Below are positions 1 through 64,000 of a stretch of DNA of 64,000 bases, one piece after another. The stretch lies in the NCBI GenBank assembly GCA_017798125.1, contig CP059070.1, positions 558,001 to 622,000 on the forward strand, given 5' to 3'. Made by a program: the position numbers and the translations under genes. Positions within the stretch are counted from its first letter, which is position 1. Every line of letters begins with the position of its first letter. The notes below the pieces were generated by a model. The model did no database searches. It was not told the DNA's origin and saw only the letters and a program-made list of their open reading frames with translations. The stretch is from Cryomorphaceae bacterium. Lineage in GTDB: Bacteria; Bacteroidota; Bacteroidia; Flavobacteriales; ECT2AJA-044.

Positions 1-949
1 CCTGGGCGCCCATGCTTTGGAAAGTGGAAATGTCCTGTCTTTTCTCCAGGAGGAGCATGGTGATGGAACCGATCAGGTTGAAGGTGGCGATCAGGACGAT
101 GAAGGCGAAAATGGCAAAGACCGCCCACTTCTCCGTCTGCATGACCTTGTAAAAGACCGAGTGGAGTTCGTATCGATTCTCCACGATGTAGTCCGGTCCC
201 AAATCCTTCTTCAATTGAGCGTGCAATTCCTCCATGGCCTTGTCGGACGTGCACCGAAATTCGAGGGCAGAAACAGTCGTTTGTGAGGCTCCTAGAGTTC
301 CCCGCATAAAGGAGATGGGAACGAGTACGTATTCTCCGTCAAAATCGGACTGGACCGAGAAGATACCGATGGGAAAAAGGCCGTTGATTCGAAACGCATC
401 TTCGGGCCGAGTACTCATCGTTGCGCCGGGCTTGGGTATATAGAGGAACAGCGGATTGTACATGTCCTGAAGACCGAGACCTAAGTAGTAGGAAACGCCC
501 TTCCCGAGGACGGCGAGGTCTTGATCGTCATCGGCCCGAAAGAAACGGCCTTGCCACATGAGGCTGTCGAGTCCCGTTAAGCCGCGGAAACTTGTGTCTA
601 CACCTCGTATTGTTGCGACATACTCCCGTTCACGGTACCGAAGAATGGCTTTTTCTTCGAGGACCTGGGAAAAGTGGATGACGCGGTCATCGTGCCGTAA
701 GGCACTTACATCCAAACTGTCGGTAGAAAAGACTTTACCCGTGGCTGGGCGGATGCGAATGTCGGGGTCAAAGGCTCCGTATAGATTCAGGAGTAGGCCT
801 TCGAAGCCGTTGAATACGCTGAGAATAATGAAAAGGGCAGCGGTACATACAGCCACGCCGAGCATTGAAATGCGCGTGATCCAGTTCACGGCATTTGTAC
901 GCTTCTTAGAAACGAGGTAACGTCGGGCGATGTACCAGCTCAGGTTCAC
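1..949 (-). CDS. LolC/LolE-family ABC transporter permease (3' end outside window)
   Basis: Only the first 316 codons are inside the window. The N-terminus (VNLSWYIARRYLV, read with GTG as start) is followed by a first membrane segment of the ISMLGVAVCTAALFIILSVF type, then a long periplasmic domain and, near the window edge, a second hydrophobic stretch (VFAIFAFIVLIATFNL). This is the layout of FtsX-like permeases that extract lipoproteins from the inner membrane (LolC/E) or related MacB-type permeases. The GTG start overlaps the rbfA stop codon (GTGA, 946-949), which points to translational coupling with rbfA. The family call is firm; the LolC/E assignment is inference from the N-terminal pattern. 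Confidence 0.82.
   Translation of the reverse strand, partial: MNLSWYIARRYLVSKKRTNAVNWITRISMLGVAVCTAALFIILSVFNGFEGLLLNLYGAFDPDIRIRPATGKVFSTDSLDVSALRHDDRVIHFSQVLEEKAILRYREREYVATIRGVDTSFRGLTGLDSLMWQGRFFRADDDQDLAVLGKGVSYYLGLGLQDMYNPLFLYIPKPGATMSTRPEDAFRINGLFPIGIFSVQSDFDGEYVLVPISFMRGTLGASQTTVSALEFRCTSDKAMEELHAQLKKDLGPDYIVENRYELHSVFYKVMQTEKWAVFAIFAFIVLIATFNLIGSITMLLLEKRQDISTFQSMGAQ
688..705 (+). repeat. Dispersed hairpin repeat inside the ABC permease gene
   Basis: The plus strand reads CATC-GTGCC-GTAA-GGCAC (variable pair T/A, 4-base loop). The gene on the minus strand reads Leu-Arg-His-Asp. Confidence 0.65.
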
Positions 950-1305
950 TTGAAGGGGTTGTCTCCTTCCCCTTTGAGTAGACGATCGATTTCATCCCGC
1001 TCATCGAGGGTAGTGTCCAATCGAAAATCGAGATCGGGCACAACGCGCATTTGATTGCGGATTCGCTGACCCAATTGATGGCGGAGATGACCGGTGCTGT
1101 CGGTGATTTGCTTCATGATGACACCCTGGTTTCCCGTAGGGAAAACACTGACGAATACTTTCGCGTAACTCAAGTCGGGTGCTACGCGAACTTCGCTTAC
1201 GCTGACCAAGGTTCCGCGGAAGTGATCGCGGGCAAAGGCATCGAGCAGTTCTCCGAGGTCTTTTTGCAAGACGCTGTTGACTTTCTTTAATCGTTGACTC
1301 TCCAT
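946..1305 (-). CDS. rbfA: Ribosome-binding factor A
   Basis: The 119-aa product has the normal RbfA length and shape: a basic N-terminus (MESQRLKKVNSVLQKDLGEL), the central SVSEVRVAPDLSYAKVFVS strand region, and a C-terminal RVVPDLDFRLDTTLDER segment typical of the family. RbfA binds the 30S subunit during late 16S rRNA maturation and cold adaptation. A perfect Bacteroidota -7 box (TATCTTTG, 1310-1317) sits only four bases before the ATG, so the mRNA may be leaderless. The downstream permease gene overlaps its stop codon. Confidence 0.93.
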   Translation of the reverse strand: MESQRLKKVNSVLQKDLGELLDAFARDHFRGTLVSVSEVRVAPDLSYAKVFVSVFPTGNQGVIMKQITDSTGHLRHQLGQRIRNQMRVVPDLDFRLDTTLDERDEIDRLLKGEGDNPFK

Positions 1306-1309
1306 TGGG

Positions 1310-1317
1310 CAAAGATA
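1310..1317 (-). promoter_or_regulatory. -7 box of the rbfA promoter
   Basis: On the minus strand the bases read TATCTTTG, a perfect match to the Bacteroidota TAnnTTTG element. The box ends four bases before the rbfA ATG, which would place the transcription start at or next to the start codon. Confidence 0.6.
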
Positions 1318-1417
1318 CGGGAAATAGGCCTTCGACGCGGCTTTGTGGGTCTTAACACCTCATTATGAATTCGATGTCGGACTTCGCCGTTACTCTGACA
1401 ACACTAAACATTTCAAC

Positions 1418-1744
1418 ATGAAAACACTAGCACTCACCTTGGCCTTTGTTCTGACGAGCTTGGCAGGGCCAGCAAAATCTCCGGACCGCGTATCTATGAC
1501 CTTGCGCAACAACACGGCAACGTCTATTCCACTCGTCATTCCAGGAGTGATGAATCCCAATCTTTCTCCTTTCAGCAACAGCGGCGTGACCGTGGCGGTG
1601 GGGCAGAAATTTTACTTCTACCCGAAGGGTAAGAAGTTCATGGGTAAAAAGGAGTTGCTTTTTGAAGCGACGCCTGAACTTGAAGGCAAAACGCTCATTG
1701 TCAATAAGCTCATCAAAGAGCGGATGGCAGAGCTGACAGACTAA
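1418..1744 (+). CDS. Small exported protein of unknown function
   Basis: A 108-aa product with a clear signal peptide (MKTLALTLAFVLTSLAGPA). The mature part is basic and rich in hydroxyl residues, with a phrase like SMTLRNNTATSIPLVIPGV that suggests a small beta-sandwich. An upstream in-frame start at 1343 would add a tail that spoils the signal peptide, so the ATG at 1418 is preferred. The last four bases overlap the end of the convergent GreA-like gene. I do not recognise the family. It resembles small periplasmic proteins common in Flavobacteriia. Confidence 0.65.
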   Translation: MKTLALTLAFVLTSLAGPAKSPDRVSMTLRNNTATSIPLVIPGVMNPNLSPFSNSGVTVAVGQKFYFYPKGKKFMGKKELLFEATPELEGKTLIVNKLIKERMAELTD

Positions 1745-2193
1745 AGTACCTCTTGAACGCGGTATAAGTTGCCGCGGAACTGAGCAGAACCGTCTACCGG
1801 CATACCCTTCAAGGCTTGAGCAAGCGGACTCGTGAGTCCAATGACCATGACCTCCGTATTGCTCACGGTTACGGAACCCATGCCGGTGGCAAAATAATAC
1901 CACCGATCGCTAATGCGGGCCAACGCGCCCAGCACAACGCGGTCGGTGTTTTCTTTAGGGAGGCGCTGTAGAACCTCCCACTGTTTTTTAGCAGCGGAAT
2001 ATTGAGCGCCCAGCCGTTCTTGTTCCAACTGAATCATGGCTCGGCCGGTTTCGTGCTTGTCTCCGGCACTACTCTTCGTCTCACTGCCTAAATCGGCCTT
2101 GAGGGCATTGATTTGATCTTGAATTCCGGAGAGTTGCTCTTGAAGGAGCGATAAACAATGACTGTGTACCTCGGCTTTGACCAGCGCCGGCAT
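1741..2193 (-). CDS. GreA/GreB-like C-terminal domain protein
   Basis: The 150-aa product starts with a short helical, coiled-coil-like part (about residues 10-40, LLQEQLSGIQDQINALKADL) and ends with a GreA/GreB-type domain (about 85-150: VVLGALARISDRWYYFATGMG, then VIGLTSPLAQALKGMPVDG). GreA proteins act on backtracked RNA polymerase, but this one lacks the usual full N-terminal coiled coil and its acidic tip cannot be recognised, so a transcription role is uncertain. Its ATG overlaps the stop codon of the TonB receptor gene (TAATG), so the two are translationally coupled. Similar short proteins are often mis-annotated as 3-oxoacyl-ACP synthase in flavobacterial genomes. Confidence 0.7.
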   Translation of the reverse strand: MPALVKAEVHSHCLSLLQEQLSGIQDQINALKADLGSETKSSAGDKHETGRAMIQLEQERLGAQYSAAKKQWEVLQRLPKENTDRVVLGALARISDRWYYFATGMGSVTVSNTEVMVIGLTSPLAQALKGMPVDGSAQFRGNLYRVQEVL

Positions 2194-4238
2194 TAGTTGC
2201 GGTATTCAGGGCCCAGGCTCATGTTGAGCTTGATGAAGTAACTGCGTCCCCAGCTGACCAGTTGTGCACCGCCTGGACTGTGGGTAGAATTGCTCACCTG
2301 GCTCACCTCTACCGTTTGAATATCGAAGAGGTTCTTGGCTCCTACAGACACGAAGACTCGGTTGTTCCAGAAGCCGCGTGAGAAGCTCAAGTGGGTCATG
2401 TTGTAAGGGCTCTGCTCGTTCAAAGTCAACACCTCATCACTGAGGAAGTAGTTCCCTTGTTTTCCGAAGTAGCGGAAGTTCAGGGTTACGTTGGTTTCAA
2501 TCTTCGGTATAACGTAGGTAGCTTGGAGGTTCAAGTCTACCGTACCGATGTATTCCGTAGGCTCGGTCAACTCATCCCAGAAGGACTTGGCCCGAGTATA
2601 ACCAGCTCCAAAAAGGAAGGTAAAATCATCGTAGAGCTTGTAGTCCAATTCAGCGTTAATTCCATCGGTCCATAGGCGGCCTACGTTGATGTACTCGTAG
2701 TACAGTGGGGCCGTCTGGGCCAAGGTGATTTGATTCTCAATATAGTTGTAGAAGATGCGTCCCCGAACCAAGGCCCGATGGGCTTCATTGGTCAACAATT
2801 CGCGCTCTACGGCGATGTACGCATTGTGAGAAGTCTCGGCTTCGAGGTTGGGATTTCCATGAATGTCGTGGTTCACGTCGACAAACTCGAAGTACTGTTC
2901 TTTGAGGTCCGGTGCCCGGAATCCTTGGGCATAACCCGCGCGTACGATTAGATTTTTATCTCCGCGATACACCGCTTTGATCGAAGGTAACACGGGATGA
3001 TCAAATCGACTGTTCCACCCGACGCGCACGCTCGGCTGAATGGTCCAACGCTCATTGGGCATATATTGAGCCCCTACCCATCCCGCGATGTTCATCATTC
3101 GGGTTTCATTGATGGGCGTAGAAGAACTGTCGATGATTCGGTCGCCTGCTCCGGTTTCGTACTGCGTTTCCAAACCGTATTCCGCCTTCCAGCGATTTCC
3201 GTATTTCGCGGTGACGATGGTCCGGTTCAAAAGCGTGGTAAACTTCGAGGTATCCTGACCATCGGCCAGCACATAGTTTGAATCATTCTCGAAGTCAATG
3301 CGGCGATTCTCGCTGACGCGATCGTAAAGGTTGAAAGCCGTTACGCTGTTGAATTTGTGTTTTCGCCCCATATCAAACTTCAAGTGGGCCCTTGGATCGA
3401 TGCGGCGCGTATAGAAGTACTGATCAAAAGAGTAAGGCTCAAATTGTGGGCGCTTGACTTCTCCGAGATCTCTTACCAGTTCATCAAAGTATCGAACCGA
3501 GATGCCGAATTCCAAGCTTTTCTTGCCGTAGTACTTGAACTGAGCGTCTCCACCGATCTGCTCCTTTGGGTTCCACATGCTTTGGGAAGAACGCAAGCTG
3601 TCGTCCGAAAAGAGCTGTGATTTATAGCGAAAGACGCTTCCGGAGAGCATTACGCGCCCCAATCGACCAGATAGGCCCAATGTGTTGCTCAAGAGCCCCA
3701 CATTCTCCCATTGATTTTGTGTAGTGACCGACCACTCTGCGCCGTCGTTCTTCTTGGTGATTAGGTTGATAACGCCTCCGGCCGCGTTGGTTCCGTACCG
3801 GTTGCTCATAGCTCCTTGGACAATCTCCACGCGCTCCACATTGTACAGCGGAAGTTGGGAGATATCAATATTCCCGTCCAAACGGCCAATCACGGGCACT
3901 CCGTCGATCATGATTTGAACGTTGTTTCCACCAATGCCCTGCATGGTCAGTCCGGCCCCGAGCGAAGGATCTTGATTGACCCGAAGATTGAGCTGTTGCT
4001 CCAAGACCTCATCGAGCTGTTGGAAGCCCATGGTCTGAATCTGCTCCGCGTCAATAACCTTGACTTCGTGAACAGCCTTTTCAGCAGAAGTCGGTTCAAA
4101 CTCGCCCGTCACGACTACATCCTCCAATTCGTAGGTACGAACGGGGTCTGTAGAATCAGGAGCCTCCTCTACCTGAGCTTGTGCCCAGGTAAAGGAGAGT
4201 CCTAATAAGATCGTTATGAGCGTTCTTGTCTTCAGAAT
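2193..4238 (-). CDS. TonB-dependent receptor, HmuR-like, with a probable ATT start
   Basis: The product has an N-terminal plug (about residues 38-160: LEDVVVTGEFEPTS, then MQGIGGNNVQIMIDGVPV and NAAGGVINLITKK) and a 22-stranded-type barrel ending in a short beta strand (SYFIKLNMSLG). It imports a substrate across the outer membrane using TonB energy. The gene before it encodes a HmuY-like protein, so heme is the likely cargo (inference). Reading upstream of the first TTG (4127) in frame gives a good signal peptide, KTRTLITILLGLSFTWAQAQ, but no ATG, GTG or TTG before it. The candidates are ATT at 4238, overlapping the previous stop as TAATT, or CTG at 4235. The next junction in the same operon is a normal TAATG. 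From ATT the product would be 681 aa. Confidence 0.85.
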   Translation of the reverse strand: MLKTRTLITILLGLSFTWAQAQVEEAPDSTDPVRTYELEDVVVTGEFEPTSAEKAVHEVKVIDAEQIQTMGFQQLDEVLEQQLNLRVNQDPSLGAGLTMQGIGGNNVQIMIDGVPVIGRLDGNIDISQLPLYNVERVEIVQGAMSNRYGTNAAGGVINLITKKNDGAEWSVTTQNQWENVGLLSNTLGLSGRLGRVMLSGSVFRYKSQLFSDDSLRSSQSMWNPKEQIGGDAQFKYYGKKSLEFGISVRYFDELVRDLGEVKRPQFEPYSFDQYFYTRRIDPRAHLKFDMGRKHKFNSVTAFNLYDRVSENRRIDFENDSNYVLADGQDTSKFTTLLNRTIVTAKYGNRWKAEYGLETQYETGAGDRIIDSSSTPINETRMMNIAGWVGAQYMPNERWTIQPSVRVGWNSRFDHPVLPSIKAVYRGDKNLIVRAGYAQGFRAPDLKEQYFEFVDVNHDIHGNPNLEAETSHNAYIAVERELLTNEAHRALVRGRIFYNYIENQITLAQTAPLYYEYINVGRLWTDGINAELDYKLYDDFTFLFGAGYTRAKSFWDELTEPTEYIGTVDLNLQATYVIPKIETNVTLNFRYFGKQGNYFLSDEVLTLNEQSPYNMTHLSFSRGFWNNRVFVSVGAKNLFDIQTVEVSQVSNSTHSPGGAQLVSWGRSYFIKLNMSLGPEYRN

Positions 4239-5497
4239 TACTGGATGATCAGACGTTCAGTGGTTTGCGCTGTTCCTACGGTCATAGTAACTACGTACAT
4301 TCCCGGTGCAGCGTCAAGTTGAATCGCTTGTTTGTTGTATCCGGTTTCAACGCGGAAGCTTTCCTCTGCCACAATGCGACCTTGCAAGTCAACGATGCGG
4401 TACGAGCCTTCTGTTCCAGCATCCGCCCAATCCAAGGTCAAGTTGACATTGCTGCTGGCTGGATTCGGGTACATGGCAAAACCGTTCAAATCTTCGATCT
4501 CAGGCGTACTCACGTACTGACCTAGATATTCTTTTTCCAATGTGATGATTCCCGTGCTTGATCCTTCGAAGTCGATGAACTGCATCTGGAAGAGGCTATC
4601 GCTTTCGGTAGTCACAAAGTATACGCGGTCGCTCAAGGTGATCCAGCTGAAAGATCCCAAATCAAAGTAACGCCAGTCGTGTCCAATCACATCAATGCTG
4701 TCTGTCAAGTCCGCTTCGTGATCAACAAATTCAACGCTTGATGGATCCACGCCATTGGCTTGGGCCACATATACATTTGGTGCGATCAATGCACCTCCTA
4801 CATTGTACTCCAAGAAGGTTCCGTCTCCAGCGTCCAAGGATTGGCTGAAACGCGTGAACATCATATCCCAGCTGGTCGGCTCGATATCAACGACTGCGTT
4901 ATTCGCCAAGGAATAGAAGACAATCTTTTTGCTGTACGCGGTTTGATCCAAGGTGCTGGTGATTTCATTTCCACCATCGAGATCTGCCCACTTAAAGGTG
5001 AAGGTTCCCAAGATTAGTGATTCCACCATGAACTTCTTGAAGGATCCGTTGCGGAGTTGAATGATGAATACACGGTCACCGATGACCTCGTGGCTTACAA
5101 AATCGTAAACACCCCATCCGAAGTCTGCAGGGTTTCCAGCAGCCGCTGGTGTGTTGAATGCTCCTTCAGACCAGGATACATCCGGGTTGCGGAGGTACTC
5201 CACGGTATCGTTGATGGTGACGGTATTGAAATCGCTTGCACTGGTCAACCATGCAGAAACCGGGCCTTGTGCTCCAGCGCCAGAAGCTACACCTTCGTTG
5301 ATGAAGACACTCGCCATCGAAGGATTCACATTAAAACCGATGTCCCAGGCTTCTAGTGAAGAAGCGGATGTATTACCGCTTGAAAGGCTGTAATAGGTTT
5401 GATTGATGTAACCAGCGCCGACAGATACCTGATCGATCTGTTGTGCAGTAACTCCAAAAGTGACAAGGAGGAGTAAAGAAAGTACGGACTGTTTCAT
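4238..5497 (-). CDS. HmuY-like heme-binding protein with T9SS sorting domain
   Basis: The 419-aa product has a signal peptide (MKQSVLSLLLLVTFGVTAQ), a central domain that reads like the HmuY family (repeated patterns such as SWDMMFTRF and DWRYFDLGSFSW in an all-beta protein), and a C-terminal T9SS type A sorting domain from about residue 340 (MYPNPASSNVNLTL to TTERLIIQ). HmuY proteins take heme from host or environmental hemoproteins and pass it to the TonB receptor HmuR. The next gene is a TonB receptor, the expected partner. The T9SS domain would put this protein on the cell surface or release it, unlike lipoprotein HmuY of Porphyromonas. A -7 box lies 33 bases upstream. Confidence 0.8.
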   Translation of the reverse strand: MKQSVLSLLLLVTFGVTAQQIDQVSVGAGYINQTYYSLSSGNTSASSLEAWDIGFNVNPSMASVFINEGVASGAGAQGPVSAWLTSASDFNTVTINDTVEYLRNPDVSWSEGAFNTPAAAGNPADFGWGVYDFVSHEVIGDRVFIIQLRNGSFKKFMVESLILGTFTFKWADLDGGNEITSTLDQTAYSKKIVFYSLANNAVVDIEPTSWDMMFTRFSQSLDAGDGTFLEYNVGGALIAPNVYVAQANGVDPSSVEFVDHEADLTDSIDVIGHDWRYFDLGSFSWITLSDRVYFVTTESDSLFQMQFIDFEGSSTGIITLEKEYLGQYVSTPEIEDLNGFAMYPNPASSNVNLTLDWADAGTEGSYRIVDLQGRIVAEESFRVETGYNKQAIQLDAAPGMYVVTMTVGTAQTTERLIIQ

Positions 5498-5530
5498 TTT
5501 ATCTGTTTAGAACCATTCTTAATAACGCCG

Positions 5531-5538
5531 CAAATGTA
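5531..5538 (-). promoter_or_regulatory. -7 box upstream of the HmuY-like gene
   Basis: The minus strand reads TACATTTG, a perfect TAnnTTTG match 33 bases before the ATG at 5497. It would give a short 5' leader. A second perfect box (TATCTTTG) lies farther upstream at 5602-5609 and could serve the same operon. No Fur-type palindrome was recognised here. Confidence 0.5.
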
Positions 5539-5601
5539 GGGGCCAACACCCATTCGGCCAAGACTTTTGCGCTTTATTTAGAATCAATCTTCTTAATGGC
5601 G

Positions 5602-5609
5602 CAAAGATA
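5602..5609 (-). promoter_or_regulatory. Second possible -7 box upstream of the HmuY-like operon
   Basis: The minus strand reads TATCTTTG. It lies between the sulfotransferase gene end and the HmuY-like gene start, so it could be a second promoter for the heme operon with a leader of about 100 bases. No open reading frame of note follows directly. Confidence 0.4.
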
Positions 5610-5715
5610 GCCTCTATCGGCCGGCTGGTCAAAAGCAGCAAGCTGAATTTTATCAGGTTTTAACACCGATTGACGGCGAAAGGTTGGGGAGTTATAGAAG
5701 TTTATTTGGAGGTAC

Positions 5716-7095
5716 TCAAGCCTTAGCTCTGAGCTGGTCGTAGAGACTCTTTGCCTGAGCAAGAAGCGTCGCGTCCGCTTCGACTTCTACCTTTCGAACC
5801 CCTGTATGCGGGGCCAGGTTTTGGCCCTCACGGGCCGATAACAATCCTCCCAAAGCACGCTCAACCACCTCATTGGGCTCAGCACAAAAGTCCTCATAGG
5901 CCACGAAAACCGTTTGGTCGTCCTGAATCTCCAAAGCATACCTGTACACCTCAATCCACAGCTTCAACCAATAGTTGATGCTCTTAGGATCGCCCTCCAA
6001 TGGACCGCCCTCACCAAAGCAGAAGGGCTTTTGACCCCGACCAAACTCATGGTGAGCCAGCCAATTCATGTACTCCAGAACGAAAGGGTCTTCCTCTTGC
6101 ATCTCCGAGTACTGCAGGTGCTTTTCCAAAAGCGATGCCGCTTGCGTGAGCGGGTCTCGGAAGAGGATCACCATTCGAAACTTCGGATTCAAGGCTCGGA
6201 CCGATGCATAGCGAAGCAAAAAGTTGTTGTTCTTGGCCACGTAGACGCGCTCGTTCTCGCCACGCACAACAGCCTGATAATCCAGATACTGCGCGTAGGC
6301 CTCCTTGGATAGATCGTGCGTGCGCAAGCAATCTTCCTCCACGTATTCGCTTTCGGTCACCGCTTTAAAGAAGACCTCTTCTAAAGCCTCGCTGGAATCC
6401 AGACCCACCATGACTCCGTCGCCATGGCTTCGCTCAACCTGAACTTCGGCCTTGGGACTATACAACCTTGCCCACGTTGTCGGCGCCAGCACAAAGGGCA
6501 TATTGGCGTAGCTCAAAGAAGCGAAGGAACCGCGATTCATCACCGCATTCAAAAAGCTGGTGGTTCCCGCTCGCGCCAGACCAGAAATGATGAGGAATTG
6601 AGCCTTCGGCTCGATGTTCTTTTTCCGCGCCGCGTGGACATCGCGCCGCAAAAGGCGCAGGCCTACATGAGGATTGTCCAGCGCTAGATGGTGAAGCAAC
6701 TGAGCCAAGGGCGAATAACCTGAGGAATTCTGGCTCTTTGGGCCAAAAGGAATGACCAGGGGTAACGTTGCCCCCACGGAAAGGGCCACCACATTCCACA
6801 CCCCACTCGGTGCAAAAGGCCGGTCTTCGATAAACCACTCTTGAAAAGCAAAAGGAAAGGCCGCGGCAGACCCAAAGGCCAGCAGCAGTACCCCAATCAC
6901 GGCAAATAGAGCTCCCGTCAACCGTTTGGTTCGTCGCTCAATGGTTGGAAGCTTTTCTTCATCCGTCCCCGGCGCTAAAAAAATGTCCAGCAAGTGCACG
7001 CTCGACTCCGCCAAGGCGAAGAAGCGCTTGGTGAAAATGCGGACGATCACCATAAAGACGACCCCGGCCCAGCCGATGATCAGGTAATCGACCAT
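5716..7095 (-). CDS. Membrane-anchored sulfotransferase
   Basis: The 459-aa product begins with a membrane segment (residues 4-22), a loop, and two more hydrophobic stretches (about 62-82 and 101-117). The C-terminal half is a sulfotransferase domain: the 5'-phosphosulfate loop is IISGLARAGTTSF (169-181), and a 3'-phosphate site is visible in the RMVILFRDPLTQAAS segment. PAPS-dependent sulfotransferases move sulfate to sugars, lipids or peptides. The membrane anchor suggests a membrane-bound acceptor (inference). Its ATG overlaps the stop of the 47-aa membrane protein gene (TGATG), so the cassette 8518-5716 is co-translated. No substrate can be read from the sequence. Confidence 0.82.
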   Translation of the reverse strand: MVDYLIIGWAGVVFMVIVRIFTKRFFALAESSVHLLDIFLAPGTDEEKLPTIERRTKRLTGALFAVIGVLLLAFGSAAAFPFAFQEWFIEDRPFAPSGVWNVVALSVGATLPLVIPFGPKSQNSSGYSPLAQLLHHLALDNPHVGLRLLRRDVHAARKKNIEPKAQFLIISGLARAGTTSFLNAVMNRGSFASLSYANMPFVLAPTTWARLYSPKAEVQVERSHGDGVMVGLDSSEALEEVFFKAVTESEYVEEDCLRTHDLSKEAYAQYLDYQAVVRGENERVYVAKNNNFLLRYASVRALNPKFRMVILFRDPLTQAASLLEKHLQYSEMQEEDPFVLEYMNWLAHHEFGRGQKPFCFGEGGPLEGDPKSINYWLKLWIEVYRYALEIQDDQTVFVAYEDFCAEPNEVVERALGGLLSAREGQNLAPHTGVRKVEVEADATLLAQAKSLYDQLRAKA

Positions 7096-7238
7096 CAGTC
7101 CTTCTTACGGAATCGTTTCTTGATTCGGATCCAAATGATGTATCCGAAGCTAAACGCCACGATCCCCGTGATGACCAAGATGAGTACAATGGTGCCGGCT
7201 CCGAGTCCCGGGCCGATGTAAAGCAAAGGTGCGCTCAT
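7095..7238 (-). CDS. 47-aa single-pass membrane protein between two sulfotransfer genes
   Basis: ATG at 7238-7236 to TGA at 7097-7095 encodes 47 residues: a short polar start (MSAPLLYIGPG), one strong membrane helix (about residues 15-37), and a very basic tail (IRIKKRFRKKD), giving an N-out/C-in prediction. Both ends overlap the neighbouring genes: ATGA with the upstream stop and TGATG with the downstream start. This double coupling, with a proper membrane helix and charge pattern, is the main evidence that the frame is real. I do not recognise a family. A role as a small partner of the membrane sulfotransferase is inference. Confidence 0.72.
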   Translation of the reverse strand: MSAPLLYIGPGLGAGTIVLILVITGIVAFSFGYIIWIRIKKRFRKKD

Positions 7239-8518
7239 AATTCAGGTATAATTCGCGTCCAATTGGACAAGTGGTGGTATCCTTCGTGCTGCGAAGAAAG
7301 TACATTTTTATACAAGACCTCGCCGTCCTTCAACACCCACAAAACAGAGCTGTTTTGTTCCTCAACAAAGACAGACCCATCAGGCAACCAATCGGCCAGA
7401 CTTTCAGTTGTCGAGTAAATGCGGTTGGCCTCAAACGTTTCTTTCTCGATGAATTCAACCTCATCCGTATCGAGGTGGTAAAAGACAATATTGGAGTAGT
7501 GATCCCCCGCATTTTTGCGCTCCAATCCAATCGGCAAATTGGTCTTGGTCTTCTGCCAGGTCACATGGGCGTTGTTGTTGAAGATGCTCAAGGTCGAATC
7601 ATTCACTACATCGACATCGTGCTGGGTATAAAACGGACCCTCCAATACGCGGATCACCTCACCCGTTGAAGGGCGGTAGTGCATGACCACGCTGATGCAC
7701 CGCATGCTCAAAAACAGATCTCCCTTTTTCCAATACGGTCCGTCGGCCAGTACGGGCTCCACATCGTTCAAATGCAGCGGATCCCAGGCCTGCCCGGTTT
7801 TCATCAACAAATGGGTCAAGTCGTTTTCCACCAGAATATCGGTCAGCGACTTGTGGTAGAGGATATGACCTGTCTTGGGGTCAATCTGACTCACCGTATT
7901 GTCAATGTAGTTCAAGTCTCTTCCGTTGAGCTTGACCAGACCTCGATATATGATGAATCCCTTGGGCTCCTTGTCGTAGGTACAGGCCCAGATCATACTG
8001 TCGGCATCAAAGTTCAGCCCGTGGTGGTGAGCAATGGTGTCTTGTTTCCACAGCCGTTCACCTTTTGCATTGACAGCAAACAGTCCGGTGACCCCATTTA
8101 GAGAATAGATTAAATCCCGGTTTCGGGTCATGATCGGGTGGATGATCCGGTTCTGCGCGCGCTGGATATTGGTGATGGTCCAAGAATGCGCTACGGAATC
8201 ATTCCGGAAGTTCAAGACGTCCAACTTTCGCTCAAAGTCGCCGGTGGAATAGGTGACCAATCCCCAAACATCTCGGTCCAGGCGATTGATGGGCTCAAAA
8301 TTCTCCGGTGTAGGCACAAAGGTCTTGGGCAGCTCTTTGACTTCTTCAACCGTCTCTTCAAAGAGGTCGAAGAAACTCACAAAGGTGACCACGGTCGAGT
8401 TCACCTTGGGCCCCCATCCCAAGTCACCTTTGACAGCGCCTTTGACCACCCATCCGAAAGCGGAGAGCAGGAAAAGAACCACAACGGTTCGAGCAAAAAT
8501 CAGGATTACGCGCTGCAT
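7235..8518 (-). CDS. Arylsulfotransferase (ASST)-like propeller protein
   Basis: From the ATG at 8518 the product is 427 aa, with one N-terminal membrane anchor (RVILIFARTVVVLFLLSAF) and a beta-propeller-like body. Features of the ASST/arylsulfotransferase family include repeated N-G-x-x-G-L-F-A-V blade phrases, HHHGLNFDADSMIWA (164-178), HLNDVEPV (249-256) and QHDVDVVNDSTLSIFNNN (299-316). ASST enzymes are PAPS-independent and move sulfate between phenolic esters through a catalytic histidine. Whether this protein is an enzyme or only shares the fold is open. A perfect -7 box (TACCTTTG) lies five bases before this start. It is the first gene of the sulfotransfer cassette. Confidence 0.72.
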   Translation of the reverse strand: MQRVILIFARTVVVLFLLSAFGWVVKGAVKGDLGWGPKVNSTVVTFVSFFDLFEETVEEVKELPKTFVPTPENFEPINRLDRDVWGLVTYSTGDFERKLDVLNFRNDSVAHSWTITNIQRAQNRIIHPIMTRNRDLIYSLNGVTGLFAVNAKGERLWKQDTIAHHHGLNFDADSMIWACTYDKEPKGFIIYRGLVKLNGRDLNYIDNTVSQIDPKTGHILYHKSLTDILVENDLTHLLMKTGQAWDPLHLNDVEPVLADGPYWKKGDLFLSMRCISVVMHYRPSTGEVIRVLEGPFYTQHDVDVVNDSTLSIFNNNAHVTWQKTKTNLPIGLERKNAGDHYSNIVFYHLDTDEVEFIEKETFEANRIYSTTESLADWLPDGSVFVEEQNSSVLWVLKDGEVLYKNVLSSQHEGYHHLSNWTRIIPEL

Positions 8519-8523
8519 GGCCG

Positions 8524-8531
8524 CAAAGGTA
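8524..8531 (-). promoter_or_regulatory. -7 box of the sulfotransfer cassette
   Basis: The minus strand reads TACCTTTG, five bases before the ATG at 8518. This would make the transcript leaderless or nearly so, and supports the 8518 start over the in-frame start at 8566. Confidence 0.55.
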
Positions 8532-8556
8532 AGGAAAGCCCCACGAAACGTGGGGC
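8531..8556 (-). terminator. Terminator after tRNA-Arg(CCT)
   Basis: On the minus strand the sequence forms GCCCCACG-TTT-CGTGGGGC followed by TTTCCTT, 18 bases beyond the tRNA 3' end. The T-run is broken, so strength is uncertain. Confidence 0.6.
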
Positions 8557-8574
8557 GGATTCTCAATGCACTTG

Positions 8575-8646
8575 TAGCCCCGCCGCGACTCGAACGCGGA
8601 TCAAAAGTTTAGGAAACTTCTATTCTATCCCTTGAACTACGGGGCC
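8575..8646 (-). tRNA. tRNA-Arg(CCT)
   Basis: The minus strand folds as a cloverleaf: acceptor GGCCCCG/CGGGGCT with discriminator A, anticodon stem GAAGT/ACTTT with loop TTCCTAA (anticodon CCT), and T stem CCGCG/CGCGG with loop TTCGAGT. CCA is not encoded. A near-consensus -7 box lies just upstream. Confidence 0.92.
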
Positions 8647-8656
8647 AATTTCGTTT

Positions 8657-8664
8657 TAAAGATA
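8657..8664 (-). promoter_or_regulatory. Probable -7 box for tRNA-Arg(CCT)
   Basis: The minus strand reads TATCTTTA, one base off TAnnTTTG, 10 bases before the tRNA. A copy of the dispersed hairpin repeat (8672-8688) sits directly upstream, where the -33 element would lie. Confidence 0.45.
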
Positions 8665-8671
8665 ATTTTTT

Positions 8672-8688
8672 GCGCCTACGGCGCGATG
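8672..8688 (-). repeat. Dispersed hairpin repeat, intergenic copy between two tRNAs
   Basis: The minus strand reads CATC-GCGCC-GTA-GGCGC. The 5-bp arms with variable pair C/G match the family consensus ATC-GNGCC-GTA-GGCN'C. It lies between the tRNA-Val terminator and the tRNA-Arg -7 box. Confidence 0.7.
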
Positions 8689-8710
8689 CTCCACCTCAAG
8701 CCGCTCGCAA

Positions 8711-8737
8711 ACAAAAACTGCCACCCGAAGGTGGCAG
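8711..8737 (-). terminator. Terminator after tRNA-Val(GAC)
   Basis: The minus strand forms CTGCCACC-TTCG-GGTGGCAG followed by TTTTTGT. An 8-bp stem with a stable TTCG loop and a T-run make this a strong intrinsic terminator. Confidence 0.85.
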
Positions 8738-8755
8738 ACTTATGGAATGGCTTGG

Positions 8756-8830
8756 TGGGTAATACTGGATTCGAACCAGTGACCTCCGCCCTGTCAAGAC
8801 GGCGCTCTAAACCAACTGAGCTAATTACCC
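8756..8830 (-). tRNA. tRNA-Val(GAC)
   Basis: Minus-strand cloverleaf with acceptor GGGTAAT/ATTACCC plus discriminator A, D arm GCTC/GAGC, anticodon stem CCGTC/GGCGG with loop TTGACAG (anticodon GAC), and T arm ACTGG/CCAGT. CCA is not encoded. A perfect -7 box lies 12 bases upstream. Confidence 0.92.
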
Positions 8831-8842
8831 AATGAAGGACGC

Positions 8843-8850
8843 CAAAGATA
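8843..8850 (-). promoter_or_regulatory. -7 box for tRNA-Val(GAC)
   Basis: The minus strand reads TATCTTTG, 12 bases before the tRNA 5' end, the expected distance for a tRNA promoter. No clear -33 TTG was seen. Confidence 0.6.
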
Positions 8851-8901
8851 ATGCTTTCCAAGAATAAAGAGTTCAGGATGGAAATTAAAAACTCAATCCT
8901 G

Positions 8902-8909
8902 TACCTTTG
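8902..8909 (+). promoter_or_regulatory. -7 box for tRNA-Arg(CCG)
   Basis: The sequence reads TACCTTTG, nine bases before the tRNA. This matches TAnnTTTG exactly. No clear -33 TTG was seen. Confidence 0.6.
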
Positions 8910-8918
8910 CCCCTCGCT

Positions 8919-8990
8919 GGCCCCGTAGTAGAATGGATACTACGTAGGTCTCCGGAACCTAAGATCCAGGTTCGATTCCTGGCGGGGTCA
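8919..8990 (+). tRNA. tRNA-Arg(CCG)
   Basis: Plus-strand cloverleaf with acceptor GGCCCCG/CGGGGTC plus discriminator A, D stem GTAG/CTAC, anticodon stem TAGGT/ACCTA with loop CTCCGGA (anticodon CCG), and T arm CCAGG/CCTGG. CCA is not encoded. It is divergent from tRNA-Val(GAC). Confidence 0.92.
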
Positions 8991-8997
8991 CGAAAAG

Positions 8998-9030
8998 GAA
9001 AAAGCCGACTCGATGAGTCGGCTTTTTTGG
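8998..9030. terminator. Bidirectional terminator between tRNA-Arg(CCG) and a convergent gene
   Basis: AAAGCCGACTC-GAT-GAGTCGGCTTT followed by TTT on the plus strand, with A-rich sequence on the other side. It can end the tRNA transcript and the minus-strand barrel gene at 9055. Confidence 0.85.
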
Positions 9031-9054
9031 TTTAGGTTCTATACTTCTTTGGTG

Positions 9055-9504
9055 TTATCCACCCAATCGGTAACGAACGTTGAATCCCCAACCTCCGCTT
9101 TCAAAATCTGTGTCCTCAATCAGACGAAGAGCTGGGCGATAATCAATACTTAAGGACAGTGGAATAGTGTTGAATTGATACTCTAATCCTGCCTCAAAAG
9201 GAATGGCCAAGCGGAAAGGATCATCCAACCCCAAGCCAACTCCCGCTCCGAGGTACCAGCTAAAGGCTTCTCCACCGAGAGGGCGATACAAAAAGTCATA
9301 AAGAGCGTCCACATAAATCCCCCCGTCAGCAAATGCCAAATCGGCGTGAACACGACTAAACTGACCTACCGGCCCAACATAATCCAAGGCGACCCCGGTA
9401 TTGCCGGTAAAGCCTCCAAAACGGACTCCGAGCTCATGCCCTTGTCCAAAACTAAAGCCCACTGTTCCGAGAACGAAGGCTACAATTAATAAGGTTCTTT
9501 TCAT
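9055..9504 (-). CDS. Small outer-membrane beta-barrel protein
   Basis: A 149-aa product with a signal peptide (MKRTLLIVAFVLGTVGFSFGQ) and alternating hydrophobic/polar strands ending in an aromatic-rich strand (GWGFNVRYRLGG), the pattern of small 8-stranded porin-like barrels. A strand-turn phrase, YLGAGVGLGLDDPFR, is typical of such proteins in Bacteroidota. Function cannot be read from the sequence. It lies 28 bases downstream of the flippase gene on the same strand, but has its own signal peptide and probably an unrelated role. Confidence 0.7.
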   Translation of the reverse strand: MKRTLLIVAFVLGTVGFSFGQGHELGVRFGGFTGNTGVALDYVGPVGQFSRVHADLAFADGGIYVDALYDFLYRPLGGEAFSWYLGAGVGLGLDDPFRLAIPFEAGLEYQFNTIPLSLSIDYRPALRLIEDTDFESGGWGFNVRYRLGG

Positions 9505-9532
9505 CTTTTATGGGTTTAGTTGAGTGTTGAAT

Positions 9533-10873
9533 TTACACTTTTTTACGAATCAATAGGAAAATTTTCTGGTACATGGCGCCTACTCCGAGCAGAGTGCGAA
9601 GCGGATTTGTACCGAGTTTTTTGGCCAGATACCACTGGTTGTAGATGAAGCCCACACCGTAGGTGGCGAGGGTTCCGTAGGCAGCTCCTATCGTGCCGTA
9701 GGCACTGATGAAGAGGTAATTAAAGAGGATGTTTAAAATCGCTGAGAACAGGACAAAATAGAAGTTGACCTTCTGAAGTCCAATGGCATCCAGGACGACT
9801 CCAAACTGCCGGGCATAGGGGATAAAAAGGGTGTAGAAAATGGTCACCCTCAAAATATCTACCGTGTCTAAATACTTTGGGCCAGCCAAGACATTGATGA
9901 TGAATTCCGGAAAAATGAGCACGATTAGAGCGGTGGGTAGGGTGAGCGCCATAATCCCCGAGACACTTTGCTCATACAGTTCCGTGGCCACCTTGATGCC
10001 TTCTTCCCTAACGCGTTTGGTGAGTTCCGGAAAGAGCATGCTCGCTACAGAGAGTGTAGGAACCTCGACCAAAGAGGAGATGCGAATAGCTGGATTGTAG
10101 GCGGCCACTGCCGAGGTGCCAATCATACCGCCCAGGAACCACTGATCAATATTCTTCAAGGACTGAGCGCTGACATTGGTTCCAAAAGTGTACTTCCCAT
10201 AGTGGAACAAATCGCTGGCCGTTTCCCGATCCCATTTCATTTTAAGAGGAGCCAAGAACCGAGTTAGGATCCAGCCCACTAAGGCACCGACTCCTTGAAA
10301 GACGACAAAGGCGATCGATAGCTCAGTCAAATCAATCGGCATATCGGTGAACCAGAGTATCGCGATGTAGCCCGTGAACCCACCTCGTCGAATGAAATGA
10401 GACCAAAAGAATCCACGAAAAGTCCGGTTGGCTTGACCTAGGTATTCGAAATGCCAGAAAAAAGGAGCCAAGAAGGAGCCAACAATCTGGATGTAGAGCA
10501 TTTGAGCTAATTCCGAGGCTCCCCAGAGCGATTCCGCCGGTTGGGCCAGAGTCAAAAAGAGCAGGGCTTGAATGACCGAGAAGATCATGCTCAGTCCAAA
10601 GCTACTCCCTTTGATCTTGGTCTTTTCTTCTTCGGAGTTAGCGTGATTAATGCCGCGAATTAAGCCGTTCCTCAAGAATCCATTCCGGAGTACTTCCAAT
10701 ATGGTGATGACACTGATGAACAAGGCGAGTGTTCCAAACTCTTCCTTGGTCGTGGCCCGGGCGAGGATTAAGAAGTTGACCAAGCCAAAGGCCATGGTGC
10801 TGAATCGCTGTCCTATGGTGTAGACTCCCGATCTCAGCCAGTAATTGCCTTTGATTTTGGAGGAAACACCCAT
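9533..10873 (-). CDS. Polysaccharide flippase (Wzx/MATE-like)
   Basis: The 446-aa product has about 12 membrane helices across its whole length. The N-terminus (YTIGQRFSTMAFGLVNFLILARATTKEEFGTLAL) is typical of Wzx/RfbX polysaccharide exporters, which move lipid-linked sugar units across the inner membrane. Its ATG overlaps the stop of the upstream sulfotransferase gene (TAATG at 10873), so the two are co-translated. The pairing suggests that the exported glycan is sulfated, or that the sulfotransferase acts on the same lipid-linked unit (inference). Confidence 0.88.
   Translation of the reverse strand: MGVSSKIKGNYWLRSGVYTIGQRFSTMAFGLVNFLILARATTKEEFGTLALFISVITILEVLRNGFLRNGLIRGINHANSEEEKTKIKGSSFGLSMIFSVIQALLFLTLAQPAESLWGASELAQMLYIQIVGSFLAPFFWHFEYLGQANRTFRGFFWSHFIRRGGFTGYIAILWFTDMPIDLTELSIAFVVFQGVGALVGWILTRFLAPLKMKWDRETASDLFHYGKYTFGTNVSAQSLKNIDQWFLGGMIGTSAVAAYNPAIRISSLVEVPTLSVASMLFPELTKRVREEGIKVATELYEQSVSGIMALTLPTALIVLIFPEFIINVLAGPKYLDTVDILRVTIFYTLFIPYARQFGVVLDAIGLQKVNFYFVLFSAILNILFNYLFISAYGTIGAAYGTLATYGVGFIYNQWYLAKKLGTNPLRTLLGVGAMYQKIFLLIRKKV
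9691..9706 (+). repeat. Possible hairpin repeat inside the flippase gene
   Basis: The plus strand reads ATC (from 9690)-GTGCC-GTA-GGCAC, a full match to the dispersed repeat. However, two other CCGTAGG strings (9657-9663 and 9675-9681) lie within 45 bases and arise from the repeated Ala-Tyr-Gly-Thr coding pattern, so chance is possible for this copy. Confidence 0.4.
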
Positions 10874-11667
10874 TAATCGAGAAAGCTTTGGTATCCAGAG
10901 TCTCGCAAGGCATGTTCCACTTCATCGGCATTGGCGATGAATCCAGAGAGTTTCTTGGTTGTGATTTTTTTCAACGCCGCTTCGGGCTCGTGGTAGTCCA
11001 ATTCAAGGAAGCTGAAAACGCGTCGCATGGTTTCCGGGTGCTTGGTGTTGTCCTCGAGGTCCTTTTCATACGATACGTAGAGAAAGTCCAATCCTTCGAG
11101 CACCTCGGCTTCAAAGCGATCTAATGAAGCGGACCGACCCAATTGAACCAGGAGGTCATCAACGTCCAGGTGCATTTTCTCCAAAGGTGCATTTTGACTT
11201 CCCTTCGCGGCGTGGTAGGTCATTCGGTGCTCAGCGTACAGCCGTGAAAGAACTTGCCGCAAGTTGTTCTCGCGCCGCAAGTGAATGAGTTTGTAGCCAT
11301 CATCTATCAAAGCTTGTAAGAAGGCCTTAGGATCGGGAAGGTCCTGAAGGTCTCGAAGCTGATAACTCAGCAACTTGAACCCATAGACGGCTTTCGGGGA
11401 AAGTCGCTCCCGTGTTCGGACTCGATTTTTGGTTTGAAGTACTTTCTTATTCAGGATCTCGCCATCACAGAAAAGATCTGGATGGGAATTCATCAAGCTG
11501 ACCAGGAGGGTTGTGCCCGAGCGACCTTTGCCAAACAAGACAAATTTGGCCTCAACTTTCCTTCCTTTCAAAGCCGCCTTAATCGAGTCTTTCGCCTGAA
11601 GGACATACCCCGCAACATGGATGCTTAGCCACTTCTTGGATTCGAATAAAAGCCGCTTAAGGGACAT
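10873..11667 (-). CDS. Sulfotransferase family protein
   Basis: The 264-aa product carries the 5'-phosphosulfate loop FVLFGKGRSGTTLLVSLMNS (about residues 42-61) and the conserved HPDLFCDGEIL that follows in this family. A basic 3'-phosphate region includes KLIHLRRENNLRQVLSRL (about 131-148). It lacks the membrane helices of the sulfotransferase at 5716. It is the first gene of a two-gene unit with the flippase (TAATG overlap), so a glycan or lipid-linked sugar is the likely acceptor (inference). It resembles Stf0-type or carbohydrate sulfotransferases, but the exact group is not settled. Confidence 0.85.
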   Translation of the reverse strand: MSLKRLLFESKKWLSIHVAGYVLQAKDSIKAALKGRKVEAKFVLFGKGRSGTTLLVSLMNSHPDLFCDGEILNKKVLQTKNRVRTRERLSPKAVYGFKLLSYQLRDLQDLPDPKAFLQALIDDGYKLIHLRRENNLRQVLSRLYAEHRMTYHAAKGSQNAPLEKMHLDVDDLLVQLGRSASLDRFEAEVLEGLDFLYVSYEKDLEDNTKHPETMRRVFSFLELDYHEPEAALKKITTKKLSGFIANADEVEHALRDSGYQSFLD

Positions 11668-11703
11668 GGGTTGAGGAATAGGTTCGCTCTAAGTTAGGAC
11701 AAC

Positions 11704-12324
11704 TTATTGGAACTTTTGGATGATCCGATCCAATGAAAGAATCGAGGACCCTGGGGTCAAGTGATAGGCATTCAGGCCCGCTTCTTTTGCTCCTTCGACG
11801 TGCTGAGGCGAATCATCAATGAATAAGGTCTCCGATGGTTCCATACCGAGTTCCTCCATGATTTCTTCGAAAATCTCGATTTCGGGTTTCCGGTATCCCA
11901 CAAGGTGACTGTAGTAGGTACGTTCGAAGATGTACTCAAACTCGCTGTACTCGTGACCAAACTTCTCGTAGATCTTGTCCAGATGAATTTCGTTGGTGTT
12001 ACTCAGCAAGACCAGTCGATATTCATCGCGCATATCATCCAGCAGATTGATGTGCTTCTGGGGTAGATCCAAGAGCATCGCATTCCAAGCATCGTTGATT
12101 TGGTCATCACTTAGATCTTTACCACTGATGTTGCGGATTTCGTCGCGAAATTCATCGGCGCTTAGGTCACCAGTTTCAAACAAGTCAAACGTTTCGGATT
12201 GCTTGAGCTGTGAGTAGCGATTCTCAAAGTCGTCAAACCCAAGTTTCTTGAAGGCCTCTTCGGTACGGCGGTAATCGATCTCTAAAAGAACACCGCCAAG
12301 GTCGAGGATAAGGTTGCGAATCAT
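11704..12324 (-). CDS. HAD-superfamily hydrolase (subfamily IA)
   Basis: From the ATG at 12324 (MIRNLILDLGGVLLE) the product is 206 aa. HAD motifs are in order: DLGGV near the N-terminus, LLSNTNEIH (motif II) at about residue 105, GYRKPEIEIF (motif III lysine) at about 140 and LFIDDSPQHVEGAKEAG (motif IV) at about 164. The helical cap between motifs I and II is of the IA type, as in phosphatases acting on small sugar phosphates or nucleotides. Motif I has G where many phosphatases have a second Asp (DLGGV), as in the YihX/epoxide-hydrolase-N group. The substrate is unknown. Confidence 0.88.
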   Translation of the reverse strand: MIRNLILDLGGVLLEIDYRRTEEAFKKLGFDDFENRYSQLKQSETFDLFETGDLSADEFRDEIRNISGKDLSDDQINDAWNAMLLDLPQKHINLLDDMRDEYRLVLLSNTNEIHLDKIYEKFGHEYSEFEYIFERTYYSHLVGYRKPEIEIFEEIMEELGMEPSETLFIDDSPQHVEGAKEAGLNAYHLTPGSSILSLDRIIQKFQ

Positions 12325-12365
12325 TCGGTAGGTGGTTACTCTTTGCAAGATAGTCTTTGAAGGTC

Positions 12366-12373
12366 TAACTTTG
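12366..12373 (+). promoter_or_regulatory. Promoter of tRNA-Met
   Basis: TAACTTTG matches TAnnTTTG exactly, 15 bases before the tRNA. A TTG at 12343-12345 lies 20 bases upstream, the expected -33 spacing. Confidence 0.6.
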
Positions 12374-12388
12374 CAAGACTTTTTTGCT

Positions 12389-12462
12389 GGTCCTATAGCT
12401 CAGTTGGTTAGAGCAACAGACTCATAATCTGTGGGTCGCAGGTTCAAGCCCTGCTGGGACCA
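12389..12462 (+). tRNA. tRNA-Met(CAT)
   Basis: Plus-strand cloverleaf with acceptor GGTCCTA/TGGGACC plus discriminator A, D arm GCTC/GAGC, anticodon stem ACAGA/TCTGT with loop CTCATAA, and T arm GCAGG/CCTGC. The anticodon is CAT. Elongator Met is more likely than initiator, because the acceptor is fully paired. An Ile2 tRNA (lysidine-modified) cannot be excluded by eye. Confidence 0.9.
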
Positions 12463-12590
12463 CAACCAGAAGCGAAGCCCGTTCCGCGAATGCGGGGCGG
12501 GTTTTTTCGATTGACAGAAGCCGAGCTTGCTTAGGACTTCTGGAAAAAGAGAAAAATAACGAGCGCAGCGAGGGCTTCGCTTCTGTTGTG
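12461..12590. repeat. Imperfect inverted repeat flanking the tRNA-Met terminator
   Basis: The 20 bases at 12461-12480 (starting in the last tRNA base) reappear inverted at 12572-12590 with one base deleted. The 13-base core AGAAGCGAAGCCC is perfect. The two arms enclose the tRNA terminator and about 65 bases of unassigned sequence. Confidence 0.6.
12478..12507 (+). terminator. Terminator after tRNA-Met
   Basis: A 10-bp stem, CCCGTTCCGC-GAAT-GCGGGGCGGG (two G-T pairs), followed by TTTTTT. Confidence 0.85.
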
Positions 12591-12612
12591 AAGCCCCCCT
12601 TATTTCAGCTTC

Positions 12613-12657
12613 TTGCCGCGGTAGCGGCAAAACCCCTGCAAGCGAGTCGGGGTTTTT
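12613..12657. terminator. Double hairpin, probable bidirectional terminator
   Basis: TTGCCGC-GGTA-GCGGCAA (12613-12630) is followed by AAAACCCC (12629-12636) pairing with GGGGTTTT (12649-12656). T-runs on both strands suggest termination of the minus-strand gene that ends at 12668. Confidence 0.6.
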
Positions 12658-12667
12658 CGTCGGACGC

Positions 12668-14143
12668 TTAGCGGACCAAGGTGAGAAACCCGGTCAGGTC
12701 CTTCAATCCTTCGACCGAAAGAACATAGTAATAAGTGCCCTCTGAAAGATCTCGAGGAGACCAGTCATTCAAGTAGTTAATTCGGTCGTATACCTTGGTT
12801 CCCCAACGGTTGTAAACGCGAAAGGTATTCAGGCGGCCAGCGAGTCCTTGAATGATGAAGACATCATTGTTTCCGTCTCCATTGGGAGAAAAAACATTGG
12901 GAACCTGAATCGTACAGCCTTCCAACTCATCAGTCAAGGTAATGCGCTCGCGAGAAGAACAGCCTTCTTCATCTTCCACTTCAAGATCGTAGTCTCCTGG
13001 ACCTAGTCGATCAAAATAACCCGAAGTGAAGAAGTCCAATCCGTTCAGCGAATACTGCAAAGCACCCGTACCTCCGGTCGCCGAAAAAGCGATGATTCCG
13101 TTGATCTTTCCGCAATTAGGGTTTGTCGCCTCATCAAGGTTTATGGATATGGGCTCCGTACCGATGATCTCTACCTTAATCGAATCAAGACAACCTCGAG
13201 CATCTTGAACACGGACGGAGTACACCCCGGAAGGAAGATCATTGAATTCAACGGTTGATTCGAAAGGCACACCGTTCAGTTGGTAGGAATACGGGGGCTG
13301 TCCTCCGCGCGCATCAATGAAGATGGAACCGCGCCCACATGCAGAACTAAATTGAGTGCTGTCTAAATTCAGTTTGGGCAAGGAGGCCAAATACTCCTTT
13401 TTGGACGCCGATCCAACGGCATTTCCCGGCAGGGTGCTCACAAAGGAGTAACTGGCAGACGACCAATCGTATTCAACGAGTGTCGAAAATCCGTTTTTAT
13501 CAATATCGTAGACCGTCATGAAGGTCCGTTCGTTTCCGCAGCCATCCGAAATAGTCGAGAGACCGTTGTCCGGAATAAATGGACCACCCAACAAACCCGC
13601 AATACCTGTGCTGCTGATTGGAGGTGACAAATCTACCCGAGCCAGTGAGTCTGGATTTCCGAGCGTCGTGTAGAGCTCCCCATCGTAAAAGGTTAAATCG
13701 CCTACAATGCTTCTTCCCAGATTTCCAAGCTCAACGACTTGGTTGCCGGTCAGGCTGTAGGTGAAGATTCGGCCATTGGCATTTCCGGCATAGAAGATAC
13801 CATTGGCATCCGTTGTCAAGGCCCGGTAATTGGAAGAGCCCGCCTGAGGAGGAAAGTTGGTCACCTGAGTTATTGCTCCAGAAAGGGTATCAACTTCATA
13901 CAGCTCACCAAAAACGGACAAGACGTATAGCGAACCGTTGGGATGAAAGCTGATGTCTGTTCCGTTTTGCTGCCAGATGGGTTGATGGGTGACGTAGAGT
14001 GTCGCCGTTCCTGTTGCCACTTCTATTCGGAAAATTTGATTGTCGTCATTGTAGTGATAGAGGTTCTGACCACTAACGGAATGCACAACGCACAGCGCCA
14101 TGAAGACAAAGAATCGTGTGAGTAGGGATACCGTGGAACGCAT
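12668..14143 (-). CDS. T9SS type B (gliding-motility C-terminal domain) secreted protein with SprB-like repeats
   Basis: A 491-aa product with a signal peptide (cleaved near SVSGQ), an N-terminal half of propeller-like repeats (DANGIFYAGNANGRIFTYS and similar), then two SprB-type repeats (about 270-325 with GGQPPYSYQLNG, and 345-400 with GGTGALQYSLNGLDF). It ends in a gliding-motility-associated C-terminal domain starting at IQVPNVFSPNGDGNNDVF. Such C-terminal domains target proteins for type IX secretion and attachment. Substrate or function beyond adhesion is unknown. It is divergent from the GH16 enzyme at 14220 but not clearly part of the glycan locus. Confidence 0.87.
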   Translation of the reverse strand: MRSTVSLLTRFFVFMALCVVHSVSGQNLYHYNDDNQIFRIEVATGTATLYVTHQPIWQQNGTDISFHPNGSLYVLSVFGELYEVDTLSGAITQVTNFPPQAGSSNYRALTTDANGIFYAGNANGRIFTYSLTGNQVVELGNLGRSIVGDLTFYDGELYTTLGNPDSLARVDLSPPISSTGIAGLLGGPFIPDNGLSTISDGCGNERTFMTVYDIDKNGFSTLVEYDWSSASYSFVSTLPGNAVGSASKKEYLASLPKLNLDSTQFSSACGRGSIFIDARGGQPPYSYQLNGVPFESTVEFNDLPSGVYSVRVQDARGCLDSIKVEIIGTEPISINLDEATNPNCGKINGIIAFSATGGTGALQYSLNGLDFFTSGYFDRLGPGDYDLEVEDEEGCSSRERITLTDELEGCTIQVPNVFSPNGDGNNDVFIIQGLAGRLNTFRVYNRWGTKVYDRINYLNDWSPRDLSEGTYYYVLSVEGLKDLTGFLTLVR

Positions 14144-14219
14144 AACAGTTGGTTAACCCCCTGTATATGAAGATGTTCAATTTCCCGCCCAACCCTTTAA
14201 AAACGTATTGCGTACATTT

Positions 14220-15854
14220 ATGGTGAAAAATACCATAAGTATGCTCCGCCGAACGACTATCCTCTTGTGCCTTGCGCTCGCAAGCCCCGCCATTACTGCC
14301 CAATCCGTCTATGATGACTTCGAAGGAAACGGAAACATCGTGACCTGGTTTGGCGATGATTGTGTCTTGAATACATCATTTGGAAACCCCTACAACCAAG
14401 GCTCCAACACCTCTGCGACCGTGCTCGAGTATCACGATCAAGGGGGTCAATACGCGAACGTCCGATTTGACGTTGCCAGTAACTTCATCTTCAGTTCGGG
14501 ACATACCTTTACCGTAGATGTCTATGTACCCTCGGCCGGATTGACCGGAAGTCAGCCCAACCAACTCTCCCTAAAACTTCAAGATGGAACCCTAGGTCAA
14601 CCGTGGACCACACAGTCCGAAATCATCAAACCGATTGTTTTGGACCAATGGCAGACCTTGACCTTTGACTGGGTCAACGACAATTGGGTCAATTTGGATC
14701 CGGGCTCGGCTGCTCCCTCCACCCGCACAGATTTCAATCGAGTCCTTTTCCAGTTCAACGGGGAGAACAACAACGACATAGTTCTGGCGTACATCGACAA
14801 CGTGAGCTACGACGGAATCCTGGACACGGCAGGAAATCAACCCCCCGTTCTCTACGATCAACTCGTATGGGCCGATGAATTCGACACTCCAGGCATGATC
14901 GATACCTCCAAATGGTTTCACCAGACTTTGCTCCCCAACGGCAGCAGCTGGTACAACGGGGAACTCCAGCACTACACGGATCGAACGGACAACAGCTATG
15001 TAGACCAAGGGAACCTTCACATTGTGGCGAAAAGCGAAAGCTTTACCGATCAAGGAGTCAATAAGCAGTACACCTCAGCCCGGTTGAATTCGAAATTCGC
15101 CTTCACCTATGGGCGCATTGAAGTGCGCGCCAAGCTTCCAACGGGAGCGGGAACGTGGCCGGCAATCTGGACCTTGGGCAAAAACATCGACGAACCCGGT
15201 GCCTATTGGACCGATGATTACGGAACCACCCCATGGCCCGCCTGCGGCGAGATGGACGTCATGGAACATTGGGGCGTCAATCAGGACCACATCTCAAGTG
15301 CCGTCCATACCCCCTCCAGCTTTGGAGGAACGGTCAATACGGGCGGATTGAATCTTCCAGGCGTCAGCAACAACTTTAATGTCTACGCATTGGACTGGTA
15401 TCCGGATCGACTGGATTTCAGTGTCAATGGATTCATCTTCTACACCTACGAGCCCACCGTATACGACATGACCACCTGGCCCTTCATCGCCGAGCAATAT
15501 ATTCTCCTCAACGTGGCGATCAACCCGGACATCACCTCCGCATTCGTCGAGAGTGACATGGTTATCGACTATGTTCGGGTCTACCAATCCAGTGCCGTGG
15601 GCCTCGAGGAATCGAAGCCTGAGTCCGAGGTGAAGGTTTATCCCAACCCCCACATCAACGACTTTGTGATTGAGGTGGAACAGGGCACATCGGGCCGTGA
15701 GGCCCATATCTATTCAAGCACAGGTATTCTGATTCAGAGCCTACGGCTCGATGCGGGTTTGAACCACATTTCCACCGAAGGATGGGCCAGAGGAATCTAC
15801 TTCTTACACGCTCCGGAGATCAAAAGCGACCCAATTCGACTTGTAAAAATGTAA
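14220..15854 (+). CDS. GH16 endo-beta-glucanase (laminarinase type) with T9SS sorting domain
   Basis: The 544-aa product has a signal peptide (TTILLCLALASPAITAQ), an N-terminal beta-sandwich like a carbohydrate-binding module (about 30-200), and a GH16 domain (about 215-460) with catalytic GEMDVMEHW, where E344, D346 and E349 match E-x-D-x-x-E. A T9SS type A tail begins near KVYPNPHINDF. The family cuts internal beta-1,3 or mixed-linkage glucans. I prefer ATG 14220 over the in-frame TTG at 14208; ATG 14241 is also possible. The T9SS tail suggests surface display or release, whereas the second GH16 at 22072 is a lipoprotein. Confidence 0.88.
   Translation: MVKNTISMLRRTTILLCLALASPAITAQSVYDDFEGNGNIVTWFGDDCVLNTSFGNPYNQGSNTSATVLEYHDQGGQYANVRFDVASNFIFSSGHTFTVDVYVPSAGLTGSQPNQLSLKLQDGTLGQPWTTQSEIIKPIVLDQWQTLTFDWVNDNWVNLDPGSAAPSTRTDFNRVLFQFNGENNNDIVLAYIDNVSYDGILDTAGNQPPVLYDQLVWADEFDTPGMIDTSKWFHQTLLPNGSSWYNGELQHYTDRTDNSYVDQGNLHIVAKSESFTDQGVNKQYTSARLNSKFAFTYGRIEVRAKLPTGAGTWPAIWTLGKNIDEPGAYWTDDYGTTPWPACGEMDVMEHWGVNQDHISSAVHTPSSFGGTVNTGGLNLPGVSNNFNVYALDWYPDRLDFSVNGFIFYTYEPTVYDMTTWPFIAEQYILLNVAINPDITSAFVESDMVIDYVRVYQSSAVGLEESKPESEVKVYPNPHINDFVIEVEQGTSGREAHIYSSTGILIQSLRLDAGLNHISTEGWARGIYFLHAPEIKSDPIRLVKM
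15737..15753 (-). repeat. Dispersed hairpin repeat inside the T9SS tail of GH16
   Basis: The minus strand reads CATC-GAGCC-GTA-GGCTC. The variable pair is A/T. In the coding strand it spells Leu-Arg-Leu-Asp. Confidence 0.7.
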
Positions 15855-16034
15855 AAAGTACCTTTATTACTCAGGATTTACGGGGCCTAGCGGCTGAAAG
15901 CAGGAAAAAACAGGGAAACTTATGGTATAATTCACCAAAAGTTACTACTTTGCCAATCCTTCATGTTGCATTAATCCGTATTTAACCTTCGGAACAGGCC
16001 ATAAAAGGTGAAGGACACACTTACTAACTGACCT

Positions 16035-19000
16035 ATGAAGAAAAACTACTATCTGAGCATTTTGGCACTCCTATTTATGTGCCCGACTTGGGTGAGTGCA
16101 CAGACTCGTACTATTACGGGTCAAGTACTCGACAAGGCGACCAGTGAACCTGTGCCAGGGGTAAACATCTTGGTTAAAGGATCAAACACTGGAGGAGCCA
16201 CCGATTTCGATGGCTATTATCAATTGGAAGCAGCTACTGGTGATACGCTGCTTTTTTCATTTCTAGGCTACAAGGACGTCACACAGGTCGTGGGCGTTAC
16301 GAACGTCATCAACATATCTATGGAAGAGGACATCGAAGTACTCAACCAAGTTGTGGTGGTGGGATATGGAGCCGTGAAGAAAAAGGAATTAACTGGGGCG
16401 ACCTCGACCGTAAAAGGAGAAGAGGTCACCAAGTTGAACATTCCGCGACTCGACGCTGCCTTGCAGGGTCAAGTAGCAGGGGTGAACATCGCAACCAGTT
16501 CGGGTTCTCCTGGGGGCTCTTCCGTGATTCGAATTCGCGGACTGAGCACCTTTGGGGATAATGATCCTCTGATCTTGGTAGACGGTATTGTCTACGATTC
16601 GGAAGGCCTGAATGCCTTGAACCCGAATGACATTGCCTCGATCAACGTATTGAAAGATGGTACCGCAGGTATCTATGGAGTACGGGCCGCCAACGGGGTA
16701 ATCATCATTGAAACCAAAAAAGGAGCAGCGAGTGAAGCGCCACAAGTGGAGTTCAGCGGATACTATGGAATCCAGCAAACGGCTCGTCAGTTGGGCCTTC
16801 TGAACGCCTCGGAGTATGCGGTGATCAAAAACAACGCCTTCGCCAACGGTGGTCAAGACCCCCCCTTCAACAATACGCAGTTGGGTGAGGGAACAGATTG
16901 GCAAGGAGCGGTTTTCCAAAACGCGCCCATCCAAAACTACAACTTGAGTATTACAGGAGGTACGGACAAAGCGACGTACAGCATCGGTGGATCCTACTTC
17001 GATCAAGAAGGAATCGTCGGTGGAAGCAAAGCAGAGTTTGAACGTTGGAATGGACGTGTCAACTTCTCTTTGCAACTCTCTCCGCGCTTGAAGTTCAACA
17101 ACGTATTCCTCTTCACGCATGAAGAGCGCTCAACTTTGCCGGAAAACGGTATCGGCTCCGTTCTCTACAACACGGTGAACGCCTACCCCACTGAGCCCAT
17201 CCGTCAACCCGATGGAAGCTTCAGCTACTTGGAATTGGTGAATGATATTATCAACCCTATCGCGCAGATGGAGAATACCTTCAACCGCACCTGGGTGAAC
17301 AAGTTTGTGGGTAAAGAAGAGTTTGTATACACCTTCACTGATGAGTTGACGTGGACCAACCGCTTCAACTACAATTACGCTAGCGTTGACTACAAAACCT
17401 TCGGGCCTTTGGTCTGGTACGGTCCTGGTAAAGCGCAGAACACGGCATTAAATGCTGACCTCGATCCAACCATGGTGGAGATTGCGGATAGCGTCTTTAT
17501 TGAGCGCGGCGCCAGTGTATATGAAAGTCGCGAAACGTATGTCGATTTGAACTTTGAGAGTTTCTTGAACTACAACCACCGCATCAATGAGCGCAGTCTT
17601 ATTCGCGGTACACTCGGAGCTTCGGTCTTCACGCGTAAGGGTGAGGGTTTGAACGGTACAGCCTTCAACATCCCGAACAACTCGGTCGAATTCGCTGACA
17701 TTAGCGCCAACCAAGCGCCCGGTGGGTTCTTGAACAACACGGGTTCTTTCCAATTCGAAGAGCGCCTATTGTCGGCCTTCTTGCGTGCCGAATACAGCTT
17801 GGATGATCGCTACTTGTTCTCGGCTATTCTTCGCCGTGATGGTTCTTCCAAATTTGGTGAGAACAACCGCTGGGGAATCTTCCCATCTGTATCTGGGGCA
17901 TGGATTTTCTCTGAAGAAGACTTTTTTAATTCAGAAGCCATTGACTTTGCAAAGCTGCGCATGAGCTATGGTATTTCTGGAAACGACCAGATTCCAAACT
18001 TCAGCTATCGCGCACTATTGAACGGAGAAGGAAACTATGTCTTCAACGACGTGATCGTTCAAGGGGTAGCGATTGGTCGCGCTGCGAACCCCGACTTGAA
18101 ATGGGAGACCACCCGACAGTTCAACGTCGGTTTGGATTTCTCCTTCTTCGAAAACTTCAACGCAACAGTGAACTACTTCATCAAGCGTACCAATGATTTG
18201 CTCTTCCAGCCACAAGTATCTGGACTGCTTGGAACCTACGGTGCCGGTGGTTTCCCGCCTTTCGTGAATGCAGGAGATGTTCAGAACACTGGGGTTGAAT
18301 TGGAACTTGGGTACCAAACCAAGCCGATTAACAACTTCATCTTCTCAGCCGCCTTGAATGGCGCGTACTTGAAGAACGAAGTCGTGGCAGTTCCGGATGG
18401 AGTTGACTTCATACCTGGAGCCAACTTCGGAGTGGGTGGTAACGTAGCTACTCGCTTCGAACAAGGTTTCCCCATTGGATACTTCATCGGTCTGCAAACG
18501 GATGGTATTTACCAAAGCCAAGCGGAAATTGATGCTTCAGGTGTTAGTCAACCGGGAGCACAGCCAGGTGATCTGAAGTATGTAGATCAGAACGGCGATG
18601 GTGTGATCAGCTTTGGAGATGATAGTGATCGCGTACAAATTGGCTCACCAATCCCTGACTTCACTTTCGGCTTGAACTTAAACGGACGTTGGAAAGGTTG
18701 GGACCTCGGTGTTAACCTATACGCTGCTTTGGGTCATGAGATCATCCGAAACTATGAGCGTCAGCAGCCCTACGCCAACCAATTGGACTACTGGATCGAT
18801 CGCTGGACTGGACCATTTAGTTCAGATGATATTCCACGCGTGACTACAGGAGCAACTCGTAACACAGAGTTCAGTGATTTCTACGTCGAGGACGGATCTT
18901 TCTTGCGTCTGCGTAACATTCAATTGGGATATACCTTCTCTGGAGATTGGTTGAAAAACATCCAGGCGAGCTACTTCCGTATTTACCTAAGTGCTAACAA

Positions 19001-19136
19001 CCTCCTCACGGTCACGAGTTACCAAGGGTTTGATCCAGACATTGGATCAAACGGAGGACCCTTGAATTCCGGTGTGGATTACGGGTTCTATCCGCAAGCT
19101 CGTACGTACATGGGAGGATTTAGTATTCGCTTCTAA
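16035..19136 (+). CDS. SusC/RagA-family TonB-linked outer-membrane transporter
   Basis: A 1033-aa product with a signal peptide (ending VSAQ), a carboxypeptidase-regulatory-like domain (about 25-110, TGQVLDKATSEPVPGVNILVK), a plug with VVGYGAVKKKELTGATS and RIRGLSTFGDNDPLILVDG, and a long barrel that ends TYMGGFSIRF. SusC proteins carry glycan fragments across the outer membrane with a SusD lid. The immediate SusD partner at 19148 and flanking GH16 genes suggest a beta-1,3-glucan such as laminarin (inference). The 180-base upstream gap carries no clear TAnnTTTG box. Confidence 0.95.
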   Translation: MKKNYYLSILALLFMCPTWVSAQTRTITGQVLDKATSEPVPGVNILVKGSNTGGATDFDGYYQLEAATGDTLLFSFLGYKDVTQVVGVTNVINISMEEDIEVLNQVVVVGYGAVKKKELTGATSTVKGEEVTKLNIPRLDAALQGQVAGVNIATSSGSPGGSSVIRIRGLSTFGDNDPLILVDGIVYDSEGLNALNPNDIASINVLKDGTAGIYGVRAANGVIIIETKKGAASEAPQVEFSGYYGIQQTARQLGLLNASEYAVIKNNAFANGGQDPPFNNTQLGEGTDWQGAVFQNAPIQNYNLSITGGTDKATYSIGGSYFDQEGIVGGSKAEFERWNGRVNFSLQLSPRLKFNNVFLFTHEERSTLPENGIGSVLYNTVNAYPTEPIRQPDGSFSYLELVNDIINPIAQMENTFNRTWVNKFVGKEEFVYTFTDELTWTNRFNYNYASVDYKTFGPLVWYGPGKAQNTALNADLDPTMVEIADSVFIERGASVYESRETYVDLNFESFLNYNHRINERSLIRGTLGASVFTRKGEGLNGTAFNIPNNSVEFADISANQAPGGFLNNTGSFQFEERLLSAFLRAEYSLDDRYLFSAILRRDGSSKFGENNRWGIFPSVSGAWIFSEEDFFNSEAIDFAKLRMSYGISGNDQIPNFSYRALLNGEGNYVFNDVIVQGVAIGRAANPDLKWETTRQFNVGLDFSFFENFNATVNYFIKRTNDLLFQPQVSGLLGTYGAGGFPPFVNAGDVQNTGVELELGYQTKPINNFIFSAALNGAYLKNEVVAVPDGVDFIPGANFGVGGNVATRFEQGFPIGYFIGLQTDGIYQSQAEIDASGVSQPGAQPGDLKYVDQNGDGVISFGDDSDRVQIGSPIPDFTFGLNLNGRWKGWDLGVNLYAALGHEIIRNYERQQPYANQLDYWIDRWTGPFSSDDIPRVTTGATRNTEFSDFYVEDGSFLRLRNIQLGYTFSGDWLKNIQASYFRIYLSANNLLTVTSYQGFDPDIGSNGGPLNSGVDYGFYPQARTYMGGFSIRF

Positions 19137-19147
19137 ACAACACAGAC

Positions 19148-20617
19148 ATGAAAAGATTAGCACAGTACTTTTTAGTTTTTGGATCGCTCATGGCCTTGTT
19201 GAGTTGTGAGAAGTTCCTAGATGTAGAACCTGAATTCACTCAGGATGCAGAGAATTATTTTTTAAGTCCGCAAGATTATGAGTTGGCCCTTATTGGCGCC
19301 TATGACTTGCTACAAACCTCATTCCTGACACAGTGGATTGGAGAGATTGCCTCTGGTCATTCCATTGCCGGTGGAGAGAGTGTCACGGACACACAGGGCT
19401 TACACGAAATTGAAAACATGACGCACAATGCTCAAAACAATGAGCTGAGATCACTTTTTCAATTCCAGTACACGGGAATTGCCCGCTGTAATTACATTAT
19501 GGAGAATAAGGACAACATCGAGTTCGACGAAAAGAATCGCGTCATTGGTGAAACCCGTTTCCTACGTGCATACTATTACTTTGAGTTGGTGAAGTACTTC
19601 GGTGGTGTTCCATTGATCGTTGACAAACGATTGGGCGCTGACGAAGTCACGGAAATTGACCGAGCCTCTGCAGCTGAAGTATACGCCCAAATCGAGGCAG
19701 ACCTGGAGTTCGCGGCAGCTAACTTGAGCTATGGCCGTTTCGAAAAAGGGCGCGCGGACAAAGGAGCAGCCTTATCGCTGCTTGGAAAGGTCTACCTCTA
19801 TCAAGACAAATTTGCGGAAGCGGCGACGGTCCTAGACCAAGTCATTCTAGAAGGAGGATATGGCCTCGTTCCAGAGTATGCGGACATCTGGCCAGTAGCC
19901 AACGAAAACAATGAGGAAACCGTTTTTGATATTGAGTACACTGGTTTAGAAGGAGGCTCTTATGACTGCTTCGTCTGTTTGGAAGGAAATGCCGCCGTTG
20001 GATTTCACGGAATCCGCCAGTTCGAAGGACCGGTATACGGAGATGGGAACAGCTACAATTTGCCTACAGCAGATTTATACAATGCCTTTGCGCCCGCTGA
20101 TCCCCGTCGCGATATTACTGTTTTGGACATTGATGCGTGGATTGCCGACCAACCCAACCCTAGTAGCATTACATACGCCATCGGTGGTGGCGGACATACT
20201 GGATACTACAACAACAAGTATCTCAAGCGTCAAAACGAGCTCGGATTACCGGACAACGACCTTACTTCACCGGTGAACTATAAAGTCATTCGCTATGCCG
20301 ACGTTCTCTTAATGGCCGCTGAAGCGCATAACCGATCAGGAAATGATGCGGCAGCACTTCCACTGCTAAACCAAGTTCGCGACCGTGTGGGCATGCCACC
20401 ATTGAGTAGCGGTGGGTCTCAATTGACCGATGATATTTGGAACGAACGCGTTCTAGAACTGGGTGGTGAAGGTTATCATTTCTGGGACCTCGTCCGCACT
20501 GGAAGAGCACCACTAGAAATTGACGGCTTCATTGCTGGAAAACATGAACTCTTTCCAATTCCTCAGATCGAAATTGATCTGGCTGGTGGGAATTGGCAAC
20601 AAAACCCGAACTATTAA
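19148..20617 (+). CDS. RagB/SusD-family nutrient-binding lipoprotein
   Basis: The 489-aa product has a lipoprotein signal (FGSLMALLSCEKF) and the SusD helix-rich fold: the conserved N-terminal FLDVEPE, the GETRFLRAYYYFELVKYFGGVPL TPR-like block (about 137-160), and the C-terminal WNERVLELGGEGYHFWDLVRTG and ELFPIPQIEIDL. It is surface exposed and binds the glycan over the SusC pore. It starts 11 bases after the SusC stop, as is usual for such pairs. Confidence 0.95.
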   Translation: MKRLAQYFLVFGSLMALLSCEKFLDVEPEFTQDAENYFLSPQDYELALIGAYDLLQTSFLTQWIGEIASGHSIAGGESVTDTQGLHEIENMTHNAQNNELRSLFQFQYTGIARCNYIMENKDNIEFDEKNRVIGETRFLRAYYYFELVKYFGGVPLIVDKRLGADEVTEIDRASAAEVYAQIEADLEFAAANLSYGRFEKGRADKGAALSLLGKVYLYQDKFAEAATVLDQVILEGGYGLVPEYADIWPVANENNEETVFDIEYTGLEGGSYDCFVCLEGNAAVGFHGIRQFEGPVYGDGNSYNLPTADLYNAFAPADPRRDITVLDIDAWIADQPNPSSITYAIGGGGHTGYYNNKYLKRQNELGLPDNDLTSPVNYKVIRYADVLLMAAEAHNRSGNDAAALPLLNQVRDRVGMPPLSSGGSQLTDDIWNERVLELGGEGYHFWDLVRTGRAPLEIDGFIAGKHELFPIPQIEIDLAGGNWQQNPNY

Positions 20618-20637
20618 TTCATTAACAACTAAGCAAA

Positions 20638-21993
20638 ATGATGAGCACGAACAAATGGATGAAAGCAATGGCTTTCGCAATCAGCGTCGGCTTTCTGATA
20701 GGAGGATCCTCGTGTAAGAAGGACGAACCATCTTTGGATGATCCGCCCAGTGATGCAGATGCACAATTTACTTATCAAGCGTCTTCGACAAGTGATAACA
20801 TTATCGAGTTTACAGCAGCTAATCCAAACTACACCAACCAGTGGGACTTTGGAAACGGTACAACTGCTGAAGGTCACATGGTGACAGCAGAGTATCCAAA
20901 TGCTGGAGACTATACCGTGGTATTGACGGTATACAACTCTGGAGGGTCGAACTCAAGCTCACAAGTCATCAACATCGCTGAGGATGATCCAGGTCTCTTG
21001 GACAATCCACTGTACGATTTGTTGACCGGAGGGTCTGATGGACCAGGTTCTAAGACTTGGGCGATTGATTCTGCCGCTGCCGGTCACTTTGGTGTTGGCC
21101 CGAACCCGTCTCAAAACGGAGATTGGCCTGAGTGGTATTCAGCCGGAGCCAATGAAAAGGCAGGAGCTGGATTCTACAATGACCGCTTCGTCTTCCACTT
21201 GAGTGGATTCGGATTTGACCAAGTCACCAATGGAGATATTTACCTCAATGCAGGTAGCCTTGGAGACTGGCCAAACGCTGTAGAAAGTCCGGTAGGAGAT
21301 TATATGTCTCCATTCGATGATCAATTGGGTGAAAACTGGACCATCGTTGAAGGTTCTGATACTACTATCTCCGTAAGTGGGCAGTCCTTCATCGGTTACT
21401 ATACCGGTGTTCAGACCTACCGCATCATCAACATTGAAGAAAATCAACTCTTCTTGCGCTATGAGGATCAAGCGGATCCTGGTTTAGCATGGTACATCCG
21501 CTTGGTTCCAGAAGGGTTCAATACAGATACCGGAACGCCTCCACCACCCCCAACGGCTTCTTTGCCTTTGGACTTTGAGACGTTCGAACCAGATTGGACT
21601 ACATTCGGTAACAATGCGTACACGTATGTAGATAATCCTGATCAAAGCGGTATCAACACCAGCATGCGTGTGTTGGAAACCACTAAAGGAAATGAAGGAT
21701 GGGCAGGTCAGTATGTTGACCTTGTTGACCCATTGGATTTCTCAACACAAACCACAATCAAGCTCAAGGTATGGGCTCCAGCTACTGGAACCTTCCGCAT
21801 GAAGCTCGAAGAGCAAGCCGATGCAAACTCTTTTGTGGAATTGGATGCAACAGTAACCACGGCCAACGCCTGGGAAGAAATCACCTTCGATTTCGTCGGG
21901 TCGGCCAATACTTTTGACCGCCTAGTCATCTTCCCCTCTTGGGATGTGGGTAGCGGTGGAGTATTCTACGTAGACGACATCGTTCAACAATAA
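20638..21993 (+). CDS. PKD-domain surface lipoprotein of the glucan locus (SusE-position)
   Basis: A 451-aa product. The lipoprotein signal ends GGSSCKKDE. A PKD domain follows (about 40-115, TNQWDFGNGTTAEGHMVTAEYPNAGDYTVVLT compressed over the typical WDFGDG pattern), then a middle region with aromatic motifs (NGDWPEWYSAG) and a C-terminal carbohydrate-binding-like beta-sandwich (about 300-450). It sits where SusE/SusF-type glycan-binding lipoproteins are found and probably binds the same glucan (inference). Two ATGs are possible, 20638 and 20641. A terminator-like hairpin lies right after it. Confidence 0.78.
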   Translation: MMSTNKWMKAMAFAISVGFLIGGSSCKKDEPSLDDPPSDADAQFTYQASSTSDNIIEFTAANPNYTNQWDFGNGTTAEGHMVTAEYPNAGDYTVVLTVYNSGGSNSSSQVINIAEDDPGLLDNPLYDLLTGGSDGPGSKTWAIDSAAAGHFGVGPNPSQNGDWPEWYSAGANEKAGAGFYNDRFVFHLSGFGFDQVTNGDIYLNAGSLGDWPNAVESPVGDYMSPFDDQLGENWTIVEGSDTTISVSGQSFIGYYTGVQTYRIINIEENQLFLRYEDQADPGLAWYIRLVPEGFNTDTGTPPPPPTASLPLDFETFEPDWTTFGNNAYTYVDNPDQSGINTSMRVLETTKGNEGWAGQYVDLVDPLDFSTQTTIKLKVWAPATGTFRMKLEEQADANSFVELDATVTTANAWEEITFDFVGSANTFDRLVIFPSWDVGSGGVFYVDDIVQQ

Positions 21994-22009
21994 AGTGTAG
22001 TAGTGAAAT

Positions 22010-22047
22010 GGGGGTTAGCGGAGCGCCATCCGCTGCCCCCTTTTTTT
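22010..22047 (+). terminator. Strong hairpin and T-run between the PKD lipoprotein and the second GH16 gene
   Basis: GGGGGTTAGCGGA pairs with TCCGCTGCCCCC around the loop GCGCCA, followed by TTTTTTT. It would end or attenuate the SusC-SusD-PKD transcript before the GH16 gene. Confidence 0.8.
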
Positions 22048-22071
22048 CTCTGACTTAACCCCGCAAACAAA

Positions 22072-23196
22072 ATGAAACAACTCATCTCCTTTTCGCTCCT
22101 CGCCAGCATATTCCTCATCGGCTGTACCGAAGAAGCTGGCAACTCGCCGGTATCCTTACCCGCGAGCCTGACCTATACCATTGAAGTGTCAGAAGACCCG
22201 CAAGGGTTGGTCCAAGCGACCGCTACCGCCATTATGGCCAATTACTACAGTTTTGAATTTTTCAACGCCGATTCCTCTGACTCAGAATTCATTCAATCTC
22301 CAGAGGGTGAAGCGACTTACTTGTACACAGAATCAGGTACCTACCGCGTGGTTATCCGCGCCCATACCTCGTATGAGTATTACATTGAAAAAGAAACCAC
22401 TGTCACCGTCGAAATCGACGAGGACAACACCCCTCCTATCGGACAGATTCCAACGACCGGATACGAGACCCCTACAAGCTATCCTGGATATGATCTGGTT
22501 TGGAGTGATGAATTTGACGGAACAAGCCTAAGTTCAGACTGGACCCACGAAATCGGAACCGGTAACAACGGTTGGGGAAACAATGAGCTTCAATACTATC
22601 AACCAGAGAACACCACGGTGAACGATGGTTACCTCATCATTCAAGCACGTGAAGAGAACGTCGGTGGAAGAAACTACACGTCTTCACGCATCGTGACGCA
22701 GGGAAATCAAAGCTTCCAATACGGGCGAATTGATATTCGTGCGGCAACACCCTTTGGACAAGGTCTATGGCCTGCACTCTGGATGTTAGGGGACAACTTT
22801 AGCACTGTTGGATGGCCCTATTGCGGCGAAATCGACATCATGGAATTAGTAGGTGGTGATCAGGACAACAGAGTACACGGTACCGTACACTGGGACCAAA
22901 ACGGAACCAAAGCAGATTACGGCTGTAGCAATGCACTAACCGATGGAAGCATCTTCGCTGAAGAGTTCCACGTGTTTACCATCATCTGGGATGATCAAGC
23001 CATCACATGGTATCGCGATGACATTCAGTTCTGCAGTATCGATATTACCTCAGCAGCTCTTGATGAATTCCAGCAATCTTTCTTTTTCATCTTCAACGTT
23101 GCCGTTGGAGGAAATTGGCCAGGTTCTCCAGATGCCAGTACGCAATTCCCACAACAAATGGTCGTGGATTACGTGCGGGTCTTCCAAGAGCAATAA
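22072..23196 (+). CDS. GH16 laminarinase-type lipoprotein
   Basis: A 374-aa product with a lipoprotein signal (LASIFLIGCTEEA), a PKD-like or Ig-like domain (about 25-125), and a GH16 domain (about 140-374) with YCGEIDIMELVG (catalytic E253, D255, E258). The C-terminal VVDYVRVFQE is typical of GH16_3 laminarinases. The lipid anchor should tether it to the cell near SusCD, where it would cut chains into importable pieces, complementing the T9SS-exported GH16 at 14220. It starts 25 bases after a terminator, so it may have its own promoter. Confidence 0.9.
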   Translation: MKQLISFSLLASIFLIGCTEEAGNSPVSLPASLTYTIEVSEDPQGLVQATATAIMANYYSFEFFNADSSDSEFIQSPEGEATYLYTESGTYRVVIRAHTSYEYYIEKETTVTVEIDEDNTPPIGQIPTTGYETPTSYPGYDLVWSDEFDGTSLSSDWTHEIGTGNNGWGNNELQYYQPENTTVNDGYLIIQAREENVGGRNYTSSRIVTQGNQSFQYGRIDIRAATPFGQGLWPALWMLGDNFSTVGWPYCGEIDIMELVGGDQDNRVHGTVHWDQNGTKADYGCSNALTDGSIFAEEFHVFTIIWDDQAITWYRDDIQFCSIDITSAALDEFQQSFFFIFNVAVGGNWPGSPDASTQFPQQMVVDYVRVFQEQ

Positions 23197-23199
23197 GAC

Positions 23200-23667
23200 T
23201 TAATTACCGCTGGCGCGAAAGCTTCCGTTGACGGTGATGGTTTCACCGACGAAGTTCTCCATGGTCATGTTGCGAATTTCACCTTGAAAATCGCTCGTGG
23301 AGCCTTTATCAATGCGAACGGTACCGTTGATGCCGCTGTACGCGGTGTTTGACCCGTCTTGCAAATTGGTATTGGACTGACCGCGCTCGGTAACACCATT
23401 GTTGTTTACAGAATACGTTCCTTTAGAGCCGACGTTGTCGCCTTTGATGTTGACCGCCAAAACGACACCTGTTGAGGAGCTAATGGTAACACCAGCGAGG
23501 GTATCGCCGACGAACAAGACGGTGGCCGTTCCTGCTACAGTATAGGTGGTATCACCGACAACGGTATATGCCGCTGTTCCAGGTGCGAGGTTATTCTCGC
23601 CCTCATCTGAGCACGCTGCCAAAAGAAGACCGAAAGAAAGGAAAAGGAGAATGGACTTGAGGTTCAT
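23200..23667 (-). CDS. Lipoprotein of unknown function
   Basis: A 155-aa product with a lipoprotein signal (FGLLLAACSDEG) and a threonine/glycine/serine-rich all-beta mature part (TVVGDTTYTVAGTATVLFVG). Similar small lipoproteins in flavobacteria often lack assigned roles. I do not recognise a family. It converges on the GH16 gene with a three-base gap and has a perfect -7 box 32 bases upstream. Confidence 0.65.
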   Translation of the reverse strand: MNLKSILLFLSFGLLLAACSDEGENNLAPGTAAYTVVGDTTYTVAGTATVLFVGDTLAGVTISSSTGVVLAVNIKGDNVGSKGTYSVNNNGVTERGQSNTNLQDGSNTAYSGINGTVRIDKGSTSDFQGEIRNMTMENFVGETITVNGSFRASGN

Positions 23668-23686
23668 ATAGACAAAGGATTAGTAT

Positions 23687-23721
23687 TAAAAACCGGGCGC
23701 AAACCTACAGATTACGCCCGG
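23687..23721 (-). terminator. Terminator after methylmalonyl-CoA epimerase, with a -7 box in its loop
   Basis: The minus strand forms CCGGGCG-(15-base loop)-CGCCCGG followed by TTTTTAATA. The loop contains TAGGTTTG (23700-23707), a perfect -7 box for the downstream lipoprotein gene. Confidence 0.65.
23700..23707 (-). promoter_or_regulatory. -7 box of the lipoprotein gene, inside a terminator loop
   Basis: TAGGTTTG on the minus strand, 32 bases before the ATG at 23667. The start site would fall within the 3' arm of the terminator hairpin. Confidence 0.45.
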
Positions 23722-23750
23722 TGGTGACAAAAGTTCTTTTCAACAGCTAA

Positions 23751-24152
23751 TTACCCCTTCTGAAGCAGTTCAACGAGAATTCCATTGGCGCTCTTTGGGT
23801 GAATAAAGCAGACTTGGGTGTTGTTCGCTCCGCGCTTAGGCTCGTCATTGAGCAAGATGAAGCCCGCCTCCTTCAGACGCTTCATCTCCGCGCGAATATC
23901 GGCAACCTCAAAGGCCATCTGTTGAATGCCTTCACCGCGCTTGTCGATAAAACCTTGCATGGGGCCTTCTCCATTGATGGGCTCCAACAATTCAAGCTTT
24001 GTGTTTCCAATTTGAATGAAGGCCGTATTCACCTTTTCTGAAGGAACACTTTCCTCATGCGCGATGGAATGACCCGTGAGTTTTTCGAAGAGTTCCTTAG
24101 ACGACTCGAGGTCCCGGACCGCGATGCCGATATGGTCGATATTCTTAAACAT
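23751..24152 (-). CDS. mce: Methylmalonyl-CoA epimerase
   Basis: From the ATG at 24152 (MFKNIDHIGIAVRDLE) the product is 133 aa, the normal length. It is a vicinal-oxygen-chelate fold with metal-site phrases HIGIAV (His 7), FIQIGNTKLELLEP (Glu) and QQMAFEVADI, and the C-terminal KSANGILVEL glutamate. It converts (S)- to (R)-methylmalonyl-CoA in propionate metabolism. The longer in-frame start at 24200 adds no conserved sequence. A near-consensus -7 box (TACCTTTA, 24174-24181) fits the shorter start. Confidence 0.9.
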   Translation of the reverse strand: MFKNIDHIGIAVRDLESSKELFEKLTGHSIAHEESVPSEKVNTAFIQIGNTKLELLEPINGEGPMQGFIDKRGEGIQQMAFEVADIRAEMKRLKEAGFILLNDEPKRGANNTQVCFIHPKSANGILVELLQKG

Positions 24153-24173
24153 AAGTCCTTGTTTTAGCTTCGG

Positions 24174-24181
24174 TAAAGGTA
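24174..24181 (-). promoter_or_regulatory. Probable -7 box of mce
   Basis: TACCTTTA on the minus strand, one base off consensus, 21 bases before the ATG. It overlaps the 3' end of the upstream exporter gene (24193) only in its upstream part. Confidence 0.4.
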
Positions 24182-24192
24182 CGCCAGAAGGC

Positions 24193-26010
24193 TCAAACAA
24201 AGCTCTGCATTTGGGTCAATTTGTGGTAGGTTCCACCAGAAGCAATAAGGGAATCATGCGTGCCGATTTCTTCAATCCGGCCGTCCTTCATCACCACGAT
24301 CTTATCGGCATGCTGAACGGTCGACAATCGGTGAGCAATGACTACACTCGTCCGGTTTTGCATAAGTCGGTTCAAGGCATCCTGTACGAGCTTCTCGCTT
24401 TCGGTATCCAAGGCCGAAGTCGCTTCATCTAAGATCAAAATCGGCGGGTTCTTTAATACGGCCCGCGCAATAGATATGCGCTGCTTCTGGCCTCCGCTGA
24501 GTTTGCCCCCACCGTCCCCGATGTTGGTGTAGTATCCTTCGGGCAATTGCTCAATGAACTCATGAGCGTTGGCCACTTTGGCCGCCGCAATGACCTCCTC
24601 CTCAGAAGCGTGGATATTGCCGAGTCGAATGTTGTTGATCACGGAGTCGTTAAAAAGGATGCTCTCCTGCGTAACGATGCCGAGTTGGGCGCGAAGGTCA
24701 CGTAGGGTGTAGTCTGCAACTGGATGACCATCGAGCCGTAGGCTCCCCGCCTCTACTTCGTAATAGCGAGGAATGAGGTTGGCCAAGGTCGTCTTTCCGG
24801 ACCCAGAAGGCCCAACCAAGGCGACGGACTCCCCTTTCGCAATCGTCAAATTGATGTCCGACAGAACGGGCTCTTTACCGTAGCTGAAGTTCAAGTTCTC
24901 GATCTCAATGGCCGAAGTGAACTCCGATAAAGCGACAGGACTTTCGGGGTCCTGGATTGGATTTTCGGCATCGAGGATCTCAAAGATGCGCTGAGCGGAG
25001 GCATTCCCTTTCTGAATGTTGTAGGAAATGTTCGCTACGGACTTTGCGGGGGTAATAACGTTGAAAAAGACCATCAAATAGCCGAAGAATACCTCGGGCT
25101 TTAGGCCTTGTCCTTCGAGGATTAGGCTTCCTCCGTACCAGATCACAATGGCCCCGACGATGACGCCCAACATTTCAGAAATGGGGCTCGACAAATCCTT
25201 GCGCCAGAGTACGCGATTCATCAAGTGACGGTAGCGCGTATTCGTCGTTCGGAACTGGCGATGCTTCTCGGCTTCAGCATTAAAGGCCTTGATGATGCGC
25301 AATCCACCGACCGTTTCATCGACCAGCGAAAGCAGGAATCCGAGCTGATTCTGCGCCTTAGTGCTCTTGCGCTTCAAGGAACGTCCTATGATGCTGATGA
25401 CCAAGGCGGTCACCGGTAACATCAGCCCTACAACCACGGTGAGTTCGGAGCTCATGTACACCAGTATGATCAAGGAACCAATCACCGTTAAAGGGTCGCG
25501 AATAACTTTTTGCAAAGAGGTGAACATGGTCCATTCTACTTCCGACATATCCGAAGTCATACGGGCCATAATGTCTCCTTTTCGCTGATCGCTAAAGAAA
25601 CCCATAGGAAGAGCTAGGATCTTTTCGTGCAGGGCATTTCGAATATCGCGGATGGTTCCGTTTCGAAGAATGGCCGTCACGTAGAAGGCAGCATACTGGA
25701 AGAGGTTCTTACCGAGATAGGCACCGACAATCAGAGCGCAGATGGCCGCCAAGGCCCGCGAGGGTCCCTCATTCTCGATGATGAGGGTCACTTGGTAGTT
25801 GAAGGCCTGCTCCAAGCTCTCCAAGGATCCGGTAAACGTCGCGGGCTCATACACCCGCTCTTGGGTGCCGAACAGTACGCCGAGGACGGGAATGACCAAG
25901 GTGACGGAAGCGAGCGAGAAAACTACGCTGAGTATGTTAAAGAAAACGGCCAAGATCGCAAAGAAGCTGTAGGGCTTTGCATAGGCCAGAATCCTCAAGA
26001 AAAATTTCAT
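24193..26010 (-). CDS. MsbA-like ABC exporter (fused permease and ATPase)
   Basis: A 605-aa half-transporter. Six membrane helices occupy about residues 1-330. The ATPase domain holds Walker A GPSGSGKTTLANL (about 398-410), signature LSGGQKQRISIARA, Walker B ILILDEATSAL and H-loop IAHRLST. The family includes lipid A flippase MsbA and lipid or drug exporters. A perfect -7 box ends four bases before the ATG. A dispersed hairpin repeat lies inside the ATPase domain (24729-24745). Confidence 0.93.
   Translation of the reverse strand: MKFFLRILAYAKPYSFFAILAVFFNILSVVFSLASVTLVIPVLGVLFGTQERVYEPATFTGSLESLEQAFNYQVTLIIENEGPSRALAAICALIVGAYLGKNLFQYAAFYVTAILRNGTIRDIRNALHEKILALPMGFFSDQRKGDIMARMTSDMSEVEWTMFTSLQKVIRDPLTVIGSLIILVYMSSELTVVVGLMLPVTALVISIIGRSLKRKSTKAQNQLGFLLSLVDETVGGLRIIKAFNAEAEKHRQFRTTNTRYRHLMNRVLWRKDLSSPISEMLGVIVGAIVIWYGGSLILEGQGLKPEVFFGYLMVFFNVITPAKSVANISYNIQKGNASAQRIFEILDAENPIQDPESPVALSEFTSAIEIENLNFSYGKEPVLSDINLTIAKGESVALVGPSGSGKTTLANLIPRYYEVEAGSLRLDGHPVADYTLRDLRAQLGIVTQESILFNDSVINNIRLGNIHASEEEVIAAAKVANAHEFIEQLPEGYYTNIGDGGGKLSGGQKQRISIARAVLKNPPILILDEATSALDTESEKLVQDALNRLMQNRTSVVIAHRLSTVQHADKIVVMKDGRIEEIGTHDSLIASGGTYHKLTQMQSFV
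24729..24745 (+). repeat. Dispersed hairpin repeat inside the ABC exporter gene
   Basis: The plus strand reads CATC-GAGCC-GTA-GGCTC. The gene is on the other strand, where the repeat spells Leu-Arg-Leu-Asp, just as in the copies at 15737 and 49949. Confidence 0.7.
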
Positions 26011-26014
26011 AAAG

Positions 26015-26022
26015 CAAAGATA
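26015..26022 (-). promoter_or_regulatory. -7 box of the MsbA-like exporter gene
   Basis: TATCTTTG on the minus strand, four bases before the ATG at 26010, again implying a leaderless or nearly leaderless transcript. Confidence 0.6.
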
Positions 26023-26029
26023 GGCGATT

Positions 26030-26050
26030 CCCCGTCAGCGGGGTTTTTTT
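26030..26050 (+). terminator. Terminator-like hairpin in a divergent promoter region
   Basis: CCCCG-TCAG-CGGGG followed by seven Ts on the plus strand. No plus-strand gene ends here. It lies between the exporter -7 box (minus) and the DUF4136 gene (plus). Confidence 0.65.
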
Positions 26051-26082
26051 GTAGTTTTAGTACCTCACAAAACGAACTTGAA

Positions 26083-26649
26083 ATGAAACGATTGCTTGCC
26101 TTGATGATTTTTTCCGCCGCTGTACTAACTTCATGTGGTCCGGCCGTGAAAGTATCTACCGACAAGGATCCATCTGCGAACTTCACGCAATACAAAACCT
26201 TCCAATTTGCCCCAGAAGTTCTGGAGCGTACGCCGAAGAACAAGTTGCTCTATGATCGCTTCTTGGGATCTATTGAGACTCAGATGAATGCGCGAGGCAT
26301 CAGTCGTACGGCTAATCCAGACCTCTTCATTAACCTGTACGTCCGCACCCAGGAGAAAGTATCGGTCAGCACCAACACCAACTATTACGGTGGATACTAT
26401 CGCTACGGATACGGTCCAGGATGGGGAGGTGCCTACGGCACGACGTATACCGACGTCAACCAATACACAGACGGTTACGTGTTCTGCGATTTCGTGGATG
26501 CGAACACCAATACCATCGTTTTCCAAGGCATCTTGAATGCGACTGTTGAGCAGGATACGCGCTATATGAGCGAGATCTTGGAAGAGGGAATTCGCCGCAT
26601 GTTCCGCGACTTCCCGGTTCAGCCCCTACCGGTCGAGGGCGAAGAATAA
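26083..26649 (+). CDS. DUF4136-type lipoprotein
   Basis: From the ATG at 26083 (MKRLLALMIFSAAVLTSCGP) the product is 188 aa, with a lipoprotein signal and a DUF4136-like mature domain (ANFTQYKTFQF near the start, NPDLFINLYVR in the middle, GGYYRYGYGPGWGG as a glycine/tyrosine-rich linker, and EEGIRRMFRDFP at the end). Function is unknown. The family is widespread in Bacteroidota and Proteobacteria. An upstream extension to 25627 runs through the divergent gene and is rejected. Confidence 0.82.
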   Translation: MKRLLALMIFSAAVLTSCGPAVKVSTDKDPSANFTQYKTFQFAPEVLERTPKNKLLYDRFLGSIETQMNARGISRTANPDLFINLYVRTQEKVSVSTNTNYYGGYYRYGYGPGWGGAYGTTYTDVNQYTDGYVFCDFVDANTNTIVFQGILNATVEQDTRYMSEILEEGIRRMFRDFPVQPLPVEGEE

Positions 26650-26661
26650 AATCAATAGAGC

Positions 26662-27288
26662 TTAATACACGCGCGAGTCACCTCCCAAGCGGAAGATCAG
26701 ACCTCCGGTCAGGTCGGCCGCGAAGGTGTAGCTAGTGGTGTATGCACTACCGCCACATCCCCCTGTTCCGCAGAAAAAGCCAAATCCTCCGAAGTATAGA
26801 GGCATCATGGCGCGGGCTTGGAGGCGGATTCCGATGTTGTCCGATACGAAGTACTTGATTCCACCCCCGAAGGTGATGGCAAACTGCGTTTCGTTGACGA
26901 AGCGGCTATCCTGTGGATCGTAATCCACCGCACCAAGGGTAAAGGTTCCAAAGGGAGCTACTTGGCCGATGCTCTGTTCCACCAATCCACCGATCTGGAA
27001 GTATTGAATATCAATATCAAAGAGCGGTGTTGAAGGACCGTAGTATTCGTCGATGCGCATGTCCGTTTCCATACGGCTGTACATCAATTCCAAATACACT
27101 CCGGGGCGAACCTCGATACTCAACGAACCTCCCCAGTCCAAACCGTCTTGGGTTTTAACGACCCCGTCGTAGGCGTGAATGGTATTACCGAATTGAAATC
27201 CCACATAGGGCTGAAGTTCAATGGCGTTTTGGGCTTGCGTTGCAAAGCCAAAAGTGGCCATCAACAAAACGAGTAAGGTTCTCTTCAT
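26662..27288 (-). CDS. Outer-membrane beta-barrel protein
   Basis: The 208-aa product has a signal peptide (MKRTLLVLLMATFGFATQAQ) and alternating strands (AIELQPYVGFQFG, FAITFGGGIKYFVSDNIGIRLQARAMMP) ending in a strand of GLIFRLGGDSRVY type. A cysteine pair lies in FFCGTGGCGG. This is the pattern of porin/OmpW-like small barrels. The cargo is unknown. Near-consensus -7 TATCTTTA is at 27308-27315. Confidence 0.75.
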   Translation of the reverse strand: MKRTLLVLLMATFGFATQAQNAIELQPYVGFQFGNTIHAYDGVVKTQDGLDWGGSLSIEVRPGVYLELMYSRMETDMRIDEYYGPSTPLFDIDIQYFQIGGLVEQSIGQVAPFGTFTLGAVDYDPQDSRFVNETQFAITFGGGIKYFVSDNIGIRLQARAMMPLYFGGFGFFCGTGGCGGSAYTTSYTFAADLTGGLIFRLGGDSRVY

Positions 27289-27307
27289 GATCGAAAGATT
27301 ATTCCGT

Positions 27308-27315
27308 TAAAGATA
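27308..27315 (-). promoter_or_regulatory. Probable -7 box of the outer-membrane barrel gene
   Basis: TATCTTTA on the minus strand, one base off TAnnTTTG, 19 bases before the ATG at 27288. Confidence 0.4.
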
Positions 27316-27340
27316 AAAACTTCCCCTGAGCAGTGTTGCG

Positions 27341-27362
27341 ATTCGGAACACTTTGTTCGAAT
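27341..27362 (+). promoter_or_regulatory. Possible activator-binding palindrome upstream of the sigma-54 promoter
   Basis: ATTCGGAACA-CTT-TGTTCGAAT is a near-palindrome about 100 bases upstream of the predicted start, the usual place for a sigma-54 activator. Its right half, ACTTTGTTCGAAT (27350-27362), recurs exactly at 27444-27456. Confidence 0.45.
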
Positions 27363-27425
27363 GCGCGCATTAACTTGACCGCTTTGCAAACTCTTAATTT
27401 CTGATTTGCAGTGACTTAGCTGCTT

Positions 27426-27441
27426 TGGCACAGCCTTGGCT
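27426..27441 (+). promoter_or_regulatory. Sigma-54 (-24/-12) promoter of the efflux operon
   Basis: TGGCACAGCCTTGGCT matches TGGCACRNNNNTTGCW at all fixed bases but one. The -24 GG is at 27427-27428 and the -12 GC at 27439-27440, with correct spacing. The start would be near 27452, 17 bases before the ATG. The operon encodes its own sigma-54 activator (33268). Confidence 0.72.
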
Positions 27442-27468
27442 TTACTTTGTTCGAATAACCGAACCAGT

Positions 27469-28722
27469 ATGGACCGCCCCTTATCAGAACAACATCTTCG
27501 CTCCCAGAAACGACGTAAGTGGATTGCCCCCGTAGCGATTCTCATCGGACTGGTGGTCGCCATCATCATTTTCCGCAATCAACTTGAAGCACGGGTCAAA
27601 TCCAGTGAGGTGGTCATTTCCACTGTAGAAGCCGGCTCTATCGAAGCCACCATTACCGCTACGGGAACCATTGTCCCCGAGTACGAGCAAGCCCTCACCG
27701 TTCCCGAAGAAGCTCGATTGGAGGAGGTGCTTATTCAAGCCGGTACTCGCGTAGACTCCGGTCAAAAGATTCTCTCTCTAACTTCCAAGAAACTCGAGAA
27801 TCAATTGGCCTCCAGGGCAGACGAACTGGAGCTCAGCGAAGCGACCTACGAAAAGACACGCCTACAGTGGGAGAAATCCATTTACGATTTGGAGTCTGCT
27901 ATTTCCATCAAGCGTCTCCGCATTCGGGGACTTGAAGCCCTAGTGGAGGATCAGAAAAAACTCTTGAAAGTGGGAGGAGGAACCGCTGAAGAAGTCGAAA
28001 AGGCGGAAATGGACCTCCAAATCGCGCGCATCGAACTCCGCCAAATGGAAAATGAGATCGCCAACCGTCGCTCTCAAAAAATCGCAACACTCAGAGAACT
28101 CGATCTGCAAGTGGCTATGGCCGAACGCAGCTACGACGAAGCGAAACGCCGCTGGGAAATGGCGCAAGTTCGCCCCCAGCGCAGCGGAACCGTCACCTTT
28201 GTGCATACGGATCGCGGAGTGACCCTGCGTCCGGGACAAGAAGTAGCTCGCGTAGCGGACCTCAGTCGCTTCAAGGTGGATGCCCGCATCGCCGACGAGT
28301 ACATTGACTTCTTGCAACCGGGACAAAAAGCCTATGTACAGGTCAATCGCAAACCGGTTGAAGCCATTATCTCCTCTATTGAACCCACCGTGCAAAACGG
28401 CCGGGTGGCCTTCGAATTGCGGTTTGAAGGGAACGATTTCAGTGGGTTCCGCCCCAATATGACGGTGGAAGTCTACGTCGTGACCAACTATTCAGAAGAA
28501 ACGCTAATCGTTCGCAACGGAAGTGCCTTTTCTGGTTCAGGCCAACAAGAAGTCTTTGTGATGAAAGACGGTCAAGGGAAGCGCCAGCGCGTTCAAGTAG
28601 GCCTGAGCAATTTCGAGCACGTCGAAATCCTCCAAGGGGTCAAAGAAGGAGATCAAGTCGTTATTACGCAACTCCCGCGCTTGCGCCATCGTCAAACCTT
28701 TAAAATGACGGGTCGTGAATAA
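27469..28722 (+). CDS. HlyD/MacA-type periplasmic adaptor of an efflux system
   Basis: From the ATG at 27469 (MDRPLSEQH) the product is 417 aa. One inner-membrane helix is near residues 20-40 (WIAPVAILIGLVVAIIIF). A lipoyl-like/beta-barrel part (ATGTIVPEYEQ, LEEVLIQAGTRVDSGQKIL) is split by a long coiled-coil hairpin (about 105-225), and a C-terminal domain follows. It links an inner-membrane transporter to TolC. It overlaps the TolC gene by eight bases, and the ABC genes follow. It is the first gene after the sigma-54 promoter. Confidence 0.9.
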   Translation: MDRPLSEQHLRSQKRRKWIAPVAILIGLVVAIIIFRNQLEARVKSSEVVISTVEAGSIEATITATGTIVPEYEQALTVPEEARLEEVLIQAGTRVDSGQKILSLTSKKLENQLASRADELELSEATYEKTRLQWEKSIYDLESAISIKRLRIRGLEALVEDQKKLLKVGGGTAEEVEKAEMDLQIARIELRQMENEIANRRSQKIATLRELDLQVAMAERSYDEAKRRWEMAQVRPQRSGTVTFVHTDRGVTLRPGQEVARVADLSRFKVDARIADEYIDFLQPGQKAYVQVNRKPVEAIISSIEPTVQNGRVAFELRFEGNDFSGFRPNMTVEVYVVTNYSEETLIVRNGSAFSGSGQQEVFVMKDGQGKRQRVQVGLSNFEHVEILQGVKEGDQVVITQLPRLRHRQTFKMTGRE

Positions 28723-30166
28723 GCTAATCTACACGTTTGTGCTGATCGCGGCTGTGCTTTATCGGCCCGTGAGGGCCCAAGAATCCGGACCGGTTATCTT
28801 GAGCCTCAACCAAGCCATTTCCTATGCGCAGGGACAGAGCATCACGGCGCTTCAAAACGAAACCACCAAAGAGAACCGCTTTTGGGCCTATCAAAGTTTT
28901 CGCAGTAACCTTTATCCGCGCCTCGTGCTCAGCGGGGTTGCCCCTGAATTCAACCGCTCCTTCAGCGGGGTAACTCAACCCGACGGAACCACCCTTTACC
29001 AACCGGTGACCATCAACAACTCCAGCTTGCAGTTGGACGTTAGTCAAAATTTGCCCTGGACTGGTGGACAGGTTTTCATCGGAACCCGCTTGAATCGCTT
29101 CGATGATTTTGATCGCGATACCCGCCTGTACAACAGTAGCCCACTCTTTATTGGACTTTCGCAACCGCTTTTCCAATACAATGGATTGAAGTGGGGACAG
29201 AAAATCGAGCCCTTGAAGTACGAGGAATCCGTGCGTCAGTTCAAGGAAGAGGAAGCGCGCATTGCCGTGCAAGTGTGCCGCCGCTACTTCGATTTGCTTC
29301 GGGCGGAGATCAACCTCGACATTGCAGAGAACAACCTCAAAAACAACGACACGCTTTTCCGCATTGCGGAGACGCGCTTCGAGCTCGGCCGTATTTCCAA
29401 GTCAGATCTCCTTCAGTTGCAATTGGCCGCGGTTACTGCTCAAAAAGATGTGGCACAGGCGAAGCTCGACCGGAATATCGCTGCTTTGGAGCTGAAAACC
29501 TTCTTGGGCTGGGAAGGGGATTCACTAGATGCCGTGCTCCCAACGGCTATGGATTACTTGAACGTGAATCCGGAGTTGGCTTTGGTTGAAGCTCGGGCCA
29601 ATCGGGCAGATCCCGTCGCCTTCCGACGCAGATTGTTGGAAGCCGAAGAAGAGGTGGCCATGGCAAAAGGGCAAACCGGGCCTCAAGCCAATCTCGAGGC
29701 TTCCCTTGGTTTCAGCGGTACCGATGAGTCCTTCGGTGGGGCGTACCAAAATACTATTGATCAACAAGGCGTCCGGTTGGGATTCACCATTCCCATCCTC
29801 GATTGGGGTCGGGCCGACGCGCGTGTTAAGACGGCCTTGGCCAATCAGAAGCTCGTCGAGTACACGGTGCAGCAGGACGAGATCAACTTTGACCAAAACG
29901 TGATTCAATTGGCCGAGCGCTTCAACCTACTTCAGACGCAGATTGAGTTCTACAAGCAAGGAGATGAACTGGCCGCTGAGCGCTACCAAATTAGCTATGA
30001 TCGCTACCTCCTCGGGGACCTCAGCATTACCGATCTCATGATCGCCCTAGGAGAGAAGGACCGCGCCCGACGCGATTATTTGGGCGCCCTTCGCGACTAC
30101 TGGGAGGCCTATTACCGACTACAACTATTTACCCTATACGATTTCCGAACACAACAAAAACGCTAA
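28715..30166 (+). CDS. TolC-family outer-membrane efflux channel
   Basis: The 483-aa product starts with GTG and has a signal peptide ending VRAQ. The two TolC-type repeats are visible: ALQNETTKENRFWAYQSF early, a coiled-coil region with ISKSDLLQLQLAAVTAQKDVAQAKLDRNIA (about 227-256), and a second with LLGDLSITDLMIALGEKDRARRDYL near the end. It forms the exit duct of the tripartite pump with the adaptor (27469) and the ABC genes. It overlaps the adaptor gene by eight bases. Confidence 0.92.
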   Translation: MNKLIYTFVLIAAVLYRPVRAQESGPVILSLNQAISYAQGQSITALQNETTKENRFWAYQSFRSNLYPRLVLSGVAPEFNRSFSGVTQPDGTTLYQPVTINNSSLQLDVSQNLPWTGGQVFIGTRLNRFDDFDRDTRLYNSSPLFIGLSQPLFQYNGLKWGQKIEPLKYEESVRQFKEEEARIAVQVCRRYFDLLRAEINLDIAENNLKNNDTLFRIAETRFELGRISKSDLLQLQLAAVTAQKDVAQAKLDRNIAALELKTFLGWEGDSLDAVLPTAMDYLNVNPELALVEARANRADPVAFRRRLLEAEEEVAMAKGQTGPQANLEASLGFSGTDESFGGAYQNTIDQQGVRLGFTIPILDWGRADARVKTALANQKLVEYTVQQDEINFDQNVIQLAERFNLLQTQIEFYKQGDELAAERYQISYDRYLLGDLSITDLMIALGEKDRARRDYLGALRDYWEAYYRLQLFTLYDFRTQQKR

Positions 30167-30171
30167 ACACT

Positions 30172-30834
30172 ATGCTTCAACTACAGAACATTGAAAAGGT
30201 ATTTCGCACCTCGAGTATCGAGACGGTGGCGCTAAACAGCATCAACCTGAACGTGGACGAAGGTGAGTTCCTGAGCATCATGGGCCCTTCGGGTTGCGGT
30301 AAATCCACCTTGCTCAACATCATGGGCTTGCTGGATCGACCATCGGCCGGTAGCCTCACCGTAAAGGGAGTTGATCCCACCGCCTACAGCGATAAGAACC
30401 TGGCTCAATTCCGCAACCACACCATCGGCTTCATCTTTCAGAGCTTTCACTTGATCAATGATTTGACAGTGTTGGACAATGTGGAGCTTCCGCTCTTGTA
30501 CCGAAAAAGCACAGCTTCGGAGCGTCGCAAGAAAGCGATGGAGGCCTTGGAAAAGGTAGGCTTGAGCAACCGAATGAAGCACTATCCATCTCAGCTTTCC
30601 GGAGGTCAGCGTCAACGTGTGGCCATTGCCCGAGCCATCATTGGAAACCCGGAACTCATTCTGGCCGATGAGCCTACCGGAAACTTGGATTCGGTAATGG
30701 GAAATGAGGTAATGGACATCCTGCTCAAGCTGAATCAAGAAGGTTCGACCATCATCATGGTGACCCACGATGAGAACATGGCCAAGAAAACCCACCGCTT
30801 GATGCGCCTTTACGACGGACAGCAAGTCTCCTAA
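30172..30834 (+). CDS. MacB/LolD-type ABC ATPase of the efflux operon
   Basis: A 220-aa ATPase with Walker A GPSGCGKSTLLNIMG (about 38-52), Q-loop IGFIFQSFHLI, signature LSGGQRQRVAIARA, Walker B LILADEPTG and H-loop MVTHDENMAKK. It drives the FtsX-type permeases that follow. It starts five bases after the TolC stop. Specificity (peptides, lipids or drugs) cannot be read. Confidence 0.93.
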   Translation: MLQLQNIEKVFRTSSIETVALNSINLNVDEGEFLSIMGPSGCGKSTLLNIMGLLDRPSAGSLTVKGVDPTAYSDKNLAQFRNHTIGFIFQSFHLINDLTVLDNVELPLLYRKSTASERRKKAMEALEKVGLSNRMKHYPSQLSGGQRQRVAIARAIIGNPELILADEPTGNLDSVMGNEVMDILLKLNQEGSTIIMVTHDENMAKKTHRLMRLYDGQQVS

Positions 30835-30845
30835 AACCAACTCCA

Positions 30846-32093
30846 ATGATTAGAAACTATATACTCCTAGCGTGGAAGGTTTTGAACCGCCGAAAGTTCT
30901 TCACCTTCGTCAGCCTCTTCGGCATCAGCTTTACTCTGCTGATCCTCATCGTAGTTGTGGCCTTTTGGGAAAGCTCCTTCGGAGCGAATGGTCCTGAAAA
31001 AAACATGGACCGCGCGGTCATGACTCAGATGATCTACCTCGAGGATACCGTCAACCACAACTACAGTAATGGTACGGTGAGCTACTACTACCTCAAAACC
31101 TATGTCAAAACCCTGAAAACTCCAGAGAAGGTCGGGATCTATACCATGGGGAACTCAGCGAAAATCTACAAGGACGGAAACCGATACAAGGGGGATACCC
31201 GCACCACGGATGAAGTCTATTTCGAAGTGTTTGAGTTTGAGTTTTTGAACGGCCGGCCGTACAATCGTGATGAAGTCGAGTCTTCTCAGCAATTGGCCGT
31301 GATTAGTCGACGCCTTGCCGAACAACTTTACGGAACGGTTGAAGCCTCAGGTAAAGACTTTGAAATCTTTGGGAAAACCATGAAGGTGGTCGGGGTCATC
31401 GAAAATGTAAGTACCTCCCGCCTATTGTCGGGAAGCGATGTTTACTTGCCGTATAAGGTAATGGATCCCCAATACGACGAAGTTCGTTTGAATGGCCGCG
31501 GATATGGCGCCATTATGCTTGGGCGAACTCCAGCGGACAAGGAACTGATTCAGCAGGAATATCAAGATCAACTGGGCAATGTCCAATGGCCGGCAGAGGA
31601 ATCTTGGACCGCTATTTACGGTCATGCGGAAAGTCCCTTTGAGGCTATCATTCGCATGATTTTCGGGAATGCGAAGGACAAAGGGGCGGGCAAGTTTCGC
31701 CTTTGGTCCACCATTGTGATCATCCTATTCTTGCTATTGCCGACCGTAAACCTCATCAATATGACCATCTCCCGAACGGTAGAGCGCGCTGGTGAAATTG
31801 GTATCCGAAAAGCCTTTGGAGCCAGCTCCGTCAATCTCGTCGGTCAATTCATTGTAGAGAATGTCGTCACCACCTTCATTGGAGGGGCACTCGGTCTTCT
31901 CTTGGCCTATATCGCTCTTTCCATACTCAATGATGCCAACGTCCTTGGTGGATTCATCCTCGAAATCAATGGTCGCGTACTCCTCATGACTTTGGGTATC
32001 ACCTTGGGGTTTGGAGTGATTTCCGGTGTATATCCCGCCTGGCGTATGAGTCGTATGGAACCTGTTGAAGCACTTAAATCTGAAGAACAATGA
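30846..32093 (+). CDS. FtsX/MacB-type permease, first of two
   Basis: A 415-aa permease with one N-terminal membrane helix (FVSLFGISFTLLILIVVVAFW), a large periplasmic MacB-PCD-like domain and three C-terminal helices (about 285-405). It includes the conserved RTVERAGEIGIRKAFGASSVNLVGQF segment after the second helix, and the end YPAWRMSRMEPVEALKSE. It is paired with the permease at 32090 and the ATPase at 30172. Two different permeases in a row suggest a heterodimer. Confidence 0.92.
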   Translation: MIRNYILLAWKVLNRRKFFTFVSLFGISFTLLILIVVVAFWESSFGANGPEKNMDRAVMTQMIYLEDTVNHNYSNGTVSYYYLKTYVKTLKTPEKVGIYTMGNSAKIYKDGNRYKGDTRTTDEVYFEVFEFEFLNGRPYNRDEVESSQQLAVISRRLAEQLYGTVEASGKDFEIFGKTMKVVGVIENVSTSRLLSGSDVYLPYKVMDPQYDEVRLNGRGYGAIMLGRTPADKELIQQEYQDQLGNVQWPAEESWTAIYGHAESPFEAIIRMIFGNAKDKGAGKFRLWSTIVIILFLLLPTVNLINMTISRTVERAGEIGIRKAFGASSVNLVGQFIVENVVTTFIGGALGLLLAYIALSILNDANVLGGFILEINGRVLLMTLGITLGFGVISGVYPAWRMSRMEPVEALKSEEQ

Positions 32094-33271
32094 TCCGTCA
32101 CCTATTCAAACTAATGTGGAACCGGAAAGGGAAGAACTTCCTGCTCCTGGTCGAGGTATTGGCCTCCTTTATGGTTCTTTTCGGCATCATGACCCTTGTG
32201 GTCAAGAACTACCGAAACTACGCTCAGCCCTTGGGCTTTGAATACGAAAATGTATGGGTTATCGAGACCACCATCGACGTGGAAAACGAAGAGGCTGTGG
32301 AAACGATGAAGAACTTGAAAAGTGTCCTTCGCAATCAGCCCGAAATTGAAAGTCTGGCCTTAATGACCGATAACTTTCCTTTCGCTTTCAGCTCGTCGAC
32401 CAACTCCTTTGATTATAAAGAGGAACCCCTTACTTCAAATTCATTTTGGGTAGAGCCTGAGTTCTTCGATGTGCTTCGCATTCCCATTGAACGAGGGAAG
32501 GTATTTGACGAGGCGAACATCAATGACGAGGGGCACTATGTTGTGGTCAATCGGAAACTGGAAGAGACTATTTTGGACATTGACCCATCCGTCGATATTG
32601 TGGGCGAAGACATCGATGATGCTGGAGACCGCATTGTTACCGGGGTTATAGATCGCTTTCGATACGCCAGCCAGTTTATGTCCAACCAAAACTCCTTCTT
32701 TAGGATGTACAGCTTGAACGACACCAACCAGTACTTCCTGGCTACAGCGATGCTCGTTCGCGTTAAGCCCGACGCCGGAAAGGAATTTGAGCAAAAGTTG
32801 ATGAACCTCTTGGAGCGCACCAATCCGGCTTGGGAATACGACATTTCGTGGCTCAGTGAAATGAAAACCGGAAGGGACTTATTGGTCATGGTTCCGGTCA
32901 TCATTTTCAGCATTATTGGCGCCTTTCTACTCTTTAATGTGGGCATGGGCATTTTTGGCGTACTCTGGTACAACATCAACAGACGCCGCCCCGAAATTGG
33001 ACTTCGCCGTGCCCTTGGAGCACCCGCCGGTGCGATTGGCAGTCAGTTCATTGGTGAAGTCATGGTCATCACCACATTCTCAGTAATTCTCGGGCTTTTA
33101 ATCGCCATTCAGTTTCCCTTGATGGGTGCCTTTGATCTTCCGGCACAGGATTACTTTGTAGCCATGGGTATTGCCTTGGGCATTATCTATTTGATTACCT
33201 TTCTCTGTGCTTGGTACCCAAGTCATCAAGCCGCGCGAATTGAACCTGCTCAAGCCCTTCACGAAGAATGA
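32090..33271 (+). CDS. FtsX/MacB-type permease, second of two
   Basis: A 393-aa permease of the same type as the upstream gene, with an N-terminal helix (LVEVLASFMVLFGIMTLVV), a periplasmic domain, and three C-terminal helices with RRRPEIGLRRALGAPAGAIGSQF and the end YPSHQAARIEPAQALHEE. It overlaps the upstream gene by four bases (ATGA) and the downstream regulator gene by four bases (ATGA). It probably forms a heterodimer with the first permease (inference). Confidence 0.92.
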   Translation: MIRHLFKLMWNRKGKNFLLLVEVLASFMVLFGIMTLVVKNYRNYAQPLGFEYENVWVIETTIDVENEEAVETMKNLKSVLRNQPEIESLALMTDNFPFAFSSSTNSFDYKEEPLTSNSFWVEPEFFDVLRIPIERGKVFDEANINDEGHYVVVNRKLEETILDIDPSVDIVGEDIDDAGDRIVTGVIDRFRYASQFMSNQNSFFRMYSLNDTNQYFLATAMLVRVKPDAGKEFEQKLMNLLERTNPAWEYDISWLSEMKTGRDLLVMVPVIIFSIIGAFLLFNVGMGIFGVLWYNINRRRPEIGLRRALGAPAGAIGSQFIGEVMVITTFSVILGLLIAIQFPLMGAFDLPAQDYFVAMGIALGIIYLITFLCAWYPSHQAARIEPAQALHEE

Positions 33272-34629
33272 TCCTCATCATTGACGACGATTTAGGCGTA
33301 CGGAAGTCCCTTTCCCTCCTCTTCCGCCAAAATGGGTACCGAACCCTGGAGGCTGAGCACCCCGAAATGGGCTTGGTCCAACTAGCGGAACACCCCGTAG
33401 AGCTGGTCTTCTTGGATATGAATTTCCATGTGGAGACCACTGGAGATGAAGGGCTCGCGGCACTTAAGCGCATTAAAGAAGCACACCCCATGATCCCGGT
33501 TATCTTGATTACCGGATGGGGGCATATGGCCTTGGCCATTGATGGTATGAAAGCGGGGGCCGCAGACTTTATCAATAAACCTTGGGAGAATGACTACGTC
33601 CTGGAGGCGGCCAAAACGGCCCTCAAGCTGAACCAGTCCGTGGAAGAGACAAGTTCTGACCGAGCAAAACTGGATCGGAAATTCGACTTCAGCGACATTA
33701 TTGGGGAAGACCCCAAACTCCTTGAGGTGCTTGAGCAAGTGGCTCGTGTGGCACCAACCGATGCGAGCGTGCTCATCTTGGGGGAAAGCGGTACAGGAAA
33801 GGAGCTCATCGCTCAAGCCCTGCACAAGAACTCCGAACGGCGTCAAGAGAACTTCGTGGAGGTCAACCTCGGAGGTATCTCGGCCAGTTTGTTCGAAAGC
33901 GAAATGTTCGGTCATAAAAAAGGGGCCTTCACCGACGCACATGCAGACCGAGTCGGTCGATTTGAAGCCGCGCACAACGGCACCATCTTCTTAGATGAAT
34001 TGGGTGAACTACCCCTTGCGCAACAAGTCAAACTGCTCCGCGTATTGCAGGATCGACGATTTGAAGTCCTGGGGAGTTCCGAAACCAAGAGTGTCAACGT
34101 GCGGGTCGTTTCGGCCACCAATCGAGACTTGGCCAAAGAGGTCGATGAAGAACGCTTCCGCGAGGATCTGTTCTACCGTATCAACCTCATCACCCTGCAT
34201 TTACCGCCTCTCCGCGAACGACCTGGCGATATCCCTCTGCTGGCCAAGCACTTCTTGAACTTGGCGGCGGCCGACTATGGAAAAACAGATGTCCGCTTCG
34301 CGCCGCAGGCGCTGGAACTGTTAAAAGGGCTTCCGTTTCCGGGCAATATCCGCGAGCTCAAAAACCTGGTGGAACGGGCACTGCTTCTGGCCACCGGAAA
34401 TGAACTGCAGGCCTCGGATATCGAGAAGCATTTGCGTCCGAACCAAAGCAATGCCACGCCCCAAAGCAAAACCTTAAATTTGGAAGAAATGGAGCGAGAA
34501 TTGGTGGAACGCGCGATGCGGGCTCATCGATACAAAGTAGCTCCGGCGGCGCGGGCACTCGGCATCAGTCGGAACGCCCTGTACCGAAGACTCGAAAAGT
34601 TCGGAATGGCCGATGGGGCTGAAGACTAA
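33268..34629 (+). CDS. Sigma-54-dependent response regulator (NtrC family)
   Basis: A 453-aa product. The receiver domain (1-120) has D50 as the phosphorylation site (LVFLDMNF) and K104. The AAA+ domain (about 143-370) has Walker A GESGTGKE (172-179) and a GAFTDA loop (219-224) in place of canonical GAFTGA, plus FLDELGELPL. A Fis-type HTH ends the protein (AARALGISRNALYRRLEKFG). It should activate sigma-54 promoters, and one lies at the head of this operon. It overlaps both the upstream permease gene and the downstream kinase gene. Confidence 0.93.
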   Translation: MILIIDDDLGVRKSLSLLFRQNGYRTLEAEHPEMGLVQLAEHPVELVFLDMNFHVETTGDEGLAALKRIKEAHPMIPVILITGWGHMALAIDGMKAGAADFINKPWENDYVLEAAKTALKLNQSVEETSSDRAKLDRKFDFSDIIGEDPKLLEVLEQVARVAPTDASVLILGESGTGKELIAQALHKNSERRQENFVEVNLGGISASLFESEMFGHKKGAFTDAHADRVGRFEAAHNGTIFLDELGELPLAQQVKLLRVLQDRRFEVLGSSETKSVNVRVVSATNRDLAKEVDEERFREDLFYRINLITLHLPPLRERPGDIPLLAKHFLNLAAADYGKTDVRFAPQALELLKGLPFPGNIRELKNLVERALLLATGNELQASDIEKHLRPNQSNATPQSKTLNLEEMERELVERAMRAHRYKVAPAARALGISRNALYRRLEKFGMADGAED

Positions 34630-35932
34630 ATTCATCTTGTATTTGATCGTCATCCACGGAGTAATCTTGTGGCTGGCCTATCCGCAATTTGAGCGGGAAC
34701 AACGCTATTGGTTTATTGCCGTAGAAATCGGCGTATTGCTCAGCATGTGGCTAGGGTGGCGCTTGTACCGAAGACTTATGGGGCCCTTGGAGCTCATCCG
34801 GAGCGGCACGGAAGCCATCAAGGATCGCGACTTTCAAGTCAAATTTAAACCCACTGGCCAAGGTGAATTAGACAGTTTGATCAACGTTTACAACGGAATG
34901 ATCGACGAGCTCCGAAACGAGCGCATCCATCAGCAGGAGCAAAACTACTTCTTGGAAGAGCTCATCAACGCCTCACCGACCGGCATTGGAATTCTCGATT
35001 ACGAGCAGCGTTGGGTATCTGCAAATCCGGCCTTGGAGCGCTTCATGACCCTTCCTTCTGAGCAGGTATTGGGCCTACGGCCCGATGAATCTCCCGACCC
35101 CCTATTAAAGCAAATCGTCTTTTCGGAGGGACAAAACGAAAAGCTCATCGAACTCGATGGTTGGCGCAAATTCAAGGTTCATCGAGGGCAGTTCATTCAC
35201 CGCGGATTCAATCGGCAATTCGTACTCGTCGAAGAGCTCAGTCGTGAAATGATCGAAGCGGAAAAGCAGGCCTACGGAAAGGTCATCCGCATGATGAGCC
35301 ACGAGGTCAACAATTCCATGGGCAGCATCAATTCGCTACTCAACAGTCTGGTGGCCTTTGACACTCAAATTGCAGAAGATTTGAGAACCGATTACCGAGA
35401 GTCCATGGACGTGGTGATTCGACGGAACCAGAGCTTGGGCACGTTCATGAATAAGTTTGCCGATGTGGTCCGACTTCCCGATCCCATAACAGAGCCCCTT
35501 GACATCCGAGAACTACTCCATGACCTCGCTCGATTGTGGAGGCCGATTTGCGCCGAGCATCATATAGATTTGATCTGGGAAGCGCCTGAGACGGCACTGA
35601 TTACAGAGGGCGATCGCGAGCAGCTGGAGCAAGTGCTAACCAACGCCATCAAAAATGCACGTGAGAGCATCGGTGAAGGCGGAAAAATTGAGCTCTTTGC
35701 AGATCCCGTGCACGGCCTCTGGGGTGTCGCCGATAATGGCCCGGGCATACCCGCCGATAAAGCGGATCGACTCTTCAAACCTTTCTTCAGCACTAAGAAA
35801 GACGGTCAAGGTGTTGGACTCACCTTGAGCCGAGAAGTACTTATGCAGCACGGATTCCCATTCCGACTCGAGACCGACCCCGATGGGCTCACGCGCTTCG
35901 AAGTGAAAAGCCTACCTTCGGAAGTACGCTAA
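34613..35932 (+). CDS. Sensor histidine kinase (NtrB-like), partner of the NtrC regulator
   Basis: A 439-aa kinase with two N-terminal membrane helices (about 7-23 and 31-50), a HAMP-like linker, a PAS-like domain (about 108-200), phosphorylated His in RMMSHEVNNSMGS (H230), N-box NAIKNARESI and G-boxes DNGPGIPADKADRLF and GQGVGLTLSREV. There is hardly any periplasmic loop, so the signal is likely sensed in the membrane or cytoplasm (inference). Its start lies inside the regulator gene (17-base overlap). A dispersed hairpin repeat lies inside it at 35071-35087. Confidence 0.9.
   Translation: MGLKTKFILYLIVIHGVILWLAYPQFEREQRYWFIAVEIGVLLSMWLGWRLYRRLMGPLELIRSGTEAIKDRDFQVKFKPTGQGELDSLINVYNGMIDELRNERIHQQEQNYFLEELINASPTGIGILDYEQRWVSANPALERFMTLPSEQVLGLRPDESPDPLLKQIVFSEGQNEKLIELDGWRKFKVHRGQFIHRGFNRQFVLVEELSREMIEAEKQAYGKVIRMMSHEVNNSMGSINSLLNSLVAFDTQIAEDLRTDYRESMDVVIRRNQSLGTFMNKFADVVRLPDPITEPLDIRELLHDLARLWRPICAEHHIDLIWEAPETALITEGDREQLEQVLTNAIKNARESIGEGGKIELFADPVHGLWGVADNGPGIPADKADRLFKPFFSTKKDGQGVGLTLSREVLMQHGFPFRLETDPDGLTRFEVKSLPSEVR
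35071..35087 (-). repeat. Dispersed hairpin repeat inside the kinase gene
   Basis: The minus strand reads CATC-GGGCC-GTA-GGCCC (variable pair G/C). It encodes Leu-Arg-Pro-Asp on the gene strand. Confidence 0.7.
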
Positions 35933-35942
35933 CTCAAGCCCC

Positions 35943-36989
35943 TTGTTTGTGGACCTATCCGCCCTAGCCAACAAGAAAATATTGATCTACGGAGCAAACG
36001 GCTATACTGGCCGATTGACCACGCGTCTTTTCCGCGCCCGAGGGCTACGACCCATCTTGGCCGGACGCTCCAACGCAGTTCGACAATTTGCCGGAATCCT
36101 CGGTCTTGAGGCCCGAATTTTCAACGTGGAGGAAGCCGCCGATCACCTTAGAGATATTGACTTCCTAATCAATACGGCTGGTCCTTTTGCCGCTACTCAA
36201 GGACCTTTAATGGACGCCTGCATCGAGAGCAAAACGCACTACGTGGATGTCTCCGGAAAAAAGAAAGAAGTAGAGCGGGCCTTGGAACGCCATGAAAGAG
36301 CTCTGGAAGCCCAAATCGTTCTTATTCCAGCCGCTGGTTTTGGAGTGGCCCCTCCAGATATCGCCGCTCATTTGGCCCTTCAACAACTTCCCGATGCAAG
36401 CCATGCCCTGGCATTGGCCGCGACCTTCGGCGGCGTTTCTAGAGGAACGCTTTATTCCGTGCTCAGCGAAGTCGATCAGGGTGGAGTCCAGTGGGTAAAT
36501 CGCGAATGGGCCATCGCCCAGCCGGCACAAGACCGCCTGGAGCGGAGCGTTTTTGGTCAAACCGTTCAGGGCGTAAACAATCCCCTTCGGGCCGATCTTT
36601 TGACCGTGCCTCATGGAACAGGGGTGGCCAACTACCAGTCCTATATGAAACTGCCCGGATTCGCTATCTCCATGATGCACGGTAAGCTCAAATGGCTGCG
36701 TCGTTTCCTGTTGAAAAGACTGCATTGGCTACCCGAAGGACCATCGAAAAAGCAAATGAAAAAGGGATACACCCTCGTCTACGCAGAAGTTTCTTCGCAG
36801 GATGGCCAAAAAGCAGTCGCCGAACTCAAAGGTCCAGAGGCCTACGTCTTTACCGCCGAGTGCCTGCTGCTGCTCTGTCACCAGATCGTGAAGGGAGAAG
36901 GCCCCCTTGGATTTGCAACGCCTGGACAGTGGATTGGCGAAGAAATAAAGAGCATTGAAGGGGTAACCCTGCAAACCAAAATCCTATGA
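35943..36989 (+). CDS. Saccharopine-dehydrogenase-like NAD(P)-binding protein
   Basis: A 348-aa product with a Rossmann start (KILIYGANGYTGRLTTRLF, GxxGxxG pattern) followed by a saccharopine dehydrogenase/trans-acting enoyl reductase-like body (AGPFAATQGPLMDACIESKTHYVDVSG at about 79-105, LIPAAGFGVAPPDIAAHL at about 130-147). The second domain is membrane-associated in some relatives. The substrate is unknown. The start is TTG (35943) or GTG (35949). It overlaps the next gene by four bases (ATGA). Confidence 0.85.
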   Translation: MFVDLSALANKKILIYGANGYTGRLTTRLFRARGLRPILAGRSNAVRQFAGILGLEARIFNVEEAADHLRDIDFLINTAGPFAATQGPLMDACIESKTHYVDVSGKKKEVERALERHERALEAQIVLIPAAGFGVAPPDIAAHLALQQLPDASHALALAATFGGVSRGTLYSVLSEVDQGGVQWVNREWAIAQPAQDRLERSVFGQTVQGVNNPLRADLLTVPHGTGVANYQSYMKLPGFAISMMHGKLKWLRRFLLKRLHWLPEGPSKKQMKKGYTLVYAEVSSQDGQKAVAELKGPEAYVFTAECLLLLCHQIVKGEGPLGFATPGQWIGEEIKSIEGVTLQTKIL

Positions 36990-37489
36990 AAAAAGCACTC
37001 TTAATCCTGAGCTTGACTTACCTCGTTTCGGTTCAGGCCCAAGATACGCACGAACCCGATTCAACAACAGTTTCAACCATTGACGGAACGGTAAACGAAG
37101 TCTTGAACATCATCTCCGGAGAACCGGACAAGGTTCGCAATCTAGAGCAGTTCAGGATGCTCTTTAGGCACGATGCAACCTTCCGCGCGCTGACTCATGC
37201 TCCGGATGGCAATCGAAGCTTGCGCACCTTCAACCTGGAAGAATTCGCTCGAATTGTCCGCAACTTTTATGACGGTAGTTCCTTTTTGGAGTACGAGCTC
37301 AAAAAGACGGTGAACGAATACAACGGTATTGCCCAAGTCTTCCAAGGGTATCAAGTCGAAAGCCCCCGCGGAAAGGAGAAAGGCGTCAACAGCTATCAAC
37401 TCTACTTCGACGGCACACGTTGGTGGATCACCAGCATTCTATGGGTCAGCGATCGCAACGGTGTTGAACTTCCCGAAGAGTATCGATAG
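36986..37489 (+). CDS. Secreted NTF2-like (SnoaL-type) protein
   Basis: A 167-aa product with a signal peptide (MKKALLILSLTYLVSVQAQ). The mature part ends in a typical NTF2-like pattern: ELKKTVNEYNGIAQVFQGYQV then GVNSYQLYFDGTRWWITSILW. Such folds bind small ligands or act as carriers. The role here is unknown. It overlaps the upstream dehydrogenase-like gene (ATGA), so the two probably form one transcript. Confidence 0.72.
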   Translation: MKKALLILSLTYLVSVQAQDTHEPDSTTVSTIDGTVNEVLNIISGEPDKVRNLEQFRMLFRHDATFRALTHAPDGNRSLRTFNLEEFARIVRNFYDGSSFLEYELKKTVNEYNGIAQVFQGYQVESPRGKEKGVNSYQLYFDGTRWWITSILWVSDRNGVELPEEYR

Positions 37490-37540
37490 GTTCTCAAAAA
37501 CTTAACATCTCCCGTGGTCCATCTTCACCTTATCATCGTA

Positions 37541-37552
37541 ATATTGCAATAT
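37541..37552. promoter_or_regulatory. Possible ArsR operator
   Basis: ATATTGCAATAT is a perfect 12-bp palindrome 13 bases before the arsR ATG, followed by a further ATATAC. ArsR repressors bind short A/T-rich palindromes over the promoter. Confidence 0.5.
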
Positions 37553-37565
37553 CAATATACCGCTG

Positions 37566-37895
37566 ATGGGCATCACACGAATTGACTTATTTGACGGGCG
37601 AACCAACGAGCTGGCTGAAATGGCCAAAGTCCTCGGTCACCCTGCCCGCATACGTATTCTTCAGATACTTCTGGACACGGATTCCTGTATAACCGGAGAT
37701 CTCGTTGAGGATTTGGGCTTGGCTCAACCCACTGTTAGCCAACACCTCAAAGCTTTAAAAGAATCCGGCCTTATCCGGGGTGATATAGACGGAACCAAGG
37801 TGTGCTATTGCATCGATACCGACCGTTGGAAAGTCCTCCAAAAAGTCCTCGGTGATTTCATTTTTTCCCCTTCCATTGACAAAAAATGTTGTTGA
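37566..37895 (+). CDS. arsR: ArsR-family metalloregulator
   Basis: The 109-aa product is a winged-helix protein: LGHPARIRILQILLDTDSCITGDL (about 26-49) and LAQPTVSQHLKALKESGLI (about 57-75, the DNA-reading helix). One cysteine lies in DSCITGD and three more at CYC and the final KKCC, which could bind As(III). It probably represses this arsenic operon. The operator candidate is at 37541-37552. Confidence 0.9.
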   Translation: MGITRIDLFDGRTNELAEMAKVLGHPARIRILQILLDTDSCITGDLVEDLGLAQPTVSQHLKALKESGLIRGDIDGTKVCYCIDTDRWKVLQKVLGDFIFSPSIDKKCC

Positions 37896-37896
37896 G

Positions 37897-38529
37897 ATGA
37901 CTTTTTTTCCTCCACTCCACCGCTACTTGGATGAGCGGGCCGGAGATGCGCATACCATATCCGCTGGCCGAAGAGCCGTACTCGAAAGTTGGGCCGAAAA
38001 AATGGCCGATGAACGACGCTCCAGGCGCCGGATCCGATTGAATTTCATTTGCACCCACAACAGTCGTCGATCTCAGTTCGGACAGGTCTGGGCCTGGGCT
38101 GCGAGTCGCTATTATGGAATGCGCTTTGTCGATTCCTATTCTGGCGGTACCGAAGTGACGGCATGCCACCCCAATACGTTGGTTGCTTTGGAGCGCGCGG
38201 GAATCGCGATTCAACGAGGCGAAGGAGAGAACCCTCATCACCTCGCTCGATTGAAACCAAGAGGAGCTGCCCTGGAAATCTTTAGTAAGGTTTATGAAGA
38301 CGAACCCAATCCCAAATCAGAGTTCATGGCTTTGATGACCTGCGGGCATGCAGAGGAGAACTGTCCCTTCGTAGCAGGAGCGAGTGCGCGGATTTCATTG
38401 AACTACGACGATCCCAAGGTATCCGATGGAACGTCGGAGCAGACCGCGACCTACGATGAACGCAGTCGACAAATCGCGGCCGAGATGATGTATGCCTTTC
38501 ACCATTTGTACGGACTCCTCCAGAACTAA
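37897..38529 (+). CDS. Low-molecular-weight phosphatase-type arsenate reductase-like protein
   Basis: From the ATG at 37897 the product is 210 aa. The active-site loop is [11 protein letters not shown] (C-x5-R), as in LMW protein-tyrosine phosphatases and thioredoxin- or mycothiol-linked arsenate reductases. It is longer than E. coli Wzb or S. aureus ArsC (about 130-150 aa), with an N-terminal extension and a later cysteine pair ([13 protein letters not shown]). It sits between arsR and ACR3, so arsenate reduction is the likely role (inference). It begins two bases after the arsR stop. Confidence 0.82.
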
Positions 38530-38533
38530 CGCC

Positions 38534-39571
38534 ATGCAAACGAAACCTCGCCTGTCCTTTCTCGATCGTTGGCTCACCTTGTGGATCTTCTTGGCCATGG
38601 CCGTAGGTGTTGGTCTTGGGTATTTTGTACCCTCCATGGCGCAGACGCTCGAAAGCGCTTCGTCCGGCACCACCAACATCCCCATTGCCATTGGATTGAT
38701 TTTGATGATGTATCCGCCATTGGCCAAGGTGAACTACAAACTCTTGCCCAAGGTCTTTGCCAACGTCAAAGTCTTGAGCATTTCGCTTTTCTTGAACTGG
38801 ATCGTAGGCCCCCTGCTCATGTTTGGATTGGCCGTTTTGTTTTTACGCGATTATCCGGAATACATGACCGGTTTGATCCTGATTGGACTGGCGCGATGTA
38901 TTGCCATGGTCATAGTATGGAACGAGCTGGCCGATGGAAGTCGTGAATACGCCGCGGGCTTGGTGGCCCTCAACAGTATCTTTCAAGTGTTCTTCTATTC
39001 CGTTTACGCCTATCTCTTTATTACCTGGTTGCCTCCCAAATTGGGATTCGAAGGTGCCCTGGTGGACATCTCCATGGGGACCGTTGCGGAGAGTGTACTG
39101 ATCTATCTCGGAATTCCCTTCGTCGCCGGATTCCTGAGTCGGATCTTGCTGGCTCGTCGCTTCGGCGAAGATTGGTACAAGGAGAAATTTATCCCGGCGA
39201 TTTCCCCCATAACCCTCATCGCCTTGTTGGCAACCATCGTCTTGATGTTCAGCCTGAAAGGGGAGCTCATCGTAGAAATACCGGGGGATGTACTGCGTAT
39301 TGCTGTGCCGATGGTCATCTACTTCGCCTTGATGTTCCTCATCAGTTTCTTCGTGGCGAAAAGAATGGGCGCAGACTATTCCAGGAACGCTTCCATTGCC
39401 TTCACAGCAGCGGGAAACAACTTTGAATTGGCCATCGCTGTGGCCATTGCCATCTTCGGTTTAAACTCGGGTCAGGCCTTCACCGGCGTTGTTGGCCCGC
39501 TTGTTGAGGTACCTGCGCTCATCGGCCTGGTACAGGTGAGTTATTGGTTGAAAAAACGGTATTACGCCTAA
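38534..39571 (+). CDS. arsB: ACR3-family arsenite efflux permease
   Basis: From the ATG at 38534 ([19 protein letters not shown]) the product is 345 aa with about ten membrane helices. ACR3 landmarks include [10 protein letters not shown] near the start, [37 protein letters not shown] (the essential cysteine) and [20 protein letters not shown] near the end. It pumps arsenite and is sometimes labelled arsB, although it belongs to the ACR3 family. It is the third gene of the arsR operon. Confidence 0.93.
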
Positions 39572-39575
39572 ATTT

Positions 39576-39607
39576 TCCGGTTCATACCGTAATATTTCCC
39601 GTTCACT
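39576..39607 (+). promoter_or_regulatory. Two LytTR-like direct repeats upstream of the TonB receptor operon
   Basis: CCGGTTCAT (39577-39585) and CCCGTTCAC (39598-39606) share GTTCA with a 21-base period, the usual spacing for two LytTR domains on one face of the DNA. The operon ends with a LytTR response regulator gene. A weak -7-like TTCCTTTG lies at 39640-39647. Confidence 0.5.
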
Positions 39608-39668
39608 CCCGTCTGTTATTATGGTCGAGCAAGGTGCTATTCCTTTGCCTGTGTAAAATCGAACGACC

Positions 39669-39842
39669 ATGAATGCCATCCGTATCGCCATTCCGCTGCA
39701 AATGCTACGCTTCATTCGCGTAGAACGCAGAGATCACGAATTCATCGCTATCTTAAGTGATGAACGAGGGAATGACCGTGTGCGAGGATACGGCGCTCAT
39801 CCGTTCGGTGCCATGCAGGATTTGAATAGCAACTTGATTTGA
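39669..39842 (+). CDS. Small 57-aa protein of unknown function
   Basis: ATG at 39669 to TGA at 39842. The product begins MNAIRIAIPLQMLRFIRVERR and is basic, with a mixed helix/strand look and no signal peptide. It starts after the LytTR-like repeats and ends 7 bases before the TonB receptor ATG, so it would be the first gene of the operon. Whether it is translated is unproven; it may be a leader peptide. Confidence 0.45.
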   Translation: MNAIRIAIPLQMLRFIRVERRDHEFIAILSDERGNDRVRGYGAHPFGAMQDLNSNLI

Positions 39843-39849
39843 ACCAATA

Positions 39850-42279
39850 ATGAAACCCTCCCTCTTCCTCGTAGTACTTGCTATGGCCTTTGGCCTGTCG
39901 CATCGCGCCGTAGGCGCAAATCCAGAGGACGCCTACCGCGTCGTCATCAAACAAGATTATACCCAAACGATCCGGGGGCGCGTGATCGATGAACAGTCGC
40001 AGATGCCTTTGCCGGGTGTCAATGTGCTGGTAATCGGCAGCGAGCCGATGATTGGAACGGCCACGGACTTCGACGGCTACTACGTGCTTGAAGATGTCCC
40101 TGTGGGGCGCGTTACCCTGCAGTTTAGCTTTATCGGGTACGAAACGCGGACGGCACGGAACATCGAGCATATCGCTTCGAAAGAGCTGGTGTTGAACATG
40201 GACCTTCGGGAAAGCGCGGAGGAAATCATGGAAGTCACGGTGGTGGAAGAAGTGGATCTGCAGCGGACGAAGAATGAACGGGTTGAGGTATCGGGCCGTA
40301 CTTTTTCGATTGAAGAGAGCAAGCGATTCGCAGGAGCCAATAACGATGTGGCACGCATGGCGTCTAACTTTGCCGGGGTGCAGCGCACAAACGATGCCAC
40401 CAACGACATCGTGATCCGCGGAAACTCGCCCATCGGGCTGATTTGGCGAATGGAGGGCATTGATATTCCGAACCCGAACCACTTCGGGTCATTTGGAGCC
40501 ACGGGCGGGCCGGTTTCGATGCTCAACAACAACGTGCTGGCCAATTCGGACTTTTTGACTGGGGCCTTCCCGGCAGATTATGGGGATGGATTATCGGGAG
40601 TTTTCGACCTTCAGCTCCGAAACGGAAATGATCAAAATCACGAGTTTTTGGGCCAAATTGGCTTCAACGGGCTCGAATTTGGGGCAGAAGGGCCCTTAAA
40701 TCGCGAAAAACACTCTTCTTACCTCATCAACTACCGTTACTCAACACTGGGCATCATGGCGGAGATGGGCTTCGAATTCGGAACCGGAACGGCCATCCCC
40801 TATTACCAGGACTTCACGGCGAAATTTAACTTCCCGAGTCGGAAAATTGGAAACATCGAGGTCTTTGCCATGGGCGGTCGGTCCAACATCGATTTCCTCG
40901 ATTCGGAGAGCCTAGAAGAAGAGCCGGATAATTTCTACTCGGGAAATGAAGACCTGCGCTACAAAGTGACCAACGGGGTCATTGGAGTATCCCATCAGTA
41001 CCTCTTCGAGAACGATATGTACTCCAAGGTAACTTTGGCCGCGACGACCATTCGGAACAAAACCACCATCGACACCCTCTACGGCGATGGTACCCAAACC
41101 GCCCTGAACTACGGGCAGCAGTTCGAAGAAAACAGCATTCAGCTCGCCGCTTATCTGCACAAGAAATTCGACGCTAAAAACAGCGTCCGTGTAGGAACCT
41201 TCGTGACCCGGATGGACTTCAACCTCAACGACAGCATTTTCGACAACAGCGATCAGTTCTTCCAAACGCTGCGCAACCACGACGGAGCCGACTGGCGCTA
41301 CAACCCCTACATCAACTGGGAGCACCGCTTCAACAATCGCCTGGAAATGAATGCCGGGGTGCACGCGATGGCCCTCCAGAGCAACGGTAACTTCAACGTA
41401 GAACCGCGACTCGGATTCGGTTATCAAATCGATGAGAACAACCGCATCAGCGCGGGCTACGGATTGCACAGTCAAGTGCCGAATTCGCTGACCCTGTACA
41501 AGCAAGTCTATCTTCCGGACGGGAGCTATTTCGAGCCCAATACCGATGTCGAGTTTCAAAAGAGCCACCACTTTGTCGTGGGCTATGACCGCAATCTGCC
41601 TTGGGGACTTCACTTGAAAGCGGAGGCTTACTACCAATGGATATACGATGCGCTGGTCACCCCGGAGCAAGAAGAATATAGCTTGCTGAACGATGGGTCC
41701 TTTACCTTCTTCACCCCAGACACGGTCTTGAACCAGGGGAACGGGTATAATGTGGGCTTGGACTTGACCATTGAGAAGTACCTGGATAATGGCTTTTACT
41801 TCCTCAACACCATCTCCATCTTCGACAGCAAGTACACCGGTCTAGACGGTGAATGGCGAAACACCGTTTTCAACGGAAACTTCGTGTACAACCTCATCGG
41901 AGGAAAAGAATTTGCCTTGCGCAGCAAGAAAGAAAACCCGCGCTTCTTGAACACTATCACCGTGGATTCCAAGTTCAGCTGGGCGGGCGGTCAGCGCTAC
42001 GTGCCCATTGATTTGGAAGCGAGCAACGCCGCGGGAGAAGCGGTCTACGACTGGTCGCGGGCTTATGACGAGCAATTCATCGACTACCTACGGCTCGATC
42101 TCCGCATCGGATTCAAGATGGCCGGTCCCAACGTCACTCAGGAATGGGCCCTGGACATTCAAAATTTGACCGGGCGTGAGAATCCCTTTGGACAAGACTA
42201 CAACGAAACGACTGGCGAACTAGAGGTGACGAACCAATTGGGTTTCTTCCCGATGTTCCTCTACCGCATCACCTTTTAA
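39850..42279 (+). CDS. TonB-dependent receptor with carboxypeptidase-regulatory-like domain
   Basis: The 809-aa product has a signal peptide (ending RAVGA), a carboxypeptidase-regulatory-like domain (about 35-125, GRVIDEQSQMPLPGVNVLV), a plug (about 130-240, IVIRGNSPIGLIWRMEGIDIPN) and a barrel ending MFLYRITF. It lacks a SusD partner. Its operon carries a LytS/LytTR pair instead, so its substrate is probably sensed by that pair or the pair regulates it (inference). A dispersed hairpin repeat lies in its signal peptide coding (39901-39917). Confidence 0.9.
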   Translation: MKPSLFLVVLAMAFGLSHRAVGANPEDAYRVVIKQDYTQTIRGRVIDEQSQMPLPGVNVLVIGSEPMIGTATDFDGYYVLEDVPVGRVTLQFSFIGYETRTARNIEHIASKELVLNMDLRESAEEIMEVTVVEEVDLQRTKNERVEVSGRTFSIEESKRFAGANNDVARMASNFAGVQRTNDATNDIVIRGNSPIGLIWRMEGIDIPNPNHFGSFGATGGPVSMLNNNVLANSDFLTGAFPADYGDGLSGVFDLQLRNGNDQNHEFLGQIGFNGLEFGAEGPLNREKHSSYLINYRYSTLGIMAEMGFEFGTGTAIPYYQDFTAKFNFPSRKIGNIEVFAMGGRSNIDFLDSESLEEEPDNFYSGNEDLRYKVTNGVIGVSHQYLFENDMYSKVTLAATTIRNKTTIDTLYGDGTQTALNYGQQFEENSIQLAAYLHKKFDAKNSVRVGTFVTRMDFNLNDSIFDNSDQFFQTLRNHDGADWRYNPYINWEHRFNNRLEMNAGVHAMALQSNGNFNVEPRLGFGYQIDENNRISAGYGLHSQVPNSLTLYKQVYLPDGSYFEPNTDVEFQKSHHFVVGYDRNLPWGLHLKAEAYYQWIYDALVTPEQEEYSLLNDGSFTFFTPDTVLNQGNGYNVGLDLTIEKYLDNGFYFLNTISIFDSKYTGLDGEWRNTVFNGNFVYNLIGGKEFALRSKKENPRFLNTITVDSKFSWAGGQRYVPIDLEASNAAGEAVYDWSRAYDEQFIDYLRLDLRIGFKMAGPNVTQEWALDIQNLTGRENPFGQDYNETTGELEVTNQLGFFPMFLYRITF
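39901..39917 (+). repeat. Dispersed hairpin repeat inside a TonB receptor signal peptide
   Basis: The plus strand reads CATC-GCGCC-GTA-GGCGC (variable pair C/G). Here the gene reads the opposite strand of the motif from most copies (His-Arg-Ala-Val-Gly-Ala). Confidence 0.65.
42085..42099 (-). repeat. Partial hairpin repeat inside the TonB receptor gene
   Basis: The minus strand reads GATC-GAGCC-GTA-GGTA, matching the left side and loop, but the right arm is degenerate. It encodes Leu-Arg-Leu-Asp. Confidence 0.4.
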
Positions 42280-42289
42280 TCGCAGCGCC

Positions 42290-42667
42290 ATGTACGTCAG
42301 TCACACCCACTTCAAGATCACCAATCCGATCGGTTGGTTCCTCTTTCAGTTCCACGCCGTTCGCTCCGGAAACCAAGCGGGCCGGAGCAAAGGCAACGTC
42401 AAATGGACGGCTTGGGCCGCTACTATTCGCAATGTTTGCACCGTCAGTGTATGGGAGTCGGAAGCCCACATGCGGGCCTTCATGACCTCCGGTGCCCACC
42501 TCGTTGCCATGAAACTCAGCCGCTACATGGGGCATGGCTACACTGTCGGATGGGAAATCGAGGACCTCGATGCTCTTCCTGATTTGCAGACCCTACGGGT
42601 CGATGGCGAAAGACGCCTCCGTGAAAAACTTCGCGCCCAATCCCTGGAGCATTGGCTCCCTGCCTAA
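42290..42667 (+). CDS. Dimeric alpha/beta-barrel protein (monooxygenase-like fold)
   Basis: The 125-aa product reads as a small ferredoxin-like barrel: a first strand (YVSHTHFKI), a W-rich middle (NVKWTAWAATIRNVCTVSVWESEAHMRAFM) and a helix (AHLVAMKLSRYMG). The pattern recalls ABM/DUF3291-type proteins and spheroidene-monooxygenase-like domains. No catalytic residue can be named. It sits between the TonB receptor and the LytS kinase. A dispersed hairpin repeat lies near its 3' end. Confidence 0.65.
   Translation: MYVSHTHFKITNPIGWFLFQFHAVRSGNQAGRSKGNVKWTAWAATIRNVCTVSVWESEAHMRAFMTSGAHLVAMKLSRYMGHGYTVGWEIEDLDALPDLQTLRVDGERRLREKLRAQSLEHWLPA
42589..42605 (-). repeat. Dispersed hairpin repeat with a double compensated change
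   Basis: The minus strand reads CATC-GACCC-GTA-GGGTC. Two arm positions differ from the commonest copy (GAGCC), and the second change is matched in the opposite arm (GGGTC), so the palindrome is kept. Confidence 0.65.
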
Positions 42668-43738
42668 TTGCTTAAATTGATCCCTGTGAAACTCTGGCAA
42701 AAAGAAGTTCTCGGCGTTCTCTTTATCTCGAGCATCCCCGTACTGCTCAGCTTGACCCGTTATTACGGCTTCGGTTTGACTTGGCACGGAACGGAAGTTC
42801 AGCCCCGACCCATCACTTTTGTTTACGGGGCGCTTTATTCCCTAGCCGTAACTTCCAGTTTGTACTTCGGCTGCACGCGAATCATTCAGTTTATTGACCG
42901 TAAAATGCCTTGGCGCGAAGGGGTGGTTCGCCGACTCGCTGTAGAATTACTCGTTGTTTTTTTCTACGCCAGTGTGGCTCAGTACTTCATCATCATGGGC
43001 TTCTCCAAAACCCCACTGTATGAAGGCATTGCCGTTACCAAGGCCGATCTGTTTGACAACATTATCTTCGGAAACACCATCACACTTATCGTTGTCCTCC
43101 TGATGGAGGGCGTCTTTTTCTTTCAGCAATGGCGCAAAAGTGTACTCGAAACCGAACAGCTCAAACGCCAGCAAGTCGAAAGCCAATATGAGTCCCTCAA
43201 GTCACAGCTCGATCCTCACTTCCTGTTCAACAGCCTCAACGTCCTGAGCAGCCTCATCCGAAAGGACCCGAAAAAAGCGGAGCAATTCGTCGATGAATTT
43301 GCCCGTATTTACCGCTATGTGCTGGACGTCAAAGATGAAATGGTGGTGCCGCTGCGTGAAGAATTGCGCTTCTTGGATTCCTTTATGTTCCTGCAGCAAA
43401 TCCGCTTCGGCTCAGCACTAGAGCTGAAGGAGAACATCTCCGCGGCCCATTTGGAACTCTACGTTCCGCCACTCAGCCTCCAAGAACTCGTGAGCAATGC
43501 CATCAAGCACAACGAAGTCAGCGCCGAACGGCCCTTGGTCATTACACTCGAAAGCACTTCGGACGGTATCCGCATATCCAACAACCTCCAACGCCGGACG
43601 GACCGCGTCATCTCTACAGGACTCGGACTCCAAAACCTTCGCGAACGCTACCGCATCTTAACCTCCCACGAACCCGATTTCCGTATCTTGGAAGGAACGT
43701 ATCGAGCGGATCTACCCCTCATTCAAGCCGAAGCATGA
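42668..43738 (+). CDS. LytS/YehU-type sensor histidine kinase
   Basis: A 356-aa kinase. Four membrane helices (about 13-30, 48-67, 88-110 and 133-152) precede a coiled coil and the His_kinase domain with DPHFLFNSLNVLSSLIRKDP (H184). The ATPase part has NAIKHNEVSAERPL and the C-terminal GLGLQNLRERY. The start is TTG 42668, abutting the previous stop, or GTG 42686 (MKLWQKEV). It is the partner of the LytTR regulator that overlaps its end. Confidence 0.9.
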   Translation: MLKLIPVKLWQKEVLGVLFISSIPVLLSLTRYYGFGLTWHGTEVQPRPITFVYGALYSLAVTSSLYFGCTRIIQFIDRKMPWREGVVRRLAVELLVVFFYASVAQYFIIMGFSKTPLYEGIAVTKADLFDNIIFGNTITLIVVLLMEGVFFFQQWRKSVLETEQLKRQQVESQYESLKSQLDPHFLFNSLNVLSSLIRKDPKKAEQFVDEFARIYRYVLDVKDEMVVPLREELRFLDSFMFLQQIRFGSALELKENISAAHLELYVPPLSLQELVSNAIKHNEVSAERPLVITLESTSDGIRISNNLQRRTDRVISTGLGLQNLRERYRILTSHEPDFRILEGTYRADLPLIQAEA

Positions 43739-44487
43739 CCTACTTAATCGTAGAAGATGAACCCCTAGCAGCTGAGAAGTTGCAGCAGGCCATAAAGAGC
43801 CTACGGCCCGATTGGGTAGCCCTCGCTCCGGTCGAAAGCGTGCGGGCCGCAGCCGAAGCGCTTCGGGAGCACAAACCAGACCTCTTGTTTCTGGACATTC
43901 ATCTCTCCGATGGTCTCTCTTTCCAGCTTTTCGATCAAGTCGAAGTCGTTTGTCCCATCATCTTTACCACCGCCTTTGATCAATATGCCCTCCGTGCATT
44001 TAAATTGAATTCCATTGACTACCTCCTCAAACCCATTGGAGAGGGAGAATTGAAACGTGCGCTGGATAAGCGAGATCGATGGACCCAGCCTAGTGATGGG
44101 CAATTGGACTGGAACAAAGTTGAGCGGGATTTAAAACCCGAATACCGGGATCGCTTCTTGGTGAGCACGGGTGAACGGGTAAAGAGCCTTCCCGCGGAAG
44201 AAATTTCATTTTTCTTCGCGCAAGGAAAGCACTCGTTTATCACGGATAAACAGGGAAGAGAATACCTTATTGACCAACCACTAACGCAGCTGATTGAACA
44301 GTTGGATCCAAAGCAATTCTTTCAGATCAACCGAAAGTTCATCATTTGCTTTAGATGCATAGAAGAAATGATTCCGTACTCCAAAGGCCGTTTGAAGCTC
44401 GTCACTGCTCCGCCAACGCCTGAAGACGCGGTGGTCAGCGTCGACAAAAGCGCCCGCTTTAAAGCTTGGTTAGACGGCCGAAGCTGA
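43735..44487 (+). CDS. LytTR-family response regulator
   Basis: The 250-aa product has a receiver domain (1-120, phosphorylated D54 in LLFLDIHLSDG) and a LytTR DNA-binding domain from about residue 150 (KSLPAEEISFFFAQGKHSFI, FFQINRKFIICFRCIEEMIPYSKGRLKL). It overlaps the kinase gene by four bases (ATGA). LytTR proteins bind paired direct repeats; a candidate pair lies upstream of this operon (39576-39607). Its 3' end overlaps a convergent small gene (44470-44640). Confidence 0.93.
   Translation: MTYLIVEDEPLAAEKLQQAIKSLRPDWVALAPVESVRAAAEALREHKPDLLFLDIHLSDGLSFQLFDQVEVVCPIIFTTAFDQYALRAFKLNSIDYLLKPIGEGELKRALDKRDRWTQPSDGQLDWNKVERDLKPEYRDRFLVSTGERVKSLPAEEISFFFAQGKHSFITDKQGREYLIDQPLTQLIEQLDPKQFFQINRKFIICFRCIEEMIPYSKGRLKLVTAPPTPEDAVVSVDKSARFKAWLDGRS
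43797..43813 (-). repeat. Dispersed hairpin repeat inside the LytTR gene
   Basis: The minus strand reads AATC-GGGCC-GTA-GGCTC. One arm pair is G-T rather than G-C, which is tolerated only in RNA of that strand. It encodes Leu-Arg-Pro-Asp. Confidence 0.55.
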
Positions 44488-44640
44488 TCCTTTCATTTGG
44501 TACTCGAACACAAATTCACGCATTTCGGAAGCCCGAAGACCGAGTGATTTTTTGATCTCAGACAATTTGAATCCTTCTTCCAAGCAGTAACGAAACATGC
44601 GCTTTTTCAGGTAGCGATCCATTTCCATTTCAGAGGTCAT
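44470..44640 (-). CDS. Small HTH-like protein (56 aa)
   Basis: ATG at 44640 to TAA at 44470. The product is short and rich in charged residues, and its middle (RYCLEEGFKLSEIKKSLGL then RASEMREFVFEY) looks like a helix-turn-helix with a dimer helix. I do not recognise a family. It has a perfect -7 box and a 38-bp palindrome upstream, and its 3' end overlaps the LytTR gene by 18 bases. Autoregulation through the palindrome is a hypothesis. Confidence 0.62.
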   Translation of the reverse strand: MTSEMEMDRYLKKRMFRYCLEEGFKLSEIKKSLGLRASEMREFVFEYQMKGSASAV

Positions 44641-44662
44641 AATCCTGTTTTTTAATTCTATA

Positions 44663-44670
44663 CAAACGTA
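44663..44670 (-). promoter_or_regulatory. -7 box of the 56-aa gene
   Basis: TACGTTTG on the minus strand, 22 bases before the ATG. It abuts the palindrome at 44669-44706, which would cover the -33 region. Confidence 0.6.
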
Positions 44671-44706
44671 ACGTCCGGCTAGAACCTGAGTTCTGCCGGA
44701 ACGTTA
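44669..44706. promoter_or_regulatory. 38-bp near-perfect palindrome (operator candidate)
   Basis: Left arm TAACGTCCGGCTAGAAC and right arm GTTCTGCCGGAACGTTA pair around the spacer CTGA. The reverse complement of the right arm is TAACGTTCCGGCAGAAC, so only two single-base offsets differ. It sits directly upstream of the -7 box of the 56-aa HTH-like gene. Confidence 0.7.
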
Positions 44707-44767
44707 AGTATTTGTAAAACAGTATGTTAAACCCCCTGTTATGAACAGAATGTGAATAAGTTTCCTC

Positions 44768-46819
44768 TTATTCTTTCGAAGGCACTAGCCAACGGTTGAG
44801 CCAGCCGAAGAATTCGGAATGCCAAATCAATCCATTCTGCGGACTCAATACCCAGTGCCCTTCTTCAGGGAAGAACAACAATCGACTGGGGATTCCCTGA
44901 ACTTGGGCCGCTTGATAAGCCTCAAGACCCTGGGTGTATGGAACACGGAAATCTTTTCCTCCGTGAATCACCAGAATTGGGGTGTCCCATTTGTCGGCAT
45001 TCAAATGAGGACTGAATTTGTCATAGCTCTCCGGACGTGGAGTTTCCCAATAGGGACCACCAATGTCCCAGTCCGCAAAGAACAGTTCTTCCGTGGAACC
45101 ATACCAAGATTCCAAGTTGAAGAGTCCGCAGTGGCTGATGAAGGTCTTAAACCGCTTCTCATGGATTCCGGCCAGGTAATACACGCTGTACCCACCATAG
45201 CTCGCTCCAACGGCGCCCAGTTTGTCCTTATTCACATAGGGCTCCTCTGCCACGGTATCTATCGCAGACAAATAATCCCTCATGGCCTGACCGCCCCAGT
45301 CCTGTGAAATATCCTCGTTCCATTCGAGACCAAATCCGGGAAGGCCACGGCGGTTTGGGGCTACAACTATGAACCCTTGGGCGGCCATCAACTGGAAATT
45401 CCAGCGGAAGCTGTAGAACTGCGAAACAGCAGCCTGAGGTCCTCCTTGGCAGTACAATAGCGTCGGATATTTTTTATCTGGATCAAAATTCGGTGGGAAG
45501 ACGACCCAAGTCAGCATTTCCTTGCCATCTGAGGTTTTAATCATGCGTTTTTCAATCGCACTTAAGCTGATTTGGTTGTAAATGGACTCATTGACTCGAG
45601 TCAAGTTTGCCACCTCTTTACTCTTCTTGTTGACACTGTAATACTCACGGGCGTGATTCATATCGGTACGACCCACCACCCAGTGGTCTCCAGCATCCAT
45701 AGGGACACCGTAGTTGAAGTTTCCAGAAGTGTGTTGCTTCACTTCAACGTCCTCAGGCATATCGCTGAATTTCTTTGGGAGATCAAAAGAGAAGATTTGT
45801 TGGGTCGCCTTCGTTGGAAGTTCAGCGTAAATGGTTCTGGAATCACGGCCCCAGCTAAATCCACCAACCGTGATGGGGCGGTCCCCCATAAGGGAAATGT
45901 ACTTTCCTGAACTCACTTCCATGAGCATCAATCGGTTTTGATCACTCTCGTATCCATCACGCTCCATGCTCAACCAGGCCATGTACTTTCCATCTGGGGA
46001 ATACTGAGGGTTATTGTCGTAACCTTCATTGAAGTCCGTCAAATTAGTCGTAGTGAAATTCGTAAAGTCGTATCGATAAAGGTCACCGTTGGTCGAGCGC
46101 GCGTACTCAACTCCACTGAGCTTCTTGCACGCGTAGATGATGGACTGCCCATCCGGTCCCCACGTCAAGGCTTCAGAGCCTCCAAATGGTGCTAGGGGTG
46201 AATCGTAGGGCTCTCCCTCCATGATGTCCACGGGGCTTCCTTTCGGTTTACCGTCTTCGAGTTCTACATAGTGCACGTGCGAAAAGCGGCCGTCCGACCA
46301 ATGATCCCAGTGGCGATACATCAGATTGTCATAAATCAACGCATTGGCTTGAGGATAATCCGGATAACGATCCGAGGTTTCCAGGGTGATCTTAACCTCT
46401 GCCGTGAACAGTAATTTATCCCCGTTTGGACTGTATTTTACATTGCCAATAGAATACGCGTATTCGGTGATCTGTACGGGTTCACCGCCTTCTGCGGGAA
46501 TCTCATACCACTGCCCGCCATGAAGGAAACCGACCTTTTCTCCACTTGGATGCCATTGGGCACCGTATTCAGATCCTTCGAGGGAAGTCAATCGGCGGTT
46601 GTCTCCTGATTCAATATCCGCCATATAAAGATCGCTAGAACCGCCGTTTTCATCAATATCATATCGAGTGACCCCGTAGACTAAATATTTACCGTCTGGA
46701 CTGAGAGCGCCGCCGCCAACGCGACCGAGATCCCAGAGTAGTTCGGGTGTCATGACTTCCTGAGCCATGAGACCAGTTGTGCTCAAAAGACCGAGCAAAA
46801 GAAAGAGTAATCTTTTCAT
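44768..46819 (-). CDS. S9-family peptidase (prolyl oligopeptidase type)
   Basis: From the ATG at 46819 (MKRLLFLLLGLLSTTGLMAQ) the product is 683 aa, exported. The N-terminal part is a WD-like propeller with repeated YSPDGKYMAWLS-type blades (to about residue 420). The C-terminal hydrolase domain has the nucleophile in GAVGASYGGYS, the Asp in HGGKDFRVP and the His in EEGHWVLSP, the usual S9 triad. It probably cuts oligopeptides in the periplasm. The longer start at 46921 is rejected because it disrupts the signal peptide. Confidence 0.93.
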   Translation of the reverse strand: MKRLLFLLLGLLSTTGLMAQEVMTPELLWDLGRVGGGALSPDGKYLVYGVTRYDIDENGGSSDLYMADIESGDNRRLTSLEGSEYGAQWHPSGEKVGFLHGGQWYEIPAEGGEPVQITEYAYSIGNVKYSPNGDKLLFTAEVKITLETSDRYPDYPQANALIYDNLMYRHWDHWSDGRFSHVHYVELEDGKPKGSPVDIMEGEPYDSPLAPFGGSEALTWGPDGQSIIYACKKLSGVEYARSTNGDLYRYDFTNFTTTNLTDFNEGYDNNPQYSPDGKYMAWLSMERDGYESDQNRLMLMEVSSGKYISLMGDRPITVGGFSWGRDSRTIYAELPTKATQQIFSFDLPKKFSDMPEDVEVKQHTSGNFNYGVPMDAGDHWVVGRTDMNHAREYYSVNKKSKEVANLTRVNESIYNQISLSAIEKRMIKTSDGKEMLTWVVFPPNFDPDKKYPTLLYCQGGPQAAVSQFYSFRWNFQLMAAQGFIVVAPNRRGLPGFGLEWNEDISQDWGGQAMRDYLSAIDTVAEEPYVNKDKLGAVGASYGGYSVYYLAGIHEKRFKTFISHCGLFNLESWYGSTEELFFADWDIGGPYWETPRPESYDKFSPHLNADKWDTPILVIHGGKDFRVPYTQGLEAYQAAQVQGIPSRLLFFPEEGHWVLSPQNGLIWHSEFFGWLNRWLVPSKE

Positions 46820-46902
46820 GTTGTAGGGATTTGGACTGTGAATATAGGAGTTCCGCGGGAGATGAAGGTAGAGGGATGGGGGTGATTGGAGGGAAAATCG
46901 AG

Positions 46903-46919
46903 CATCGTGCCGCAGGCAC
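46903..46919 (+). repeat. Dispersed hairpin repeat, intergenic copy
   Basis: CATC-GTGCC-GCA-GGCAC (variable pair T/A, loop GCA). It lies between the S9 peptidase gene start and the 97-aa gene. Confidence 0.65.
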
Positions 46920-46949
46920 AAAAGCAGAAATAAATAAATTAGAGGTAGG

Positions 46950-46964
46950 AATCGAAATTCGATT
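46950..46964. promoter_or_regulatory. Short A/T-rich palindrome
   Basis: AATCGAA-A-TTCGATT is a perfect 7-bp inverted repeat around one base in the gap between two divergent genes. It may be an operator, but nothing ties it to a regulator. Confidence 0.3.
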
Positions 46965-47010
46965 AATGAAGTCTGACGGTTGCTTGGTTAAAACTTAATA
47001 CTGAAACAAC

Positions 47011-47038
47011 TTGGCCGGCCATTGGGCCTTTAAATTTG
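47011..47038 (+). promoter_or_regulatory. Promoter upstream of the 97-aa gene
   Basis: TTG at 47011-47013 and TAAATTTG at 47031-47038, separated by 17 bases, match the Bacteroidota -33/-7 pair. The leader would be about 40 bases. Confidence 0.6.
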
Positions 47039-47084
47039 TACCTGTGTAAATCGAGAATCGTTCCCCGCTAAATACCTGCTCACC

Positions 47085-47378
47085 ATGGGTAAAGTGCACC
47101 GAATCATCAACGTCAAAAACATCACTTCGGATATGCTCGAGAGCATTAAGCATACCTATCCGTATGGGTACGATGACGACGATATGATCAAATTTGTCAA
47201 CGCCGCTGGTGAGACGGTCTCCGCCCTTCCCATTGAAACCGAAGATGGGGATTACCTGATCAAAATGAATGTGGAAATGATCAATGCGATCGATGCTTTT
47301 TTAGACGAAGGAGGAGACGATGATGCCCAAGGTGAAGAATTAGAGGCAGAAGCTCCTGATTCTGCCGCGGAGGACTAA
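47085..47378 (+). CDS. Small acidic protein of unknown function
   Basis: A 97-aa, strongly acidic product (MGKVHRIINVKNITSDMLES at the start, an EDGDYLIKMNVEMI strand in the middle, and an Asp/Glu/Ala-rich tail). No signal peptide or membrane segment. I do not recognise a family. Its own promoter and a healthy start suggest it is expressed. It may act as a small binding protein, but this is speculation. Confidence 0.65.
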   Translation: MGKVHRIINVKNITSDMLESIKHTYPYGYDDDDMIKFVNAAGETVSALPIETEDGDYLIKMNVEMINAIDAFLDEGGDDDAQGEELEAEAPDSAAED

Positions 47379-47463
47379 TAAAGACGGCAGATTCAAAACT
47401 TTCAATTTTTTTTGAACCTCAGACGAAGAAGGGTGTTAGTCTTCTTGAATAAACCCTTTTGAT

Positions 47464-48588
47464 TTGAGCACACAAGTTTCATCGAACGCACCTATCGAGC
47501 TCGCAGAAACCCTACGCGCCCGGTTAGCCCTCTTTCCAGAGACGGCTAATAGTGAACGTGAAACGGCGGCTAGACTCAAGCATTTCCTCACCGAATTTAA
47601 ACCGACCCGATTTGTTGATCATGTAGGTGGATACGGAGTTATTGCCGAATGGAACTCGGGAAAAAAGGGGCCTACTGTTATGGTCCGAGCCTGCATGGAC
47701 GCGGCCGCAGAAGGGCATACCTACGGACATGACGCCGAAATGGCCGCGGTTGCCGGTTTAGCTCCGCTTATTCAGGAGAATATGCCCAAAACGGGAGCGC
47801 TGGTTCTTGTATTCCAGCCCGCCTCGACCACTGGAACCGGCGCCCATGCTGTTTTCTCAGATGATAAGTTCCGACCCTTCAAGCCGGATTGGATCATTGG
47901 ATTTGAACCGATTCCGGGCGAGGAATTAGGAACAGTGGTCTTTCGAGAAGGGGCGATGACTACGGCGAGTAAAGGATTGACCATCAAACTACACGGTAAA
48001 GAGAGCGACATTAGCTCCGCCCTTGGTGCTGTGCATCCCTTGAAAGGAGTCATTCGTCTTTCCGAGCAAATACTCGATTTGTCTGCCGATGAGAAGTTTG
48101 AGCAGTTTGTGCAAACCAATGTGGCGCATATTCGATTGGGCGAAAAAGTCTTTCACACTTCACCAGGGTATGCTGAGTTGAGCGCGACCGTACGTGCTCG
48201 GAAAAAGAGAGAGCTGGACAAAATGGCCAAGCGCATTGTGGACTATGCGCAAATCGCCGGGCAAATTCATGAACTAGGTGTGGATGTCACTTGGCATGAC
48301 GAGTTCATCGCTATTCGCAATGGCGAGGGTACAGCGAAGGTCGTTGAACAGTGGAGAAAAGCTTCTGGCCATCCCGTTCGCTTATTGGATGAACCGTTGC
48401 ATTGGTCCGATGACTTCCAGCATTACTTGAAGGGTCTCAACGGTGTATTCATTGGTATTGGAGCGGGACAAGATGCCCAACCGAGAGGCTCGGAAGGATT
48501 CGATCTTCCCGAGGCTTGGACGGGCCAGACCCATCAAATCCTATGGTCCATGGTTCAGGACAGCTTTAAGCGTCTTTATTCTTCTTAA
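47464..48588 (+). CDS. M20-family peptidase-like protein lacking metal-site residues
   Basis: The 374-aa product (TTG start) has the M20D fold order: GPTVMVRACMDA (where active members have LRADMDALP), then TYGHDAEMAAVAG (87-97) and VFQPASTTGTGAHAV (117-130), a dimer domain, and GIGAGQDAQPRG near the end. Active M20D enzymes show C-G-H-D-x-H and Q-P-A-E-E. Here the Cys is Tyr, the second His is missing (DAEM), and both Glu are Ser-Thr. The GHxA-type histidine of the dimer domain is also not recognisable. It looks catalytically dead or strongly re-purposed. Confidence 0.8.
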   Translation: MSTQVSSNAPIELAETLRARLALFPETANSERETAARLKHFLTEFKPTRFVDHVGGYGVIAEWNSGKKGPTVMVRACMDAAAEGHTYGHDAEMAAVAGLAPLIQENMPKTGALVLVFQPASTTGTGAHAVFSDDKFRPFKPDWIIGFEPIPGEELGTVVFREGAMTTASKGLTIKLHGKESDISSALGAVHPLKGVIRLSEQILDLSADEKFEQFVQTNVAHIRLGEKVFHTSPGYAELSATVRARKKRELDKMAKRIVDYAQIAGQIHELGVDVTWHDEFIAIRNGEGTAKVVEQWRKASGHPVRLLDEPLHWSDDFQHYLKGLNGVFIGIGAGQDAQPRGSEGFDLPEAWTGQTHQILWSMVQDSFKRLYSS

Positions 48589-50269
48589 AGAGACCGCGCT
48601 TCTTCTCCGGCTCTTCCTGATCCGTATCAGCACCTTTTTCAGCCTTGCGTTCTTCTTTTTGTTCTTCCTTCACCTTCTTCCGGTAGGCGCGATCCTGTTT
48701 GTGCGTTTTGGTCCGCAAGACGGAATGAATGAGGCCATCGAGTAGGCCTTCGATCCAATGGCCAATAAAGGCCTTGTACGGTTTATTGGCTACGGCCGCT
48801 TCTCCGATGTGCAGGCCGAATTTATCCGAAGGATTGTTCTTGTGATAGACGAGGCCTCCAAATGCATTGGTGAAGAAATTGATCATCCCGCTCTTCTGTT
48901 GCCCTGTCTCCTTATCGACCAAGGCAACCTCTAGGTTGCTGTACCTGAAGTCCACGTCGCCAAAGGTGGTGTCTTTGGTCCCGCGAAGGTCGAAAGCCAG
49001 AGAATTGACTTGTCCACTCTTGATGGACAAGTTTCCTGAGTGCTCCAAAAACTCCCGCATGATTTGAAGGTTCGTGGGCTCCATGGTACCCTTCAGCGTG
49101 TAGGGATAATGATCTCCATAAAGGTATTCTGCACGGACCTCGGTGTAAGCCTTGCCCTGAAGCATGATGGAGCCTTCCATAACTAGGGCCGGCTCTCTTC
49201 GGTTCTGGTTCTGCAAACCCTTGAGGGCGGCATTCATGTCATTGAGCTCAATGCGCGCGGCCACGGTTCGCTCTCCGTGTAATTCTTCAATGACCATATG
49301 ACCATTCTTTACCACAGCCTTATTCAATCGGAAGTCCATAGGAATGGCCTCGACCAACTCTTGAGGATACTTTTTCACATGGTCGGGGAAGGGCAAGCGA
49401 CCGTCCTTGAAGATTTCGGCGTACGGTGCATTCAAATACAATTCGGAAAGGTGAATGAAGCCCGAATCAATGGCCTCAGGTCGGGTCATAAACCAATTGG
49501 GAACTTGAATATCCCAGCGCGCCTTCTTCCAGCCAAAGTGGTGACCGTAGGCAATCTTGCCCAAGTTGGATTCCATATGTAGGCCGTATCCGGCGAACAA
49601 CGTATCGCCCCAAAGCACTTCTACACTATCGATATGCACGACGTAAATGCTGTCCGGAAACTGAAAGTACACATCTGGAAGTATGAGTTGTCCCTTGGAC
49701 ATGTCAATGACCTCTGTGGCTTTTCCGTTAATCTCCAAGTCGGTCATCAAGAAGTCTAGGCCAGCGGAAAACTCAGTGGGCCCTTCCGGGTTGAAGATCA
49801 TTGACCCATTCGAGGTTCTGATCTTTTTGACCTGCAGCTTTAGTCCGCCAATTCCACCGTCCTCGGCAGGCACGGGCGCAGGTTTTAAAGCGGTGTCCTT
49901 GGGGGCCAATGCGTAGCCCTCGAAGACGGGGCGGTCGATAGCTAGGCTATCGAGCCGCAGGCTCCCAGAACTTAAAAACTCCGCACTGCTGAAGCCGTAT
50001 AGCTTGATGCTCTCCACATCGAGGGTCCAGTACTCCTTGTCCTCATCCCCTCGGGTCAACTCGATATCGTAGAGCATGAGCTCTCCGCGCTGCAGGTTGA
50101 GCTTGCTCTTGTCGTAGTCGAAGGTCCAGCCGTCTCCCAGCTGATTACGGACTTGCGACTTCAGCATTTCATTGACTTGCCGCAAGACCAGGAGATTGCC
50201 CGACAGAAAGAATCCGCCGACGAGCACCACCACGATGCCCAAGACAATCCACAACCATTTTCTTTTCAT
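48566..50269 (-). CDS. AsmA/DUF748-like membrane-anchored protein
   Basis: A 567-aa product with one N-terminal membrane helix (WLWIVLGIVVVLVGGFFLSG) and a long periplasmic AsmA-like body rich in beta strands (MLYDIELTRGDE, LTRGDEDKEYWTLDVESIKLYG). The C-terminus is highly charged (EEQKEERKAEKG). AsmA-like proteins are thought to carry lipids between membranes. Its 3' end overlaps the convergent M20-like gene by 23 bases. A dispersed hairpin repeat lies at 49949-49964. Confidence 0.75.
   Translation of the reverse strand: MKRKWLWIVLGIVVVLVGGFFLSGNLLVLRQVNEMLKSQVRNQLGDGWTFDYDKSKLNLQRGELMLYDIELTRGDEDKEYWTLDVESIKLYGFSSAEFLSSGSLRLDSLAIDRPVFEGYALAPKDTALKPAPVPAEDGGIGGLKLQVKKIRTSNGSMIFNPEGPTEFSAGLDFLMTDLEINGKATEVIDMSKGQLILPDVYFQFPDSIYVVHIDSVEVLWGDTLFAGYGLHMESNLGKIAYGHHFGWKKARWDIQVPNWFMTRPEAIDSGFIHLSELYLNAPYAEIFKDGRLPFPDHVKKYPQELVEAIPMDFRLNKAVVKNGHMVIEELHGERTVAARIELNDMNAALKGLQNQNRREPALVMEGSIMLQGKAYTEVRAEYLYGDHYPYTLKGTMEPTNLQIMREFLEHSGNLSIKSGQVNSLAFDLRGTKDTTFGDVDFRYSNLEVALVDKETGQQKSGMINFFTNAFGGLVYHKNNPSDKFGLHIGEAAVANKPYKAFIGHWIEGLLDGLIHSVLRTKTHKQDRAYRKKVKEEQKEERKAEKGADTDQEEPEKKRGLFKKNKDA
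49936..49952. repeat. Palindrome CGATAGC-TAG-GCTATCG next to a hairpin repeat
   Basis: A perfect 7-bp inverted repeat that ends where the dispersed hairpin repeat (49949-49964) begins. It lies inside the AsmA-like gene. Confidence 0.4.
49949..49964 (+). repeat. Dispersed hairpin repeat inside the AsmA-like gene
   Basis: The plus strand reads ATC-GAGCC-GCA-GGCTC (variable pair A/T, loop GCA). The gene on the other strand reads Leu-Arg-Leu-Asp. Confidence 0.65.
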
Positions 50270-50343
50270 ACCGTTCTAAGGTACATAAATCCCTTTTTCT
50301 GAACGCATGAATTGCGCTAACTTGCGCTCCAAATACCCTTGAT

Positions 50344-51531
50344 ATGTACGGATCCATCCAATCTTTTTTGACCGAAGAACTCACCGCCATCGAAGAAGCG
50401 GGGCTCTATAAAAAAGAACGCATCATTACTGGACCGCAGGACGCTGTCATCCAAATCAGCACCGGCGAAGAGGTGATCAACTTTTGCGCGAACAACTACT
50501 TGGGATTGAGTTCGCATCCGAAAGTGCTTCAAGCGGCGAAGGACGCTCTGGACTCTCATGGATTCGGCATGTCCAGCGTTCGCTTTATCTGTGGAACTCA
50601 AGATATTCACAAAGAATTGGAGCAAAAGATCGCCGATTTCTTGGGTACGGAAGACACCATATTATACGCCGCGGCTTTCGATGCCAATGGAGGCGTTTTT
50701 GAACCGCTCTTGGGCCCGGACGACGCCATCATCAGCGACTCTTTGAACCACGCTTCCATCATCGACGGAGTTCGTTTGTGCAAGGCACAGCGCTTTCGCT
50801 ACAAAAACAACGACATGGCGGACCTTGAAGAGCAACTGAAAGCCGCTCAAGGTGCGCGCCATAAAATCATTGTGACCGACGGGGTATTCTCCATGGACGG
50901 CTACGTGGCTCAACTGGATAAAATCTGTGACTTGGCCGATCAATACGACGCCATGGTCATGGTCGACGAGTGCCACGCCACCGGATTCATTGGTGCTACG
51001 GGTCGCGGAACGCACGAACTCAACGGCGTAATGGGCCGTATTGACATCATTACGGGAACCCTCGGAAAAGCCCTTGGTGGGGCTATGGGTGGATTTACTT
51101 CGGGCCGTAAAGAGATCATCGACATGCTTCGCCAGCGCTCTCGACCTTACCTCTTCAGCAACTCCTTGGCCCCTTCCATCGTTGGAGCCAGTAACGCTGT
51201 TTTTGACCTCCTGAGCGGAAGCACAGAATTGCGCGACAAGCTGGAGTGGAACACCAACTACTTCAAGAAGGGCATCAAGGACGCCGGTTTCGATATCAAA
51301 GACGGAGATAGCGCCATCGTTCCCGTAATGCTTTACGACGCCAAATTGAGTCAAGTCATGGCCGATAAACTCCTCGAAGAAGGAATCTACGTCATCGGCT
51401 TTTTCTACCCTGTCGTTCCGAAGGAACAAGCGCGGATTCGCGTGCAACTCAGCGCAGCGCACGAGCAGGAACACCTCGACAAGGCCATTGCCGCCTTCAC
51501 CAAGGTGGGCCGTGAGTTAGGCGTGATTTGA
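50344..51531 (+). CDS. kbl: Glycine C-acetyltransferase (2-amino-3-ketobutyrate CoA ligase)
   Basis: The 395-aa PLP enzyme belongs to the alpha-oxoamine synthase family. It shows [27 protein letters not shown], a DECHATGF motif (about 208-215) and the PLP lysine in [19 protein letters not shown]. Kbl splits 2-amino-3-ketobutyrate into glycine and acetyl-CoA in threonine breakdown. KAS-type relatives (BioF, SPT, HemA) share the fold, but the QDIHKELE and [19 protein letters not shown] segments favour Kbl. A dispersed hairpin repeat overlaps its stop codon. Confidence 0.9.
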
Positions 51532-51546
51532 GCCTACGGCTCGATG
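51530..51546 (-). repeat. Dispersed hairpin repeat overlapping the kbl stop codon
   Basis: The minus strand reads CATC-GAGCC-GTA-GGCTC. The gene-strand copy begins within the TGA stop (51529-51531). Confidence 0.7.
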
Positions 51547-51615
51547 CCCCCAGGCCAACATCTTTCCTCCACCAGAGAAGACCCTCTGGTTATCAACACT
51601 TTTTCGTTTATAAAA

Positions 51616-51646
51616 TTGGGCTAACGATATTATTGTCGTAAATTCG
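51616..51646 (+). promoter_or_regulatory. Probable promoter of the rplM operon
   Basis: TTG at 51616-51618 and TAAATTCG (one base off TAnnTTTG) at 51639-51646 are spaced 20 bases. The leader before the GTG start would be about 55 bases. Confidence 0.45.
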
Positions 51647-51704
51647 CAGCCCGTTTTTGAGAGGACTCCATTGTGAGTCAGGTAATTAATTAAAATTCAG
51701 TCAA

Positions 51705-52163
51705 GTGGACCAATTGAGCTACAAGACGGTTTCGGCCAACGCCGCCACAGTGAACAAGAAGTGGGTTTTGGTGGACGCGGAAGGGCAAACACTAGGTCGT
51801 ATGGCCTCAGCAGTTGCCAAGATGTTGCGCGGTAAACACAAGCCAGACTTCACCCCACACGTGGATGGTGGTGACTACGTCATCGTTATCAATGCCGATA
51901 AGATCAGCTTGTCCGGACAGAAGTGGGATCAAAAACAACACATTCGCCACACAGGGTACCCTGGAGGTCAGCGCAGTCTGACTTCTCGCGAATTGTTCGA
52001 GAAAGATCCTATCCTTTTGATCGAGGGCGCTGTTAAAGGTATGTTGCCGAAGAACCGTCTAGGTCGTAAGATCTTTAAGAATCTTCACGTATTTGTTGGT
52101 GCAGAGCACCCGCATGAGGCGCAAAAGCCCGAAGCAATCAACTTCAACGAAATCAAACTTTAA
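51705..52163 (+). CDS. rplM: 50S ribosomal protein L13
   Basis: The 152-aa product (GTG start) shows the L13 pattern: [50 protein letters not shown] (with the [12 protein letters not shown] strand), then [21 protein letters not shown]13 binds 23S rRNA early in 50S assembly. In many bacteria rplM and rpsI are co-transcribed, as here (rpsI starts three bases later). Confidence 0.96.
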
Positions 52164-52166
52164 GCA

Positions 52167-52553
52167 ATGGAAATCACGCACGCATTAGGACGTCGTAAGA
52201 AATCAATTGCTCGCGTTTATTTGTCAGAAGGTAAGGGGAACTTTACCATCAACAACCGCGCGATCGAAGATTACTTCCCGACTCCAACCCTCCGTTACAA
52301 AGTGATGCAACCCTTCACTATAGCGGACATCGTCGGAAAGTACGACGTAAAAGCGAACATCGAAGGTGGTGGAACCACTGGACAAGCGGAAGCCCTTCGT
52401 TTAGGAATCGCTCGCGCTCTTTGCGAGATCAACGAAGAATACCGCGCACTCTTCAAGCCACACAGCTTGCTCACTCGTGACCCACGTATGGTCGAGCGCA
52501 AGAAATTTGGTCAGAAGAAAGCTCGTAAGAAATTCCAGTTCTCTAAACGTTAA
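52167..52553 (+). CDS. rpsI: 30S ribosomal protein S9
   Basis: The 128-aa product has GRRKKSIARVYLSEGKGNFTINNR at the start, TGQAEALRLGIARAL in the middle and the conserved basic C-terminal tail RDPRMVERKKFGQKKARKKFQFSKR, whose last residues reach the P-site tRNA. It follows rplM by three bases. Confidence 0.97.
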   Translation: MEITHALGRRKKSIARVYLSEGKGNFTINNRAIEDYFPTPTLRYKVMQPFTIADIVGKYDVKANIEGGGTTGQAEALRLGIARALCEINEEYRALFKPHSLLTRDPRMVERKKFGQKKARKKFQFSKR

Positions 52554-52663
52554 TCGGAATCCCTTACACGGTTTAGCATCTAAATCAGTCGGATGCCTAC
52601 GGGCCTACCTCCTGATTGCTTAACCTCTCATTAAGTCTTACAGAACGTAAACCAATTTGCATT

Positions 52664-53428
52664 ATGCAACCAATTGAAATTGAAAAACTGTTAAAATCAG
52701 GTGTACACTTTGGACACTTGACCCGCAAGTGGAATCCTGCGATGGCTCCTTATATCTTCATGGAGCGCAACGGAATCCACATCATCGACCTCAAGAAAAC
52801 GGCGGCCAAACTCGACGAAAGTCGTAAGGCGCTGGCATCCATTGCAGCCAGTGGAAAGAAAATCCTCTTTGTGGCGACCAAGAAACAAGCGAAAGAGATC
52901 TTGGAAGAGCAAATGAAAGGATTGAACATGCCTTACATTACCGAGCGTTGGCCAGGTGGAATGCTCACGAACTTCGTGACCATCCGCAAAGCAATCAAGA
53001 AGATGCAGACCATCGACAAGATGATCGCAGACGGAACCTTCGATTCACTATCAAAACGCGAACGCCTCCAAGTGACTCGTCAGCGTGCGAAACTCGAGAA
53101 GCAACTCGGAAGCATCGCGGATATGAATCGTCTTCCAGGTGCCATCTTCATCGTGGACATCATGCGCGAGCACATCGCCGTGAAAGAAGCGCAGAAATTG
53201 AACATCCCTACTTTCGCACTCGTTGACACGAACTCTAACCCTAATGAGGTAGACTTCGCTATCCCAGGAAACGACGACGCTTCTAAAGCAATCAAAGTAA
53301 TCTTGGAATACGTTACCGACGCTGTGAAAGAAGGCCTTTCTGCTCGTAAAGCAGACAAGGATGAAGCTCCTGCAGAGAAGAAGGAGAAGAAAGCAGCGAA
53401 GAAAGAAGAAGCTTCAGCAGCTAAATAA
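52664..53428 (+). CDS. rpsB: 30S ribosomal protein S2
   Basis: From the ATG at 52664 (MQPIEIEKLLKSGVHFGHLTRKW) the product is 254 aa, with the GRTHFGH-type start, ATKKQAKEILEEQMK and PYITERWPGGMLTNF in the core, and a lysine/alanine-rich C-terminal tail typical of Bacteroidota. The 110-base gap after rpsI (52554-52663) may carry a leader, but no known S2 leader fold was recognised. It precedes tsf, the common rpsB-tsf order. Confidence 0.96.
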   Translation: MQPIEIEKLLKSGVHFGHLTRKWNPAMAPYIFMERNGIHIIDLKKTAAKLDESRKALASIAASGKKILFVATKKQAKEILEEQMKGLNMPYITERWPGGMLTNFVTIRKAIKKMQTIDKMIADGTFDSLSKRERLQVTRQRAKLEKQLGSIADMNRLPGAIFIVDIMREHIAVKEAQKLNIPTFALVDTNSNPNEVDFAIPGNDDASKAIKVILEYVTDAVKEGLSARKADKDEAPAEKKEKKAAKKEEASAAK

Positions 53429-53467
53429 TTCACCCAGTCTTTAACATCACATTTTTAGATCAGTAAA

Positions 53468-54301
53468 ATGGCGAACATTACTGCCGCAGACGTAAATAAG
53501 CTCCGCAAGCAGACAGGAGCTGGAATGATGGATTGTAAAAAAGCTTTGGTAGAAGCCGAAGGTGATTTTGACGCAGCCATCGACATTCTTCGTAAAAAAG
53601 GACAAAAAGTAGCTGCTAAGCGCGCCGATCGTGAAGCGAGCGAAGGAGCTGTTTTGGCCACCACCAACGGAGATAACACTACAGGTGTTTTGGTATCTGT
53701 GAACTGTGAAACCGACTTCGTTGCGAAAAATGAAGGGTTTGTTGAATTGGCAACCAGCATTTTGAATGTTGCTTTGGCCAACACTCCAGATACTAAAGAT
53801 GCATTGTTGGCACTTTCTTTCGACGACACCATGACTGTTGGAGAGAAATTGACCGAGCAGACCGGTGTTATCGGTGAGAAAATCGAAGTTTCTGCATACG
53901 AGAAATTGGATGCTCCGTTTGTAGCCGCGTACATCCACGCTGGAAACAAATTGGCGAGCTTGGTAGGATTGAGCGGAGTTCCTTCTGCTGACGATGCAGG
54001 GAAAAACGTAGCAATGCAAGTTGCCGCGATGAGCCCGATCGCAGTAGACAAGGACGGTGTTGATCAAGCGACCATCGACCGCGAGCTGGAAGTGGGTCGA
54101 GACTTGGCACGTCAAGAAGGAAAGCCAGAGGAAATGCTCGATCGCATTGCTCAAGGCCGCTTAGGTAAATTCTTTAAGGAGAACACCTTGATGTCCCAAG
54201 CCTTCATCAAAGAAAGCAAGCAAAGTGTTGCGGATTATTTGAACTCCGTGGACAAAGGTTTGACTGCAACTGCATTCAAGCGCGTTGGCCTCGGCGGTTA
54301 A
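53468..54301 (+). CDS. tsf: Elongation factor Ts
   Basis: The 277-aa product has the N-terminal UBA-like [41 protein letters not shown], the core [16 protein letters not shown] and the C-terminal VADYLNSV. It exchanges nucleotide on EF-Tu. It starts 39 bases after rpsB and is followed by a strong terminator. Confidence 0.97.
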
Positions 54302-54320
54302 TTCGCCCACCACAACCTTT

Positions 54321-54351
54321 AAAGGAGAGACTTAGTTCTCTCCTTTTTTTT
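54321..54351 (+). terminator. Terminator after tsf
   Basis: AAAGGAGAG pairs with CTCTCCTTT, followed by TTTTT, 20 bases after the tsf stop. Confidence 0.85.
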
Positions 54352-54355
54352 GCTC

Positions 54356-54363
54356 TAACTTTA
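54356..54363 (+). promoter_or_regulatory. Probable -7 box of pyrH
   Basis: TAACTTTA, one base off TAnnTTTG, 18 bases before the ATG. It follows directly after the tsf terminator. Confidence 0.45.
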
Positions 54364-54381
54364 CCCAAACAACTGCACGAG

Positions 54382-55089
54382 ATGAAATACAAAAGAATTC
54401 TACTGAAACTGAGCGGAGAGGCCCTCATGGGGGACAATAGTTACGGCATTGATCCCAAGCGCATCAGTGCGTACGCTGAAGACATTAAGAAAGTTGTTGA
54501 AGCGGGAGTTGAGGTCGCCATTGTGCTCGGTGGAGGAAACATCTTCCGCGGACTTGGCGCATCGGACCAAGGGATTGACCGAGTACAGGGAGACCACATG
54601 GGTATGTTGGCTACGGTCATCAACGGATTGGCCATGCAGTCTGTGCTGGAAGGAATGGGCGTACAAACGCGCCTCCAGTCAGCCATTGAGATGGACAAGG
54701 TAGCCGAGCCGTTTATTCGACGCCGCGCCGTTCGCCACTTGGAAAAAGGACGTATTGTTATTTTCGGAGGTGGTACGGGCAATCCATATTTTACAACGGA
54801 CACGGCAGCAACCCTGCGCGCCGTAGAAATTGAGGCAGATGTGATTTTGAAAGGAACGCGCGTTGACGGTATCTATTCAGCCGACCCGGAGAAGGATAAA
54901 AATGCTGTGCGCTATCAGAATTTGACCTTTAAGGACGTTTACGAAAAAGGATTGAACGTCATGGACATGACGGCCTTTACACTGAGCAAAGAGAACCACC
55001 TGCCCATCATCGTATTCGACATGAATACAGCCGGGAACTTGGAGAAAGTTGTCCGAGGGGAGAACGTTGGAACTCTAGTTGAGAACTAG
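54382..55089 (+). CDS. pyrH: UMP kinase
   Basis: The 235-aa product has the N-terminal [14 protein letters not shown], the nucleotide-binding [13 protein letters not shown], a [29 protein letters not shown] segment, and [18 protein letters not shown], all characteristic of UMP kinase (PyrH). It forms UDP from UMP. pyrH-frr follow tsf in many genomes. Confidence 0.97.
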
Positions 55090-55127
55090 AATTTGATATC
55101 TTAGGCCACCCGAAAAAGCAGAAGGAG

Positions 55128-55691
55128 ATGAACGAAGAACTCGATTTAATCTACGACACCACTCGCGAGTCCATGGACAAGAGCATTGTCCACTTGGAAA
55201 AAGAGCTATTGAAAATTCGCGCCGGCCGTGCAAACCCCAGCATGCTCAGCTCCATCAAGGTGGATTACTACGGCACAGAAACGCCCCTTTCTCAGGTGGC
55301 CAACATCAACACCCCTGATGCGCGTACGCTGACCGTACAACCTTGGGAAAAGCAGATGATTCCAGAGATCGAAAAAGCCATTATCAATGGCAACCTCGGT
55401 TTCAATCCCCAAAACAATGGTGAGTCCGTGATCATCAACATTCCACCTCTAACGGAAGAGCGACGTAAAGACTTAGTCAAGCAAGCTCGCGCTGAGGCGG
55501 AGCATGCCAAAGTGGGGATTCGGAATGCGCGAAAAGAAGCGAATGACGAGATCAAGAACTTGCAAAACGATGGCCTTTCAGAAGATTTGGCCAAAGATGC
55601 AGAAGCCGAAGTTCAAGGCATTACCAATGCCTACAACACCAAGGTCGACAACCATCTCGAGCGTAAGGAAGCAGAAATAATGCACGTTTAA
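55128..55691 (+). CDS. frr: Ribosome recycling factor
   Basis: The 187-aa product shows the RRF pattern: DKSIVHLEKELLKIRAGRANPSMLSSIKVDYYGTETPLSQVANI and RTLTVQPWEKQMI in domain I, and LTEERRKDLVKQARAEAEHAKVGIRNARKEANDEIK in the helical bundle. It recycles ribosomes after termination. A terminator follows. Confidence 0.97.
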   Translation: MNEELDLIYDTTRESMDKSIVHLEKELLKIRAGRANPSMLSSIKVDYYGTETPLSQVANINTPDARTLTVQPWEKQMIPEIEKAIINGNLGFNPQNNGESVIINIPPLTEERRKDLVKQARAEAEHAKVGIRNARKEANDEIKNLQNDGLSEDLAKDAEAEVQGITNAYNTKVDNHLERKEAEIMHV

Positions 55692-55716
55692 CGCCTTGTG
55701 TTGTAACAATTTTGCC

Positions 55717-55748
55717 AAAGCGCCGTCTTAACGATAGGCGCTTTTTTT
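55717..55748 (+). terminator. Terminator after frr
   Basis: AAAGCGCC pairs with GGCGCTTT around a 12-base loop, followed by TTTT. It lies between frr and the DUF5686 gene. Confidence 0.8.
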
Positions 55749-55759
55749 ATTTTGATGCG

Positions 55760-58165
55760 ATGAAACCTCTACTCACCTTCCTCCTAATCGCTTTGACCTA
55801 CTCCTTGTCTGCGCAGCAAATGGCTGCCTACGTGGTCGACGACGAATCCAACGAACGACTTGCTTTCGTTCACATCACCTTCGATGATACTCGACGTGGA
55901 ACCGTAACCGATATCGACGGTCGCTTTTGGTTGGACGAGCCCCTTCCCAAGACCCTGACCCTCTCCTTTGTCGGATACGAAACTAAAACCGTCTCTGTAC
56001 CACAAGACCTCAGCGGAAAGAAGCCTTTCATCGTAAGGATGACCGCAGAGAACTTTCTCATCAACGAGGTCGAACTGGTCGCCAACGAAAATCCAGCGCA
56101 CCGCATTGTCCGGAAGGCGGTAGACTTCAAGGATGAAAACAAACCGACCAATTACCCCTCCTTCTCCTATGACTCTTATTCCAAGTTTTTAATCACCCTC
56201 GATCTCGATTCACTGGAGGTTCCTGAGGTCCCCTTGACCCGAGAAGACAGCAGTAATTTAGAGGTGAAAGAGTTTTCCGAAAAGCAGCACCTCTTCATTA
56301 TGGAGAACATCAGTGAGCGGCAATACATCAAAGGGAAAAGAGATAACGAGCGGGTGATCGCGTCTCGCATTTCCGGACTGCAAAGCCCTAATTTTGTGGT
56401 GCTCGCCAACGAGTTCCAGAGCTTTAGCTTCTACGACGACTACATTACCGTTCTCGGGGATGACTACCTCAACCCCATCGCAAAGGGGTCCATCAAGCGC
56501 TATGTTTACGAGCTTCAAGACACCATTTATACGGCTCAAGGAGATAGCGTTTTCGTGATCGCTTACCAACCCTCCGTACGGGCCAATATCATTGGTCTCA
56601 AAGGGGTGGTATACATCAATTCTGACAAGTACGCCATCTCCAATGTGATTGCGGAACCCGCTCTAGAGAATACCGAATTCCCCATCAAAATCCAGCAAAT
56701 GTACGAGCGGGTAGATGGCGAACATTGGTTTCCAACTCAACTGAACACGGACATTGTGCCACCCATTGAAGCGAACGGAATTGTCCCCAAAGCCATTGGG
56801 CGGAGTTACTTGATGGACATCAAAATCAATCCAGACCTCGAAAAGCGGAAGATTCCGAACACGGCAGTCACTTTGGAAGGAAAAGCGGGCAAACGCGATG
56901 ACGAATTCTGGGCTCCTTACCGCATCGACAGTAATTTGACCGACAAAGAGCAGGAGACCTATAGGGTGCTCGACTCCATTGGAAAGGCAGAAAATATCGA
57001 TACCAAGCTGAAGGCCTTTCAGTCCATCCTAACCGGACGTTGGCCTATTGGCCCCATCAGTCTGGATCTGGACCGCATCATCCAAGTAAACAGCTACGAA
57101 GCCGTTCGGCTCGGCTTAGGTGTGCACACCAACGAAAAATTCAGTGACCGCTTCACCGTCGGTGGCTTTTGGGGATGGGGTTTCCGCGACGGCGCCGCTA
57201 AATACGGGTTTGACGGGGAGTATACCCTCAGCAAAGCCAAGGATCTCAAAATTGGGTATGACTACTCGTATGATACGCCCGAGTCGGGAGGAGTTCCTTT
57301 CTACGTCGAAGGGCGGAAACTGCTCATCAACGACTATCGCGCCCTGACCATCCGACAGGTCGATATCGCCTCTCGCCACAACGCCTATGTGGCCGTACGC
57401 CCACTGAGTAATATGAAAATGCGACTCTTTGGACAATGGGAACGCCGCATTACAGTGGGGGATTACCAATACCTCGGGGACGTCACCGATTCCACCAGCG
57501 GATCGCGTGCCTTTAACTATACCGAAGCGGGGGTTTCCATTCAATGGGCGCCAAAAGACCGCTACATGCAAACCCAATTCGGGTACGTCACCATCGACAA
57601 AACCTATCCCATTTACACCTTGCAAGTTGCGCGGGGTCTGGAGGGAGTTTGGGGCAGTGACTTCGACTATTGGCGCGTCGATGCCAAATTGGAGCAGCGC
57701 TGGCGCATCCGTCATTTAGGCGATTTATACCTCACCCTTACGGGTGGATGGGCCGGTGGCGATCTTCCCTACTCTCGCCTCTATGCCGGCTGGTATAATG
57801 GGCCCAACTTCGCCAGCGACAACAACTCATTCGAAACCATGCAGCGAAACGAATTCCTCAGCGATCGCTACGCACAAATTATTCTCCGACACAACTTCGG
57901 CCGCATGTTTAAGAAAGAGGACAACAACGCCGCCTTTTGGATTGTCACCAAGGCAGCCTGGGGAGATGCGGAGAATCCGGAGCGTCACTTGAATATCGGG
58001 AATCAGACCATGGACCAGGGCTTTTTTGAATCTGGAGTGGAATTTACCCAGCTCTTCAACAACCTCGGTTTCGGAGCTTACTACAGATACGGTCCATACG
58101 GGAAGTCAGACTTTTGGGAGAACTGGGCCCTGCGGCTGAATTACCGTTTTTTCTGGCAGGAATAA
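55760..58165 (+). CDS. DUF5686 protein with N-terminal carboxypeptidase-regulatory-like domain
   Basis: From the ATG at 55760 (MKPLLTFLLIALTYSLSAQQ) the product is 801 aa, exported. A carboxypeptidase-regulatory-like domain (about 22-110, TFDDTRRGTVTDIDGRFWLDEPLP) precedes a long barrel-like region of the DUF5686 type (WYNGPNFASDNNSFETMQRNEFLSDRYAQIILRHNF near the end) and ends ALRLNYRFFWQE. The family is common in Bacteroidota and probably outer-membrane. Its function is unknown. Confidence 0.87.
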   Translation: MKPLLTFLLIALTYSLSAQQMAAYVVDDESNERLAFVHITFDDTRRGTVTDIDGRFWLDEPLPKTLTLSFVGYETKTVSVPQDLSGKKPFIVRMTAENFLINEVELVANENPAHRIVRKAVDFKDENKPTNYPSFSYDSYSKFLITLDLDSLEVPEVPLTREDSSNLEVKEFSEKQHLFIMENISERQYIKGKRDNERVIASRISGLQSPNFVVLANEFQSFSFYDDYITVLGDDYLNPIAKGSIKRYVYELQDTIYTAQGDSVFVIAYQPSVRANIIGLKGVVYINSDKYAISNVIAEPALENTEFPIKIQQMYERVDGEHWFPTQLNTDIVPPIEANGIVPKAIGRSYLMDIKINPDLEKRKIPNTAVTLEGKAGKRDDEFWAPYRIDSNLTDKEQETYRVLDSIGKAENIDTKLKAFQSILTGRWPIGPISLDLDRIIQVNSYEAVRLGLGVHTNEKFSDRFTVGGFWGWGFRDGAAKYGFDGEYTLSKAKDLKIGYDYSYDTPESGGVPFYVEGRKLLINDYRALTIRQVDIASRHNAYVAVRPLSNMKMRLFGQWERRITVGDYQYLGDVTDSTSGSRAFNYTEAGVSIQWAPKDRYMQTQFGYVTIDKTYPIYTLQVARGLEGVWGSDFDYWRVDAKLEQRWRIRHLGDLYLTLTGGWAGGDLPYSRLYAGWYNGPNFASDNNSFETMQRNEFLSDRYAQIILRHNFGRMFKKEDNNAAFWIVTKAAWGDAENPERHLNIGNQTMDQGFFESGVEFTQLFNNLGFGAYYRYGPYGKSDFWENWALRLNYRFFWQE

Positions 58166-58207
58166 TCCGTACTTTCGTACGTTCCAAACTGAAGGAGTTC
58201 CCAATCC

Positions 58208-60616
58208 ATGTGGACGTTCATCGCTCGCATCATTCTGCGTAACAGAATTACCCTACTTGTCGCCATTGGGCTGATTACAGCCTTTATGGGATACCAAGCG
58301 CAATTTGTCCAAATGGACTACGAATACGCGCGCCTATTGCCCAAGGACGACACCACCAACGTGGGCTATGAGAACTTCAAGGATATATTCGGCGACGAGG
58401 GAAACATCATCGTCGTGGGTATCCAAGACCCCAACCTTCGGGAATATCAAAACTTCAAGCAGTGGAATGACCTCGCCGATACTTTGGCCGAACAGCCCGG
58501 TGTCACCGGTACGCTCATTCTAGCAGATGCCCTCATCATTGAACGGAACGACAGCCTTCAGGCCTTTGACGTTCACCCAGTGATGCCCGAATTCCCCAAG
58601 GATCAAGCAGAACTCGATTCCCTGCGCGAAGTGCTCTTGAACCTGCCCTTTTACCGAGGCATTCTCTACAACCCTGAGACCGGCGCTACGCTGATGGCCA
58701 TCTCTCTGGAGAAGGACATCCTCAACGACAAAGCACGGGTTCGGGTGGTGAACAACCTCCGGAGAATTATTGCAGACTTCACCGAACAAACTGGCCTGGA
58801 AACCCACACCTCCGGCTTCCCTTATATCCGAACGGTCAACGCCGAAAAAGTCCAGGATGAAATCTTGATGTTTGTCTTGATGGCCCTCTTGGTCACGGCA
58901 CTCATCCTCTACCTCTTTTTCCGATCCTTCCGAGCTATGCTCTTCAGCATGGTCGTTGTGGTGGTTGCCGTGGTCTGGTCCATGGGATTTATCGTCCTGT
59001 TCGGCTTCAAGGTATCGCTACTTACGGCGCTTATTCCGCCGCTCATTATTGTGATCGGGGTGCCTAACTGCATCTTCCTGTTGAACAAGTACCATCAGGA
59101 GTACGTGAAGCACGGCAATCAGGTAAAAGCGCTGAGTCGGGTGATTCACAAGATTGGGAACGCCACTTTGATGACCAATGCGACTACCGCTTCCGGTTTC
59201 GCGACCTTCATTCTTACGAGCAGCAGAGTGCTCGTTGAATTCGGTATTCTGGCATCGGTCAACATCATGGCTGTTTTTGTCCTTTCCCTCCTATTGATTC
59301 CCATTATCTTCAGTTTTGCGAAACCACCAAAAACGCGCCATGTCCAGCATTTAGAGCGCCAGTGGATTAACAAAGTTGTGGACTGGATGCTGATCCGGGT
59401 TCAATACAAGCGCACCAGTATTTACGTCACCACGGCGATTTTGATCACCGCGGGAATCTTCGGAATGCTGCGCATGCGCAAGACTGGAAACTTGGCTGAA
59501 GACCTGCCTCAAGACGCCAAGCTCTACCAGGACTTGGTCTTTTTTGAGGAGAACTTCAATGGAGTCCTTCCCTTCGAGATCATGATCGACACCAAGCGCC
59601 CCAATGGCGTGACTTCGCTCACCACCATGAAGCGTATGGATGCCTTGCAGGGAGTTATGTCCGAGAAGTCCGAGCTCAGCCGTTCTCTTTCCATTGTTGA
59701 CTTGGCTAAGTTCTCCAAACAAGCCTTCTACGGAGGAGATACGAACTTCTACACCCTGCCCAACTCGCAGGACAAAAACTTCATTTTCTCGTACGTCAAT
59801 CGCTCCAACACCGAAGCCAGTTCCGTCAAGATGCTGGTGGACTCGACCGGACGCTACGCGCGTATTTCCGCCAATATCGCGGATATCGGGACTCGCGAGA
59901 TGGATTCACTCAAGCGAAACCTGCGACCTCAAATCGACAGCCTTTTCAACCCGGACCGATACGATGTGACCATGACGGGAACTTCGGTGGTCTTCATCAT
60001 GGGAACCAACTACCTCGTGAAGAACCTAGTGGTTTCCCTGGCGCTGGCTATTTTCTTGATCGCCTTATTTATGGCCTGGATGTTCCGCTCGGCCCGTATG
60101 GTGATTGTGTCTCTGATCCCGAACTTGATCCCTCTACTCTTGACAGCGGCCATGATGGGCTACTTCAACATTCCCATCAAGCCTTCCACGATCTTGGTCT
60201 TCTCCATTGCCTTTGGTATTTCGGTAGACGACACCATCCATTTCTTGGCCAAATACCGACAAGAACTCAAGGTGCGCCAATGGGACATCAAGGAAAGTGT
60301 ATTACAAGCCCTTCGCGAGACAGGCGTGAGTATGACCTACACCTCCATCGTGTTGTTCTTTGGTTTCAGCATTTTCATGGCATCCCAGTTCGGCGGAACC
60401 AAGGCCTTAGGTATGCTCGTGTCGCTCACTCTCTTGATTGCCATGCTGGCCAACTTGCTGTTGCTGCCCAGTCTGCTCTTGACCTTGCAGAAGAGAATCA
60501 CGACCAGAACCTTCCAAGAGCCATTAATTGATATCTTAGATGAGGAAGAGGACATCGATCTCGATGAACTCGTCGTTCGCAAGGAAGAAGAATCCGAAAA
60601 CAACACGACCTCATGA
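58208..60616 (+). CDS. MMPL/RND-superfamily transporter
   Basis: An 802-aa product with two symmetric halves. Each half has one N-terminal helix, a periplasmic domain and five more helices, giving about 12 in all. The second half contains [17 protein letters not shown], typical of MMPL/HpnN-type RND transporters, and the first half ends [24 protein letters not shown]. Members export lipids or hopanoids. Its ATG is 42 bases after the previous stop; its own stop overlaps rmlA (ATGA). Confidence 0.9.
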
Positions 60617-61482
60617 AAGGAATTGTACTCGCCGGAGGCGCCGGCACCCGACTCCATCCCTTGACCCTTGCTGTGAGCAAGCAGTTGATGCCCATTTTTG
60701 ACAAGCCGATGATTTACTATCCGCTGTCGACCTTGATGATGGCCGGGATCAAAGACATTCTTATCATTTCCACCCCGCAGGATCTACCCCGATTTGAACA
60801 CCTACTGGGCGATGGATCACGCATTGGATGCAACTTCAGCTACCAAGTCCAAGAAGTCCCCAATGGACTGGCTCAGGCCTTTGTACTCGGCGAAGAATTC
60901 ATCGGAGATGATTCAGCGGCCCTTGTATTGGGAGACAACATCTTCTACGGAGCGCGCATGGGTAAATTACTGGTGGAACACCACGATCCCGATGGAGGGG
61001 TGGTCTTTGCCTACCATGTTTCAGATCCCGAGCGCTACGGTGTGGTGGAATTCGACGACCAACAAAATGTCATTTCCATCGAAGAAAAGCCCGTTCAGCC
61101 CAAGAGTAACTTCGCGGTGCCTGGACTGTACTTCTACGACAACGACGTAGTGGAAATCGCCAAGAACCTCGAGCCATCGGCCCGTGGGGAATACGAAATC
61201 ACCGACATCAACAAGATTTACCTAGAGCGCGGAAAACTTCAGGTGGGTATTCTCGACCGCGGAACAGCATGGCTCGATACGGGAACCTTCCCGAGCTTGA
61301 TGCAAGCCGGCCAGTTCGTTCAAGTGATCGAAGAACGCCAAGGCCTCAAAGTCGGCTGTATCGAAGAAATTGCTTGGCGCAATGGCTTCATTGACGACGC
61401 CCAGCTCAAAGAGATCGCACAGCCCTTGATGAAAAGCGGCTACGGACAGTACCTCATTCAGTTGTTAAACCGCGATTTCTGA
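60613..61482 (+). CDS. rmlA: Glucose-1-phosphate thymidylyltransferase
   Basis: The 289-aa product has the nucleotide-binding [16 protein letters not shown] (3-18), [33 protein letters not shown], the EEKP segment and [13 protein letters not shown]. It makes dTDP-glucose for dTDP-rhamnose and related sugars. It stands without rmlBCD in this window. It overlaps the transporter by four bases and the polyprenyl synthase by one (TGATG). Confidence 0.95.
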
Positions 61483-62456
61483 TGCACGAACGCGTCGTTG
61501 CCCTCCAGTCCTACTTTGCTGAAAACCTTCAAAAAAACGCCGTGACGGGCGACCCTCGTGAGCTGTACGAGCCCATGAGCTACATCCTGTCCTTAGGCGG
61601 CAAACGCCTTCGCCCGGTGATGGTCTTGCTCGGAAGCGAACTCTTTGAAGGCTCGGCTGACGAGGCCCTTCCCGCCGCATTGGCCGTAGAATGGTTCCAC
61701 AACTTCAGTCTCTTGCACGACGACATCATGGACGAGGCGCCTTTGCGGCGCGGCCAGGCCACAGTTCACGAAAAGTGGAACGCCAATATTGCCATCTTGA
61801 GCGGCGATGCCATGCTCGTGAAGTGTTATGATTTTCTTTTGGGCCTACGGCCCGATGTCCAAGCGAGCGTCATGGCCCTTTTCAACCGCACGGCTATCGA
61901 AGTCTGCGAAGGACAGCAGCTGGACATGAATTTTGAATCGCGGACCGATGTCACGGTGGACGAGTACCTCCACATGATCGAATACAAGACCTCGGTATTG
62001 CTCGCGGCCGCTTTAGAAATGGGAGCACTGATTGCGGGTGCTTCCGCGGAGGATGCTGAGCACCTCTACCAATTTGGTCGCAACATCGGCATTGCCTTTC
62101 AACTTCAAGACGACTTTTTGGACGTCTATGGCGATCAGGCAAAAGTGGGCAAGCAAGTGGCCGGAGACATCCTCTGCGACAAAAAAACCTACCTCTGGCT
62201 CACGGCTGAAGCCCAAGCCAGCGAGGAGCAACGCGCTCTATTGCACTCCTACATTGGGGTGAATGATCGGGATGAGGAAAAAATCTCAGCCGTTCGGGGC
62301 CTTTACGACACCCTGGAGATTCCTGCTCAAGTTCGTGCGAAAATGGATGAGTTTTACGAACTTGGTATGAAACACCTCGAGGAGGTCCGTGTACCATCGA
62401 GCCGTAAGGCTCCGCTTATTGGGCTCGCGGAAAGCCTCATGCAACGCGAACACTAA
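61482..62456 (+). CDS. Polyprenyl (geranylgeranyl/farnesyl-type) diphosphate synthase
   Basis: The 324-aa product has the first Asp-rich motif LLHDDIMDEAPLRRG (about 84-98) and the second QLQDDFLDVYGD (about 207-218), plus GGKRLRP near the start. These residues bind the diphosphate and magnesium. The chain length cannot be told by eye. Two dispersed hairpin repeats lie inside it (61841 and 62395). Confidence 0.93.
   Translation: MHERVVALQSYFAENLQKNAVTGDPRELYEPMSYILSLGGKRLRPVMVLLGSELFEGSADEALPAALAVEWFHNFSLLHDDIMDEAPLRRGQATVHEKWNANIAILSGDAMLVKCYDFLLGLRPDVQASVMALFNRTAIEVCEGQQLDMNFESRTDVTVDEYLHMIEYKTSVLLAAALEMGALIAGASAEDAEHLYQFGRNIGIAFQLQDDFLDVYGDQAKVGKQVAGDILCDKKTYLWLTAEAQASEEQRALLHSYIGVNDRDEEKISAVRGLYDTLEIPAQVRAKMDEFYELGMKHLEEVRVPSSRKAPLIGLAESLMQREH
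61841..61857 (-). repeat. Dispersed hairpin repeat inside the polyprenyl synthase gene
   Basis: The minus strand reads CATC-GGGCC-GTA-GGCCC (variable pair G/C). It encodes Leu-Arg-Pro-Asp, as at 35071. Confidence 0.7.
62395..62412 (+). repeat. Dispersed hairpin repeat inside the polyprenyl synthase gene, second copy
   Basis: CATC-GAGCC-GTAA-GGCTC. The loop has an extra A, as in the copy at 688-705. Confidence 0.65.
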
Positions 62457-62848
62457 TGTCACTTCCACTTGAGTACGAAAAGTACCGCCGGCAGATCTCC
62501 TTTCTGCGCCGGACGGTAGAACAGATTCAGAAGGATTTCCAGATTTTCGACTTCGATATTCGGTTTAGCGGAGACAGCGAAGCCGCATACGATGAGCTAT
62601 TTGCGCAAATCCGGCCCATCGTTGACGATCTCCTAAACAATGATCCAGAGCGTTTTATGAGTCTGCTGTACCGCATCGACCTCGATGAAAAGGAAATGCG
62701 GAGAGCGGCCAGCGAACACGCTGATTTCCTAGAATTCATCTGCCACAAGATCCTGGAGCGCGAGCTTCAAAAGGTTGTTTTACGGGAGCATTTCAAAAAT
62801 GCTCAAAACAGTGAGGGCTCCTTTGATAGCCGAATATCTGATGGCTGA
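62456..62848 (+). CDS. Small cytoplasmic protein of unknown function
   Basis: A 130-aa product, mostly helical and charged (MSLPLEYEKYRRQISFLRRTVEQIQKDFQIFDF, then LLNNDPERFMSLLYRIDLDEKEMRRA). Its ATG overlaps the stop of the prenyl synthase gene (TAATG), so it is co-translated with it. I do not recognise a family. Similar small proteins follow prenyl synthase genes in some Bacteroidota, but I cannot name a role. Confidence 0.68.
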   Translation: MSLPLEYEKYRRQISFLRRTVEQIQKDFQIFDFDIRFSGDSEAAYDELFAQIRPIVDDLLNNDPERFMSLLYRIDLDEKEMRRAASEHADFLEFICHKILERELQKVVLREHFKNAQNSEGSFDSRISDG

Positions 62849-62913
62849 AGCACGGCGAACCTTGGTCCCTGATATTTGTTCTTTTCGGAAACGAGCTCAT
62901 TCTGTAGATTTCG

Positions 62914-62921
62914 TACTTTTG
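62914..62921 (+). promoter_or_regulatory. -7 box of the sucA promoter
   Basis: TACTTTTG matches TAnnTTTG exactly, 26 bases before the ATG at 62948. No clear -33 TTG was seen. Confidence 0.55.
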
Positions 62922-62947
62922 AACACTCAATCCGACAGGTAGGACAC

Positions 62948-64000
62948 ATGGACCGATATTCCTTTTTAGGAGCTGCCCACACCCAATTCATCGATCATCT
63001 TTACGAGCAATATTTGGAATCGCCGGACTCGGTAGAGCCCAGTTGGCGTGCCTTTTTCCAGGGCTACGATTTTGCTCAAGAAAGCTATAACGGTTCCGCA
63101 GGCGATTACGCAGCGGATCAAGTTACTTCTGGCGTCGCCGCACAGCACGTCGAAAGGGAATTTCGCGTACTCAAGCTGATTGAAGGCTATCGTACACGCG
63201 GGCACTTGTTCACCAAGACCAACCCCGTTCGTGAACGACGCAAGTACGTCCCTACTCTTGAGCTGAAGAACTTCGACCTTTCGGATTCAGATCTTGACAG
63301 CGTTTTTCAAGCAGGAAGTGAAATTGGGCTGGGAGCCACGACCTTGAAGGATATTGTAAACCACCTAGAGCAGGTCTACTGCCAATCCATCGGGGTGGAG
63401 TACATGTACATCCGCGACCCTGAAGAACGTCGCTGGATACAGAACTGGCTTCAAAAAGACTACAACACGCCAAAATTTTCCAAGAAGCAGAAGATGGAGA
63501 TCCTCACCAAGCTGACCGAAGCGGTAGCTTTTGAAGGTTTCTTGCACCGGAAATTTGTCGGTCAGAAGCGCTTTAGCTTGGAAGGAGCAGAAGCATTGAT
63601 TCCCGCCCTAGACGCCGCCATTGAGCGCGGTGCGCACCTTGGAGTGGAGGAATTTGTGGTCGGGATGGCCCACCGTGGCCGTCTAAATGTATTGGCCAAT
63701 GTGTTTGGCAAGACCTACACCCAAATTTTTAGTGAATTTGAGAGCAAGGATTTCGAAGATGAGCTCTTTGACGGTGACGTAAAATACCACTTAGGCTATA
63801 CCTCGAATCATCAAACTGAAATGGGTAAAGAGGTGCTCTTGAATTTGAGCCCGAACCCCTCGCACTTGGAAGCGGTTGACCCGGTCGTTGAAGGTATGGC
63901 GCGTGCCAAGATCAACAATGACTGGAACGAAGACACGCAAAAAGTAGCACCCATCCTCATTCATGGGGATGCGGCCATCGCCGGTCAAGGCGTGGTCTAT
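62948..64000 (+). CDS. sucA: 2-oxoglutarate dehydrogenase E1 component (3' end outside window)
   Basis: 351 codons are inside the window. The N-terminus (SFLGAAHTQFIDHLYEQYLESPDSVEPSWRAFFQGYD) is the signature of E1 subunits that dock to E2. It continues through the KRFSLEGAEALIPALDAAIERG and VVGMAHRGRLNVLANVFGK motifs before the thiamine-diphosphate domain. The enzyme decarboxylates 2-oxoglutarate in the TCA cycle. Confidence 0.95.
   Translation, partial: MDRYSFLGAAHTQFIDHLYEQYLESPDSVEPSWRAFFQGYDFAQESYNGSAGDYAADQVTSGVAAQHVEREFRVLKLIEGYRTRGHLFTKTNPVRERRKYVPTLELKNFDLSDSDLDSVFQAGSEIGLGATTLKDIVNHLEQVYCQSIGVEYMYIRDPEERRWIQNWLQKDYNTPKFSKKQKMEILTKLTEAVAFEGFLHRKFVGQKRFSLEGAEALIPALDAAIERGAHLGVEEFVVGMAHRGRLNVLANVFGKTYTQIFSEFESKDFEDELFDGDVKYHLGYTSNHQTEMGKEVLLNLSPNPSHLEAVDPVVEGMARAKINNDWNEDTQKVAPILIHGDAAIAGQGVVY

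Follow-up and report, generated by a model that had tools for sequence, protein, structure and literature searches.

A conserved three-gene cassette joins an ASST-type propeller, a YxGPG micro-protein and a putative PAPS-dependent membrane sulfotransferase and may encode a transmembrane sulfuryl relay

In the 64,000-nucleotide stretch of Cryomorphaceae bacterium DNA analyzed here (the window), three genes form a conserved unit which, judging from sequence comparison, combines an ASST-type beta-propeller with the invariant histidines of its superfamily, a 47-aa membrane protein of the YxGPG family and a sulfotransferase with an N-terminal membrane module (TM-ST) that carries both PAPS-binding motifs. 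This cassette recurs across two phyla in distantly related bacteria, and its small protein represents an unannotated micro-protein family whose role as a partner is supported by gene fusion. We consider the chances to be about even that the products of the cassette work as a transmembrane sulfuryl relay. The genes are arranged on the minus strand in the order ASST, small gene and TM-ST (Table 1), and the frames and coordinates of a preliminary description, which had reported overlaps at both junctions (ATGA and TGATG), proved to be right. Among the loci measured, gene order was kept and the junctions were overlapping or abutting (-14 to +19 nt), with a value of -4 for the ASST/small-gene junction of the window.

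Table 1. Features of the cassette and their positions in the window
Feature	Position	Strand	Details
ASST-type beta-propeller gene, N-terminal membrane anchor and Arylsulfotran_2	7235..8518	-	427 aa, ATG start; PF14269 E=3e-31; conserved across the cassette family
Small membrane protein gene, YxGPG family	7095..7238	-	47 aa
TM-ST, putative sulfotransferase with three-helix N-terminal membrane module	5716..7095	-	459 aa; PF13469 E=7e-8
ATGA overlap, ASST stop/small-gene start	7235..7238	-	GAATTATGAGC, ATG overlapping TGA
TGATG overlap, small-gene stop/TM-ST start	7093..7097	-	GGACTGATGGTC
Predicted N-terminal transmembrane anchor of ASST, residues 4-22	8453..8509	-	hydropathy
His-rich motif HHH of ASST, residues 164-166	8021..8029	-	H165 and H166 invariant in 19 cassette ASSTs
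HLND motif of ASST, residues 249-252, candidate counterpart of AssT His356-x-Asn358	7763..7774	-	H249 and N251 invariant; pairing inferred
QHD motif of ASST, residues 299-301; H300 candidate sulfuryl-accepting histidine (AssT His436)	7616..7624	-	Q299 and H300 invariant
YIGPG motif of small protein, residues 7-11	7206..7220	-	Y-x-G-P-G in 42/42 distinct cassette copies
Predicted transmembrane helix of small protein, residues 17-35, then basic tail	7134..7190	-	hydropathy
Predicted three-helix membrane module of TM-ST, TM1-TM3, residues 4-117	6745..7086	-	hydropathy; separate ~125-aa gene in several alphaproteobacteria
GLARAGTTS, putative PAPS 5'-phosphosulfate-binding loop of TM-ST, residues 172-180	6556..6582	-	R175, G177 and T179 invariant, 20 sequences
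RDPLTQAAS, putative 3'-phosphate-binding motif of TM-ST, residues 313-321	6133..6159	-	R313, P315 and S321 invariant, 20 sequences

When the 47-aa protein was used as a query, the sister species and two genomes belonging to another family gave strong matches, all of them flanked by an ASST and a sulfotransferase gene in the same order. Neither a small frame lacking conservation nor a gene order missing from relatives, the two outcomes that the preliminary description had named as speaking against its reading, was encountered. The small gene is likewise flanked by ASST and sulfotransferase genes on a metagenome-assembled Bacteroidetes contig (L023). Among the loci read, the contiguous ASST-small-TM-ST trio was found in about 17 Flavobacteriales genomes, while others have a detached ASST. 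Complete trios also accompany four strong matches in two further families of other Bacteroidia and two divergent matches in a third, and, at the level of the phylum, the trio is present in family f98 as well as in family f116, which we call Salinibacter-like from our reading of its sequences. Outside Bacteroidota, where the distribution is drawn from plasmid records only, this type of sulfotransferase was detected by tblastn in seven records of alphaproteobacterial plasmids, with an ASST gene close by in all seven, a YxGPG small gene in six, and either ASST-small-TM module-ST or small-ST-ASST as the gene order. The alphaproteobacterial locus L099, consisting of ST, TM-module and ASST genes, had no detectable YxGPG gene; it lies inside a polysaccharide region with an O-antigen ligase and glycosyltransferases. 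A match on a cyanobacterial plasmid of Stanieria (L149) was rejected as a cassette, being an ordinary sulfotransferase beside an AurF-like gene.

TM-ST matched Sulfotransfer_3 (PF13469) above the Pfam cut-off, and among solved structures its profile matched those of tyrosylprotein sulfotransferases (E=3e-8). The protein keeps the 5'-PSB loop and the 3'-PB motif (RDPxxxxxS), with a core that is invariant over 20 divergent sequences; together with the three predicted helices, these features agree with its earlier assignment as a probable enzyme of the PAPS-dependent type with an N-terminal membrane anchor. Some loci have the three-helix module as part of the sulfotransferase, and others encode it in a separate neighboring gene (L094, L095, L096, L099 and L100). 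The topology predicted for TM-ST would place the N-terminus outside, followed by a cytosolic loop, a hairpin and a catalytic domain facing the cytosol. An AlphaFold model built from a two-sequence alignment was too poor to be of use (pLDDT 40). The host genome encodes an APS kinase together with cysD/cysN-like genes, a gene content indicating that PAPS is available in the cell.

As first described, the product of the middle gene has a single predicted membrane helix and a basic tail, with no Lys or Arg before the helix and seven after it (hydropathy and charge). With the 47-aa protein, all Pfam and NCBIfam models stayed below their cut-offs, and a literature search for its motif returned unrelated papers only. 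The frame is under purifying selection (dN 0.16 and dS 1.13 between the window and the same-genus copy), and the protein is 57-83% identical in four other loci. In 26 of the 30 Flavobacteriales loci with TM-ST, the small gene was located directly upstream of this gene; in the other four (L140, L141, L143 and L144) it was fused to TM-ST in frame, giving continuous frames of 622-641 codons; one fusion has an ATG just ahead of the motif, while TTG would be the start in the other three. Where the ASST is located elsewhere in the genome (L112, L115 and L116), the small gene remains with TM-ST. Since it stays with TM-ST in these cases and is fused to it in four genomes, its genomic associations show that the small protein belongs with TM-ST as a dedicated partner and not with the ASST; a function as an assembly factor, as first proposed, would be compatible with the data.

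Outside family f49, all ten copies of the small protein with a signal peptide (alphaproteobacterial, Salinibacter-like and f98) have AxA at the end of this peptide, immediately before the Y; in the two copies from family f49, the endings are ASG and SLA. As the YxGPG motif directly follows A-x-A, the tyrosine would be the first mature residue, outside. The short Bacteroidia form displays the same charge pattern as the signal-peptide form, and the predicted topology would place the YxGPG end on the periplasmic surface and the basic tail inside. A sister-like micro-protein family, Y(I/L/V)DPGSGS, was observed at L080 and L162-L170 (genomes G406, G420, G582, G510, G679, G579, G502 and others). 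It resembles the YxGPG family in its N-terminal Y-x-x-P-G layout, its one helix and, in some cases, an AxA signal peptide followed by Y, but adjoins a methyltransferase-like ORF of ~455 aa, not a sulfotransferase, in the loci inspected. Homology between the two families is only suggestive, and micro-proteins of the YxxPG type may generally accompany membrane-linked transferases as partners.

To examine co-occurrence, ASST and TM-ST were scored over the same 396 Flavobacteriales genomes. The ASST subfamily was present in 40, of which 33 also carried TM-ST and seven had the ASST only; two genomes had TM-ST only and 354 had neither. The corresponding p-value (Fisher p=7e-39, uncorrected for relatedness) is optimistic, because the co-occurrence is clustered in one family and relatedness inflates significance. 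The seven ASST-only genomes are mostly incomplete or fragmented assemblies. TM-ST is usually present in single copy, and ASSTs are often two in number, in tandem or apart. At L123, L124 and L127, two ASST genes in tandem or on opposite strands lie beside a single small/TM-ST pair, and the host genome contains a second, stand-alone ASST paralogue with a membrane anchor (L056, G000:C1:2035617-2036885), beside which there is no small protein or TM-ST. Good support for the suggestion of the preliminary description that these genes constitute a membrane sulfation module comes from the synteny in two phyla, from ASST and TM-ST occurring together and from the small protein being fused to TM-ST.

PAPS is cytosolic, and AssT-type ASSTs are periplasmic enzymes that act without PAPS. 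The tight coupling, across phyla, of a PAPS enzyme that would face the cytosol with a periplasmic ASST is best explained if the first makes the donor of the second, and Cpz8 and Cpz4 of the caprazamycin pathway provide a precedent for this logic. In such a sulfuryl relay, TM-ST and the small protein would move sulfate from cytosolic PAPS to a membrane-soluble carrier, presumably phenol-, quinol- or polyprenol-like, and the sulfated carrier would arrive at the outer leaflet, where the periplasmic ASST could take its sulfate onto the active-site histidine and hand it to an exported acceptor, e.g., a glycan or lipid. Several ASSTs might be fed by one TM-ST, and the small protein may either bridge TM-ST and ASST across the membrane or shape the route of the donor. 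The gene unit, the partnership and the motifs are evident from sequence; sidedness, carrier, direction and acceptor are those that we infer for this model. Counted against the relay are the lack of a recurrent carrier or acceptor gene, the inconsistent presence of a type III PKS, the variation of the Arg374-like residue, locus L099 without the small protein, a membrane sidedness that is predicted, the poor AlphaFold models and the clustering of the co-occurrence in one family.

Synteny and co-occurrence fit equally well with two parallel sulfations that involve no relay, which we regard as rather unlikely: TM-ST would act on a lipid-linked glycan or a lipid at the cytosolic face and the ASST separately between periplasmic molecules, the genes lying together with the same product being decorated. 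A locus elsewhere in the host genome (L161, G000:C1:1104000-1119500) that comprises a transporter, an APS kinase, cysD/cysN-like genes, several sulfotransferases, a flippase-like protein and glycan genes has the look of a locus for making sulfated glycans and is in line with this explanation. However, parallel sulfations leave the ASST without a known donor, and the presence of TM-ST in 33/40 ASST-bearing genomes even with the ASST detached is what a shared donor predicts. Also in favor of the relay, the other sulfotransferase loci of the host genome are without a YxGPG protein or ASST neighbor.

Among the neighbors of the cassette in relatives, no recurring carrier or acceptor gene was found. 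A second sulfotransferase with a flippase, first described as lying just downstream, is located at 9533-11667, beyond three tRNA genes and another ORF; since the trio genes run on the minus strand and the pair has higher coordinates, it is in fact upstream of the trio, and it was rejected as part of the unit for not being a recurrent neighbor in relatives. At 2193-5497 of the window, a secreted HmuY-like protein with a Por secretion tail (4238-5497) and then a TonB-dependent receptor (2193-4127) are encoded on the same strand and look like a haem-uptake-like pair.

The likeness of the propeller to the PAPS-independent ASST family, which had been noticed from the sequence alone, was borne out by its match to Arylsulfotran_2 (PF14269, 109 bits vs a Pfam cut-off of 27), and the relatives L068, L082 and L100 also scored above the cut-off of PF05935. 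Ten residues are invariant in 19 divergent members (W157, H165, H166, G217, H249, N251, S271, Q299, H300 and N315). The active site of AssT comprises His252, His356, Asn358, Arg374 and His436 (PMC13426309), to which the HH, HxN and QHD motifs of the cassette ASSTs can be tentatively matched residue by residue. The likely position of Arg374 is occupied by R273 in the window and by Arg in most members, and by Lys in L076 and L078; the same-genus copy L002 reads SMCS at this stretch. With the ASST profile of the 19 members, the best solved relative was PDB 9kf4/9kf6 ('Sulfotransferase', 472 aa; E=5e-16), in which QHD aligned to QHD, while E. coli AssT was matched weakly (E=0.002), the match beginning at residue 432, close to the catalytic His436. 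A third profile again found 9kf4/9kf6 and not AssT, and phmmer with a single divergent ASST returned nothing useful from PDB. The six-bladed propeller fold expected of ASSTs was looked for in an AlphaFold model from a two-sequence alignment, which was too poor to be of use (pLDDT 45). The propeller is probably tethered in the periplasm.

The variable Arg374-like position and the weak direct similarity to E. coli AssT could also mean that the ASST-like propeller is non-catalytic and serves in the periplasm as a subunit for binding or assembly within a membrane sulfotransferase complex. We judge this to be decidedly unlikely, as the invariance of H165, H166, H249, N251, Q299, H300 and N315 among divergent members is typical of a kept active site and three relatives match PF05935 above cut-off. 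It is very unlikely that the ASST scavenges environmental aryl sulfates as its donor, with an unrelated TM-ST reaction at the membrane; host-derived aryl sulfates are a proposed natural substrate of E. coli AssT (PMC13426309), but tight linkage to and co-occurrence with a PAPS-type enzyme are unexpected for a scavenger. In a highly improbable version, the small protein itself would be the sulfate carrier of a protein-borne sulfuryl relay. The aryl acceptor would then be its invariant tyrosine, which is predicted to lie outside the inner membrane at the mature N-terminus or close to it, and the ASST would use this residue once it is sulfated. A cytosolic TM-ST is unlikely to sulfate the tyrosine directly in view of the predicted topology, and such a carrier protein would therefore need an intermediate donor or sulfation prior to insertion. 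Chance or positional clustering around a spurious small ORF can practically be dismissed, for although flanking genes are also conserved in g24-type genomes and part of the synteny is therefore vertical, it is already contradicted by recurrence across phyla with different flanks, by purifying selection and by fusion.

According to a 2026 review, it is unknown for most bacterial ASSTs which substrates they use in nature and what their physiological roles are (PMC13426309). If the sulfuryl relay is correct, a widespread group of ASSTs would be supplied with an in-house, PAPS-fed donor by a dedicated membrane sulfotransferase, which would constitute a general route by which molecules outside the cytoplasm could be sulfated with no export of PAPS. 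No description of the cassette was found in the open-access literature searched. TM-ST shares its PAPS-binding motifs with the tyrosylprotein sulfotransferase/Sulfotransfer_3 family but differs from tyrosylprotein sulfotransferases in its three-helix N-terminal module and its dedicated small partner. Eukaryotic TPSTs are located in the Golgi and have a single anchor.

Like the cassette ASST, E. coli AssT, encoded with DsbL/DsbI, is a periplasmic PAPS-independent ASST with an essential histidine in an operon with partner genes (PMC13426309). It shares its operon with disulfide enzymes, and the host is the presumed source of its donor, whereas the partners in the cassette are a PAPS-type sulfotransferase and a micro-protein. 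In the caprazamycin pathway, the PAPS-dependent Cpz8 sulfates a pyrone and the ASST Cpz4 passes the sulfate on to caprazamycin; as proposed for the cassette, a PAPS-dependent sulfotransferase and a PAPS-independent ASST act in one pathway (PMC6731281, PMC4924298). This antibiotic pathway differs in having a linked carrier synthase (Cpz6, which provides the pyrone carrier), while the cassette is without one; a type III PKS, the kind of enzyme that makes the carrier in caprazamycin, was rejected as a general carrier synthase, since no linked PKS was recurrent and only borderline matches were obtained in several trio genomes including the host. In the cassette, moreover, the sulfotransferase is predicted to be membrane-embedded and the ASST membrane-tethered, and TM-ST is accompanied by a YxGPG protein, while we know of no membrane module or micro-protein in the caprazamycin pathway. 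We regard the cassette as a variant of two-step sulfation, not as a category of its own; it may work like the two-step sulfation of Cpz8/Cpz4 without being counted as a member of that system.
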